This document shows, piece after piece, positions 1-64,000 of a DNA stretch of 64,000 nucleotides. The DNA is from Theocolax elegans. Lineage: Eukaryota > Arthropoda > Insecta > Hymenoptera > Cerocephalidae. The stretch lies in assembly GCA_026168455.1 (NCBI GenBank), contig CM047429.1, positions 2,477,720 through 2,541,719 on the forward strand, in the 5' to 3' direction. The number at the start of each line of letters is the position of its first letter. Position 1 is the stretch's first letter. The translations under genes and the position numbers were made by a program. The notes below the pieces were generated by a model. That model saw nothing but the letters and a program-made list of their open reading frames with translations, did no database searches and was not told where the DNA came from.

Positions 1-157
1 TTGAAAAATTTCCATTTTTCATGGTGGAATAACTTTTAGGCAAATTATTTTTAACACTTAAAATTTTTTTTCTATCTTCTGGAAGATATTTCCAGCCTGT
101 TCTCAAATTTTGGAACGATTTAAAATTTTCATCGTACCATTTGACGTGAAATAGCCC
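1..157. mobile_element. Right terminal arm of a TIR DNA element, cut by the window start
   Basis: The last bases before the TA-rich flank read ...TTGACGTGAAATAGCCC. Read from the end inward on the minus strand this matches the arms starting at 54137 and ending at 63931: GGG, then a short spacer, then a GTnAAnTGGTnCGATnAAAATTTTAAA-like core, then TTCCAG and AATAACTTTT blocks. All three copies abut TATATA. This is therefore one end of an element that lies mostly outside the window. No coding sequence is visible in this piece. Confidence 0.55.
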
Positions 158-162
158 ATATA

Positions 163-191
163 CATATATATATATATGTGTGTGTGTGTAA

Positions 192-238
<47 letters not shown>

Positions 239-345
239 TGTATGTGTGCGTGCGTGCGTGCGTGCGTGTGTGTGTGTGTGCGGCGGAATATTTATATAAT
301 ATATATATATATATTTTGAGATTGTTTTTTCAAGAATACATAAAA
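163..345. repeat. TG/TA microsatellite tract
   Basis: Compound simple repeat of (TA)n, a long (TG)n run, (TGCG)n and again (TA)n. It directly follows the CCC terminus of the element to the left. Confidence 0.9.
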
Positions 346-1498
346 TATGTATTTTTCCGTGCGCAAAAAAAAGTTGTGAACATAACTTGAAAGAATGTGT
401 ATTAGTTTACTCATTCTTGATAAAACTCATAAAATTTTTAAATGTATACTTAATAATAATAACGCACCTAAAATTCAATGTAATGCTTTAAATGCAAAAG
501 GAAAATTGTTTGAAGACTAAATAAACATTAATCAAGTATAACATACATTTTTCCAAATATCCATATGATATATATAATGGGTTAAACATTAAATACATTA
601 TTTATTGTATTTTTAAGATAATTCTATTATAAACAGTAATGGCAAAACAAAATTCAAATTTTAACAGTGGTAATATAAATACGAATTACATTTAAAAAAA
701 TTTTCAAAAATTATTAATCTAGGAGCATATAATTTAAATATTTTTTAATTTAATATTTCAAAATTGAATGGATATACAAGTGTGTAGATAATGTATATTT
801 ATATAACACAATATTTTAAATAAACAAGTATGTATTTATTAATAACCGAAGGATATTTAAGAAATGAATTTGTTTATAATAATCAAAATAAATATTAGGG
901 CTCTGCATAGGAAAAATAAATTGGATATAATTATGGATTAAAACGCAAATTTTGAAAGAAGGTGCAAATTACGAAAATTTATTTATTTAAGAAGAAAGTT
1001 TTATTACTCTAAAAGTACAAAATATTAATGACATAGAACTTTTGCCGATGATCCTTCGTCATTAAATAAATTAATTTTAAGAGGTGAAGTTCTATTTATA
1101 ACCGTTTAAAATAATCCAAAATTTTAATAATTTGTTAACTAAAATACTACAATTTAGTAAGTATATGTACTTTAATATTTTTGGTAAGTTAATTTTTAAT
1201 TAACATTTATAATTATTAAAATATAAATTTAAGATTTATAAGAATTCATATAGTTTAAAATTTATAGTTAACATTTAATATGTCTCTATTTTTTTTATTG
1301 TTTTTATTCTGATTTCATTACACTAAATTTTAGTAAACTTTTATTTATAAATTATAATAACTATAGCAATACCTCCAAGGTGTTGAGTGAATCTGTTTAA
1401 TTTTTAAGGTGTCCATGGTAGAGAAAAAGTAATATAATTTAAAACATTATTATAAATAAATTAATTACGAAAAACCTTTTTCGAAATTAAAAATAGGG
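346..1498. other. AT-rich stretch without a recognisable gene
   Basis: Very AT-rich sequence with frequent stops in every frame. I see no protein motif, RNA or repeat boundary. It may be the eroded body of the Helitron-like element whose end lies at 1538. Confidence 0.6.
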
Positions 1499-1502
1499 GA
1501 TG

Positions 1503-1538
1503 GCGCGCAAAGCGCGCAGGGGGGCGAAGCCCCCCTAG
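1503..1538 (+). mobile_element. Helitron-like 3' terminus (double hairpin ending CTAG)
   Basis: Two adjacent GC hairpins stand in AT-rich DNA: GCGCGC-AAA-GCGCGC (1503-1517) and GGGGGGC-GAA-GCCCCCC (1519-1535). The second is followed at once by TAG, so the element ends CTAG next to a T. A short GC hairpin just inside a 3' CTRR end inserted beside T is the known signature of rolling-circle Helitrons. The 5' end (TC...) was not found, and no Rep or helicase sequence adjoins it here. Confidence 0.5.
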
Positions 1539-1559
1539 TATATATATATTTCAGACTAC

Positions 1560-1745
1560 TAATTCGTACAACGGCTTTTACGTGCAGAGCGAGCTCCACT
1601 TGTAAGTCCGTTGAATAGATACAAGTGGCTCCTCGATTGTATGACAGCCTTCAATACATCCTCCTAGGACGTGTAAATGTTCTTACGTCCTACGAGGCTA
1701 TATAAAAAGCGTTCCGTAGGAAATATGCGACAATCAATATAACTT
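1560..1745 (+). promoter_or_regulatory. TATA-box region, possibly from an LTR
   Basis: A good TATA box (TATATAAAAAG from 1699) follows a dyad AGGACGT...ACGTCCT at about 1669-1688. Base composition here is less AT-rich than in the surroundings. It could be a core promoter of a solo LTR or of another element. No downstream reading frame supports a gene and no LTR ends were identified. Confidence 0.3.
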
Positions 1746-1904
1746 ATGCCGCGGGAATCAGTAGAGTCAACGTGTTTAAAACACGTAGTACATGTATCGG
1801 AGATATATGTAAGGCTTTTCAAACGTAAACCGAATTAGTTTAAATGTAACGTTTTCGTTACTTTAATTATAGTAATCTTGTTATTGCTCAAATACGAAAG
1901 TATC

Positions 1905-1905
<1 letters not shown>

Positions 1906-1960
<55 letters not shown>
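1906..1960. repeat. (TA)n microsatellite
   Basis: Long uninterrupted TA run, typical of the flanks of the GGGTGGTTCTCTGTGA element that starts at 2004. Confidence 0.9.
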
Positions 1961-1962
<2 letters not shown>

Positions 1963-2559
1963 TATATTATATATTAGAAATAATATAGTGTGTGTATATA
2001 TATGGGTGGTTCTCTGTGAAATCAAAGATGAAAAAAACTGATATTACTATAACTATGGAAATATGTTTTAGAGGTATCCAGTAGTTCTCCTGAATTTTTT
2101 CAGATTTCTTCGAGGCCATTATTTTAAGTTACAGAGAGTCAAAATTGACATTTTAGTACTTTTTTGCATTCTATGCTTATTTTCATGAATTTGTAGCTTC
2201 CAGGGGATGCTTTCTTCACAAAAACATATATATGACTTTTTTTGTATAATTTTTTGAATCTTTCATTAAAAATACTTTTGAAATCATAAATGTATGCTGT
2301 CACACTATTTTAAGCCATTAAAACCTTAAATAGTGAAAATCAGCAATTCTGCTCCGAACTCTGGAAACCTAATGCCGTCTAAAAGATGTATTTTTATAGT
2401 GAGAAATTGCCTATAAATTTCCAGAGTGAGTGTAAATCATTAAGATCACTTATGGTCAAAATATTTGGGAAAAGTGCCCAAAATATTAATAGAAATGTAT
2501 ATTTGTAGCCTTATAACGATGAATCTATTAGCATGATTTATATGATAAATAAATTCATT

Positions 2560-3900
2560 GATCTTTACAAGTCAAAGAAACCAATGCCATATAATTTTAA
2601 AATTTGAATTTTCCAACTATTAGAAAAATTCGTGAATTTATTGCTTTTTTACACTATAAGTTATATGACAAATTAATTTATTGATCTTTACAAGCCAAAG
2701 AAACATTCCTCACATCTCAAGTAAGGAAGTTTTTTAAATTTTAAAATTGTATGGCATTGGATTACGAATATGCCTTATGTAACAATATTCTGACGTTTAA
2801 GACATTAGTTCTATGTAAGTGCGTTAGGGGGCTACATGTTAATATGTGGCACTTGTTAAAGTTTGCTATCGGTAGGGCATATATTCCCCATGTCTTCCTC
2901 GTCAGGATAGAGCTGGTTTTCAAAAATTTTTATATCTGTCATTTTGTATCTAGAGACGAGATGCCTGGACTCTACTGATGAGCCCACCAGGCATACTCAG
3001 GGCGAAATACAAAATTTTTTTTTCCGTCTATTATTATTATTATTAAATGGCCCACCAGGCATACTCAGGGCGAAAATACAAAATTTTTTTTCCGTCTTAT
3101 TAAGTATTTATTAATTTTATACTACAAACAATTAAATTTTATATTTTTGTTTACTTAGCTTGTCTTAGTCCTTTTTCAAACACTCATCCTGTGAGGTTTC
3201 TAAAGTGGCTGGTATTAATACAGTGCGCCTTACATGAGATGTGAGGAATGTTTCTATGGCTGGTAAAGATCAATAAATTCATTTATCATATAACTTATAG
3301 TGTAAAAAAACAATAAATTCACGAATATTTCTAATAGTTGGAAAATTCAAATTTTAAAATTATATGGCATTGGATAACGAATATGCCTTATGTAACAATA
3401 TTCTGACGTTCAAGACATTAGTTCTATGTAAGTGCGTTAGGGGGCTACCTATTAATATGTGGCACTTATTAAAGTTTGCTATCGGTAGGGCATATATACC
3501 CCATGTCTTCCTCATCAGGATAGAGTTGGTTTTCAAAAATTTTTATATCTGTCATTTGTATCTAGAGACGAGATGCCTGGACTCAACTGATGAGCCCACC
3601 GGGCATACTCAGGGCGAAATACAAAATTTTTTTTTCCGTCTCATTAAATTTTTATTAATTTTATACTACAATCAATTAAATTTTATATTTTTGTTGACTT
3701 AGCTTGTCTTAGTCTTTTTTCAAACACTCATCCTGTGAGGTTTCTAAAGTGGCTGGTATTAATACAGTCCGCCTTACTTGAGATGTGAGGAATGTTTCTT
3801 TGGCTTGTAAAGATCAATAAATTAATTTATCATATAACTTATAGTGTAAAAAAGCAATAAATTCACGAATTTTTCTAATAGTTGGAAAATTCAAATTTTA
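2560..3900. repeat. Tandem duplication (613-bp period) with inverted flanks
   Basis: The sequence starting ATGGCATTGGATTA at 2751 recurs at 3364 with high identity for over 500 bp. Short blocks at 2560-2735 return inverted at 3240-3364 and 3790-3900 (for example the GTGAGGAATGTTTCT block). Both copies contain a chance open frame of 75-112 codons with low-complexity, non-protein-like composition. I take these as non-coding parts of the surrounding foldback element. Confidence 0.7.
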
Positions 3901-4608
3901 AAACTATTAGCATGATCATTGAAAAAAAATTTACGCACTTACTTTGGAGTGGTAGAACAGTATCTCCATTTGTTTCAATATCCATCTAATCCCCTGTAAG
4001 CTGATAAAAATATAAACAATATTATACAATTATAAAAAATTAATTTTCAAACATTTATAATGCTGTATTTTTAATTTTACAACCACTTTAAGAATTATTA
4101 TACTAATCTGAAGGATTACTATAAAAGTATCAACATTGTTGTTATTATTATTATTTAGCAATACATTGTTTGAATTTCGCAAACTTGTCACTGTCTCGTA
4201 ATCATATTACTCATTATATTCTCATGTCTGATTTGTTTATATATTTTTTGTATTAAATACGTACATTAAGTTATTGTAATAATAATGTTTATATATTTTT
4301 AGTAATCCTTCAGATTAGTATTATATTTTTTGTAAGAGTTGTAAAACTAAAAATCCAGCATTATAAATGTTAAAAAATTAATTTTTTTGTAATTGTATAA
4401 TAATAGTGGTATTTTTAGCAGCTTACTGGGGATTAGATGGATACTGGAACAAGTAGAGATACTTTTCTACCACTTCAAGATAAGTGCATAAATTTTTTTG
4501 CAATGATCATGCTAATAGATTCATCTACATAAGGCAAGAAATATACATTTCTATTAATATTTCGGGCACTTTTCCCAGATATTTTGACCATAAGTGACCT
4601 TATTTCAA

Positions 4609-5875
4609 ACTAAGGTTTCTCGATCTTGGTGAATAAACCATACATTTAATTACATGGCTACGTTTCGATGACTTTTCTTCATCCGCTTGAGGCTATACAT
4701 TTATTTACAAAAACGAATACATTTGATTAATTAACAATAATTATTAATTTAATTTTTTAGCCTATTGATTCATAACATTTTACTTACTACTTGTCATTGA
4801 AATCTGTATTAACATAACATTTTAAATCGTAGTATCACTGAGTCGTCGCACTAACAATGAAAACAAGGATAATGAAAACCAATGAACTTTATTTTGTTAT
4901 ATGCACAGAAACTGAATAGTTGCGATGATTACCTTTATCTCCTTAAAAGCTCCATAATTCAACATTACTAATAAAATAAATACTTAAATAGATTGAAATA
5001 CCATACAAAAATTAATAACACGAAAAAAAGAGCAAAAGCAGTCACGAAGAAAATATCACAGACGGTAGACTAAATTCGATCACAGCATATTTATATATAT
5101 ATATATATATACAACTATAGTTATATGTTATAACACTAAGTATACCTGTATAAAAAGACGCGATTTTTAATTCAAATTATATGTCAATTTCACTCAATTA
5201 AATTTCTATATGTATTGTGCATGTAAATAATTAAATTAAAGATTTCTTTATATTACGTCAACAATTTAAAAAAATTTTATATTATCAATTATCTCAAATA
5301 TAATAAAAAATTTTTTATTTACAAAATGTACTTATTACAAAAAAATTCAATTAACCAAAACTATGTGACAATATTTGACTAGAATTAATACTGTAAACAA
5401 AGAAAAAATAAAGAAAAAATATTCATCACAATTAAAATTGTTTTTTCAGCCTACTGACAATACCATTGTAATGTTGACTAAGTTTTTTTGTATCATCTTT
5501 TACATTTATCGCCTTTTTTCCAACTTAATATGTACCATTTCAGATATCAGTCTTTTATTCAAATTACTTTCTCTATCTAAAATTGAGACATCATCAAAAT
5601 TAAAAGATTGATTAAATATAGTCATATGGTCATTAATAACAAATTGAGAATCTCTTTTTTTGATATTGAATTTATGTTCTTTAATTCGGCATTGCAATTG
5701 CCTTTTAGTTTCCCCAACGTAACTTGCATTACAATCTTTGCAGTCTGTTTTATATACAGCATTAGTCTCAAGATTTTTTTCTAATTTTTCTTTACCCCTT
5801 ACAATGATATTGTCAAGACTGCTACAGATTGTTGGAATCGGTCGAATATATTGTTGTTTTATTGTGTTTTCTATC
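4609..5875 (-). mobile_element. 5'-truncated Penelope-like element (3' part only)
   Basis: The minus-strand unit lies between the broken halves of the right arm of the 2004-5935 element. It carries a GIY-YIG endonuclease coding region (5506-5870), then an AT-rich 3' region. Near 4650-4690 is the GATGAAG...CGAAACGT-type sequence often found at PLE 3' ends. The reverse transcriptase part is absent. The insertion must be younger than the foldback it interrupts. Confidence 0.6.
5506..5870 (-). pseudogene. PLE GIY-YIG endonuclease domain
   Basis: On the minus strand the frame runs open from about 5870 to the stop at 5506, roughly 120 codons. It contains AVYKTDCKDC, then ASYVGETKR, then QCRIKEHKF, and further on SILDRESNLNKRLISE. 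In GIY-YIG nucleases the paired tyrosines (here VY...SYVG), the following arginine and a downstream glutamate form the active site, and all are present. Cysteines before the YVG motif (CKDC) are typical of the Penelope class. This is the C-terminal domain of a PLE polyprotein that would nick target DNA for priming. It lacks the upstream RT, so it is a fragment, although its frame is undamaged. Confidence 0.75.
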
Positions 5876-5949
5876 TATTCCCACAGTTATAGCGATATTA
5901 ATTTTTTTCATCTACGATGTCACAGAGAACCACCCATATATATATATAT

Positions 5950-6080
5950 TGTAACGGTAAACGACCCACGCAAGACGAAAATCGGACCGATCGCGTGAGT
6001 TTACCGTCGAAGACGCGTAAGGCGCATGCGCGAGCGCGTCGGAGAGCCGGTGTGCACCGTTACAACTGGACCCTGTTACA
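5950..6080 (+). repeat. 5' LTR (short or truncated)
   Basis: It starts TGTAACGG after (TA)n and ends ...CTGTTACA two bases before the primer binding site. TG...CA ends are standard for LTRs. At 131 bp it is short, and there is an internal CCGTTACA at 6057-6064, so the exact end is uncertain. Confidence 0.55.
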
Positions 6081-6082
6081 AC

Positions 6083-6093
6083 TGGCGCCCAAC
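6083..6093 (+). other. Primer binding site
   Basis: TGGCGCCCAAC lies two bases after the LTR end. This is the classic tRNA-complementary start of minus-strand synthesis in insect Gypsy elements. The following ACGTGAGTTTCCT block is repeated about 50 bp further on. Confidence 0.7.
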
Positions 6094-6448
6094 ACGTGAG
6101 TTTCCTTGGGATAGGGAAAATTGTTGCAATTGACAACTAAAACGTGAGTTTCCTCGGGATAGGAAAAACCTTTTCAATTAATTCTGTACTTCGGACAATG
6201 TTATACATACAAACCGCAACGAGTGGTTGCGAGTACGTTGCGAGTTCGTCGCGACGAACATATGTAAACAACAACACGAGTCGAGTACAATCGAACATAA
6301 TTCTTGGAATTAACTCGAAATAATACTTATTATTTTTGATTTAAATTAAAATTAAAATACGAAATAGATAAATTTCTAAATGTAACAGTTTATAACATAT
6401 AAAAATTTTTATAAACAAATTAAAGTTTTCCCAAATAAAAATTTTTGT

Positions 6449-6655
6449 TCAAATTTTTCAAATTTTTCAAATTTTTCAAATTTTTTAAATTTTTCAAATT
6501 TTTTCAATTTTTCAAATTTTTCAAATTTTTCAAATATTTCAAATTTTCGAAAATTTTGAAATTTTTCAAATTTTCGAAAATTTTGAAATTTTTCAAATTT
6601 TCGAAAATTTTGAATTTTTTTAAATTTTCGAAAATTTTCAAAATTTTCACGTTTC
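6449..6655. repeat. AAATTTTTC minisatellite in the Gypsy leader
   Basis: About 9-bp units (AAATTTTTC) grade into 27-bp units containing TTTTCGAAAATTTTG. The unit length is a multiple of three, so both strands stay open (71 and 82 codons of K/F/E repeats). I regard those frames as by-products of the repeat. Confidence 0.85.
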
Positions 6656-7065
6656 AATAAATTTTAATTGACGTGCTAAAAGATTGTGTGGGCAAAAATA
6701 AAACACTTATTGTTTTATTCGGGTTATTTTAATTTTGTTAATTAAAGAGGTGACTGTATTACCCACATTTAATATTTATTATTTAATTAATAAATTCCTA
6801 CTCTGGTATTATCAAACCGGATTCGCAATAACCCACACAATATTACCTTAGCGTACACGGTAGGACGAAGCCAGAGCAATCCAATAATTAGGCTGTATAG
6901 TCCATTCATATATATTTTTGTATTTTGCGATTATAATTGTGCGCCTTAGGGAAAACGCGAGCGAACGACCGCACGATAGCCGCGCAATTAGACTGCTCCG
7001 GTAAAGCAAATTAAATTATTTTTTATATTTATTGTAAATTATTTATTTAAATCGTTATTTTAAAT

Positions 7066-7623
7066 ATGGCGTGTTCGACACAACAGAAGATCGAAGACTG
7101 GTGTTTGTTTTATAGAGACAAAGATATATGTCAATATCTTAACGACCTGTCACTTAAAGATACAAGCAATAAATTTGACAAGTTAAGTCGTCTGACAAAA
7201 TGGCTCCTAGGAGATTACGAGCCAAGGGATTTTGTTGAAGAACCTGAGCAGGATGAAATCACCGTCTGGCACCATCGGGAGGAACTCAGGCAAAATTTCA
7301 TCAGTAAATATAGTTCGTCAGAACACCCGTGGGAGAATTCGACAATTGACGACAACACAAGTCATCCGTTGGTAACTCTTAACAACGATGAAAGAGTTAA
7401 AGAAAATATGGAAACGAGCCGTAGGAGAGTCCATCAATACCAATATAACGAAAATACGGCAATTTTTCAAGAAACCACGGAATCAACATCAACGAATGAC
7501 AAAGCTGCCGACAGTATTACAAACGATGATCAAAATCCAAGCAGAATAAGACTCACTGTAACAGACGGAGGTTCATTTGAAATCTTACTAGAATTTGCAA
7601 CTTTTATGCAGGGAATGTCTTAA
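7066..7623 (+). pseudogene. Gag N-terminal region of the plus-strand Gypsy
   Basis: A 185-codon frame starts at the first ATG after the leader. It begins MACSTQQKIEDW and contains a short segment ending KWLLGDYEP. A QWLLG segment in the gag of the minus-strand Gypsy (near 19840) is comparable in position and spelling. The rest is acidic and polar without a named motif. It stops at 7621-7623. The recognisable gag core follows about 250 bp downstream in another frame, so the gene is interrupted. In LTR elements this protein would assemble the cytoplasmic particle. Assignment rests on position between the primer binding site and the gag core. Confidence 0.5.
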
Positions 7624-7740
7624 CAAGCACTAGATTAGACCAGCCGCAACACGAAGTCCGTAACCAACGACAGCAAGTAGGATTCCAGGACACGCTGAAG
7701 TACCATTCACCTGGACAATTCAACTGAACCATCACAACCC

Positions 7741-8803
7741 GTGCCCCCAGCACCATTCTCTAGACGAGTCGGCAGAGCCTGGGAGGGGGGGAACTTCCAA
7801 GGTCAGGAAAGACTTGGAATTGCGAATGGTACCAGGACCGAGAACAGCGCCTGGCAGAGAAGTGCAGGACAGTCGATGAGAGACGTCGGTCAAATTGTCC
7901 GGAAATGGGGACTACAATGCTCAGCAGATGGCGACCAGAGCATTGACTCATTTCTCGAACGAGTCGAGGAATGTCGGATTCTGGCTAATCTTTCGGAAGC
8001 CGAGTTATTAAGCTCACTACCAGAGTTATTCAAAGGCGTTGCAGCACTCTGGCTTAAAAGCGAAAAAGATACGTGGTCGACATGGTCCGAATTCCAAAAA
8101 GAAGCCCGTCACTGGTTCGGAACTAATAGGCGCTTTCAGAAGAGGTTGATTATCAAGGACCTGGCGAGAAAACGCGAGATTATATCACATGTCTAGTCCA
8201 CATGATAAGAAGACTCGATCCAATCCCAAGGATCGAGCAGCAGCTAGACACACTGCACGGCAACCTGTGCCCCGAAATACAAAATTTGGTGCGCAGGACG
8301 GATTGTGATTCAATCCACACAATCCTCGATCTTGCTGTCGAAGCCGAGCTTACGTTGGAGGGACAGAAGGCGTATAGACACCCTCCGCCACCGAGACGGC
8401 CCTAATCCCCGAGTCGGCTTACAAATCGAAGGATGAAAAGAGGGCCAAAACGAAGATTGCAGCGGTGCAGCCGACAGTACCAATTCTGCAGAACAAGAAT
8501 AATCCGGCAGAGGACTTGGCAAAGACGCTGGCCAAAGTTCTCAAAGAGAAAATGAGAGAATTCGTCCTTTCGATGACCACATCCCGAAGCGGAATTGGTA
8601 AACCGAGGGAACCAAATCGGACAAAGAATACGAAGGGTTCCGCCGAAAGGACGTACGGCGGATCGAAAGAAGAAAAAGACAATCAGAACGTGGGCGCGAG
8701 ACCTCAGGTCACAGAACCGTTGAAATGCTTTGGTTGCGGACGGTTAGGGTATAAGCGCGCAGATTGTCCGGACTGTTCGGGAAACGCAAACAGGTGCGGT
8801 TGA
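7741..8803 (+). pseudogene. Gag core and zinc knuckle of the plus-strand Gypsy, broken
   Basis: Three overlapping frames (7741-8196, 8202-8405, 8465-8803) together read as one retrotransposon gag. VRKWGLQCSADGDQSID, then VEECRILANLSEAELL, then a tryptophan-containing capsid segment match the minus-strand Gypsy gag (VRKWGVRFSGDKSQNID, RILANLSEDE). A stop or frameshift separates each block. Near the end is CFGCGRLGYKRADC, a CCHC zinc knuckle in which the histidine is replaced by tyrosine, so RNA binding would be impaired. The blocks are diverged from the other gag copies, so this is a separate family. Confidence 0.7.
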
Positions 8804-8989
8804 AAAGGGTCGTTCCCGTTCCTGCCCCGCGTAAGATCCGAACAGATATGACGACATCAGCTGAGTCCGAGGGATCTAGCGGCTGTCTCAGCCCGAATTC
8901 TGTGGGATCGACGGAAATGTTAGATCAACACCAGATAGCGCCCGCTACTAGAGATCAGGATGATAATGATGGAGGAGAAGACCCTCCGA

Positions 8990-9365
8990 GTGAAAAAAAA
9001 CTCATTGGTGGGTCCAACTGGGCATTGCTGGCTACCGCGTACGCGCCTTGTTCGATACGGAAGCATCGCGCACGGTAATGGGTTCGGTTGGCCTACAATT
9101 GGCCACAGCCTGTGGCTGTCCACTCATCCCGAGCAACGGAAGAAAGGCGAAAGTGCCAGGAAACCAGACGGTGGCGATCGCTGGTTAAGTAGACCTACCT
9201 TTCGAGGTTGCCGGGATAAAGCGAGATATTCGCGTAGCCGTACTTCCGGACGATCAAATCGACTGTTACGTCGGAGCGGACTTCATCCGTGGTTTTGGCG
9301 CAGTTTTGGATCCGAATGAGAATAAACTTTGGATCAAAGCGGCCAACAAGTCCTTACATTCCCCA
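8990..9365 (+). pseudogene. Retropepsin region of the plus-strand Gypsy
   Basis: Reading across one frame change gives ALFDTEASRTVMG, then VAVLPDDQIDCYVGADFI and GAVLDPNENKLW. This is the layout of a Gypsy aspartic protease: a catalytic DTGA-type motif, then the hydrophobic ADFI flap region. The catalytic glycine is glutamate here (DTEA), which would abolish activity. The sequence stops at about 9365, just before the CCCGTTACA end, so RT never follows. Confidence 0.6.
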
Positions 9366-9399
9366 GTACTCACCCCGTTACAATATATACATAAACTTA

Positions 9400-10700
9400 T
9401 TGAGGCTATTATACATGCATATTTAGGTAGTATATGTAATTTTTTTTGTAATTTCTTTGCAAGTCGTATGCATTTACTTTTATTCTCCATCTGGTAACTC
9501 TGGATGTCGTATCTACCGAGTTTTTGAAACAAACGAATGGTTTATGATCTGTTATAATGAGGAAACGATGGTCCCTTAGATATCAATCAAACTTGGTAAT
9601 GGCATGCAATATGGCGGATGCTTCTCTTAAATAAGTATCATATTTTTGCTCGGCTTTATTTAATACTCGCAAAACATTAGGCGGTAGGTCGGTCCCCACC
9701 TCTTCTTGTGATAAAATTGCTCCTATTGCTGTATCGCTAGCGTCTTAAATTAATATAAATAGTTTATTAAAATCTGCGATTTGTAGTATTGGTTGTTTAA
9801 ATAACTTTTCTCTTAAATCATCAAATGCCGTTTGAACCTCGCTGGACCATACGAAAGGTGCGTCTTTCTTTAATAAATTACTTAATGGTCTAGCAATATC
9901 CGAAAAATTCACAATGAATCGTCTATAATATCCTGCTAATCCTAAAAATTGACGTATGTTCTTCACTGTTTTTGGAATTAGAATTTTTTTACTGTTTCTA
10001 ATAATTATAATTTTCTTGGATCCGGCAGAACATCTCCTGGTGATAATACGTGTTCCAGATACACTACTTTTTTCTTTAAAAATTCACAATTGTCTGGCTG
10101 TAATTTCAAATATGTTGCGCGTACTCTTTTCAAAAAATTTTCAAACTTTTGGTTATGCTCTTGAATATTTTTAGCGTATATAACTGCGTCGTCAAGAAAT
10201 GAAATTATTTCTTTGCCTTGCATGTCCTCGAACATATGATCAATCATTCTTTGAAAAGGAACTGAAGAATTGCACAACCCCATAGGCATTGTTTTAAATT
10301 GAAATAAACCGAATGAAGAAGCGAAAGCTGTTTTATGTTGATCTTCTTGATCTAACGGAACTTGTAAAATTCCTTGATATAAATCCAAAACTGTGAATAC
10401 ACGATTTTCTGGTCCGATTTGATCGATAATATCTAATATATTAGGTAAAGGGTATCGATCTTTTACAGTTTTATCGTTTAATTATCGAAAATCGACAAGG
10501 AGTCAGTATCGTTTGTTACCTTGATTATCAGGCTTCTTTGTTATGAGAACAACAGGTGATGTATAATTGGAATTTGATGGTTCAATTATGTCTCCTTCAA
10601 TAATTTCTTTCAATTATTTATTAAGTTCGCTTTTGAGAGCGTGAGGAAATCTATATGGCTTAGCTGTGATTGGTATGTCGTCGACAGTCGGTATCTTATG
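9400..10700 (-). pseudogene. Gypsy reverse transcriptase and RNase H relic
   Basis: RT block: SPVVLITKKPDNQGNKRY, then VLDLYQGILQVPLDQ (motif A with its catalytic aspartate), then MPMGLCNSSVPFQRMID (motif B), then FLDDAVIYAK (motif C, both aspartates intact). The linker is IRQFLGLAGYYRRFI (9910-9960). The RNase H block continues with DASDTAIGAILSQ and ITDHKPF and ends in a degenerate RVTRWRIKVNAYD. Stops occur at several points, for example between motif 1 and A and before DASD. It would have copied the element RNA. It is dead as it stands. Confidence 0.75.
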
Positions 10701-11137
10701 CTCTATAGTATTTGTCACGCCTCATTTTTTCCCCTTAAAACAAAAACAATCCGAGTATTTATCAATTACATTTTCTATAGATTGCTATTGTTTCATGTTT
10801 ATTTTATCAAAATGCAAGACTTCTTATAATTGTTCATTACGATTAGGCGTACTTGCATCCTCCGCTATGCTAAGTATCCTCCCTTCAGATCGATTGTCAG
10901 AACTGTCGTAAATGTCAACTGTTTACTTTCATAAATATAAAAATTGTTATTATAAGGTTTATCTGAATAAACCAAATAACTATTATTCATTACGTTTTCG
11001 TGTGCGGCTTCGACAAATTCACTTCGTAAATTTTCGTTTATAATTCACTTATTTAATAAAAAATCGCTAGAGTCCTCATCGTGTTCATTTTCGTCCTGTG
11101 TATTTATTAAATTCTCATTATTTATTTCATTTTCAGT

Positions 11138-11422
11138 TTATTTAGTTCCTTGCTTGTTTATCCATAATATTTCAGTTCTCGGGATAATATCCAACTTCTC
11201 CCTCGACATACCCAATTCTTTGTTATTCAATTTACGAACATATCTTACATTTTTATCACTATGTCCGTATTTATCGCCCTCCTCGATTTCGTAATTTATT
11301 TCTATTTGACAATTTATCCTTTGGTCAACAAAATCTTCTTTATTTTCACGAGGTCCACATTTATCGCTCTCCTCGATTTCATAATCCATTTGTGCTTGAC
11401 AATTATTAACTGTCTTATCCAA
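11138..11422 (-). pseudogene. Acidic region upstream of the Gypsy RT
   Basis: A 94-codon frame with an internal duplication: two copies of a segment spelled ...YEIEE.DKCG/YG... about 40 residues apart. It lies upstream of the minus-strand RT in the same orientation, so it is probably a gag-pol linker region. No named domain is visible. Confidence 0.35.
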
Positions 11423-11993
11423 TAAATATTTTTCATACTTTATTTAATTTTCAATATCACATTTATTGCCAACTTCAGTTTCATAATTAACACAAGATGG
11501 ACTCTTTACAAATTTTTCTTTAATACGTGGTTCAGTCACATCACATACCCATAGCTGCACTTTTCTATTGCTTATTTATAATCGTTCTTCTGTCAATAAT
11601 CCATAACAATTTTCGCTTGCTGTGCTTACATAATTCTTTAGATCCAACTCCTCTTCGATCTGATGTACTTGAATCTTGTCATTTCTATAATCGTCATATA
11701 ACTCTTCTTCTTGTTTACTCTGATTGTATAGATCTTTGGCGTTGCCATTTTGATTTCTTTCAGTTCTTTGTTCTTGCTCGTAGATTTCATACGATTCGTT
11801 TACTGCATAGTCAAAAAATGGAGCACGAAGGCTTTTTAGAAATATATAAATTCACGTTTGACACAAACTAATACGTCATTAATCTTTTGTGATATTTATT
11901 TGCACACCAATTGTTAATGTAGATGAAAATTAAGTCGATCTGATGGAGTCGAGAAGAGGAGGAAGAAAACACAATTCTTTCCCTTTATTTTTT

Positions 11994-12036
11994 GCACAAC
12001 GTTTCGTTGGCTTGGTATGCCAACATCTTCAGGTGC
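11994..12036 (-). ncRNA. Hammerhead ribozyme motif in PLE terminal repeat
   Basis: On the minus strand: GCAC, core CUGAAGA (fits CUGANGA), U, stem II GUUGGC...GCCAAC (6 perfect pairs, 7-nt loop), GAAAC, cleavage triplet GUU, then GUGC, which pairs with the opening GCAC. Stem III is only two pairs (AC/GU). Very short stem III is known for the minimal hammerheads of Penelope-like elements, which act as dimers. One extra base lies between CUGAAGA and stem II, and a similar extra base occurs in the copy at 52670. Self-cleavage of the element RNA is the expected role. Confidence 0.7.
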
Positions 12037-12309
12037 CTTTATTCAAACACAAACAATTATTTAACAAATTTTCAAAAAATAAGTATTTAGATTACAAACT
12101 AGATATACACTATATTAAATATACGTTTTAAATTCGAATTAACGGTGAGTTAAAGAGTCGAATGGACAGTGTCAAACATTGAAAGATGTAACGTAAATAT
12201 ATATAAACACGAGTACTACCACAGACATACATACATAATAATACATCAGATGTATCAGCACTTTAAATTTCTAAGAATAGGAAAGTAAGTACTATTCAAA
12301 AACTATATA

Positions 12310-13020
12310 CGTCATTGGCCAAATATTATGGTTTACCAAAAATTCATAAAGTAAGTTTTCCTTTAAGGCCAATAGTATCTGCTGCCGGATCACCAACTGA
12401 ATTTCTATCTAAACAATTATATAAAGTCCTCTTAAATTGTAAAAAAAAACCATAATCCCATATAGAGAATAGTTTCGATTTTACACAGAAAATTAAAGGC
12501 GTAAATATACCGAAAGGCTTTTTCACTTATTAGTCTAGACGTTCAATCTTTGTTTACAAATGTAGTCAATTCTTTAGTAAGAAAAAGTATTAAAAAAAGA
12601 TTTAATCAAATTACATCAGAGTAAATAATTAATGCTTCCGACTTTCTTATAAATCATGCTTATTTTCAATTTAACAATGAGTTTTTAGAACAGACCTGTA
12701 GCCTTCCGATGGGCGCAGTAACGTCAGGATTATTTGCGGATATAGTAATGGAAGATTTAAAGACTAAACTTTTAAACAAATTAAGTTTTAAATCTATTTT
12801 TGGTTACAAATTTATTTTCAACGTAATAACTTGTATTTTTACTAATAATATTAACGAAATGCCATTACTATTTAATTCTTTGAGCAAAAACTAAAATTTA
12901 CTTATTAGATGGCACATAATAATAAAATTAGTTTCCTGGATATGTTATTAAATAACATATCCAACACAAAGCCTACTTTCTCTGCACGGCTTTTAAATTA
13001 TGAGTCGGCACATCCTATAT
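12310..13020 (+). pseudogene. PLE reverse transcriptase relic
   Basis: Pieces in changing frames read YYGLPKIHK with FPLRPIVSA (compare CYGLPKIHKE in the copy at 50.2 kb), then SLDVQSLFTNV (motif A), then CSLPMGAVTSGLFADIVMEDL (motif B), then NKISFLDMLL. Motif C is lost where the frame changes near 12830. The order is that of the PLE RT. Stops and deletions mean it cannot be translated. Confidence 0.7.
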
Positions 13021-13149
13021 CACAAAAAATTTGCTATGATCTATAAGAGTGGCATTGACCACCGAAATGTTATAAAAAAGAAATAATGTGTTTAAGTTTT
13101 GTTTTCACCTTTGTTAAAAAACCTTTTTACCAATATTAAAATTTAAATA

Positions 13150-13605
13150 AAATAATACCATCTGAATTTTTGAATTCATTAACTCCAAATAGTTTACCAT
13201 CACATGAATTAATTTTAAAAATTGGTACTATTATTATCTTTTGAAGAAATTTAAATATAAATAAGGGATTTTGTAATGGGTTCAAGATTAAAAATTACAG
13301 GATTAATGAAATATTGTATTGAAGCAAACATTCTTACAGGACCCAAACAACGTAACATTAACACCATTAAATGCAGAAATACTATTTTCTATGTCAAGAA
13401 AACAATTAACTATAAGAATAGGTTTTGCCCTTACTATTAATAAATCACAAGGCCTGCAGTCTTATAATAAAGTCGGAATATATTTAACCTATTATGTATT
13501 TAGCCGTGGATAATTATACGTAGCTTTATCAAGAGTCCAATCAAGATCAAATTTAAAGATATTGTTATCTCAAACTTCTACAGAAATATTAAAAAAAAAA
13601 TAATA
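13150..13605 (+). pseudogene. PIF1/Helitron-type helicase C-terminal relic
   Basis: Across two frames the plus strand reads PSHELILKIGTI, then RNLNINKGFCNG, then LMKYCIEANILTG, then FALTINKSQG, then GIYL and LYVALSRVQS. This is the conserved C-terminal part of PIF1-family SF1 helicases: motif Va/V (LTINKSQG) and motif VI (VALSR). In insects such pieces mostly come from Helitron RepHel proteins. Rep and the Walker A region are missing, and frameshifts separate the blocks. A cellular PIF1 pseudogene or a Maverick-like source is less likely. Confidence 0.65.
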
Positions 13606-13847
13606 GCAAGACTTACATTAAAAACATTGTATTTAAAGAAATATTACAATAATTTACGGATATGATTTGATATAATATTTATTGGACTTTAAGGGTAATA
13701 CCCCGATGACACAGAAATTAAAATACATATAGATATAATAAAATAATATAAAATAGAAGATATTAGAATTACAACAAAGAATAATAAAACATATATGGTA
13801 AAGATGCTCATGCATACAGGAGCTTACAAAGTTATAAAACAGAGTAA

Positions 13848-14311
13848 TGTAACGTGTCCGAATGAGCCGCACAAACGGATATATGTATATATAGATATAT
13901 GTGTGTGTACTCGCCTATAAAGTGTAGCGAGTATGATTGGCTACAAAGGAGTGGGGGGCCGCCCTGCGAAAATCGTAGGCAAGCTGCGGAAATCGCGAGA
14001 GGACAAGTCCTCTTTTGCTCGAGGCCCACCGACGAAGAAAGGTTGACCACTGGGTTTCTCCGGTCGTGCCAGCATCCGACGACGTGGCCTGACACAAGAC
14101 GTGGCCTGACGTGCAGTCATCAGCAGCGAGGTCATCCGACGATACTCCTGATGGTCTCGGGCGAATTGAGCCAGCACTGAGCATGCGGACGAATTATTCG
14201 CAAGATAAGTACCCACGGAACGAATTTCATACGAACGTAGATTTCGCGTATTTTTCTTTATACCAAGTACCTTAATTTTGTATCCTCGCTTTTGGTCGAT
14301 CGGTCGTTACA
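13848..14311 (-). repeat. LTR (3' LTR of the minus-strand Gypsy)
   Basis: Read on the minus strand it starts TGTAACGACC and ends GGACACGTTACA, giving TG...CA ends with a short inverted repeat (TGTAACG/CGTTACA) and a length of 464 bp. It is GC-richer than its flanks and sits downstream of the integrase end in the right orientation. The distance to integrase is long (about 1 kb), no polypurine tract is obvious beside it and no target duplication is visible, so ownership is inferred. Confidence 0.55.
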
Positions 14312-14725
14312 CAAGCTACTATTGTACCATTGTACGAAAATGTCAATAAAATTATATGTATATACCGTTGACCGATTTGAAGAAGTCCTTTTTTTCTAAG
14401 CCATTTACGCACCTCGTTATTTAAAGAGAAAATACTCTCTATATTAGAGATAAATTCTACAGTAAAATAGAAATAAAAAAAATACTGAAAAAAATAAAAT
14501 GAAGTTGACAATAAATAATTAATAACAAATAGTAACAGTCTATAAAATATAATAAACAGATAATAAAAGCAGCTAAGTATAAAATAATAAAAACATGAGA
14601 TAAATAAATTAAAAAAAACTTTAACACGATTAACAATAAAACGCAGAACGCAACAGTTAGTTCACGGTGAAATTGTGAGACTAGGGGTGAGCAGACATAA
14701 TACCCTCGCTCGCAACTCTGGCCGA

Positions 14726-15360
14726 TCAGATGGCCTGGTCGAGTCCAAACACGCAATTTAAAAGGGTGTTTTTGAAGGGTATTATGGATGATTGATCAAA
14801 TGAGATGTGAGGAAGCTGATTAATGATTATGAGGCCGAAATGACAAAGAATTAATTGAGGGCTTGAGTGAGAGGAGGGAGTTCCGGAGGGAGTACAACTC
14901 CGTCGTGGTCTGCCTCTACCTCGTTTGGCTAGCCCGCGGTGGCTATCGGTCGGAATTACCATCAACCGATCCCGCGGTCTGGCGAGAAGGCCTACCTCTA
15001 CTTCGCTTAACGGGGGGCACGACATTCGCGTTATCTCGTTTCTCGCGTGGAATGGTGCTCGCTTGCGTCCCACCGCGTGAGACGTTTTCGCTCGCAGGAA
15101 CCGTGTCGCTTTCGGGTTCCTCTTACCCCGTAGGTAGATGGGTCTCGACGTCGTCTTCTTGGCCGGACTCATCGTTAAGGTCATCCGATAAGTACGGTAT
15201 GAGGTACTAGACATGGCATTCATGCTCATGCCCATGAGCATCTTGGATCTTCTCAGTATTTGGGCCGTGGCTGTGGACGATCAAATAAGGATCGATATAT
15301 TTTGGAGCTAACTTGGCCGAGATGCCTTGTGCGCTGAATGAGAGGAATCGGTTCTTCTAT
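14726..15360 (-). pseudogene. Gypsy post-integrase tail
   Basis: The minus strand downstream of integrase reads KLAPKYIDPYLIV (an SH3-like integrase C-terminal motif), then an acidic stretch, then an R/P/S-rich segment (KRSRGRPSRQT). A 171-codon frame (14726-15241) overlaps in another frame and is probably the shadow. This tail would bind DNA or chromatin in Gypsy integrases. It contains in-frame stops. Confidence 0.45.
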
Positions 15361-16110
15361 CATACCAAGTCCCCGACTTCAAAAGAAGAAGCTTCTCTCC
15401 CGGCATTAGAGTAACCGGCTTGCCTATTCTGAGCTTTATTATCTCTAGCTGAAGCTTTCTTGTGAAGTTCAGGTAGTCGTGATAGCCGATCACTCCACTC
15501 AAGCAACCGCTGGTATTCCAAACGTTGCTGAGTTAGTTCGTCTTGAACTCGACGAGCAATGCCGGGTGGCTCAGGCTGTCGGCCCTCTGTACCGCCGTAT
15601 TTAAAGCAAACACAAGGTCTAGTAACTTCTCGTCCCAAGTCTTGTGCTTCTCGGTAATATAAGACGCTATCATCGTTTTCAGCGTCCGATTAGCATGTTC
15701 GACGGGATCGGCCTGAGCGTGGTACGGAGGAATAGTTGTATGAAATATTTCTGATTCCACGAGATAATCATCTACGAGCTTGTTCTTGAACTCAGTGCCG
15801 TTATAAGATGAAAATACTTCCGGCGTGCCTAAACGCATGACGACTCGTTCGTATAACTCTTTCACGATCGTCTTAGCGTTAGCTTACCGGGTCGGCACTA
15901 CTTCAATCCAGCGCGTGAACAAATCTTGGAAGACCAAAATATATTCAAATCCGTGTGTGGAGCGGGGAAGTGGTCCAGTAACATATGCCCATGAAACCCA
16001 TGGGAGGGCGTTGCTCTATCTTGCATTGCTGGCACACCTGACATTCGGTAAAATTCTCTCGGCTCCTCACTTACGTCTTTGGTCCACGAAAGGTACCAGG
16101 GGTCCTTAGT
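15360..16110 (-). pseudogene. Gypsy integrase relic
   Basis: The H2C2 zinc finger is partly seen as CQVCQQCK (about 16030). The catalytic core starts FEYILVFQDLFTRWIEVV (first aspartate of DDE, near 15950). It continues LGTPEVFSSYNGTEFKNKLVDDYL (second position; the usual SDNGxEF is spelled SYNGTEF, so the aspartate is replaced by tyrosine) and IPPYHAQADPVEHANRTLKTMI (third position; the glutamate of VE.ANR is present). A frameshift separates the finger from the core, and another occurs near 15600. Loss of the second catalytic aspartate means it is inactive. Confidence 0.75.
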
Positions 16111-16113
16111 AGT

Positions 16114-16801
16114 CTAGTTCCAAGAGACGGAGGATAAGGCCGGCTCGTCTTCCTCATACATACGAGAGAGTGCGTCAGGATTGCAGTTGAGAGTTCCTTT
16201 CCTGTGTTCAATAGTAAAGTTATGAGACAGGAGTTTTAACGCCCATCTGGCGAGCCGGCTCGCTGGATTGCGCATATTGCATAACCAACGAAGACTACTA
16301 TGGTCAGTGACAACTTTAAACTGGTGACCTTCGATGTACGGTCTAAACTTTTTAATCGCCAATACTACGGCCAGGCATTCCAGCTTTGCGACGCTGTAAT
16401 TGCCTTCCGCGAGCTAAAGGATTCTACTGGCGAACTCCAGGACTCTCTTTTTCTCCGACAATTTGTAGCAACACTGCACCGATACCAGTGTCACTAGCGT
16501 CTGTCTGGACCACGTACTCACCGTTCTTATTGGGAGTTTGCAGAACGGGTGCTGCTATCAACAGAGCTTTAAGCTGCTGGAAGGCGCTGTCTTGTTCTTC
16601 CAGCCAAAGATACTTCTGGTCTTTTTTGGTCAGACGCGTTAGCGGCTCAGCTATGATAGCATAGTCGTGCATGAAGCGTCTGTACCAAGATGCCATACCG
16701 AGAAACCGTCTCAGCTGCTGCAAATTCTTGGGAGCTGGATATTCTTTAATCGGCTCCGTTTTAGCTGGCTCAGGTCGCATCCCGTCGCGGTCAACTAGCA
16801 C
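16114..16801 (-). pseudogene. Gypsy RNase H relic
   Basis: Two frames: 16424-16801 (LQQLRRFLGMASWYRRF, then FQQLKALLIAAPVLQTP, then VVQTDASDTGIGAVLLQ) and 16114-16362 (IKKFRPYIEGHQFKVVTDHSSLRWL, then RLARWALKLL, FTIEHRKGTLN, DALSR). The TDAS and TDHSSL aspartates and the HRKG segment match the RNase H fold of Ty3/Gypsy. A frameshift between 16362 and 16424 breaks it. Confidence 0.8.
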
Positions 16802-16840
16802 ACCTAACTATCTTACTTCGGGCTGGCAGTAAACACACTT

Positions 16841-17359
16841 CTACCGGTTAACAAATAAACCGGCTACTTCCAAACGAGTCAACACCTCGATTAACAGTTG
16901 CTTATGTTTTGCAAAAGTCTCAGTGACAATAATGCTATCGCCAAGATATGCATAAGCAACCGGTTCGAGTTCTGGCCCAATCACCTGATCGATCACGCGC
17001 TGGAATGTCGCGTCAGCATTCACCAATCCATACGGAATACGAGTAAACTGGAACAAACCCATTCTAGGTACCGTAAAAGCCGTTATCGGGAGTGATTCCA
17101 CCTGTAGAGGTATCTGGTGGTAAGCACAGTTCATGTCGATCGTGGAGATGTATCGGGCTTTCTTGAGTTTGCGTGGGATATCCTGCATATATGGTAAAGG
17201 ATATGCATCAAGTTTCGTCAAAGCGTCGACTTCCCTAAAATCGATGCAAAAACGCCTAGCATTCTCACCCTTCTTCGCCATCATCACGAGGCTAGACCAA
17301 CCGCTTTTCGAGTGTTCAATAACGCCAGTCTCGAGCATCTCGCGAACTTGACGTTGCAT
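16841..17359 (-). pseudogene. Gypsy reverse transcriptase with altered active site
   Basis: A 172-codon frame holds RFCIDFREVDALTKLDAYPLP, then YISTIDMNCAYHQIPL (motif A), then FTRIPYGLVNADATFQRVID (motif B), then VAYAYLGDSIIVT (motif C) and KHKQLLIEVLTRL. Motif C normally reads YxDD. Here it is YLGD, so one metal-binding aspartate is lost and polymerase activity should be abolished. The frame is otherwise open, ending at a stop before the RNase H linker. Confidence 0.85.
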
Positions 17360-18100
17360 TTGCCCTCGAATCTTATCAGAGACGGGGTAGTACCTCTGTT
17401 TGATCGGCCTGGTGATCCGACGTCGATTATATGTTCGACATCGTAAGAACGGCCGATGTTTGGCAAGGTTATGAACAACACTCGGTCTAGATGTTCGCGC
17501 AATTGTGTGTGCTCTACTTCTGTTCCGTCAGCGACACTTGCTGACGCTAATGAAACATTACCACTTTCGATACTTGCCACTTCCAGCTGTAGGACTTGAT
17601 CCGTTCCCTTGAGAAATAAACGGTCGGAAACTGGGTCTACGACGGCTCGGAATGCTCATATAAAATTTACTGCGATGTATCATTCAGCATCCAGGTTCGT
17701 CATGATCGCAACACGTATTTCTCGAGTCTCTTTACCAATAGTAAATGGTAGCATCACGTCACCACACAACGGATGAGTACCACCATCAACGAGCTTGGCA
17801 TTGCCAGTTCACGACTCGATAAGCGACCTGCCTAGAGCGGTTGTTAACTGCAAACCGCTCGATCCCATTATGCTTGTCGATGCACCTGGATCGATCTACG
17901 CACGGATCCGGAATCCACCTACGTCAACCTGACACCAGTAGCGCGTTTCGTCCTCAGGACGATAATTCCTTCGGCTAGTGTTCGATATTACTAACTTTAA
18001 GACATCGCAGGTCTCCGGATCTATTCCGACTTCATGGGATCTGTCTGGAATCAGTCCTTTCCTTTTCTGCTTAAATGCGACTGGACTATCTCAGTAATCG
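17360..18100 (-). pseudogene. Gypsy protease region
   Basis: On the minus strand around 17900-17850 the sequence reads IDPGASTSIMGSSGLQL, the retropepsin active site (DxGA with proline). It is followed by GDVMLPFTIGKETREIRVAIM and AFRAVVDPVSDRLFL. Stops interrupt it in several places. The C-terminal part (17284-17580) joins the RT. Confidence 0.6.
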
Positions 18101-18128
18101 GGAGTCAGACCTTTATCCTCCTTAGGAA

Positions 18129-19912
18129 CTACCTGTTCTTTGGGGTATGCGGTTGTCCCCTGTAACCGCTTTCCCGCGCATTATTTGCGCAGTGAAGGCA
18201 CGTTCTGACGGTGTACCCCAACTTACCACAAGTGTGGCGGTTGATCGGCTTGGGGAAATCTTCTTTCTTCTCAATCTTCTTCTTTGAATCCGACGATTCC
18301 CCAAACGTCGAGGTTGAACTACTCGATGACCGTCGATCGTGACTTCTACGTGTCTCCTTCCTCCTACTCCTAAACCGAGGAGGAGACTTGTGGGTTTTCT
18401 TCCCAGGTGGCATATCTTTATCCACAATAACCCCAGCTATACTCGTTCGCATGGTCCTAAGAATTTCCTCCAGGACTTTTGTAAGCCGTTCAATCGGATC
18501 TTCCTGACTCGACTTACTTACCTCCTTAACCACGCTTGCTACCTTGGGATTGGCGGTCGGCAGCTTCTTCGACTTTGCCTTGTAAGCAAGTTCCGGCAGC
18601 ATTAAATCTTCCTCTGCCGGAGGCGGTCGATAAAACTTTTCACGCTCGAGCGTCTGCTCGGCGTCCGACGCCAGTTCTAATAAATTTTCGATAGATTTGG
18701 CTTCAGCTCTCTTAAGCAGCCGCTGAAGCTGAGGTAGCATGGTACGGTAGAGGTGATCAAATTGCCTACGCTCGCTCGGGATCGGGTTGAGTTTTCGCAT
18801 TATGGAGATTGAGCAGGTGATATAATGTTTCACCGGCTCATCCTCACCCTGTGTCCGAGAATTGAAATCCTCGATGTGCCTTTGGTGAAAACTCTGGCTC
18901 ATACCGTACCATTTCTTGGAAGATTTCACAAAATCCTGCTACGAATGCACATTTGTCCTTCTCATACCGGTACCACGTAGCTGCGATTCCGGTAAGAAGT
19001 TCGGACAAGGACGGCAGCACCTCGTCCTCGCTGAGGTTGGCGAGAATCCTACAATCCTCAACTCTCGCAAAGAAGGCATCAATATTCTGGCTTTTGTCTC
19101 CAGAGAATCGGACTCCCCACTTACGAACCACCGCACCAATATCGAGCGGTGTTCCTGCAGCTCTCGACTCTGATTGGCCATACTCGTAAAAGTCCTCCAG
19201 ATTAGGGTATGGAGAGCTTGAACATGAAGGCTGTCTCGATCTCCGTGTGTCACCCCTCCCCCAAGCTCCTCCAGCATCTGTATGAGGTGTTTGAGACCCC
19301 TCAGGCTCTACCTGCACGTGTTGTGGTGTGATGTTTGTCTCGTTCAGGGTGTAACACGTATAGGTGTCCTGGAACTGGACACGTTGGTTTGGCTCACGGG
19401 TTTTGTTTGTGTTGGAAGCTTGTGCACCGATTGGCAAGTCCAACTTGCCGTTGACGGTGTGCATCTGTGCTTCCAGCTCCTTAATCCGTTCCGTCAAGGT
19501 GGATAATTTACTTATTTGCTCCGCTAAAATCCAAGCAAAATTCTATGATATCTAGAACTGAGCGCCAGTATCGGATACCAAAGTTATCCATTCTTCCTTG
19601 TCGGTTTCTTGGCCGGAGGTGTCCGACTGCCCATCTTCCTCTCGGTCGTTCGTATCTTCTACTTTTAGAGCGAGAGTCCTCTGTAGCACCTGTACTAGAT
19701 CTGGGTCAGAATCCGGGTCCGGAATCTCCGGATTCTGGGCAGCCATGGACTTAAACCAACATGTCCTCTGCCTGTTCCGCCTGACACGATCCTCATTTGA
19801 GTCGGTCTCAACTGCAAACTCTTACCCAACAGCCACTGTTGGAGTCGTTCGGCTTTTTTATATACAGACTCTGTACGCATCTCTAACGACTCCAAATGCG
19901 CCTGCACCTGTT
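18129..19912 (-). pseudogene. Gag of the minus-strand Gypsy, broken
   Basis: Order on the minus strand: a coiled-coil-like start (LESLEMRTESVYKKAERLQQ), an acidic segment (PDPDSDPDLVQ, 19700), a heptad-like SKLSTLTERIKELEAQM (19490), VRKWGVRFSGDKSQNIDAFF and RILANLSEDEVLPSLSEL (19100), the capsid core (HIEDFNSRTQGEDEPVKHYI, 18840), a basic R/S-rich region (18350) and a zinc knuckle HTCGKLGYTVRTC (18220), whose first cysteine and histidine are lost. Frameshifts occur near 19540, 18930 and at the start. Confidence 0.75.
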
Positions 19913-20252
19913 GTCCCTAAAAAAATATACCAAAGACACAAATCGACATATTTTTTCCTCAGCTTTCGACTGGTGTCGATATTTTTGCTTAGAAAGGCGT
20001 TTTAAGTGTCGGAAAAGTGAATTGAAAGTTCAAATCGATTTTATTCACTGTGGGACACGTTATTTTTCAAAATAAATTATACCGATTGAAAGAGCAAGTT
20101 TTAAGCTTTAGATCCCCCCCAAAATCAAGTTGGAGAAATAAAAGGCACGAAAGCGATTAATTGCCAAAGACAAAAATGATTGCGCTTAATGATTCTCTCC
20201 GAGTTTGAAAATACGATAATTGTTGTTTTGAAATAAAAGAATGTGTTTTGAA

Positions 20253-21255
20253 TTAATAGAGAAGAGAAAAAGATTTCTCAAAGAAGGCTTCTTTCGTTAC
20301 AGTAACAGTTTGCAGTGTCGACCTATCAGTTGTTTGACATGTTTGGAATTTTATTTCACGAATAGCAATTCCTTCAAAAATAATTCCAAAATTTAAATTG
20401 AATGGTTCAACACCGGGACCATTTGAGCATTTGTTTAAATAGTAAGAGCCGTCGGCTCCTTGCATACAACTTCTGCAATGCAGTTTTTGTAATTGTCCAT
20501 TTTTTCAAATAATACTCCTGAATTTTTTAAGCCAGCTAACATTAGCTTTATGTTTGGATGGTAAACGCAAACAGATCCAGCTAGTACACAATAGAGAGGT
20601 CAAAATTCAGCAAATTTACTAAATCCAATTTCAATATTAGGATGTGAATTTTTGAATTTCAAATACAATTAATAAATACAAATAATACATTTATTATCTT
20701 TAAATCCTGGCATTATTCTGCTGTTGTCATCATTTTCATAAAAACGTTTGACAAAATCAATGATATCATTCGATATTGAAGCTGCGCCTCTTTTATTGGC
20801 AAAGAATTAACATCATTTGTAAAACTTTTTGATTTATTAGCATACCAACGAGATGTGTTAGAAAACTCAGCAATTTTACGAGCACTCCAATTTTTTGGAA
20901 GTATTTGAAGTAATAATAATTTTTCATTTATAGAAATATTATCATCATTAAACTTCTTTTTTAAATTGCTGACAATTTCGACGTAATCCTCCATCGAAAA
21001 TTGTTTCTCCGATTTTATTTGTGCTTCAAATTTTAAATGACAAGAATCACAAATTTTAGATTTTTTGTTTAGAAAAAGAAATCGATTTTTTAATTCTTCT
21101 GAAACTAACCTAAGATTAGTTGAATGTTTTGTAGTATTAAAGGGATTACAGCAACGGCGAATTGAAGACATTTTCAAAAGATTTGTTGCACAAGATAATT
21201 TGAAAATTTTGCACAAAGTGAAGATATTGGACTTAATTTTTTTAAACTTATACAA
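20253..21255 (-). pseudogene. Transposon-encoded protein of an uncharacterised insect family
   Basis: The N-terminal frame (20713-21255, 180 codons) has SIRRCCNPFNTTKHS, then LRLVSEELKNRFLFLNKKSK and ICDSCHLKF, a cysteine-rich module, then LPKNWSARKIAEFSNTSRW (helix-turn-helix-like). Downstream, through stops, are IGFSKFAEF and YCVLAGSVCVYHPNIKLML, then LYCRSC-type remnants. This N-to-C order of CCNPF, CxxC, IGFSKF and VCVYHxNxKLML recurs in many unnamed arthropod transposon proteins. I recognise the pattern but know of no assigned superfamily. It is broken by stops at about 20625 and 20460. Confidence 0.55.
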
Positions 21256-21752
21256 TTTCAGGTGGTAAATATGATTTAAGGATTCATTTTGTTGTAGTAA
21301 GCATTATCTATCTAGCGGTATGTGCGTAAACAACATTTATTAAATAAAATTCACGTCCCGCATTAAATAAAAACGATTTAAGGGGTCAAGCCTGGGTTAA
21401 ATGTTTTCAATAAATAAATAATTATTATTAGAATAATTTTTTTTTTTTAATTCTTCTCACATATTAATTTTTTTTACATAATATATATGTATTATACATT
21501 ATATTTATCAATATAAAAAATGTTTATAATGCATTTTTAATCCTGGTTATTAAACTTATAATGATATTAAAAAATTGATTAATTTTTGCAGTTGCCGTAG
21601 GATATTGAAGCATTGAATGCATCTTTTAATGTCTAATAAGGCTTAAAATGTTCATGGAATATATGTTTACAGACTTATGTTTTTCCTTTTCTGAAAAAAA
21701 ATTAATAACAATGTATTAAATATAAAAGTTGATAATAACAAGAAAAATAGTA

Positions 21753-21782
21753 AATGTTATGTACGTATACGTACATAACATT
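21753..21782. repeat. 30-bp perfect palindrome
   Basis: AATGTTATGTACGTA at 21753-21767 is followed without spacer by its exact inverse complement (21768-21782). It lies inside the Kolobok-like element, about 370 bp from its left end, and could be a protein binding site or a cruciform. Confidence 0.8.
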
Positions 21783-23023
21783 CACCTAAAACTTATCTTT
21801 TTGAAAATTGGGCAACATAAGTCCGTAGAAATATATATTTTGAAAGTTTCCCCAAAATTTCAAAGTGATTCATCAACCTGGCTCTGAAATATCCTGCGGC
21901 AAGTAAGCTAAAATCATTAAAAAACCATTAATGAGATAAATGCATTTAAAGTTTCACTTATTAGATTTAAAGTTTTACTTATTTTATAATTCTAATACCA
22001 TATTCTTCAGGTATCGTACAATTTGTATGTGTAATCTTAATAATATGTATATTTAATAGGTTTATAGTGACTTTTTTCTGGTTTTATTAATATAATACTC
22101 AGTATATTTTTTTAATATACATGTATTATCTAAAATAACAGAAAGTCAACTTCAAGAATCAGTTTCTTTATAAAAAGAGGAATAAAATTTTTTAAAACTA
22201 AAAGAATACTTAGCTATTATTGAATATTAATACATGATTATTTTATATATAGTTTATGACTATTTTATATAATAATATTTATACTATGATTATTATATTA
22301 TATTATATGATTATAATTTTTATTATAAGCATTAAATTTAATTAGAAGTATGTAAAGAATGCAGTAAAAACAAATACTGTTTGACAGTTGTGTACAATAT
22401 CTCTTTCTCTCTCTCTCACATGACAAGTCTTCCATAAAATTATTGATTTTTCGGATAGCCTTGTCACGTGATAGAGAAAAAGAGAGGCATATATAGTGTT
22501 ACAGCTGCTAATGGAAGTGTGCACCAGCCACACGTTTGTAGTTCAGTTTTAAGCATTATAATATCAAGTAGAATTATATATTATATATATTATATTATAT
22601 AATATCTAAATAAAATAAGTAAAAAAAACTAGTGGTTTATAAAACTGCATGAACAAATTATATCAGATAAGTATTTGCATAACCTTAAATTTATATTTTG
22701 TTTATGTCAAGAAATTGATTCTTTGTTTCTCCATTTCAGCATAACCAATGTGTCAACACTTAGATATACAATATTTGCAGAATACAGATAAAATTATAGT
22801 AGTGTTTTGTTATGCTCAGTGTATTTGTGCTTAGTGCGATATTATGTGGTTGAAGTTATTTTATGTGTACTTATTTGTGAAAGTGTTTCAAACCTCCAAT
22901 ATAATTAGTATATTTCATGCCGTAAAGTACCACTCTCTATATTCTTTTGTTTCTTCTTCTGGTCGCAATTCACATGCTCTGCAAAAATATTGCTTTGGAG
23001 GAACGTCAATTACTTTTTCATTC

Positions 23024-23600
23024 TCATGCAGTATCAACACCTTGAAGAGAATTGAATCCTCGCTTCCTCCAAGAACCATCACCTGATACACTTATATGGC
23101 AATTCTGACTTGTTGAATCATATACTTGCTCGACAGTTGCTTTCATAGACTGTTTACCAACTTCTTTACAAACATTTTTTATCTCTGTATTAATAATGTC
23201 ATAATTACTGTGAGAAACTCGACTCGGCAAATCCATATTTCCACAAAAAGTAACTAAACCAGCATGCCCATGACCAAGAGTTCTCATTGTGTACACTAAC
23301 GTCTATTTATTTCATGAGCGTTACTTTTTTTCCAACTTTTCTACTTGAATCAATAACAAATACCTTAAAACAGTTTGTACATGTTATTGTTATTTTACTT
23401 CCCAAACCTCTCACATCAACTTCAGAAAATTTAACTGTACCATGACAATTCTGACAAACTAAAAATTCTTCTAATGTTGGGAAAAGTAGTGATATATCAA
23501 TAATTCTATTTTCTGTGCTACTTTCTTCAATGGTATCAGTTTTTAACTTTTTACTTGATCTGGATCAATGTTGATGGAAGTGCATCGTAGTTGGTTCTTA
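23024..23600 (-). pseudogene. Kolobok/Mutator-like transposase relic
   Basis: The minus strand reads CQNCHGTVKFSE (zinc-ribbon-like), ITCTNCFKVF, a stop, then VYTMRTLGHGHAGLVTFCGNM, PSRVSHSNYDIIN, VCKEVGKQSMKATVEQ and CHISVSGDGSWRKRGFNSL. The SGDGxWxKRGxxSL block carries the first catalytic aspartate of this DDE family, often labelled Mutator-like transposase in databases. The sequence ends soon after, so the other two acidic residues are missing. Confidence 0.7.
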
Positions 23601-25080
23601 CTGATGTTGATAATTTTTTTATGAGCAGATGTACCAGGTATTCTGTTACTTGAGTCTGGCATTTTTTTACTGCTCTTTTTTTGTATAAACTTATAATTAA
23701 TTTCTTAAAACTAATAAAATTTAAAGTTAAAAATAAACTTTTAATTTAAAATCCACTGAGTATTTACTAAAATAATGTAAATACTTTATCAATGCAGACA
23801 ATATTTACTTCAAATAGAACTGTACGTATTTGTGCAGTATATAAAAGTAAAAGGAATCATTTATTTATTAACTATTAAATTTGAATCGTATGGTAAAGTA
23901 GATTTTTACTTTACCTAACTCTACGCTTGATAGTTGCTTCGTTTAATATACTTGTATGTAAACGTCGAAAACCTCGCAATTATTATTTTAGTTAAATTAA
24001 AATAAATGTCTTTTTTAGCAAAAATAATTTTAGAGAAATAATGTCTATTGATGCTTACTTTATTTCAATTATAACTTGCGAAAAAATTTTTTGTTTTTTT
24101 TCAAATTTTGGGATAATGTTTTATGTAAGAAATACTTTAAAAAAAGTTAATAAAAAAAAAATCGATTTTTTGAGCAGTTAACCCAGGCTTGACCCCTTAA
24201 TTAAATTTTTCAACCTTTAAAATGCGTTTTAAGGCAAAAATAATGATACCATTCGAAAGCTAAGAAAAAAATCTTTCTATTTATGTCTTGGGTTTATTTT
24301 TTTGCGGTAGGGGTTAATTTACAAATGATAAAGTACGGTGGCGGCGGCCGGGCAGAATAGGAAAATGCGTGGTTCGAAACTTGATTTTGGGGGGGATTTA
24401 AAGCTTAAAACTTGCTCTTTAGATCGGTATAATTTATTTTAAAAAATATCGTGTCCCATAGTGAATAAAATCGATTTAAACTTTCAATTCACTTTTTCGA
24501 CACTTAAAACGTCGTTTTATCAAAAATAACGACACCAATCGAAACCTGTGGAAAAAATATGTCGATTTGGGTCTTTGGTATATTTTTTTAGGGTCAGGGG
24601 TCAAAGCATGAGCGAGTTAAACAGAGCGCTTTTTGCTCGAGAAAGGCTCCGCGCGCGTCGGTTGGCGACTCTTTCTTGGATGCTCCCATATATGTACATA
24701 GGTATTTATTTGGCTATTCTCCTGCTTATTAAGGACTTATCCTTAAAAAATTATATATATGAATCATTCCAATACTTTTTCGGTCCGGGGGGGGGGTCAA
24801 CCAATCGGGCTAAAAATTTAGTATGTTACTATACTATAAAAAAAAGTAAGTGAGCCAAAATTGTAGCCTACTAAATCAACTAAGGTCGTAGGTATGCGAT
24901 TTTAAACATTTAAAAATAGGCTATTTTTCATAATTTTTTAACATTTTTCAAAGTAGCACCAAAATTTGAGAAATTATTATTTTTTTATTCAGTCCAGGGC
25001 AAAGTCTTCGTATTACTATAAACTTTTAATCTAGCTATATAGAATACAATTATTTTGTAAACAAAAATTTTGACACAGCT

Positions 25081-27224
25081 AAATATAAATACCTGTTTTT
25101 CAAATTTTGCACATTTTCTAAATGCTACCAATTTAACAGTTTTTGATATTTTTAAAAAACCGAACGCGGTTAGATTTGTATTGGTATAAGCTTTCTTTCT
25201 GTTCCAGGTTTACTATAAAAAGTTAATTTTGCTTAACGTTATGCTTATTTACATTTGACCTAAAATGCAAAAAAACACGTTTTTTGGTATTTTCTAATGC
25301 TCACAACGTCGGTCTACCTAAATTTTTTTTTACCAAAATGTAAGTGAAACTCGGTTTTTGTATGTAGAAAATGATCCCGTAGTTACTGCAATGGATATTT
25401 GACATTGGTACACGTTTATTAACGTTTGAAAATAATTTTTTTTTGCATTCTTGCGCAAGACTTATCGGATTACTGTAAGGTCTAAAATGTCTTGTATTTT
25501 GAGTGTTATCGCAGGTAACATCCATACTATAGGTAACTTTTAAAACTAATAGGAATATAGTTTAAAGAAATTTTTATTTTTATTTTTTGTAACAATTTTT
25601 GGCCTGTTTTCGCTATTTGACTCGTTTTTGTACATTAATCATTACAATGCGTCGAAAAACTTGTCATTTGTACAATAGGAAAAAAGTTTGTGATTGCGTG
25701 ACAAACATTTTGTGTATTTACGTTTTTTAAATTGGCACAACAGATTTTGGGATTTTTGTACAAAAACTGATTTTATGGAATTGTAAAAAGTGTCAAAGCT
25801 TAAACATATTACTGCAGGTAACACTGTAGGTAAATAATATTTAAAGTATATTGTTTGTACGAATCTTTTATGGTACCTACTTTTAATCTAATACATAGAA
25901 TTACACGCATTATTTATAACATTTCAAATAGATCGTTTAAAATAGATAAGTACTTGTCGATATGAAAATCGAACTGAAGAGAATAAGAATCGGAAACGGA
26001 ATGCGGTATCAGCCTGGATTAATTTAAGCCTCAATTATTAATTTTAACCTAAAACTTATTTATTATTCTTCATTTGACATTTTTATATTAAGCACACCAT
26101 CATGGATACATATAATAATAATAATACAGAAGGCACGTGCTATACTTTAAATATTATTTAATTTTTTTTTTTATTTGAATGCTTTTGAAGGCTTCTATAT
26201 AAGCCTTATATCAGCATTATTTAATTTAAAAATTATAAATCATTATGAAAACATCAGTAAATAATGCTTGATACAAAATTATGATTAATTGATTGTTAGA
26301 AAGAATACAAATTTCTTTTAACTATAATACCGTGTTAATTTTGGAAGTCACCTGTAATATTGACATGATATTATAAAATACGAGGATTATTTTAGACCTG
26401 CAGTAATATGTTTAAGCTTTGACCCTTTTTATAATTTCATAAAATCAGTTTTTGTACAAAACTCCCAAAATCTGTTGTGCCAATTTAAAAAACGTAAATA
26501 CACAAAATGTTTGTCACGCAATCACAAACTTTTTTCCTATTGTACAAATGACAAGTTTTTCGACGCCTTGTAATGATTAATGTACAAAAACGAGTCAAAT
26601 AGCGAAAACAGGCCAAAAATTGTTACAAAAAAATAAAAATAAAAATTTCTTTAAACTATATTCCTATTAGTTTTAAAAGTTACCTATAGTATGGATGTTA
26701 CCTGCGATAACACTCAAAATACAAGACATTTTAGACCTTACAGTAATCCGATAAGTCTTGCGCAAGAATGCAAAAAAAAATTATTTTCAAACGTTAATAA
26801 ACGTGTACCAATGTCAAATATCCATTGCAGTAACTACGGGATCATTTTCTACATACAAAAACCGAGTTTCACTTAAATTTTGGTAAAAAAAAATTTAGGT
26901 AGACCGACGTTGTGAGCATTAGAAAATACCAAAAAACGTGTTTTTTTGCATTTTAGGTCAAATGTAAATAAGCATAACGTTAAGCAAAATTAACTTTTTA
27001 TAGTAAACCTGGAACAGAAAGAAAGCTTATACCAATACAAATCTAACCGCGTTCGGTTTTTAAAAATATCAAAAACTGTTAAATTGGTAGCATTTAGAAA
27101 ATGTGCAAAATTTGAAAAACAGGTATTTATATTTAGCTGTGTCAACATTTTTGTTTACAAAATAATTGTATTCTATATAGCTAGATTAAAAGTTTCTAGT
27201 AATACGAAGACTTTGCCCTGGACT
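25081..27224. repeat. Tandem unit 1 (arm, spacer, inverted arm)
   Basis: It starts AAATATAAATACCTG and ends ...TTTGCCCTGGACT. By eye it is nearly identical over 2144 bp to 27225-29369. Differences are mostly single-base length changes in A/T runs. Confidence 0.85.
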
Positions 27225-29369
27225 AAATATAAATACCTGTTTTTCAAATTTTGCACATTTTCTAAATGCTACCAATTTAACAGTTTTTGATATTTTTAAA
27301 AAACCGAACGCGGTTAGATTTGTATTGGTATAAGCTTTCTTTCTGTTCCAGGTTTACTATAAAAGTTAATTTTGCTTAACGTTATGCTTATTTACATTTG
27401 ACCTAAAATGCAAAAAAACACGTTTTTTGGTATTTTCTAATGCTCACAACGTCGGTCTACCTAAATTTTTTTTTACCAAAATGTAAGTGAAACTCGGTTT
27501 TTGTATGTAGAAAATGATCCCGTAGTTACTGCAATGGATATTTGACATTGGTACACGTTTATTAACGTTTGAAAATAATTTTTTTTTTGCATTCTTGCGC
27601 AAGACTTATCGGATTACTGTAAGGTCTAAAATGTCTTGTATTTTGAGTGTTATCGCAGGTAACATCCATACTATAGGTAACTTTTAAAACTAATAGGAAT
27701 ATAGTTTAAAGAAATTTTTATTTTTATTTTTTTGTAACAATTTTTGGCCTGTTTTCGCTATTTGACTCGTTTTTGTACATTAATCATTACAATGCGTCGA
27801 AAAACTTGTCATTTGTACAATAGGAAAAAAGTTTGTGATTGCGTGACAAACATTTTGTGTATTTACGTTTTTTAAATTGGCACAACAGATTTTGGGATTT
27901 TTGTACAAAAACTGATTTTATGGAATTGTAAAAAGTGTCAAAGCTTAAACATATTACTGCAGGTAACACTGTAGGTAAATAATATTTAAAGTATATTGTT
28001 TGTACGAATCTTTTATGGTACCTACTTTTAATCTAATACATAGAATTACACGCATTATTTATAACATTTCAAATAGATCGTTTAAAATAGATAAGTACTT
28101 GTCGATATGAAAATCGAACTGAAGAGAATAAGAATCGGAAACGGAATGCGGTATCAGCCTGGATTAATTTAAGCCTCAATTATTAATTTTAACCTAAAAC
28201 TTATTTATTATTCTTCATTTGACATTTTTATATTAAGCACACCATCATGGATACATATAATAATAATAATACAGAAGGCACGTGCTATACTTTAAATATT
28301 ATTTAATTTTTTTTTTTATTTGAATGCTTTTGAAGGCTTCTATATAAGCCTTATATCAGCATTATTTAATTTAAAAATTATAAATCATTATGAAAACATC
28401 AGTAAATAATGCTTGATACAAAATTATGATTAATTGATTGTTAGAAAGAATACAAATTTCTTTTAACTATAATACCGTGTTAATTTTGGAAGTCACCTGT
28501 AATATTGACATGATATTATAAAATACGAGGATTATTTTAGACCTGCAGTAATATGTTTAAGCTTTGACCCTTTTTATAATTTCATAAAATCAGTTTTTGT
28601 ACAAAACTCCCAAAATCTGTTGTGCCAATTTAAAAAACGTAAATACACAAAATGTTTGTCACGCAATCACAAACTTTTTTCCTATTGTACAAATGACAAG
28701 TTTTTCGACGCCTTGTAATGATTAATGTACAAAAACGAGTCAAATAGCGAAAACAGGCCAAAAATTGTTACAAAAAAATAAAAATAAAAATTTCTTTAAA
28801 CTATATTCCTATTAGTTTTAAAAGTTACCTATAGTATGGATGTTACCTGCGATAACACTCAAAATACAAGACATTTTAGACCTTACAGTAATCCGATAAG
28901 TCTTGCGCAAGAATGCAAAAAAAATTATTTTCAAACGTTAATAAACGTGTACCAATGTCAAATATCCATTGCAGTAACTACGGGATCATTTTCTACATAC
29001 AAAAACCGAGTTTCACTTAAATTTTGGTAAAAAAAAATTTAGGTAGACCGACGTTGTGAGCATTAGAAAATACCAAAAAACGTGTTTTTTTGCATTTTAG
29101 GTCAAATGTAAATAAGCATAACGTTAAGCAAAATTAACTTTTTATAGTAAACCTGGAACAGAAAGAAAGCTTATACCAATACAAATCTAACCGCGTTCGG
29201 TTTTTTAAAAATATCAAAAACTGTTAAATTGGTAGCATTTAGAAAATGTGCAAAATTTGAAAAACAGGTATTTATATTTAGCTGTGTCAACATTTTTGTT
29301 TACAAAATAATTGTATTCTATATAGCTAGATTAAAAGTTTCTAGTAATACGAAGACTTTGCCCTGGACT
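27225..29369. repeat. Tandem unit 2 (arm, spacer, inverted arm)
   Basis: Second copy of the 2.14-kb unit, directly abutting the first at GGACT|AAATATAAATACC. Its outer side continues into the unique right arm (29370-29570). Confidence 0.85.
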
Positions 29370-29654
29370 GAATAAAAAAATAATAACTTCTCGAATTTTG
29401 GTGCTACTTTGAAAAATGTTAAAAAATAATGAAAAATAGCCTATTTTTAAATGTTTAAAATCGCATACCTACGACCTTAATTGATTTAGAAGGCTACAAT
29501 TTTGGCTCCGTTACTTTTTTGACCCCCCCCCCCCCGGACCGATTTACATAAAAGTATTGGAATGACCCATATATATATATATATTTGTCCTTAATTTTGC
29601 GACTATTAACTGAAAAAAATAGAAGAGGCGGAAAAGTACAGCTACGACCAATTG

Positions 29655-29697
29655 CGGGCGTAGCGCAGTGGTTATTTGATTGTTATTCGATTCCAGC
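29655..29697 (+). other. tRNA-like SINE head
   Basis: GGGCGTAGCGCAGTGGTT resembles a pol III A box and TTCGATTCC resembles a B box. Spacing is shorter than in a tRNA and no cloverleaf forms. It directly precedes a copy of a dispersed repeat (29683-30150). Confidence 0.35.
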
Positions 29698-30150
29698 AAC
29701 GAACAGTTGTAAGTGGTACCACTTTACACGATCGCGTTTTGTTCGATAAACAATGGTTTATTCATTGCGCTATACCAGTCCCGTTGACTGTATATATAAT
29801 TTTAGTTCGCAATATTTTCCCTCTTTCTCTCTACAAGTCATACAGATATTTTGTTGGTTCTTTATTGATTATATTTATTTAAATATAATCATTTTATTAA
29901 TACAAATTCAATCCGGTGTACGAGTAATTAAATTTTAATCCATGTACGATTCCTTCCGTGATCCTAAGAGTAAATTTTTTATTGACAAGTGCTCGACGCG
30001 ATATCCCTATTTCACGGTCAATTTCAGATTTGATTTTTAGGTAGTCTGTACAGGTAATCGCCACCGCAACGAAGGAAAAATATGTTTATTTAAATACGGT
30101 AAGTTCAATCGTGCCGCTGAGAAGCCGTGATAATAAAATAAACATAGATT
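29683..30150 (+). repeat. Dispersed repeat family R, copy a
   Basis: It shares CGATTCCAGC, CCAGTCCCGTTGACTGT, CTCTCTACAAGTC, TCAATCCGGTGTNCGAGTAATT, GTGCTCGACGCGATATCC and CCGCTGAGNAGCCG, in that order, with 35045-35590 and 54844-55443. Copy c ends TGTTACA beside a primer-binding-site-like sequence, so the family may be an LTR. No coding content. Confidence 0.7.
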
Positions 30151-31845
30151 ACTTCCAAAAAATCTTATTAAGCATCCTCGAGAACTTGAATAGAAATTTT
30201 AAGCCATGTTATAAAATTTGACAATACCGTGTTAGTGTCTTTTAGGTTCTTTGTTTTGAAATGTATTTCGGGCAGATATTCGATCTTTTATTCATAATGC
30301 TTGTTTTCTATTTTTTCCGAATAATAATAGTTTCATAATTCGCTGGTTTTAACACTAATTGTGTAAACACAGTTTTACCAAAGCGGCTGGAAATAGAATC
30401 AGCGCCTTCCCAAATGTGAAGAAAACTACCCTCAAAGTTTCAGCTTAATCGTTTGAAAACTTTTTAAGATATTCATGGAACAATGAAGTTTTCAATTATT
30501 AAAATTATGACATTAGCGACTTTGCGAGGTTCCAGCGCCAAAATAGTGGCAAATCATGTAATACGTTACATAGGAAAAAGTTGCGTCTTTGCAATTCAAA
30601 CATTTGGCAGATTGAAAGTTTTTTTGTAGGAGTTGTCCATTTCGAGATATCGTACAGAGGATGAGAGAAAGCCGTTTTTTTAGAGAAATATAAACGTTGT
30701 TCTAACTTTAATATGGTTTCACCGATGATGCATTTATTGCAAAGATAATTACATAGCGTCACAAGCTAAATTTTATATATTGTAAAGGCCTGTAAACAAG
30801 TATTTTTTACTGTATTCAATAGCAGTAACTTTTTCAAAGTTATAAGCGAAAAATCTGTTTTTCGTACTTTCACGAATTATTTAAACAATGTTCCACCACC
30901 TGCAATTGATTACAAATATATACCCGAATAATCTTCTCTCCCCTACAAATTTTAATAATAAAACTCCCTCTTAACATTTTTTAGCTGGACTTATAATTAC
31001 AATTACTCGACGTAAAATCAGCATGCACATTTCAATTTGATTATTATTTATTAGAATTATGTTTTTTAACACTCCGTGCGTGAGGCTCGATTCCGCGCAC
31101 GCGAAACGAAAGAAGCGTGCGTTAAATTGAGTCTCTTACACGTGGTATCGAAAAGTACTGTTCGATACGTGTGTATGAAGTCGATTTCCTCGTCGTGTGA
31201 CCCCTTCCGTCACACGAGTAGGCAATCAAATACTCGCACTAGTATCGAAATGTACTATTTTAGTTTAAAAATATTATATATGAAAATGTATCATTTTATT
31301 CACTAATTAGTAGATTGGTTCCTTTCTTCCGTCTGTGTTATTGAATTGTCAAGAAAATTATAAAATTACCGAGAAGCCGATACGGCGCTTGTTTTGTCCA
31401 ATGACCGCTCTTCTTCATATCGTACTTCTCAAACTACGGTGAGACCTTTAATCGGTAGTAAATATCAAGTATTGGTACAAGATGTAGTTTTTTTCTCTGT
31501 TTATATAGATCAAATTTGCATTGAAAAGAGCCGGCGTAAACACGTCCAAAACGTCGGCAAATATTAGAGAAATTCTTGTTCGTAAAGATCAATAAATTCA
31601 ATTTTATAGCTAAACAATAATAAAAATAAATAATCAAGTAAATTCTCAAATTTACAACAGTAGGGTATTTATTATTTCGCGGGTAGCCGAATAACAGATA
31701 GAATAGAGATAGATATATAGAGTATTTTGCATCGCCTGCAATTGTAATATCGTTGTGTGCGTGAATGCGTTTTTACTGCAGGACGATCTTACATTAGCGG
31801 TGTGCGTCTTATCACAGAAAATCGGACCGGGTATCGTATACGGCA
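30150..31845. other. No gene recognised
   Basis: AT-rich sequence with a few 60-85-codon frames (for example 30505-30762 minus, 31076-31306 plus) that show no protein-like pattern. A GC-richer patch at 31070-31230 begins with repeated GCGTGCG/ACGCGAAACG words and may be a degraded element. Confidence 0.5.
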
Positions 31846-31847
31846 AT

Positions 31848-31900
31848 GAGAGCGAGAGAGAGAGGGAGATAGAGAGAATAGAATGGAATAGAATAGAATA
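31848..31900. repeat. (GA)n and (GAATA)n simple repeats, LINE 3' tail
   Basis: On the minus strand the LINE ends ...ATAATAAACTG followed by (TATTC)n and (CTCT)n. Microsatellite-like tails occur in several insect non-LTR clades. AATAAA just before the tail may act as poly(A) signal. Confidence 0.65.
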
Positions 31901-32479
31901 CAGTTTATTATAGGCGACAAAGGACTCATGGTCCTACATTGCCGCAGCCAATCATTATACAATTTATATTACATAGATACACATTATTAGATACAAAGTT
32001 TCGAACAAAATATAAAAATATATATGAGTGTAAATATAATAATAATAGTAATACTATTATATGTATATACAGTTATAAAAATAAAATAATATTATAAATG
32101 CTACGATAAACGAATAAATAGTTAATACACAATGAATATTAAATAATAAAAAGTGTCACGAATTTAAAAGGTAATGACAAAGAATATATTTAAACATTGA
32201 AAACTTATAGTTGCGACGTACTTCATCTGGCAACAAATTCCACAATCTTGTTGATGCAATAGTAAACGAATTCTTGTAGCAGTCTGTAGAGGCATATCCT
32301 ACATTTAAATCATATATAGAGCTGCGCTTAATACCATTTCTGTTAGCAGGTCGAAATTGAAACATTTCACTGAGGTAAGACGGTTGACCTGAGCTAATTA
32401 TTTTTGCAAGCTGACTAAGGCATAAATAATTTCTTCTATCAACAAATGTAAGAATCTATACACCTCTATAAGCTGGAGT

Positions 32480-33560
32480 GATGTGGTCTGATTTTTTAAG
32501 ACCAGTTACAAATCTCAGCGCCGCATTTTTGCATCGACTTAGCTTTAAGGTTAGCTCCCTTGAAAGGTCGAGGAAAAGTCGAAGAATAATCCAAGTAAGG
32601 GAGCACCAACGATTTCACCAAGGTCAGCCTTGCACTGTCAGGCAGCGATTGACTGCATCTTCTTAGACGCAATAATGCAAAATAAAACTTTTTTGCCGTC
32701 GCAGTACAGTGTTCTCTCCAAGAGAGAATGGAATCAACTGTAACGCCCAGAATCTTTAATGAAGATCATTTGTCAATCTTCTTATACCCAAGGACGACAT
32801 CTGGCACAACTATTTCACTAAGCCTGCTAATGAAATCTCTGAATCCAAGCCACATAGCCTTTGTCATACGCGTATTTATCGTCAGATCATTGTTAGCTGC
32901 CCAGCCTGCCACTCGATCTAAGTCTGCATTAATATTGCGTACTATTGCAGAGATATCACTAAATAGACCACAAGCATATATGACAAAGTCGTCGACATAA
33001 ACGTAATACGAACAGTCCACTAAACAATCAAGTAGATCGTTAATAAATAACGAAAACAATAACGGACCCAAGATTGAACCCTGTGAAACACCTTTCGCCC
33101 TGGAAAAAATTTCAGAGTCTCCAACATCGGATGTTGTAACAAATTGTTGTCGACCTGAGAGATAAGAAAAAATCCATGCAATAGCAGGCTCTGAAAAATT
33201 ATAATAACGTAATTTATCACAAAGAAGCGCAATGTTTACAGAGGCAAAAGCTTTTTTTAAAATCTATAGACACCAAGAGTGTAACAAGACTCTATCAATA
33301 TTTCTGCGTACATCATCAACTATCTTGACAGTAGCGGTATGTACACTATGATGTTTACGAAATCCAAATTGCAAATCGTTAACTATACCCAAGTTGGTAA
33401 TATGCTCGTGGATCTGCTTATAGGCGATATACTCTAACAGCTTAGCTGTGGCACATAATATACTGATTAGACGAAAACCCTCTACTGTAGCTGGTTGCGC
33501 AACCTTGAGTAAAGACCTAACAAATGCTGTTCTCCACTTATGGGGAAGACCCCTGATTGC
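32480..33560 (-). pseudogene. LINE reverse transcriptase relic
   Basis: Continuing from the fused frame, the minus strand reads EGFRLISILCATAKLLE, LQFGFRKHHSVHTATVKI, then a stop near LKKAFASVNIALLCDKL (motif A, aspartate changed), AKGVSQGSILGPLLFSLFINDL (motif B), YYVYVDDFVIYA (motif C, both aspartates present), WAANNDLTIN, then SLKILGVTVDSILSW and LPDSARLTLVKSLVLPYLDY (C-terminal Jockey-type segment). Stops at several points make it non-functional. Confidence 0.8.
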
Positions 33561-34753
33561 AACGAAGTATCGAAAAGATGTAATAGTACTGAGATTACAC
33601 CTTGCAAGGATTCCTTGATAAAACTAACAAGGAGGGGTTCCACCTTCCGGGAAACAGATTTCGTTGCAACTTTGAGAGGTGTTTTCTGGTACCCAAATAT
33701 GAAAGAATTCATATGATATTCAATTGAAAATATGTGTAAGCTTAATTGCCAATAATTCGGAAAGAAATAGACGTAGTTGCTCAAACTCAAATTCATTAAA
33801 TAGTTAAGATCAAGTAGACATACTTTAAAATAAAGATAAACGAAGTCATTAACAGAAGCGTTGTCGAAATTTTGCTCAGCTATGCGTTTAGGGATATCTT
33901 CCTTATCCAAATCTATTGGTAGGCCGTGAATAATCAACCTGGGATTCAATCTAACGTCGGGCTTCACCTCAAGGTCTGCTTTTCCGAGTGCTGGAATATT
34001 TTCAATGATATTAGAATTTATATTATCACCCTCGAAGGCGACAGAGTTATTAGAACAATTATAAACACGCTTGATGCTTAGTTTAAATTTAACCGGGTCA
34101 ATACACTTTTGAAGAGCTTCTTTAGTTAAAGTAGAGCTACTATATACTTCCTTAGTATGTTCACATGGACCAATAATAACTCTATTGACAGATGTTGACG
34201 ACCTCCGATTGACACCATTCACGAAAGATTTTCTCGATAGTCCATTAAATAAAGCATTCGAAGCACTATAAACAGAAGCAACATCAGCATAAATAGCTGA
34301 AGATATCGAGTCTGAGTTGTTACTCGTTAGTACAGCCCGAGACAGATTTTCAATTTTGTAACATGATTCAATAAACGCTTCTTTAGACTCTAATATTACA
34401 TTTGTACATTCGGCAATAGGCTTTACATTCGCAGTCTGAGACAAAGCAACAGCATGTTGAGTCGTATACGCTGTAGATAAAAGATTAATTGCATCACAGA
34501 ATTCGTTTACTGACGATCGAAGTGAATTACTTCGCTCCTTGTTCTTTTCATTGGAAAGCCAGTGAAGGAGGATCTCGCAATCCTTACTTAAGCTACGTAC
34601 AATATTTTGAATCTCCAAGGCAGTCAAAAATACAGCTGGTGACGAAATAGAAGTGTCAACATCAGTTTCCTCCTTATCAGACAATCTACGACGTTTATTG
34701 GTTACAGCTTGCGATTGATTCCCAGAGGTGTCACTACTTGTCGGCGACAACAT
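33482..34753 (-). CDS. Fused ORF1-RT frame of the LINE (423 codons)
   Basis: A single open frame starts at the ATG at 34751-34753 (MLSPTSSDTSGNQSQ), with a basic KRRR stretch near residue 21. The first 300 or so residues resemble a Jockey-type ORF1 N-terminal region (S/T/N-rich, helical) and reach RLIIHGLPIDLDKEDIPKRI, a typical start of the ORF1 RNA-binding region. The last 75 residues are RT: KVEPLLVSFIKESLQGVI and LFDTSLQSGVFP. An internal deletion has therefore joined ORF1 to ORF2 in frame through an AT-rich linker. The frame ends at 33482 within RT (SLLKVAQPA continues in another frame). Whether it is expressed is unknown. Confidence 0.6.
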   Translation of the reverse strand: MLSPTSSDTSGNQSQAVTNKRRRLSDKEETDVDTSISSPAVFLTALEIQNIVRSLSKDCEILLHWLSNEKNKERSNSLRSSVNEFCDAINLLSTAYTTQHAVALSQTANVKPIAECTNVILESKEAFIESCYKIENLSRAVLTSNNSDSISSAIYADVASVYSASNALFNGLSRKSFVNGVNRRSSTSVNRVIIGPCEHTKEVYSSSTLTKEALQKCIDPVKFKLSIKRVYNCSNNSVAFEGDNINSNIIENIPALGKADLEVKPDVRLNPRLIIHGLPIDLDKEDIPKRIAEQNFDNASVNDFVYLYFKVCLLDLNYLMNLSLSNYVYFFPNYWQLSLHIFSIEYHMNSFIFGYQKTPLKVATKSVSRKVEPLLVSFIKESLQGVISVLLHLFDTSLQSGVFPISGEQHLLGLYSRLRNQLQ

Positions 34754-34992
34754 GATAGATTTCCATTATATATCAAACACGTGGGATTTTTCGATTCCTA
34801 ACCTCCAAAACGCCAACATGGAAAACTTGGCTATCCCGGTCGCACGACTTCTACAAAAGGTGAAAAAGACACTCACCGTGGCGCCCCGTAAAAAACGCAT
34901 GTAAAATTGATCCGAATGCACCGCTCCAGGGCAAAAACAATGTAGTCAGCTTGTATCTATGAGGAGTGACAAGGCAGGCGACCATCCGTCGA

Positions 34993-35026
<34 letters not shown>
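34993..35026. repeat. (AG)n microsatellite
   Basis: About 17 AG units between the LINE 5' end and dispersed repeat copy b. Confidence 0.9.
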
Positions 35027-35027
<1 letters not shown>

Positions 35028-35044
35028 CAGATCTGCTGGTCGTT

Positions 35045-35590
35045 ATATTAACGATTCCAGCACTTAATAGAAGTAAGTACCATTTTACGCAATCGTGTTT
35101 TTACTCGCTAAATAATTATTAATTAAGTTACTACGCTTAACCAGTCCCGTTGACTGTGTATAATTAGAACACGATATTTCCTCCCGTCTCTCTACAAGTC
35201 AGCCGTTTACTGGCTTGTAGCTTACTGCATAGACCTCGACGACAACTAGACACATATTTTTGTCCATTAGTGATTTTGATATTTATTTCAATTAATTCAT
35301 ACGGTTACTACAAATTTAATCCGATGTTCGTGTAATTGAATTTACATCCACGTACAACTCTACGACAAGTGCTCGACGCAATATCCTTATTTCGTGGTCG
35401 ATTTCAAATTTGAATTTTGACCTGGTTATTATCTCCAACCGTACCTCAATGTTACACCTGCGCTTAACAGATTAGTAGAGCGAATGGGCAACCGCCGCCG
35501 TAACACGGGAAAAATACGTTTGCTTAAATATGGAAAGCTCGACCGAAGCGCTGAGCTGCCGCTATAATGGAATAAATGCATATGCGGCAA
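35045..35590 (+). repeat. Dispersed repeat family R, copy b
   Basis: It matches copies a and c in order: CGATTCCAGCAC, CCAGTCCCGTTGACTGTGT, CTCTCTACAAGTCAGCCG, ATCCGATGTTCGTGTAATT, CGACGCAATATCC, GGGCAACCGCCGCCG. It ends around AATAAATGCATATGCGG. Confidence 0.7.
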
Positions 35591-36478
35591 CCAAACTCTT
35601 ATAAATTATGAAATATTTTGAGATTTATTAAAAGAATTTAATTTACTTACGTATTTAATTCTAGATCCAAACGAAATCGATGATTAAACGCTTTTATTAA
35701 TAGCGACGTTCTATGAAAATGTTTTCCAGTCTGAAAAATTGAGAGAATAAATGGTTATTATCTAAAATTTATTATAAAGACAAATTATTATAAACGCTTT
35801 TTAAATATGTGGATGTCAAATGTAACTAATATATAATCATTAAAATCGTTAGATAAAATATTTATTTAATTCAGAAATTAACAAACCCTATAAGGGTACT
35901 AAAAGTTATTAATTTGAAAATAACCAATAATAATTACTACATATTTAATATATTATTTAAGCAAGGAATAAAAAAGCATTCTATGATAAATAAAGAAATA
36001 AATGAAACTTTTGAACAAATTGCAATAATTTAAGTCAATTGTATATAAAAGTAATCTCATTTAATAATAACGTACGAGTCTATTTCATTTTATATATTAA
36101 ACTAATCAAAAATTTTGATACAGCTTTACTATCCGTCTACGGGAAGCAGAGAAAATTTATGTAATATCTCCAGTTTGAAGCATATTATAAATGGGAAATT
36201 CTCCATTTTTATATGCAACAGGAAAATATTAGGTCGAAATACTTCGTTCTCTTATCTACGATAAAATATACGTTTATATAAAATATCACACGTTACTTCA
36301 TTAGGAAGTTAATAATATATAATTGGTAAAAGTATTTGTTACCCTATAAATAAGTAATATATGTTAAATATTAAATTATGTTATGTAATAAGGGGTGCAA
36401 AATGCAATTTGGCGCCCTCGACAAATATTTTAAACGCATTTCTGCTAACTGTGAAATACAATAACATTAGTTAGTTAC
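35591..36478. other. No gene recognised
   Basis: AT-rich DNA without a supported frame, RNA or repeat boundary. Confidence 0.5.
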
Positions 36479-36995
36479 ACGGCTGAAATATGGTTTTCGA
36501 TAGAGTATCCGTAAAGTACGACTTTACGTACTGTTTTGCGGACGTAAAGTGCGACTTTACGAACACGTGTACAGTCTTTACGGACACGTGTACAAAAAAA
36601 ATATTGTATTGAAATTGCTAAGAACTTTACGGATACTCTCTCGAAATAGTAGTTTTCGTGCCAAAGCCGTAAAGTAGAGTGCTTCGCAGGTCCTTGGACG
36701 CTACTTTCCACACTCGGCTGAAAAAGTTTACGGCCGAGGCGCGAACATTACTTTTCGAGAGAGTATCCGTAAAGTTCTTAGCAATTTCAATACAATATTT
36801 TTTTGTACACGTGTTCGTAAAATCGCACTTTACGTCCGCAAAACAGTACGTAAAGTCGTACTTTACGGATACTCTATCGAAAAGTAATTTTCGCGCCTCG
36901 GCCGTAAACTTTTTCAGCCTCTTTCAGAAAAAGTTCTACCTTACGGCCTTGGCACGAAAACTACTATTTCGACGAGTATGAAGATTGTCGCCGAG
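36479..36995. mobile_element. Small foldback element
   Basis: Arm 36494-36660 (TTTTCGATAGAGTATCCG... GTACGACTTTACG...) returns inverted at 36735-36884. A second inner inverted pair begins GGCTGAAAAAGTTTACGG (36717) and ends with its inverse near 36919. The arms repeat the word CTTTACG/CGTAAAG at least ten times. Two 78-100-codon frames are opposite-strand readings of the same arm and are not genes. Confidence 0.7.
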
Positions 36996-37413
36996 CGAAG
37001 CAAACTTCGGAAAGTACTATTATAATATACATTATTTCGCTATTATTTCTTTATAGTATGACATTTGAATTTTAGATTCGTATATATATTATTGTTGTGT
37101 ATATATTATTCGTGTATATACTATATTTATATAAAAGTCATATTTTTTACGTCATATGCAACGTTTTGTTGGCACAATGCACCAACTTTTTAATCGAGTT
37201 TTAAACCGAGTTTTAATCTGACAATAATCTTCGTACAAAATGTGTACAACCAATTTCCTGTTTAAATACAAATCAGTGTCGAACAGGAACGAAACGTAAA
37301 CACAGGTGACAAATTATAATTAAAACTATTACGTTTAGTTTCTCAGAATAGAGAAATATATATTGTATCCGCATGGTTTGAATACGGGTAGAGTTGTAAG
37401 TATAAGTAGATAA

Positions 37414-37478
37414 GGCCGTAGCGTAGAGATTAGCGTATCTGATTATAAACTTGACAAGCGTCGGTCCGATTACCAGTC
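37414..37478 (+). other. tRNA-like SINE head
   Basis: GGCCGTAGCGTAGAGATTAGCGTATCT resembles an A box with D-arm sequence and GTCGGTCCGATTACC resembles a B box, 40 bases apart. The acceptor ends do not pair. It is probably a SINE or tRNA pseudogene. Confidence 0.35.
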
Positions 37479-37639
37479 TTGAAATATCAATAATTTATTA
37501 TTAATCGCTAAATGTAAAAATCATGTAGAACAAAAATATTTGATTATTCATAAAAGCGATCTCTCTAGAAGCAATCTAAAATATAACGCCAAATCATTGT
37601 TTTGATAGTTTGACACACTCCTCATATTCTCTAATTAGA

Positions 37640-39130
37640 GATACTACTTTATCTGGTGGGCATGCCGTTATTTCCTAGGGAAAATATACTGCCGCCACCA
37701 TGATTATCCTCTCTGTACCTCCCACTAATTTGTAGGTGAGACGCACTATACACCAGTACCGATTGGCGGAAACGTGCTTCTGGTTTACCAGGAGTTAGGT
37801 GCGGGTGAGTGGCTCGGCCCCCGATTCCGAGATTTCGTTTTTTACCTTTTGCATCAGTGGAGGAAGAGGATTGCCACTAGTGCGCCTCGAAATCGTGTTG
37901 TTTCGTCGAGCCTGCGTCGGCGATCAACTGTTTAACATGCTATATTTCTTGGTTTACTAACACGCTTAGTTTTTCAAAAATATGCCGTTAACGATTATTC
38001 TATTCATCTGGGCGACTTCGTTAAGGGAGACTCTACCTAGGGATGAAGGGACGGCCGCTAAATTAAAGTAGATACCCTTCGGGGTGTACTACGTGTAGCG
38101 TTAAAATGCCGAGGCGGGCCTTTCGAGGTCCGTCTTGGGACACATCCGGACCGAAGTAGTTTCTTATCCAGACGATAAAAGTTGCTGGGATGTCTCACAG
38201 AAGGGTATCCCTTTCATCAAAAGATCCCTGTGTATAAAGTCAGTAAGTCGAGTTGTGGTATACTTCCGAACTGAAGACTTTGCATAGGGTGAGATGTCAA
38301 AAACACCATACTTGCGTATCTAAACTTATGTTTATACGCTCTCGTCCAAGAGGACTTTCGAACGGTATTCCCTTGGATAGTTTGTGAAAGGAATGTCGAA
38401 TGCCTTATCCTTCAGAAAATGTTCGAACGTTAGGCCACCTACCGCAAAACCGTAACGGGGAGTAATAGGAAGATGTGTTTCGGCATGTCGACCAATATGA
38501 CTTTACTATGGTACGCAGGGACTGGGTACGAGCCCCACGTTGGCGTAACTCTGTGTCAAAGTGAAACTCCAGCGTGTCCCAGTTGGGTTGGACTCGGCGG
38601 GGTATGTGGTTGCAAGCTGGCTTGACGGGTAAAGCGAAATTGACCCGGATGCCGCTTATGTTAGAGCTACACACCGCCGCCTTCACACCGAGGATTACGA
38701 CTCTAGGCTTGCCGTCGCAAGGCGGTGGGCTGTCGTAAGGAGTTTCGGTATACTGTTTTAAACTTTAGACTGCCGGACTGGCTCATATATGAGCCACCTG
38801 TGACCTTGACAACTACTCTAGACATATGAGGTGTTTTTATGTGTAAATTTTGCACGTCAAAAATATCAATTTATAAGGCAAAAATGCCGGCAGTCTAAAG
38901 GTTATGTGGCCTCAGATCGCGGTTAACCGATCCCAAAGGCGACTCTTGACGACTTTCGTAACTCGATAAGTTATCGAAATGCCGGATCGAATTCGAAGCG
39001 CTTGGAACTATTTAGAACAAAGCTACTTGGATCCCGAGGGGTTGCCGAAGTCGAATGACGGAGGAACTAGGGCAACTAAATACTGTCAGCTAGACGGTGC
39101 AATATTGCCCTATGGAAAGGCTCTAATACA
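37640..39130. other. GC-rich, non-coding tract of unknown identity
   Basis: About 1.5 kb of balanced base composition in an AT-rich neighbourhood, with many short dyads and frequent CCGAAGT, GGATCGG and TACTTCCG-like words. Stops occur in all frames except one 93-codon minus frame (38405-38686) with no family resemblance. It looks like an eroded structured leader, for example a retroelement 5' UTR. I could not match it to rRNA or to an element I know. A TTAA-type MITE sits inside. Confidence 0.4.
38763..38900. mobile_element. piggyBac-like MITE (138 bp)
   Basis: TIRs are CTTTAGACTGCCGG (38763-38776) and CCGGCAGTCTAAAG (38887-38900). The flanks TTAAA on the left and GGTTAT on the right fit decayed TTAA plus CC(C) starts. 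The perfect 16-bp dyad GGCTCATATATGAGCC lies at 38781-38796. Short length, TIRs and TTAA context fit a non-autonomous piggyBac-type element. Confidence 0.5.
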
Positions 39131-39427
39131 GTCATAGAATACATGTACACCAGTATCTTGAACAGTTTTTTGGCACCAACTCTGCTTGCAAATCTTTAAA
39201 GACAATGCATGTTCTTGCGAAGTCGGTACTTCCACTTATCATGGTACTTAAATTATTCAAGCCAGTAATTCGTCCTTTATATAGCCAGTACTCTTGAATT
39301 AGGTATATGCCTGTACGCACCTCTGCCATGCGTCTGGCTAAAACTGCCGAGCGCTTTTGCTGTGATGCAGATTACTTTTTGTGATTGTACCAACCTGTTG
39401 TTGAGATTAACTACACGTGTCTACTGA

Positions 39428-40510
39428 TTAGGCATCACATGTGGTCTCGCTCTCTTCAGTAGCCTCGCTTTTTACCTTTACCGCAGGACGCGGATCAGCT
39501 TCCATGGTTTCGGCTTCCTTGTTGATTGAGTCCTCCTCTGCCTTTTCTATAAATAGAACGAAATGTGCTCTACTAGCACCGCAGAAAGATCTGAATTCCA
39601 GAGCCTTTAGTGTCTCAATCTTAGACCTCTCAAACAGTACTCTGATCGCCATCTGTTCCCTTTTCTTACCTTCGACGCCTATCGACACCTGCTTGATTTG
39701 GGCAACCGTCCATGTATTTTTAATGTGGGATTCTACCTATTGAGCCTCTTCACTACTATCTCAGGAGGATGAGTCCTGGGGGCGTTGATCAGAGCTCTGA
39801 CAAGCTTATGATGGTCATTCATCTCAATTGTTTTTAGTTATGTACCAGTCATCTGCAGTGGAAAATTCGAGCTCCCCTCAAAAATCAATTATTCAAGAAA
39901 CTTGGAAAATAGCCTTCGGCGTTGTCGATCTCGCTCTCTAGGGATTCCACCACTTTGTTACTGTCTTCCTCACTGAGATGCTCCTCTGAGTATAAAACAG
40001 AAATGATTTAAATCAGTGACAAGCGCGCTGCTCTAATTTTTTGGAGCGTCTCCAATGAGCCTCTTTTTCATCTCTCTGTGAGTAGAGCTATCCGAGTGCT
40101 GTCTTTTGAACGCATCCGATATCTCAATCCCAGTCAGAGCAGGGACTATTTGTCGCTTCTTACTTAGCGCCGCCTCAGAGAGACGTTTCCTATTTTTATA
40201 CCGGATTTTGGCAGTCTTGCCAGTCGTTGGACCAACTCCCAGCTCCTTTCCTTATTCATCTAGAGATAGGTCGGTATTTGACGCTGGGGTACCGCCCGCA
40301 GCTGCCCGGTTTACCTCTAAAGATATTGTTCCGGTATTGGCCGTCATTATTGAAACGATCGTCGCCAAATCCTGTAGTGTACATTTGGGCTTCGAGAGTC
40401 CCTCGTTCTCTAGCGCTTTGACGACTTTTTTTTCCTTTCCATGCTGAATAGATACGGGTATAGTAGTATGAAGTGCAAGGTATCACCATTTTCCTTCGCG
40501 CTTCCAAACA
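39428..40510 (-). pseudogene. Unidentified protein-coding relic
   Basis: The minus strand has three coding-like blocks in shifting frames. First (40447-40030): KKVVKALENEGLSKPKCTL, LQDLATIVSIMTANTGTI, LGVGPTTGKTAKIRYKNRKR, EIEISDAFKRQHSDSS. Second (about 39830-39740): MNDHHKLVRALINAPRTHPP. Third (39688-39428): VEGKKREQMAIRVLFERSK and FCGASRAHFVLFIEK, with an acidic tail. Composition is lysine/glutamate/arginine-rich and soluble, and the opposite strand gives only poor frames. It may be ORF1 of an unknown retroelement or a host-derived pseudogene. No catalytic motif is visible and I do not recognise the family. Confidence 0.45.
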
Positions 40511-40639
40511 GCAGGCATCTGTCAGTCATTTAGAATGTAACTTTATACCAATTTTCAATGTAAGAAATGAATGATTCATAGACCGAATAGAAAACATATG
40601 CACAACAATTGCAATGAAATTATATTAGTGAAAAAGCTC

Positions 40640-41056
40640 TTTTAAGCATATCTTCAAGTAACTTTGTTATCGAGCAGAATCTAAAGCCTTTAGATGAAGT
40701 TTATTTAGGTCCATGTTGAGTAGAAATTGAAAAAATTAAGTCAATAGACTTGGTAAAAATGTTCATGAAATTTTTCAATTTTATACAATCGCATTAATGG
40801 ATATGCGAAAACTATTATTTAAAGCACAATAGTTCTCTTTAAAAATTAATATTTGTTGAAAAAGGAGAAAAAGATTTTTCTGATTTACGTAATTTTCAAC
40901 GTTACTTTCCATTCGCTAATGCCAATTCATTGACCAATGGATATGATGAAATTGAAAAATATTTAAATTAGATGCAGAATTTTTTTCGAAAATTGTTTTC
41001 AACAAAATATATAGTAATGAAACGGATTTATATTTACCATCTTTAACTTCATTAGT
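40640..41056 (+). pseudogene. hAT-type transposase relic, upstream part
   Basis: The plus strand reads through stops: NFVIEQNLKPLDEVYLGP, NFQRYFPFANANSL, FFSKIVFNKIYSNETDLY and LPSLTSL. Here it meets the Penelope-like insertion. The reading frame resumes exactly after the second target duplication at 52962. The pattern fits the C-terminal half of a hAT or hAT-derived domesticated protein. Confidence 0.5.
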
Positions 41057-41065
41057 AAATTAATT

Positions 41066-41310
41066 AATATTTTTATCGGTCTTACAGTCAATTATATAGG
41101 CAGTCAGATTGCCCCTACTTATAATCACCACCGAAGAATCTATAAAAATAATAAAAATAAAAAATAAAAAATAAAAACACTAACTAAAAATATTATAAGT
41201 AGGGGCAATCTGACTGCCCATATAATTGACTGTAAGACCGATAAAAATTTTAATTAATTTAGTTATACTACAGTCGACATAAGTAATATTTTATTAATTT
41301 AATAACGGTC
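41066..41310. repeat. PLE terminal repeats, inverted then direct
   Basis: The 41066-41160 stretch is the reverse complement of part of 52800-52910 (GGTGGTGATTATAAGTAGGG...). The 41188-41310 stretch repeats 52851-52947 in direct orientation (ATAAGTAGGGGCAATCTGAC... CGACATAAGTAATATTTTATTA). Between them is an AT-rich loop. Confidence 0.85.
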
Positions 41311-41324
41311 TATTAAGGTTTAAT

Positions 41325-41462
41325 ATGTTTTATTTTAGACATATCGAATTAAAATATGGGAGGATAGTGAAAGATTATTATTCTAAATGGTTTAAAAGGG
41401 TGGTTAGAATTATAAATTTAAGTGAACAATTAACTTTTCTTATGGAATGTAAAAAATCGAGT
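41325..41462 (+). pseudogene. PLE polyprotein N-terminal part, severed
   Basis: The frame begins MFYFRHIELKYGRIVKDYY and proceeds to LTFLMECKKSSHG. At 41461 the foldback arm starts. The rest of the protein resumes at about 50303 (HIDDKFRDVGFYRDYRKR). The start codon is inferred from this being the first ATG after the terminal repeat. Confidence 0.6.
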
Positions 41463-41555
41463 CATGGACATTTCTCCCAGAGGACAAATCTCCCACCAAT
41501 CACAAGCGAGGATTTTAAAAAATTCCCACCAATCAGAAAGCGTTTGAAATAAACA

Positions 41556-41920
41556 ATTGAACATCTCTGATGCTTTTAGTAATATCTTAAGTATTTACTT
41601 TAGTCAACACTTAAGAAGTTACTTAAGAATTAACCAAATTTTTTATATTTTGTATTTGGACTTGCTGCTCAAGTTCTTCTTAATTTGAATCTTAAGTAAT
41701 TACTTGGAAATTTTTACGTTTTTAGTTTAGGCATTCCACTCGAACTTAAGTAAATACTTAAGTAAATGCATAAGTAAATACTTAAGTCAATACTTAAGTC
41801 AATACTTAAGTCAATACTTAAGACAATACTTAAGTCAATACTTAAGTCAATACTTAAGTCAATACTTAAGTAAATACTTAAGTAAATACTTAAGATAGTA
41901 CTTAAGTAAATACTTAAGTA
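41556..41920. repeat. CTTAAG minisatellite, left
   Basis: Units of about 12 bp, AATACTTAAGTC/A, each centred on CTTAAG, preceded by looser copies from 41556. Variants GTAAA and GTCAA alternate in blocks. Confidence 0.85.
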
Positions 41921-44540
41921 AACTTATAATTGAAATTCTACAAGGAAAAGAAAGCATTCTGATCAGAAATGTTGCACATGAGGAATGACTAAGTAGCGAG
42001 GGCATGTTTAGGCTTCCCATTACTTGATAGACAACGGCGCGCATTTCGGGTCCAAGTTAGACTTCCTTATTCGCCCATGACAAACTTCTAACGAAGAAGC
42101 AGACGAATAAATAATACTACAATTTTTGTATTATATTAATTTTAATTAGTTCACCTATCCTAGTTATAACCTACAAATTAGATGTTCTTAACCTCAAACC
42201 ATTATACTATTAAAATGACGTCGATAATCTCAACATTTCAAAATTAATAAAACACCTTATTTTTAATATTTAACACATATACGTCCAACACCAAATCATT
42301 AAAATGATAAAAATACCCGCAACATCTGAAAAATAATAGAAACATACATGTTGTAACGTTTAAAATATTAATAAAAAACTGGTTAAAATCTTTAAAATAA
42401 ATAAATAAATACTCTTGACCTCAAATCTTTAAAATCATTGTTATATCGTAAAAAATATTACTGAATTAACAGAAACATTTTAGGTACAACCAATAAAATA
42501 GATACGTCTAACCTCAAATCTTTGAAATTACTAAACAACCTCAAAAAATATCAACATTTCAAATTAGTAGAAACACTCTTATTATAACCTGTTAAATTAC
42601 TAAAAACGGTCTCATTATAACCTATAAAATATTTACTCATAACCTCATATCTATAAATAATTGAAATAACGTAAAAAATACCAACATTAGAGAATTAACA
42701 GAACTATTTAAGTTTCAACCAATGGTTCTAACCTCAAATCGTTAAAAATACTAAAACACCCTCAAATAATATCAAAATTTGAAAATTATTAGAAACTCTC
42801 TAATTATAACCTATAGAATTATTACACGGTCTGATTATAACCTATAAAATAAATATTCATAACCTCAAATCTATAAAATCATTGAAAAAACGTAAATAAT
42901 ATCAAACGTAAATATTATTTTGATTCAAATTATTAATATATGACTTATTATTAGTTTTCATTGTAAATAACTTATAATTTAAATTGATAATGTTGAATAT
43001 TTTAATAAAAAGTTTCAACTGAAAAACTTTAAAATTGTTGTCACCTCCGTAGAAGTATAAATAGTTGGTTTATTTACCAGCTACCTATAACTGATTCACT
43101 GATTGCTTAATTATGTAGTGGCTTAAACATTCATTGAACGGGATCTAAACCCTAAAAAATAGAGAAATGATTTATTTTTTATTAAGCGAGGAATTCAATT
43201 TACCGAAAAAAACGTTCTGTAACCATGTTGTGTATTCTTTGAAGATATTTTGCGAATTTTTTCACATCTTCCTATTGATAGATCAGCGACATTTTTGGGC
43301 TGCCATGAATCATTGTTTAATTATAGCTATAAATTACCAACAAAAATGCTTATTTACGTATAATTAATTAATAATTTAATATTTCTTAACAATCTTTCTA
43401 TCACTGTATTCTGTTTGTTTTGAACAGTAAAGATGATATTTTTGAGGTTATTTTCGTAACAAGCAATTTGAGGTTATGAATATCAATTTTTTGGTTGTAA
43501 CTGAAATCATTCACTTAATTTTCTAATGTTGATATTTTTTACGTTATTTCAAGTATTTTATACTATTGGGTGAAACTAAAATGATTCTGTTAATTCTCTA
43601 ATGATGTTATTATTTACGTTTTGTCAATGATTTTATAGATTTGAGTTTATGAATACTTACTTTATAGGTTATAATCAGACCTTTTTTAGTAATTTAACAG
43701 GTTATAATAAGAGTGTTTCTACTAATTTGAAATTTTGATATTTTTTGAGGTTGTTTAGTAATTTCAAAGATTTGAGGTTAGACATATCTAATTTATTGGT
43801 TGTACCTAAAATGTTTCTGTTAATTCAGTAATATTTTTTACGATATAACAATGATATAAAGATTTGAGGTCAAGAGTATTTATTTATTTATTTTATAGGT
43901 TTTAACCAGTTTTTATTAATATTTTAAACGTTACAACAAGTATGTTTCTATTAATTTTCAGATGTTGCGGGTATTTTTATCATTTTGATGATTTGGTGTT
44001 GGAAGTATATGTGTTAAATATTAAAAATAAGGTGTTTTATTAATTTTGAAATGTTGAGATTATCGACGTCATTTTAATAGTATAATGGTTTGAGGTTAAG
44101 AACATCTATTTTGTAGGTTATAACTAGGATAGGTGACTTAATTAACTAATTAAAATTATATAATACAAAAAATTGTAGTATTATTTATTCATCTGTTTCG
44201 TCGTTAGAAATTGTCATGGGTGAATAAGGAAGTCTGATTATCTAACTTGGACCCGAAATGCGCGCCGTTGTCTATCAAGTAATGGCTACATAGGGAAGCC
44301 TAAACATGCCCTCGCTACTTAGTCATTCCTCATGTGCAACATTTCTAATCAGAAATCTTTCTTTTGCTTGTAGAATTTCAATTATAAGTTTACTTAGTAT
44401 TTACTTAAGTACTATCTTAAGTATTTACTTAAGCACTATCTTAAGTATTTACTTAATTACTATCTTAAGTAGTTACTTAAGGTATTGACTTAAGTATTGA
44501 CTTAATTATTGACTTATATTGTTACGGGCAAACTTAAGTA
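41921..44540. repeat. Tandem unit 1 (2.62 kb) with inner palindrome
   Basis: Arm 41921 to about 42910, spacer to about 43595, inverted arm to 44397, then CTTAAG minisatellite and a short TGTTACGGGCA at the end. Arms hold degenerate repeats of AACCTCAAATCTTTAAAATCATTG-like words. The spacer holds a 66-codon frame (43167-43367) with no family resemblance. Confidence 0.85.
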
Positions 44541-47144
44541 AACTTATAATTGAAATTCTACAAGGAAAAGAAAGCATTCTGATCAGAAATGTTGCACATG
44601 AGGAATGACTAAGTAGCGAGGGCATGTTTAGGCTTCCCATTACTTGATAGACAACGGCGCGCATTTCGGGTCCAAGTTAGACTTCCTTATTCGCCCATGA
44701 CAAACTTCTAACGAAGAAGCAGACGAATAAATAATACTACAATTTTTGTATTATATTAATTTTAATTAGTTCACCTATCCTAGTTATAACCTACAAATTA
44801 GATGTTCTTAACCTCAAACCATTATACTATTAAAATGACGTCGATAATCTCAACATTTCAAAATTAATAAAACACCTTATTTTTAATATTTAACACATAT
44901 ACGTCCAACACCAAATCATTAAAATGATAAAAATACCCGCAACATCTGAAAAATAATAGAAACATACATGTTGTAACGTTTAAAATATTAATAAAAAACT
45001 GGTTAAAATCTTTAAAATAAATAAATAAATACTCTTGACCTCAAATCTTTAAAATCATTGTTATATCGTAAAAAATATTACTGAATTAACAGAAACATTT
45101 TAGGTACAACCAATAAAATAGATACGTCTAACCTCAAATCTTTGAAATTACTAAACAACCTCAAAAAATATCAACATTTCAAATTAGTAGAAACACTCTT
45201 ATTATAACCTGTTAAATTACTAAAAACGGTCTCATTATAACCTATAAAATATTTACTCATAACCTCATATCTATAAATAATTGAAATAACGTAAAAAATA
45301 CCAACATTAGAGAATTAACAGAACTATTTAAGTTTCAACCAATGGTTCTAACCTCAAATCGTTAAAAATACTAAAACACCCTCAAATAATATCAAAATTT
45401 GAAAATTATTAGAAACTCTCTAATTATAACCTATAGAATTATTACACGGTCTGATTATAACCTATAAAATAAATATTCATAACCTCAAATCTATAAAATC
45501 ATTGAAAAAACGTAAATAATATCAAACGTAAATATTATTTTGATTCAAATTATTAATATATGACTTATTATTAGTTTTCATTGTAAATAACTTATAATTT
45601 AAATTGATAATGTTGAATATTTTAATAAAAAGTTTCAACTGAAAACTTTAAAATTGTTGTCACCTCCGTAGAAGTATAAATAGTTGGTTTATTTACCAGC
45701 TACCTATAACTGATTCACTGATTGCTTAATTATGTAGTGGCTTAAACATTCATTGAACGGGATCTAAACCCTAAAAAATAGAGAAATGATTTATTTTTTA
45801 TTAAGCGAGGAATTCAATTTACCGAAAAAAACGTTCTGTAACCATGTTGTGTATTCTTTGAAGATATTTTGCGAATTTTTTCACATCTTCCTATTGATAG
45901 ATCAGCGACATTTTTGGGCTGCCATGAATCATTGTTTAATTATAGCTATAAATTACCAACAAAAATGCTTATTTACGTATAATTAATTAATAATTTAATA
46001 TTTCTTAACAATCTTTCTATCACTGTATTCTGTTTGTTTTGAACAGTAAAGATGATATTTTTTGAGGTTATTTTCGTAACAAGCAATTTGAGGTTATGAA
46101 TATCAATTTTTTGGTTGTAACTGAAATCATTCACTTAATTTTCTAATGTTGATATTTTTTACGTTATTTCAAGTATTTTATACTATTGGGTGAAACTAAA
46201 ATGATTCTGTTAATTCTCTAATGATGTTATTATTTACGTTTTGTCAATGATTTTATAGATTTGAGTTTATGAATACTTACTTTATAGGTTATAATCAGAC
46301 CTTTTTTTAGTAATTTAACAGGTTATAATAAGAGTGTTTCTACTAATTTGAAATTTTGATATTTTTTGAGGTTGTTTAGTAATTTCAAAGATTTGAGGTT
46401 AGACATATCTAATTTATTGGTTGTACCTAAAATGTTTCTGTTAATTCAGTAATATTTTTTACGATATAACAATGATATAAAGATTTGAGGTCAAGAGTAT
46501 TTATTTATTTATTTTATAGGTTTTAACCAGTTTTTTATTAATATTTTAAACGTTACAACAAGTATGTTTCTATTAATTTTCAGATGTTGCGGGTATTTTT
46601 ATCATTTTGATGATTTGGTGTTGGAAGTATATGTGTTAAATATTAAAAATAAGGTGTTTTATTAATTTTGAAATGTTGAGATTATCGACGTCATTTTAAT
46701 AGTATAATGGTTTGAGGTTAAGAACATCTAATTTGTAGGTTATAACTAGGATAGGTGACTTAATTAACTAATTAAAATTAATATAATACAAAAATTGTAG
46801 TATTATTTATTCATCTGTTTCGTCGTTAGAAATTTGTCATGGGTGAATAAGGAAGTCTGATTATCTAACTTGGACCCGAAATGCGCGCCGTTGTCTATCA
46901 AGTAATGGCTACATAGGGAAGCCTAAACATGCCCTCGCTACTTAGTCATTCCTCATGTGCAACATTTCTAATCAGAAATCTTTCTTTTGCTTGTAGAATT
47001 TCAATTATAAGTTTACTTAAGTATTTACTTAAGTACTATCTTAAGTATTTACTTAAGCACTATCTTAAGTATTTACTTAAGTACTATCTTAAGTATTTAC
47101 TTAAGTATTGACTTAAGTATTGACTTAAGTATTGACTTAAGTAT
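44541..47144. repeat. Tandem unit 2 (2.62 kb) with inner palindrome
   Basis: Near-identical copy of unit 1 (offset 2619-2620 bp), including the 66-codon spacer frame at 45786-45986. It ends in the minisatellite at the LTR-like insertion (47145). Confidence 0.85.
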
Positions 47145-47166
47145 TGTGACGGGCATAACCATATAT

Positions 47167-48696
47167 TGTCACACCGCACTGGGGATCAGGGTGCGGGTGA
47201 TGCAATTAATATCAATGATAAATTAACAGAGAATTTATTATACGATAGTAATTAAATACACGGTTGCCAGTCGTGCTCGCGATTAAATATTAACAGCTGC
47301 TATTATTAATAATTACGCTTAATTAGTATAAAGTTAATAGGGCTCGTAGTTTGGCTCGGTATAATTTCTCGCACGGCGATATAACTATTGCCAGATCGAA
47401 CATCTGTTCTATCGACGAAAATGGCGACGCCGGCCACGTGTGCGAATACGCGAAAAGGGGATTAGCGGCACACACACCTTACGAGGAGAGGAACACGGGT
47501 ATGGATAGCACTTTGCACCAACCTTATATCGTAATGCCGTTCTCTCAATTGCACCCGGTGCACACTCTCCGGACTCTTAGTCTCGTACGTGAAGAACGTG
47601 GAAAAAAGGCTCAAATCTCGCTTCGTGCGTCTCTATACGTCTAGTCACGGCCGTGTTCCCGAGCTCTCTCTCTGTGCCTTCGTCCTGCGAGAGCGCCGCG
47701 CGCATGCGTGGCGACCGCCTTCGCGCAGTGCGAACGCGGCCGTATAGCGAGAGCGGCTTGATGTTGTTGTTGGCGTTCTGCTAAGGTTCGAGTGAGACGA
47801 CAACGACAACGACGACTGGCGACGACGAGCTGGCGACGACGATGCTGCTATTTGGTAATTATAATCTCGTTCCTTATTAATTATCGGCTAATAGATCCGT
47901 GAGTTTATTTCCAGATGGACGACGAACCTTACTGCCGTGGTTGACGAGTCGTGGCTGCTCGGCGGATGCATGTACTTGTCGCTATCTCCGTCTCTCTCTA
48001 CTTCGTGGCTTCTCTGCTGCTGAGACGTCCCTTCACGACGTCGGCTCCGGAGGCTGTTCCTCGGGTCTACTGCGCGGCTGCTATAATACGGTAAGGAGTA
48101 ACTTGACAGGTGCCTTGTTATTTAATTAGTATATGTGAGCAATGTTTATGCTCACATAACCTCTAAACCTGGCTCCTATACACCTCTACTCCTGTACACA
48201 GTCTTGTGTACTCCTACCTGCTCCTTAGTCTTGAAAACATACTCATCATTATGCCTTACAGGTTGATCTCCCTGTACGAGTCCGTTGCTGTTGGATGGCT
48301 CCTTCAAGATTGAGGCTCTATGGATATGCTGTAACAATTGCTGCAGCTGCAACAGCCGTCTTCCTTATACGTTGGACCTCGAAGCCCTGTCCATGCTCTT
48401 ATGCTGCCTTCGCACTCAGCTGATGTCTCCAGGCTCTTCGAGTGCTGCTCGCCCTGCATGTAGCTTCTTGTTGGCTACTGGTTTCCTCGACTCTTGTGTG
48501 TGCTGGCTCCGCTTCTGTTCCAGGGTGTAGCTTGTTCGGCTTTAGTGGGGTTATCTTCTTATATAGGTAGCTAGGGATATATGCTCGGTGCTATATTTAT
48601 TTAATATACGGTTTAGGTAGGTAAATTGGGTAATAGGTAGGTAGGAATGTGCGTGTGCTCGCTATGCACCATGACAGGCACACTTGCCTTGTCACA
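47167..48696. mobile_element. Nested solo LTR-like element (1530 bp)
   Basis: It starts TGTCACACCGC and ends CCTTGTCACA, with ATATAT on both sides (47161-47166, 48697-48702). It is GC-rich in the middle (47640-48540), with frames of 76-97 codons lacking recognisable motifs. TG...CA ends with inverse TGTCACA/TGTGACA fit a long LTR. It landed 22 bp inside the outer element. Confidence 0.6.
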
Positions 48697-48732
48697 ATAT
48701 ATAGATGTATGGTTAGGCTCCATTCACATAGC

Positions 48733-48800
48733 GTAATAGCTCAAGCGATAGAGTGTAAGCGCGCCACGTAAGACGTCCGGGTTCAAGCCCGACTCTCGGA
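48733..48800 (+). other. tRNA-like SINE head or tRNA pseudogene
   Basis: TAATAGCTCAAGCGATAGAG resembles the A box and D arm, and CCGGGTTCAAGCCCG resembles the B box and T arm. The T loop has six instead of seven bases and no acceptor or anticodon stem forms, so it is not a working tRNA. AT-rich DNA follows. Confidence 0.45.
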
Positions 48801-49517
48801 AGATTTTTTTAATTATTTAAATTAATTTATTTAAATAATTAATAAATCAAAATTAATAAAATTTATAATTTTATTTAAAGATTTTTTTATTTTGCAAAAT
48901 ATACATATTCTGAAATTGAAATACGACTAAAATTAACTAAATTAAGTTGCAAATTTATATTGTTTATAGTTAATAATAATAAAATTTGAAATTATACAGT
49001 ATATTATAATATTATAATATATAATTATACATTATATATATATATATATATATAAAATATATGTGAGAAAAGTGATAAAAAATAAATAAGTATTTGAACA
49101 TTAAATTAAAGTAAAATGAATTAAAATTAAAATTAAGATTGTTTTTCACGTTTGTTAATTATTATATTAATATAAGATTCAGATTTTGAAAACTAATGTA
49201 AATTAATATAAAGACAGAGAGGTTGACGACTCTGTGCCAAAATCATATGAAACAACAAAGAAGATAATGAGAAGAGAGGGAAACCGAAAACTCCAGCTGT
49301 AGGTGTGAAGAAGGTGGGAGAGCAGTCCCCACCTCTAACCAAAGGTACAAAACCGGCCGTCTCGCTGTCGAATTCAGTATTCGCCTCGAGCTGTAAGGCG
49401 AGGAAGGAAGCACCCTCCTCGCCACTTCTAGAAATAAATAAATATTGATAGTTAAATTTTGTGAGTTTGATTAAACAGCTAGAGGTGTGATGTTCATTTG
49501 AAGGTACTTGGATAAGA

Positions 49518-49851
49518 TGGAATGCTGGAATCATTCTAATCTTTACCCAAGTCCTTTTATCTTTTAAAGCCAATTCCTTAGAATACATTCGGACGAAAAG
49601 GAGCGCTAGATTCGCTTTTTCTTCTACCCGAATTATTCCAATTTTCCTATTTTCCACAGAAAAATACTCAGATGATGTGGAATACTGGATTTATTCCAAC
49701 ATCTACCTGATTTTTTCAAATAATATATTCACCAAAGAGTTTATTGGGCGAGGCCGAACGCTGGATTCGTTCGAACCTCTATCCAACCTCTTATTCCATT
49801 AAAATCTCCAGAAATCGTTCCGGGATGAGAAGAAACACTGGATTTGTTTCT
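49518..49851 (+). repeat. Array of five hairpins with constant loop and covarying stems
   Basis: Loops begin at 49525, 49606, 49685, 49761 and 49838 and read CTGGAAT, CTAGATT, CTGGATT, CTGGATT, CTGGATT. The stems differ but always pair: GGAATG/CATTCT, AGCG/CGCT, GGAATA/TATTCC, CGAACG/CGTTCG, AGAAACA/TGTTTCT. Each hairpin is followed by a CTNTACCC-like tail (CTTTACCC, CTACCC, TCTACC, CTCTATCC, TCTACCCC). The period is 76-81 bp. The array lies near the right end of an LTR-like element. Function unknown. Confidence 0.8.
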
Positions 49852-49945
49852 AATCTACCCCAGACGTTTTCATTTCATACATTTATTATGGTCCTGCTAA
49901 AAATAAATGTATTTTTATGTAAGGGATAAAAATAAGCCCGTTACA

Positions 49946-50190
49946 GTATTGACTTAAGTATTGACTTAAGTATTGACTCAAGTATTTACTTAAGCATTTA
50001 CTTAAGTATTTACTTAAGTTCGAGTGGAATGCCTAAATTAAAAACTTAAAAATTTCCAAGTAATTACTTAAGATTTAACTTAAGAAGAACTTGAGCAGCA
50101 AGTCCAAATACAAAATAAAAAAAATTTGGTTAATTCTTAAGTAACTTCTTAAGTGTTGACTAAAGTAAATACTTAAGTTATTACTAAAAG
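49946..50190. repeat. CTTAAG minisatellite, right
   Basis: GTATTGACTTAA/GTATTTACTTAA units followed by looser copies. It is the inverted counterpart of 41556-41920. Confidence 0.85.
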
Positions 50191-50302
50191 CATCAGAGAT
50201 GTTCAATTGTTTATTTCAAACGCCTTCTGATTGGTGGGAATTTTTTAAAATCCTCGCTTGTGATTGGTGGGAGATTTGTCCTCTGGGAGAAATGTCCATG
50301 AC

Positions 50303-52235
50303 CCGGCATATTGATGATAAATTTAGAGATGTTGGTTTTTATCGGGATTATAGGAAAAGAGTCTCTCATGATTTAAACCAGAGTGTTTTCTTTTTTAAGA
50401 ATAGATTATTAAATTTTGAAATTAGAGATTTAAATTTTGAGATTCACCGTTTGAATGGATTTTTATTAGATTTGAAAAATTATTTATTTAGAAATTTAAA
50501 TTTGAATGATTTAAAACATTTTATGTTTAATCAAGAGAGTCACTTTAATAGGGTTAAATATGATAAAAGAAAATATTTAAAAAGAAAATTTGAATTATTA
50601 TTATATAAGAAAAACTCTCATTTCAATCAATTGAATAATTCTGAGATTAATGATAATTGGTTCAAGAATCTTACCGATAGTGTTATACCTAGGGAAGTGG
50701 TGAATATCATGTCAAGGGGTTCTAGGTTTGGTCTACCATATTTGAGGAGGGATCTTCCCATTAAAGAAATAGTTGCTGATGTTGAAAGTAGAATAATAGG
50801 TTTTGAAGAAAATTTCAAAACTAAATGTAGAGGATCTTTGGTTAAAGTGGTAGGTAATTTTAAAAAAGAAAGTAAATATCATAATTTTTTAAATAGTAAT
50901 TTATTTCGTGAATTGAAAATAACTAACGATTTCTTGAAGGAAAATCCAGAGATAATTTTTCAGAAAGCGGATAAAAGTAATATAACAGTAGCTTCGTATA
51001 AAAAAGATGTTATAGTTCGGATTAAGCTCCTTTTGAATGATGACACTACATATAAGAAAATTAGGAATCCACATATTAATAAATTGCAAGATAAATTAAA
51101 GGAGTTACTTTCTTGTTGGAGAAAGAAAGATTATATCGATGATAAAACTTTTAAATATTTAAAATGTCAAAATGGTACAGTAGCAAAATGTTATGGGCTT
51201 CCTAAGATTCACAAAGAAAAGCTGACATATAGAATAATTATATCATCTATTAATTTTCCTACTTATAAACTTGCTAGATTTTTATCTGATATTTTAGTTA
51301 ATGCAGTTGGTAAAACAAATTCTTATATTAAAGATATTTGGAGTTTTTATAATATGATGACACATGTGATTATTCCGAATAATTGTAAAACGATCTCATT
51401 GGATGTTGTATCTTTGTTTACAAACGTTCCTTTAGATTTTGTGAATGATATAATACTAGAAAAATGGTCAGATATTAGTTTATATACTATTTTAGATATT
51501 AATGAATTTACCAAAGCACTTAATTTAGTATTTAATAATACATTTTTTTCTTCTGATAAAGATTTTTATCAACAAAGATATGGATGCTTAATGGGATCAC
51601 CGTTGTCACTTGCAATAGCTAATTTAGTAATGGAAAAGTTAGAGGGTATTGCTTTGTCAAAATTGAGTTTTGAACCAATGATTTTTAGTAGATTTGTTGA
51701 TGACATCTTTACGATAGTACCTGAATGTTTTGTTGATGAAATGGTTGATGTTTTTAAATCAATTTATGATAGAATTAAATTTACAGTAGAGGTTGAGATT
51801 GATAAAGAATTAAATTTTTTAGATATTAAAGTTATTAGAGATGATAAAAATAAAGTTAAATTAAATTGGTATAGAAAGCCTACTTGGTCGGGTAGATTTT
51901 TAAATTTCCATTTTCATCACCAGTTCAGTGACAAGATTGGCGCGTTGAAAGGTGTTATTGACCGTGCTGTTGGACTGTTACACGGTGATTTTAGAAAAGT
52001 AAATTTGGATTTAGTTAAAAAAACTTATGTTAATAATAATCATCCGATAGATTTGATTAATAGAGTGATTGAAGAGAGAGTGAATCAAATTTATAATAGT
52101 AAATTAAAAGTTAGAGTAGATATTAAAAATGATGCATTTGTTGTTATACCGTATGTTAGAGGTTTATCTGAAAGAATAAGAAAAGAAATTAAAAAACTAA
52201 ATATTCAAGTTTTCTTTAGAAATATTATTAATTAA
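50303..52235 (+). CDS. Penelope-like reverse transcriptase (main part)
   Basis: The open frame from 50199 is 678 codons, but its first 35 or so are foldback-arm sequence. PLE coding starts at about 50303. A helical N-terminal region is followed by RT: AKCYGLPKIHKEKLTYRIII (about residue 330), SLDVVSLFTNVPLDF (motif A, about 400), QQRYGCLMGSPLSLAIANL (motif B, about 465), FSRFVDDIFTIV (motif C, about 500, both aspartates intact), LNFLDIKVIRDD, NWYRKPTWSGRFLNF. Residues needed for polymerisation are present and no stop occurs. It ends at 52235. The endonuclease follows in another frame, so the fused polyprotein is broken at this point. PLE RTs are related to telomerase and use the GIY-YIG nick to prime. 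Confidence 0.85.
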
Positions 52236-52240
52236 GTTTT

Positions 52241-52603
52241 TTGTTTAATAATTGTAATGATAGAGATAGAAAGGATGATAAATTTCGAGTTGTTTATAAA
52301 ATAAATTGTATTGATTGTGATAAATGTTACATTGGTCAAACTAGTAGATATTTGAAAAAGAGAATTTATGAACATAAATATAGTTTGAGGAGTGTATCTG
52401 TCACATCAGGTTTGAAAGAGCATTGTTTAGATTTTGTTCATTGATTTGATTTTAATAAAGTAGAAATTTTAGAACAAAATATTATAAATAAATTTAAAAG
52501 AGAAAGTCTTGAGAATATTCATATATTTAAGAATGGTAAAAATGTTAATTTAATGTTAGAGTCAAGTAAATTAAATAAGATTTATCATCCTATCTTAACT
52601 TAA
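52241..52603 (+). pseudogene. PLE GIY-YIG endonuclease domain
   Basis: It is shifted out of the RT frame. It reads KFRVVYKINCIDCDKCYIGQTS, YLKKRIYEHKYSL, then a TGA stop (52442-52444), then NKVEILEQNIINKFKRESLENIHI and IYHPILT. The VVYKI/CYIGQ tyrosine pair, the arginine (KKRIYEHK), CxxC-type cysteines and a downstream ESLE glutamate are those of Penelope endonucleases. One frameshift and one stop are the only visible lesions. Confidence 0.8.
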
Positions 52604-52669
52604 CTTAGTTTATTGGTGTGAATTTATTTAGGTGTGGGTCCTTGGAGTGTGGAATAGTTTTTCATTTCA

Positions 52670-52709
52670 GTCCCTGATGAGGAGCAACAGCGAGCTCGAA
52701 ACGTCGGAC
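52670..52709 (+). ncRNA. Hammerhead ribozyme motif at the PLE 3' end
   Basis: GUCC, core CUGAUGA, an extra G, stem II GAGC...GCUC (8-nt loop), GAAAC, cleavage triplet GUC, then GGAC, which pairs with the opening GUCC. Stem III is two pairs. The position after the endonuclease and before the terminal repeat is where hammerheads are known in Penelope-like elements. Predicted cleavage is after C52705. Confidence 0.75.
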
Positions 52710-52961
52710 AGCATATTTGGGGTTAGTAGATTTTTGGTGTAGGGGGGCAGTCAGATTGCTTTATTAATAATTTGTGTTTATTTTCAGTTAGTGTTTTTAT
52801 CTTTTATTTTTTATTTTTATTATTTTTATAGATTCTTCGGTGGTGATTATAAGTAGGGGCAATCTGACTGTCCATATAATTGACTGTAAGACCGATAAAA
52901 ATATTAATTAATTTAGTTATACTACAGTCGACATAAGTAATATTTTATTAACTTCATTAGT

Positions 52962-53066
52962 GACTGCTTTCTTTTCAGTTCCGCATTGTAATGCGGAAAG
53001 TGAAAGGATTTTTTCTGATGTTAATAAAAATAAAGATGATAAGGTAAACAAAACAAATGTTTACAC

Positions 53067-53070
<4 letters not shown>
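52962..53070 (+). pseudogene. hAT-type transposase relic, dimerisation end
   Basis: It continues the frame broken at 41056: TAFFSVPHCNAESERIFSDV, then NKNKDDKVNKTN. hAT C-terminal dimerisation domains characteristically spell PHSNAxxERxFS, and this matches with C for S. It runs into (TA)n at 53071. Confidence 0.7.
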
Positions 53071-53111
<41 letters not shown>

Positions 53112-54090
53112 GGGTGGTTCTCTGTGACATCGAAGATGAAAAAAATAAATATTGATATAACTGTGGGAATATGTTTTAAAGGTATCCAGTAGTTCTCCTG
53201 AATTTTTTCAGATTTGTTCGCGACCATTATTTTAAGTTACAGAGACTCAAAGTTGAAATTTTAGCACTTTTTTGCATTATATGCTCATTTTCATGAATTT
53301 GTAGCTCCCAGGGGATGCATTTTTCACTATCAACGTAAATACGACATTTTTTGTAAAATTTTGTGAACTTTTCATTAAAAATACTTTTAAAGTCATACAT
53401 GTATGCTGGCACACTCTTGTAAACCATTTAAACCTTAAATAGTGATAATCAGCAATTCTGCTACGGACTCTGGAAACCTAATACTGTCTATGATACTGAA
53501 ACAAGTGGAGATACTTTTCCACCACTCCAAGGTAAGTGCATAAATTTTTTTGCAATGATCATGCTAATAGATTCATTGTTATAAGGCAACAAATGTACAT
53601 TTCTGTTAACATTTCGGGCACTTTTCCCAGATATTATAACCATAAGTGATCTTAATGATTTAGACCCACTCTGGAAATTTATAAGCAGTTTCTGACTATA
53701 AAAAGACATCTTCTAGACAGTATTAGGTTTCCAGAGTCTGTAACAAAATTGCTGATTATCACTATTTAAGGTTAAAATGGCTTACAAGAGTGTGACAGCA
53801 TACATGTATGACTTTAAAAGTATTTTTAATGAAAAGTTCACAAAATTTTACACATAATGTCGTATTTACGTTGATAGTGAAAAATGCATCCCCTGGGAGC
53901 TACAAATTCATGAAAATGAGCATATAATGCAAAAAAGTGCTAAAATGTCAACTTTGAGTCTCTGTAACTTAAAATAATGGTCCCGAACAAATCTGAAAAA
54001 ATTCAGGAGAACTACTGGATACCTTTAAAACATATTTCCACAGTTATATCAATATTTATTTTTTTCATCTGCGATGTCACAGAGAACCAC

Positions 54091-54092
<2 letters not shown>
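53112..54092. mobile_element. Compact foldback element (GGGTGGTTCTCTGTGA family)
   Basis: It starts GGGTGGTTCTCTGTGA and ends TCACAGAGAACCACCC between (TA)n tracts (53071-53111, 54093-54136). The arms are about 380 bp and nearly perfect inverses (53112-53490 against 53715-54092). The centre is a 220-bp loop. Frames on both strands are arm readings. It is shorter than, and homologous to, 2004-5935. Confidence 0.85.
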
Positions 54093-54136
<44 letters not shown>

Positions 54137-54138
<2 letters not shown>

Positions 54139-54480
54139 GACAATCCATGTGAAGTGGTCCGATCAAAATTTTAAAATGCACCAAATTTTGTATACAGACA
54201 AAATTTTTTAAGTACTGGAATCTATTTGTACAAAAGTTATTCTAACCTTAAAAAGTGAATTTTTCACTTACACAATCGTTTTTACTTATGTCTAGAATTT
54301 ATCCTTCTGGGTTAAAACTTATAATCTCAAGGTCAATGTCACACAAATTACATGTCAATATTCAACTTGAAAAAAGTGTAAGTACGTCCAAATTGACTTT
54401 TTTATCGAAAAGTCTAAAAAAAACTTGAAGCAATACTTTTTAAATAGTCTGTAGCTTTTTTATGGCTTCAATTCTGCAAA
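54137..54480. mobile_element. Left arm of a TIR element (GGGACAATCC type)
   Basis: It starts GGGACAATCCATGTGAAG right after (TA)n. It contains GGTCCGATCAAAATTTTAAA, CTGGAATCTATTTGTACAAAAG, TTATTCTAAC, ATCCTTCTGGGTTA and CAAGGTCAATGTC blocks. The same blocks occur inverted and in reverse order at 63480-63931. The two arms may belong to one 9.8-kb element filled with later insertions, or to separate copies. Confidence 0.6.
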
Positions 54481-54843
54481 AAGTGATTATAATTTAAAGA
54501 CACACGAAATTTTTCGCAGATTTTCAGGGATGTGCCTGTCAAGCCTGAGTGCTTGATAGTCACATCCCTGATAAAGGGCCGCCGGCTCACCTCCTCGGAA
54601 AGACTAACAAGGGAAGTACTTGACCTCAGGGAAACAGATCTTATCCTGACTTTGGTATATCTTTTATAATGTAGAAATATGATGAAATCCAAGTTATTGC
54701 TTGCCAATAGCCACATTGACCAAAGGTATTCGACATCTGAGAATATTTTCAATGAAAATTATATAGTTATTATTTAGATATAGTTTAAATAAAAGCTAAA
54801 ATTTCTCCATTTGGAGCAAGGTTTTGATAAATATAAGAGATTG

Positions 54844-55443
54844 AAGATCGTTATACGATTCCAGCATCGAACTCGAGAAAATAAGTGGTTCCACTTCACG
54901 CGGTCGCGTCTCATTTAATAAACAATAAATAGTTTATTTATTGCGCTATACCAGTACTGTTGACTGTGTATATTATCTTAGTTCGCGATATTTTTCCCCT
55001 CTCTCTCAACAAGTCGGCCGTTTACCGACTTGTAATTTAAAGCGTAGACTTCGGCGACATATAGATATTTTGTCTATTATTTATTTTTATACTTATTTGA
55101 ATAAATTCATTTTTATTAATAGAAATTCAATCCGGTGTTCGAGTAATTGAATTTAATCCAAGTATGACTTTTTTCGTGATCCTAAGAGCTTGTATGTTTC
55201 TGGTTAATAAGTGCTCGGCGCGATATCCCTGTTTCGCGGTCAATTTCAGATTTGATTTTTACCTGGTTGTTATCAGAAACTGGACCTCGGTTTGAGGCTC
55301 ACACTTAACAGATTTGATAGAGCGGACAGGTAACCGCCGCCGCATCGCGGAAAAAATCGTTTATTTGAAAACGGTAAGTTCACCGTACCGCTGAGCAGCC
55401 GCGATAATAAAATAATCATCCGCGCGACAGTCATACTGTTACA
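54844..55443 (+). repeat. Dispersed repeat family R, copy c (LTR candidate)
   Basis: It is the longest copy of the family. It ends ...ATACTGTTACA immediately before TGGCACCAAACG (55444-55455), which looks like a primer binding site, so the family may be an LTR. It contains TGTGTATATTATC near the CTCTCTC tract. The 5' boundary is not certain. The gag fragment that follows belongs to a family whose other copy has a different LTR nearby, so the link is unproven. Confidence 0.45.
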
Positions 55444-55455
55444 TGGCACCAAACG
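55444..55455 (+). other. Primer-binding-site-like sequence
   Basis: TGGCACCAAACG directly abuts the TTACA end of repeat copy c. A TGACGCCCAACG variant lies 37 bp downstream (55480-55491). Confidence 0.4.
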
Positions 55456-56095
55456 TAAATTAATAGATTGGGCTTATATGACGCCCAACGTTAATTTCTA
55501 GATTGCGCCTACGAGGTGCACAACGTACATTTTTATGATTGCGTTCTTTTTGTGATACGAGCGGTGAAAACGAAAGTGAATCTAATTTAATCTAATTCAT
55601 TTACTTGTTATTATCAATTTATATTATATTTAATTTTTTTAAGTACGTGTGGATTTAACGTGTAATTTTTATTATTTACTAGTTACGATAATTAGCATAT
55701 TTGTTATTACCGACAGTTAGCTTAATCGGTCTGCGGTTAATTCTAACCTTATAATTATTGTATTTAGGCAATAATTTATAAGTTTGATCCGGATCTTCTT
55801 TTATTGTATAATAACTAATAATAACAATAATAATCACTTTTTCAATAAATTACACGTAAATGATAGTAAATTTTAATTTTAAAATTGAAATATAGAACGA
55901 TTCGGCTTGAGGCACGCAATTTACTTACCGAGTCCCTAATTTCAAGCAGGTTAGTTGGAAAATCGACGTTATTTAATTTTCCGACGTAATAAAAATTGTA
56001 ACACCAGTGCGAGGGTAAAAACTTTTGTTTTTGAAGTTTGCTTGATAAATTTATGTATTTGACAACGCGGTCCGGCTCTTGCTGTATGCGTACAG

Positions 56096-56975
56096 ATGGC
56101 TCTGTATATAAAAAAGCCGAACGACATTAACAGTGGCTGTCGGGTAATTATACGGCTCAAGAGTTTGCAGCTGAGACAGACTCAAATGAGGATCGTGTCA
56201 GGCGGAACAGGCAGAGGACAGGTTGGTTTAAGTCCATGGCTGCCCAGACTCCGGAGATTCCGGACCCGGATTCTGACTCAGATATAGTAGAGGTGCTACA
56301 GAGGACTCTCGCTCTAGAACTAGAAGATACGGACAAGCGAGAGGAAGATGGGCAGTCGGACCCATCCGGCCAAGAAACCGACAAGGAAGAATGAATAGTT
56401 TTGGTATCCGATACTGGCGCTCAGTTCTAGATATCATAGAATTTTGCTTGGATGTTAGCGGAGCAAATAAGTAAATTATCCACCTTGACGGAACGGGTTA
56501 TGAAGCTGGAAGCTCAGATGCACACCGTCAACAGCAAGTTGGACTTGCCAATCGGTGCACAAGCTTCCAACACAAACAAAACCCGTAAACCAAACCAACA
56601 TGTCCAGTTCGAGGACACTTATACGTGTTATACCCTGGACGAGACGAACATCAGACCACAACACGTGAAGATAGAGCCTGAGGGGTCTCAAGCATCTCAT
56701 ACAGATGCTGGAGGAGCTTGGGGGAGGGGTGACACACGGAGATCGAGACAGCCTTCATGTTCAAGCTCTCCATACCCTATTCTGGAGGACTTTTACGAGT
56801 ACGGCCAATCAGAGTCAAGATCGGCAGGGACACCGCTTGATGTTGTTGCGGTGGTTCGTAAGTGGGGAGTCCGATTCTCTTGAGACAAAAGCCAGAGTAT
56901 CGATGCCTCACTTGCGAGAGTCGAGGATTGTAAGATTCTCGCCAACCTCAGCGAGGACGAGATGCTGCCAACGAG
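56096..56975 (+). pseudogene. Truncated gag, sister copy of the minus-strand Gypsy
   Basis: It shares, in order, LYIKKPND-type start sequence, QMRIVSGGTGRGQVGLSP, PEIPDPDSDSDIVEVLQRTL, SKLSTLTERVMKLEAQMHTV, YTCYTLDETNI, RSRQPSCSSSPYPILEDFY, VVRKWGVRFS and ILANLSEDEMLP with 18844-19912. It is highly similar but carries its own stops (for example after ETDKEE and at 56881). It ends abruptly at 56975, where a different LTR-like sequence begins. Confidence 0.75.
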
Positions 56976-57183
56976 TGTAGAGAGATAGTCATCTCCCTCT
57001 GGTGGTGGGAAAAACCACCAACTAGATTGCGACTTGTTAGACTGTGTCGCGAGTTATTTGATACAAAATTTTATCGTTCGGCAATGTGTATATGTACATA
57101 ATAATATCGGCCTCTCACGAAAAAAAGTCCTTTACTTTAGAATAAAGTCGTCGTCTCTTTTCTATATATATAACCGCAGAACA
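56976..57183 (+). repeat. Short LTR candidate
   Basis: It starts TGTAGAGAGATAG exactly where gag homology stops. An AATAAAG signal lies at about 57141 with TATATATA at about 57164, and it ends GCAGAACA. TGGCGTCGCAG follows at 57190 and may be a primer binding site. No downstream coding sequence is seen. Confidence 0.4.
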
Positions 57184-57344
57184 TCTTGCTGGCGTCGCAG
57201 ATCATCTTGCGACAGGCGTCTAAGGTAGAATTAGTTATTCGCGTATGCTCCCTAAATAGTAAATGTTTTTTCAACGTGCATTTTCGTATCCGGAATATTT
57301 ACAACAAGCATATCATCAATAGCTTCGACGGTACTTTTTCGGAT

Positions 57345-57660
57345 TTGACCCCCAAAAAAATCATGTTCTTTTAACCCAATTGATTAAAAAATTAATAAAA
57401 TAAGTTTCTAAATACTTTTTTTAGTGGAGAAATGTGTTTTCGGTCGTTTTTAGTGATTTCTAGTTCGCTTATCCCAAAAGTAAGTTGAAACTACAGTGTA
57501 ATGGAAATGGTAAAATAAATCGTGGAATAAAAATTATTTTTTTGCTAAAAATCGATCGGAAACACATTTTTCCACTAAAAAAAAGTAATTAGAAAGTTAT
57601 TTTATGCACCTTTTAATCAATTAGATTAAAAAAGACATGATTTTTTAACTTATACAACTC
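57345..57660. mobile_element. Foldback MITE (about 0.3 kb)
   Basis: AAAATCATG, TTAACCCAATTGATTAAAA, TTTTTTTAGTGGAGAAATG and TGTTTTCGGTCG are mirrored by CGATCGGAAACACA, TTTTTCCACTAAAAAAAA, TTTTAATCAATTAGATTAA and CATGATTTTTT around a 110-bp centre. No coding sequence. Confidence 0.65.
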
Positions 57661-58655
57661 GTTTCTGCGACGAGCTCCGGTAATACCGAAAATTAATACT
57701 ACCTATAAATATAGAAAAGTTCAACAGTAATAATACTTCACTAAATTTATATGCATCTCAAATTTTTTTTTCAATGTTATATTTTATTAGTTACCTGCAT
57801 GCACAAATATTTCTCATTTGGAGCTTCTGTAAGGAACTTTTGATATCAGTTGTAGATAACACTTTTGCCGTTTTAATTTATAACCTGAGTGCTTAGTTTT
57901 CAGAAAATTCTTCAGTTTCCCGAATTTGTTTATATCAATATTTTTTTCAATATTCAGCATTGATTTTAGCATAGAGTATCTTGACCATAATGTTGCAGAT
58001 TGTAGTTTTTCAAACAGTTAAGAAAATATGCTAAGAACACAGTCTCACTAAATGGTTTTGTTTTGTTCGACTTTTTCCAGTTAATAAATTCGTTGTAACA
58101 ATTTTCATATTGCTATTTTAATTTTTCGGGAAGTCCCGATTTTGTAGCAATATTCGCAGCTTCCAATAATTCCGGCGGAATATATTCTGTATCACTCAGT
58201 TCGCTTTCACTCATTTTGCTACGCAAATAAGAAATCAAATACGTCTTCACAGGTCAAAGATTTAGAGAATGCAGGTAAGTTAAGACAATACTTAAAGTCA
58301 CGTTAAAGTGGGGGAGAGCGGTGAGCTTGTAACAGCTAACCTTTTAAAAGCTTCTAAGGTATGTTGACGTTTTCATTTTGTCAAACGTACATGAATAGGA
58401 ATCAATTAGTCCATTGCTAAATCTGTAGTAAAGTTTGATGCTCTATCTTTGTCAAAATTTTATTTTGAAAAACTATAAATTTATAATTTAAACGATTTTT
58501 ATTTCGGGGCGCAAAATTACTTTTGTGCATCCATGTACAAGAAATGAGCATTTTTTATTAATTGATAAAAAAACACTAAATACATTTAATTTATTTTTTT
58601 TATAAATTAATTGACGAATATTTTTCCAAACGCTATACATTAAATATTTTAAAAA
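57661..58655. other. No gene recognised
   Basis: AT-rich sequence without supported frames or repeat boundaries. Confidence 0.5.
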
Positions 58656-58657
58656 AA

Positions 58658-58725
58658 CGTATTCGCGGGATTTGACCCCGAGTCCCCCCGATCCGGTAAG
58701 CGCATGACGCATACGCTTATAATCG
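58658..58725 (-). other. tRNA-like SINE head, minus strand
   Basis: On the minus strand, GCGTATGCGTCATGCGC is followed by GGGGTCAAATCCCGC, a B-box-like sequence. A comparable GGGATCAAATCCCCGC lies at 60829-60846 (minus). No cloverleaf forms. Confidence 0.35.
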
Positions 58726-59514
58726 GAACTTATTGTTAAGTTGCGTCCTGTGAGGGCAGTTTCGGTTAAAATAATTATTTGTTATAATTATTTAGTTATT
58801 AAATATTAAATTTAATTTATATTATTATTTAATTCATATTTTTTGTTTAATAAATTAAAAAAAATATCTTTTTGGAAGAGCGGTATCACGTCCAGACTTG
58901 TACCAACTACCATAAAAAATGTTACAAGAAGGCAAATGGTTAATAAACCATTCGCGTTCCTTTCGCTCTTGTTTGAGTAGGACTAGCCTTACGTCTCCGG
59001 GAGTAGCGAACGAAGTTATTTTGAGAGTAGAAATGCAGGATATAATGTGGGATAAATAAAATAATATATGTTTTGTTTCGTATTAATCATGCATTATTTA
59101 TTTAAATATGTTAACATCATAATATGCTGTTTTCCTGTAAATGAACGCGTGTAACTAAATTCTGATAGCTTTTTAATAGGCAAAAACGCATAAAATTACA
59201 CTAATTTATTAACAATTGCATAAAATTCTTTAAGTTAAATGACGATTTTAATTTTGATTAAATAAACAATTGTACGGCGAACACGTTAACGCAAGGTTAT
59301 TTTATTATAAACATTAATAATTAATAATCGAAATAAGAATTATTATAAATAAATGCAGATTAAATTAAAAATTGTTGTCGTTGAAAACATGAATTATTGT
59401 TAATAAATTGCAATTCAAACCGTGAATATTGCAAATAAAATGCAATGCAAATAATAATTATTCTAAATAAATTGCAGTATCAAATAATAATTGTTGTAAG
59501 AAAAAACGGTTGGT

Positions 59515-59835
59515 TCAGCAATCGAAATAACATAAAATATCAGGTTTGCCTTTACGAATAATACAAGCGTATAGATAGCCGAAAAGAATATACCTTAAGT
59601 ACCCAAATATAGAGATATATATATATATAAATATATATATATAAACTTCCCAATAGGGGTTTATGACGCCCGACATGTTAAATTTGGATCTTCTGTTTGC
59701 TTCCCACCACTGGTTGGGGGTGGGCGGGTTATGGAGCCGTGACGTCACATCCCGAAGGTCTCTCTTCCTCGTACTAAAGTATGTATCTTCCCTCTCTGTC
59801 ATGGGCGCCATAAACCCCGAAATTTAAAATTATAA

Positions 59836-59868
<33 letters not shown>

Positions 59869-60300
59869 TGTGTGTATACGGTGGGGAACGAAGGTTCGCC
59901 TTGAACGTGGATAGCGGTGTCAAATTGCTGGATAATGTCCTGCTAGACCTGCGGGCGCCGACGTTAGATGTGTATGCTGTTGGAGTCCGATGATTGCCAG
60001 ATATCGAAGTCGTAGTTCCTTGACTATGGCTCGTAGATGTCAGCGATGCGTCTCGATCCCCGAATACAAGATCTCTCTTGATTTTGAATGCGTATTCCTT
60101 CAAAGTCCGAGTAGCAGTGCCACGCCCTCGGATAAAAATCAAAGAGTTGACTAGCAGAGCTTTGCCTTATGAAAGCTTTAGATGAAAAATTAGGAGTGGC
60201 TGTGTCTCTTCTGGGTACTCTTTATATACCCTAAAAATCTATGCATCTGTCCTTGTCTTACACTTTGCTTTATATGGAAATTGTGTAAGTGGTTCTCGAT
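59515..60300 (-). other. Possible LTR end, TA repeats and primer-binding-like site
   Basis: On the minus strand, GGGGTTTATGGCGCCCATGA (59796-59815) resembles an LTR end plus primer binding site. A TATATAAAG-type TATA box lies upstream near 60225. On the plus strand at 59656-59675, GGGGTTTATGACGCCCGACA is a near inverse counterpart. (TA)n tracts lie at 59618-59642 and 59837-59865. A 122-codon minus frame (59774-60142) is S/T/R-rich without family resemblance. The assignment is tentative. Confidence 0.3.
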
Positions 60301-60946
60301 TTTTCTGTGCTTGCACCCGATTGGACCGTTAGATGTGCGTGATTAAAAATTATTGAATCCCATGCATTTTCTGTATCGCTTCGTAGTTAATTCGGAGAAT
60401 TTGCTGTCCCCCTTTTATTACTGCGACATTACCCAAAGAACGGCTTAATTTATTACTTCCTTCTAATGCTCGAATTTTCTAGTCTATGTTTCCCATCGCC
60501 GGCTCTTCTCCGAGCATTGATTTTATAGTGCAGTACAAAAAAAACTCTTGCGTAACCCTTCGTTTCGATCTCACTATCGGCGATCCCGCTTATATGCGTA
60601 TTGGCTTTGAATAATATCCTCAACTCTACTTATCAGTCTCTTTTTCGTTTGAAACACTCGTAAAATAGTCTGTTCCTTAGCTCCATAAATTATATTTTAT
60701 ATTACTGCATTTACTTAGAATCATTGTTTATCAACCTTATTTTGTTCGTCTTTTACGCCGTATTTTTATTCTAAACTACGCAGTACTTTTTACGAAAAAT
60801 AATAATATAATTTTAGTCGGGACGCGACAGCGGGGATTTGATCCCGTGTTCCTATACATTTCCATCACCCCTCTTGTTTCATAACGTTCGTATACCCCGC
60901 CGCCGCGCGGGCCTATCGGAGCATAGAATCACTGTCCCTTGGGGGC

Positions 60947-61405
60947 AGAGTTGCAAGAAAATAAATTGCACCAATCTATAAGTCATAATTAATTTTTTAT
61001 TTATGAATTAAACTTGCCTTTAATTCTTAATTCAATTTTGATTTATTAATTCATTAATAACTCGTCTTTAATTCACAAATCATCTTTTATTTTTTAATTA
61101 AACTCTAAAATATTAAGTTAAGAAAATTAATAATATATTATATAATATATTACAATATAATATATTACAAAATAATTTATAATATTAATTAAATAATTTA
61201 AACTAAATAAAAATTATTTGTGAATTTAGGATGAGATTAATTAAACATCAATATTGATTTGTGAATTAAAGACGAGTTTAATTCATAAATCAAAAATGAT
61301 TAATGAATTGAATGTGAGTTTAAATCATAATTTATAAATCAATAAAGAATTATGAATTAAATGGAGTATTTAATTAAAAAAGTAATTAATTGTTTGCAAC
61401 CCTAC
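60947..61405. mobile_element. AT-rich foldback MITE with TGGGGGC direct repeats
   Basis: Ends are AGAGTTGCAAG and the inverse-like TTTGCAACCCTAC. TGGGGGC is repeated outside both ends (60940-60946, 61406-61412). The inside is a palindrome of TTAATTCATAAATCA-type words. The GTTGCAA TIR is reminiscent of hAT-type ends. No coding sequence. Confidence 0.6.
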
Positions 61406-61412
61406 TGGGGGC

Positions 61413-61640
61413 GTATACTTGCATGTGCGCACTCCTTTACTCGCGCATTACTCCGCGTCAGTACCCGGATACTGTCCCTGACGGTGGGTATCGCGCGCAC
61501 ACGGGATTCGTCCGCGAAGTACGTTGTTTAGGTGCCGGCCCGTGCTCAGTTGTCGCCATCTTGAATCGATTTAGATAAGCGCGATCCGCGCTCATATAGG
61601 TACGGTGATCGCGTATATCGAGTATAGGGAATTCGGAGAT
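61413..61640. other. GC-rich patch of unknown identity
   Basis: About 230 bp of CpG-rich sequence with words such as CCGCGTCAGTACCCGG and GCGCGATCCGCGC. A 62-codon plus frame shows no motif. It could be a degraded LTR or a promoter fragment. I see no TATA box or adjoining coding region. Confidence 0.3.
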
Positions 61641-63440
61641 AGGGACTAACTAGGGGTTGATATAGTGACCAATCAATAAATGACTTTGTCAGATATGAGA
61701 CTTCCATATAGGTAGTTATATAGACATATAACGTTATATGACAGTAATTATCTCAAATACGCGGAAAGTCAAGATACTAGTTGGGCAACGATAACTTATG
61801 AAAATTATTTAATTAATTTTTATCTATAGTGGGGTGAATACGAGTAGATTTACTACATCTGTGACGGATGCGGAAGGGATAAAAATTATAATATTGCCGG
61901 TTCCCTTGCAGGTAACGAGAGAGCAAAAAGATATGGATGCTATTAGATTGAGGGAGATGGAAAATTGAAGAAGAAGTCTGGCGTGGTTCTGAAAACCGAT
62001 CCTCGCCATTCTCATGCTACCCGATGAGCAGATTAAGAGTGTTCTTGTTTTACTTTATTTTGTAGCATATTAAGGAAAGGTCGTAACAGAGAAAACTGTC
62101 AATCAAATATGTCACTGTTTTAGTGCGTAAATGGAAATTTGTATTCTGCACTATTCTCCTCTTTTAATGGATCAAATTACTCCAAATTTGGCACACATCA
62201 TTAACTTGGTCAGGAGAATAGCGCTCTGGTTTTAATTTAATCGAAAAATTTCGTATTATTATTATTTACCGTAAATTATCTGACCATTGTATGACATGCA
62301 GTTTAATTACGGTTCTTCACTAATTTTTGCTTCTACGCTATGTCATGATACAAAATTTTACCAGAACAATCGTAATAAAGTATAGAATTTCGCTCTGGTA
62401 AGATTTTGTATAAAAAATTATGCAAAACAGCTAAAATTAGTTAGCAAATATTAAACAGTTTTGCAGGTTATCTGCGAAACATATAAGTTTTTTATTTTGC
62501 CTAATGGTGGCGCTGTGTAATATTCTTATAGGCCTCGATCTGTCGAATCGATCGGTTAGCTATTAGACACACATGCGGTGTGCCTTACCTATTGTTATGT
62601 ATATTACTACATATTATATGATACTATAATTATTTTTTTATAACCTCAAATTGCCAAATCTGTCAAATCTGTTAACCCATCAATCAGTTTTGTACCACCT
62701 CACCTTAAGGAGAGCTATTATAATTATTCAGGAGGTTTAACCCATTTCTTCCTAAGCGGACATTTTATAGTCGATTGGGTTTTTGCCTAGAAAATTTTCG
62801 AAAAAAAACAAAAATAATAATTAGAAGCACTTTTCTGAACTAAAATTTTCCGCTCTTTCCGATTCTGAAGTCGGAATTTGAAAATTTCTATTGGAAAATT
62901 TAAAAGTGGCGGTTTAAATTTGGTGAAAAATCAGAAATACATTTTTCAACATTTTGACAGGCTTGTTTAGAATAAAACGGTTTAACGAAGACCGTGAGAC
63001 GGATTTATGCTGCAAATGATATTATTATTGAAACATTTGATGTTTGCGAATGTTTCCGAAAAATTTTCCAAAATGGCGTCTGCACATCATGAACTAATCG
63101 GAAACTTCTTATTTTTTTTTTAAATTTTCTAATTTATACCAACTTTGAAATACTTAGTATTTCGAGGTCGCTGATAACGATTCTGAAATCAGATTTGAAA
63201 AAATCAACATGGCCGAATTTTTTTTCAAACATCAACCGAATTGGATTCAATTTTCAATTTTTACTTTTGAAATAATGGTAAAAAGAATTTTTAAATTTCG
63301 GCCAGTTTGAATTTGCTATGTTGTAATATTCGTTATAGGGAGTAAACAGATACCCGGATCTATATAAATTCAGCGAGACTTTATATGGGTGAGTCCACCG
63401 GTTATTAAGGACGAATAAAATATTTATTAATTTCTCATGA
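61641..63440. other. No gene recognised
   Basis: AT-rich sequence. The only longer frame (61824-62015 minus, 63 codons) shows no motif. Confidence 0.5.
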
Positions 63441-63479
63441 TGTATGGAACCGGAAGGAATATTATTTAATTTTTTTTAT

Positions 63480-63931
63480 AAATACAAATTCTAAGCCAGC
63501 ATCAAAACTTGTAGACCATTTGCAAGCTACAGTTTATTAGAAAGTTATTGCTATAAGCTTTTTTTAGATTTTGCATGAATAACTCAATTGTGTCAAAGTT
63601 ACAATTAGTCAAGGTAAACCTTAACATATAGTTTATGAGACATTGACCTTGAAATTAGGTAATCTAACCCAGAAAGATAAATTCTAAAGATAATTAACAA
63701 CCAATGTTACATGTAGTGTTATAAAATGACAGTTGATGAATTTTGAAATAAGTAGCTATGAACGCTGGTGCTAAAAAATATTTAATAATATTTTGAAGTT
63801 AGAATAACTTTTAAACAAATAAATTCCAGTACATAAATATTTGTCTTGGTAACTGAAAAATATTTCCAGTCTGTACCTAAATTGTTGTGCATTATAAAAT
63901 TTAGTTTCGATCACTTGACTTGGAATGCTGC
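63480..63931. mobile_element. Right arm of a TIR element (GGGACAATCC type)
   Basis: Ordered blocks GACATTGACCTTGAAAT, CTAACCCAGAAAGATAAATTC, GTTAGAATAACTTTT, AATTCCAGTACATAAAT and TCGATCACTTGACTTGGAATG end next to ATATATAC. These are inverse counterparts of 54137-54480 and of the window-start arm. Confidence 0.55.
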
Positions 63932-64000
63932 ATATATACATATCATAGCTGGGCAAGTATTTGCCCGCACTTCTAATCAAATACTTTCTAAAAATGAAAT

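Follow-up and report, generated by a model that had tools for sequence, protein, structure and literature searches.

A row of five covarying hairpins with a constrained loop in the long terminal repeat of a Ty3/gypsy element of Theocolax elegans

The window analysed here, a 64,000-nucleotide stretch of the genome of the wasp Theocolax elegans, contains a solo long terminal repeat (LTR) of a Ty3/gypsy element on the plus strand at 47145-49945, running from TGTGACGGGC to GCCCGTTACA, with boundaries read from the sequence. The LTR has TGTGAC..GTTACA ends and is flanked on both sides by GTAT. It is interrupted by an insertion at 47167-48696 (1.53 kb, TGTCACACC..TTGTCACA, flanked by ATAT) that looks like another solo LTR. 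A tRNA-like stretch inside the LTR (48725-48805) has A-box- and B-box-like words and is presumably similar to a tRNA-derived SINE; other copies share the sequence from 48697 onwards. The left part of the LTR (47145-49400 in the window, compared with loci L002-L008) differs strongly between copies, with insertions and varying match starts, and the right 550 nt, including the hairpin array described below, are 95-98% alike in the 40 copies scored of 301 candidates. The solo LTR sits within a 12-bp repeat and neighbours a reverse transcriptase frame. Next to 12-bp AGTATTGACTTA repeats, a 678-amino-acid open frame (50199-52235) with a sub-threshold match to RVT_1 (25.8 bits; cut-off, 29.6) reads like a Penelope-like element.

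The initial annotation had placed the hairpins in an LTR-like element, which we can now assign to the Ty3/gypsy group. Taken across copies, the element has TG..CA ends, a target duplication (ATGT in copy L004), a primer-site-like sequence and a polypurine tract, the last lying upstream of the 3' LTR start in one copy. In several other copies a primer-site-like sequence, which we take to resemble the 3' half of tRNA-Arg, follows the same end of the 5' LTR. One pair of LTRs (C1) is not a clean element because its flanks are unlike each other. A 1011-amino-acid frame in one internal copy carries the Pfam domains RVT_1, RNase H, Integrase_H2C2 and rve; reverse transcriptase, RNase H and integrase occur in the Ty3 order, and the best solved-structure match of the frame is Ty3-G Gag-Pol. 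The best named relatives of this pol frame are from wasps (Glypta fumiferanae, 36% over 80%; Copidosoma floridanum, 47% over 51%), and ten unnamed proteins outscore both. These relatives favour a wasp over an ant as the host, although retroelements give weak evidence on this point.

Near the right end of the LTR, five hairpin units form an array on the plus strand (49506-49865), the last of which stops 80 nt short of the LTR end. Unit 1 (49506-49552) has the loop CTGGAAT (49525-49531), unit 2 (49587-49633) the loop CTAGATT (49606-49612), and units 3 (49666-49712), 4 (49742-49788) and 5 (49819-49865) share the loop CTGGATT (49685-49691, 49761-49767 and 49838-49844, respectively); the 3' side of unit 5 is one base shorter. 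The five spaced hairpins reported earlier are thus real, and their first three stem pairs are exactly those that had been listed for each unit. The hairpin is longer than the 6-8-bp stem given for them and has two parts: an outer stem of about 3-5 pairs, an asymmetric internal loop (2 bases on the 5' side and about 3 on the 3' side), a bulged mid stem, and an upper stem of six pairs beneath the 7-nt loop. When folded singly, all five units adopt one general shape, with z-scores of -2.96, -2.50, -3.90, -2.12 and -2.68 for units 1-5 against 200 dinucleotide shuffles.

The spacers between units (31-36 nt) resemble one another at the level of shuffled sequence or slightly above it. Loop starts are 81, 79, 76 and 77 nt apart, and because this spacing is not a constant multiple of three, we rejected a coding repeat. 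The window contains 337 hairpins with six pairs and a 7-nt loop, and nowhere else in its 64 kb do at least three of them with near-equal loops fall within 400 nt. When positions 44000-56000 were compared with 4227 Rfam families (E up to 10), none of the 26 matches overlapped 49506-49865.

Pairing within the array is maintained through extensive sequence change. In an alignment of 16 named pairs across the five units (80 cells), 88.8% of cells are paired and 13 of the 16 pairs show a double change. Four of five covariation measures exceed all 500 shuffles, the remaining one, which counts further pair types, being matched by 35 of 500, and slid registers of the alignment reach at most 60% pairing. 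When mutations are simulated as independent events in a paired hairpin, at the divergence seen among the units, 52 ± 4.3 cells remain paired, against 71 observed, and 3.3 double changes arise, against 17 observed; none of 20,000 runs was as high for either quantity. Departures from the majority base are found at 32% of stem sites compared with 15% of unpaired unit sites. The hairpin structure of the array is therefore well supported.

Genome searches returned many copies of the array, together with a divergent relative in which pairing is kept. A pattern for unit 5 matched 149 places, against 0 for the reversed control, and the 100 places listed were all of the unit-5 type; the pattern can match this unit only, since fitting the others would require one more base in its spacing. 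When a covariance model of the hairpin was applied to fetched loci, five units were found in 8 of 8 and 22 of 23 scanned loci of the family to which the window array belongs (family A); one shortened copy, L049, has three units. Among viral sequences of IMG/VR, the unit pattern gave two matches (L009 and L010), neither of which matched the hairpin model, and a scan with pol gave 413 stretches, none of which was confirmed.

The six-pair stem and 7-nt loop appear in the minimum-energy fold of 39, 36, 35, 32 and 38 of 40 family A copies for units 1-5, respectively. In these 40 copies, substitutions affect 10 of 1,400 loop sites compared with 162 of 7,557 sites in the rest of the array outside the stems (p = 1.1e-4). 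Across 63 copies, a minor base present in at least 4 of them occurs in 0 of 35 loop columns, 8 of 142 stem columns, 4 of 25 internal-loop columns and 14 of 157 spacer columns. The eight common stem variants are divided: a standard pair is lost in three and preserved in another three, and the other two fall at pairs that are unformed in the majority.

A second pattern search of the genome gave 8 places. Three are unit-5 variants (L080, L081 and L083), one is a five-unit copy (L085), one belongs to a different family (L082), and at the remaining three (L078, L079 and L084) the hairpin model matched nothing. The different family, family B, is an older LTR family related to family A; identity to the query copy is 74-87% among its better-covered matches. 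The hairpin model (E up to 0.1) identified 47 family B units in 11 loci, with unit spacings near 120, 68, 86 and 80. We combined the five window units with five taken from single B copies into a set of ten unit types; the B copies were chosen for good scores, which favours pairing, and the same stems emerge from the commonest states across all B copies. Pairing holds in 86.1% of the 158 cells of this set, and double changes occur at 15 of its 16 pairs. None of 500 shuffles was as high on four of the measures, and 85 of them reached the fifth. The upper six pairs are formed in all 60 cells, and two mid-stem pairs are poor (unpaired in 4 and 7 of the ten types).

The loop had been described as invariant with variants, and invariance is not borne out: the ten types read C-U-N-R-A-N-U, with C in 10, U in 10, G in 8, G in 9 (one A), A in 10, U in 8 and U in 10 at the seven successive positions. 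The loop is the most constrained part of the array, yet it is not invariant. This pattern bears on the possibility that a host SAM-domain protein, similar to Smaug or ZCCHC14, recognises CNGG loops and so controls the translation, tailing or stability of the element RNA. In the Smaug recognition element, HBV PRE SLalpha and HCMV RNA2.7 (bound by ZCCHC14), a hairpin is likewise read at its loop with a free stem, and C1, G3 and G4 occur together in 7 of the 10 unit types. However, G3 or G4 is broken in the other three (A2, B2 and B5; CTAGATT, CTGAATT and CTTGACT); two of these loops are the most frequent form of their unit among family B copies, and the third, CTAGATT of unit 2, is found in 39 of 40 family A copies. 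Because the loop varies in this way, a strict SAM-domain site fails as an explanation. U2, A5 and U7 are constant across the ten types, at positions that are free in the CNGGN motif, and the units differ from SAM hairpins further in having a seven-base rather than a five-base loop, an outer stem and a kept internal loop. Excerpts of the relevant literature describe CNGGN pentaloops that recruit ZCCHC14-TENT4 to viral RNAs (PMC11055085) and SAM proteins that read loops rather than stem sequence (PMC11499389), but a second hairpin class in this genome, with the loop GCANNGYGCG (see below), lacks CNGG altogether, and on balance we regard a SAM-domain reader as quite unlikely.

Comparison between the families separates changes that were fixed in a lineage from those private to single copies. 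Units 3, 4 and 5 of A and B were matched by order, which is an assumption, chiefly for unit 4, and the weak mid-stem pairs were left out. Twelve of the resulting 38 pairs differ; 11 of these are double changes with pairing kept and one is a case in which the A pair is unpaired, with no kept one-sided change among the 38. Private changes were taken from 62 family A copies (the 63 less the truncated L049) and from 39 of the 47 family B model matches, eight having been dropped as duplicates or damaged. In family A, 68 single-copy deviations from the commonest pair break pairing, 52 keep it with a change on one side and 1 keeps it with a double change; the corresponding counts in family B are 43, 15 and 2. 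Kept doubles therefore make up 3 of 181 private changes but 11 of 12 changes between families (p = 1.7e-14, which is only a guide because cells are not independent events). If a host mutation process made the double changes, dead copies should also show them; compensation therefore belongs to changes fixed in the replicating lineage, and the contrast points to selection within that lineage. The earlier proposal of selection on structure beyond repeat ancestry is accordingly upheld by the divergent second family, the shuffles and this control.

The same data constrain a reading without function, in which repeat ancestry is combined with template switching, for example during reverse transcription, that copies one arm of a hairpin onto the other. 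Hairpins can arise through such switching and be maintained by it with double changes, as set out in part of PMC8794818, and the 11 double changes between A and B come without one-sided intermediates. Because the private changes of copies do not compensate, switching during host replication is unlikely, an argument that leaves switching during reverse transcription unaffected. Against both forms, the loops and the internal loop have been retained, with differences at 32% of stem sites compared with 15% of unpaired sites, and one pair of the GCANNGYGCG class follows a stepwise path, from A-T through G-T to G-C, in three related copies. We consider an absence of function very unlikely.

We also searched the genome with pol, scored 42 of 11,745 candidates and grouped the Ty3/gypsy copies by eye. 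The sample comprised eleven other copies (among them F1-F9, F11 and F12) and twelve short pieces upstream of reverse transcriptase. The ten-unit model found no clear unit in the twelve pieces: scores did not exceed 10.5 bits in the first five, and the highest value among the remaining seven, 14.6 bits (E = 0.019), came from a 30-nt match in F11. In 4 of the 11 copies (F1, F2, F5 and F12), however, the same part of the LTR carries a row of two to four hairpins with a different loop, GCANNGYGCG. F7 has a single such hairpin, at the cut end of its piece, and F9 has one hairpin related to this class; F1, F2, F7 and F12 are mutually close, so that there are about two independent groups. No GCANNGYGCG row was seen in the pieces of F3, F8 and F11, of which those of F3 and F8 may be non-LTR. 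A single 10-bp hairpin, CTTTTCTTCC / GGAAGAAAAG (L120:869-895 and L125:37-63), is common to F4 and F6 in the part of the LTR where other copies carry rows; its loop is CTTCGTA or CTTCGCA. In F11 (L128, reverse strand, near 18 and 118), CTACGTYRCTGAAT is repeated about 100 nt apart near the LTR end, and is possibly a third kind of leader repeat.

The GCANNGYGCG hairpins also preserve pairing while stem sequence changes. Among 15 units found by the loop motif alone, the first four pairs are complete in 14 and three of the four are formed in the other; in 7 of the 15 a bulge follows the fourth pair. In a set of six distinct units with long stems, selected for their pairing, 53 of 54 cells are paired and double changes number 13, a level that none of 5,000 shuffles attained. 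Six pairs distinguish F1 unit 3 from its counterpart in F5, all six by double changes that keep pairing; between F1 unit 4 and its counterpart five differ, two as kept doubles, one as a kept one-sided change and two as broken pairs. The stepwise series noted above consists of A-T in F1, G-T in F2 and G-C in F12. A 16-nt pattern of this class matched 73 genome places (control, 0), among them about ten pairs separated by some 6-8 kb, a distance that two LTRs would show. In these families the first hairpin is preceded by a TATA-like box, and the row would lie in the leader.

For family A, motifs likewise suggest that the array lies in the R/U5 part of the LTR, so that the 5' leader of the transcript would probably include it. 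An initiator-like TCAGT at 49374-49378 may mark the transcription start region; the block that contains it is 86-89% shared between A and family B. A short inverted repeat, GGCGAGGA..TCCTCGCC (49380-49425), lies in this shared block just past the putative start. A possible poly(A) signal, AATAAA, lies downstream of the array at 49902-49907, and a second AATAAA is present near 49435, just upstream of it. Because the array is placed before the primer site, it would be present in every full-length RNA if transcription starts upstream, as the motifs suggest.

The strand data are divided. Folded alone, the minus strand is more stable than the plus strand in four of the five units. The ten unit types contain 10 G-U wobbles compared with 8 A-C (3 compared with 0 in the upper stem), and wobble-type changes among family A copies comprise 18 G-U and 11 A-C kinds. 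The regular spacing within the LTR and the folding of the minus strand could suit an element that acts as DNA, either a cruciform or an array of protein-binding sites such as an insulator. The insulator of Gypsy consists of repeated Su(Hw) sites in the 5' untranslated region, which are sites in DNA sequence. It shares with our array the position of a repeat in the leader of an insect Ty3/gypsy element, but in the array the stems change in sequence while their pairing stays. A DNA site would keep its stem sequence, whereas the stems here vary more than unpaired sites, and the internal loop and bulge would make poor cruciforms; action as DNA is thus highly improbable.

We hypothesize that the array acts as a multivalent recognition platform, in which five like hairpins about 80 nt apart present the same loop. 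A partner would read each unit at its constrained loop, leaving the stem free in sequence, and an oligomeric protein of the element, with Gag as the first candidate, would bind its own full-length RNA with high avidity; such binding would serve particle assembly or packaging. We infer that the array is transcribed, that RNA is its working form and that a protein, Gag, reads it. The covariation within the array and across two families, the compensation among changes fixed between families rather than private to copies, the low variability of the loop positions, and the place of the array just before the LTR end and the primer-site-like sequence all speak for such a platform. Against it, rows occur in only 4 of the 11 other copies and 3 of the 8 common family A stem variants break a pair. 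The three same-strand frames of one internal piece contain no CCHC zinc knuckle, so Gag would need other means of binding; a zinc knuckle pattern occurs in 2 of 25 relatives (P0023, and P0002 near the integrase part), and many relatives lack a Gag part. We give a platform for RNA recognition or packaging in the 5' leader, most likely read by Gag, a probability of roughly 40%.

Two other uses of a leader RNA would also leave stem sequence free. In RNA transport or localisation, a dynein-adaptor or Staufen-type protein would read the shape of the hairpins and carry the RNA to the oocyte or germ plasm. Readers of this kind rely mainly on helix shape, which leaves the constrained loop unexplained. 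The occurrence of several stem-loops with free stem sequence fits this use, and localisation elements are given as multiple stem-loops in part of PMC11499389, but we think it unlikely.

Alternatively, kissing contacts between loops could drive dimerisation of the genomic RNA. All ten unit types have YUNR at the start of the loop by sequence, and YUNR is the U-turn pattern; with anticodon loops and the target loops of antisense RNAs the array shares a pyrimidine at position 1, U2, a purine at position 4 and a length of seven bases. This likeness is one of sequence only, and no tRNA fold was found at the array or elsewhere in the window (ARAGORN, bacterial settings). GCGC occurs within most loops of the GCANNGYGCG class, and a section of PMC11381356 describes a palindrome close to the 5' end of Ty3 by which that element dimerises. 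Yet CTGGATT is not self-complementary and its variants keep no single complement, so that dimerisation through these loops seems improbable.

Two links to the primer system were rejected. Mimicry of the anticodon of the primer tRNA is at odds with the anticodon loops of tRNA-Arg, whose sequences mismatch the array loop, and kissing between the loop and the primer site is not kept by the loop variants.

The recognition platform that we favour has counterparts in position: the packaging and dimerisation structures of Ty1, Ty3 and retrovirus leaders likewise lie near the RNA 5' end and the primer site. No row of five hairpins with a shared loop is described for these leaders in the portions of PMC4974528 and PMC11381356 that cover them, and we found no array of this kind in the open-licence literature of PubMed Central. 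Because the loop differs by lineage while the row persists, a co-evolving element protein as the reader fits better than a fixed host factor. A possible extension, about which we are doubtful, is that the loops are lineage-specific tags (C-U-N-R-A-N-U in one lineage and GCANNGYGCG in others), each read by the Gag of its own lineage, by which co-expressed elements would sort their RNAs; the layout of the row would then have been kept while the tag was replaced.

In yeast, the packaging sequences of Ty3 are not precisely defined (PMC11381356, PMC4974528), although the untranslated regions and POL are needed, as stated in part of PMC11381356. The selection of their own RNA by Ty3/gypsy elements is thus poorly defined even in this host, and a covarying, loop-constrained repeat is a compact candidate for the signal. 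The presence of two loop classes in one genome would allow a direct binding test of the specificity between loop and partner.
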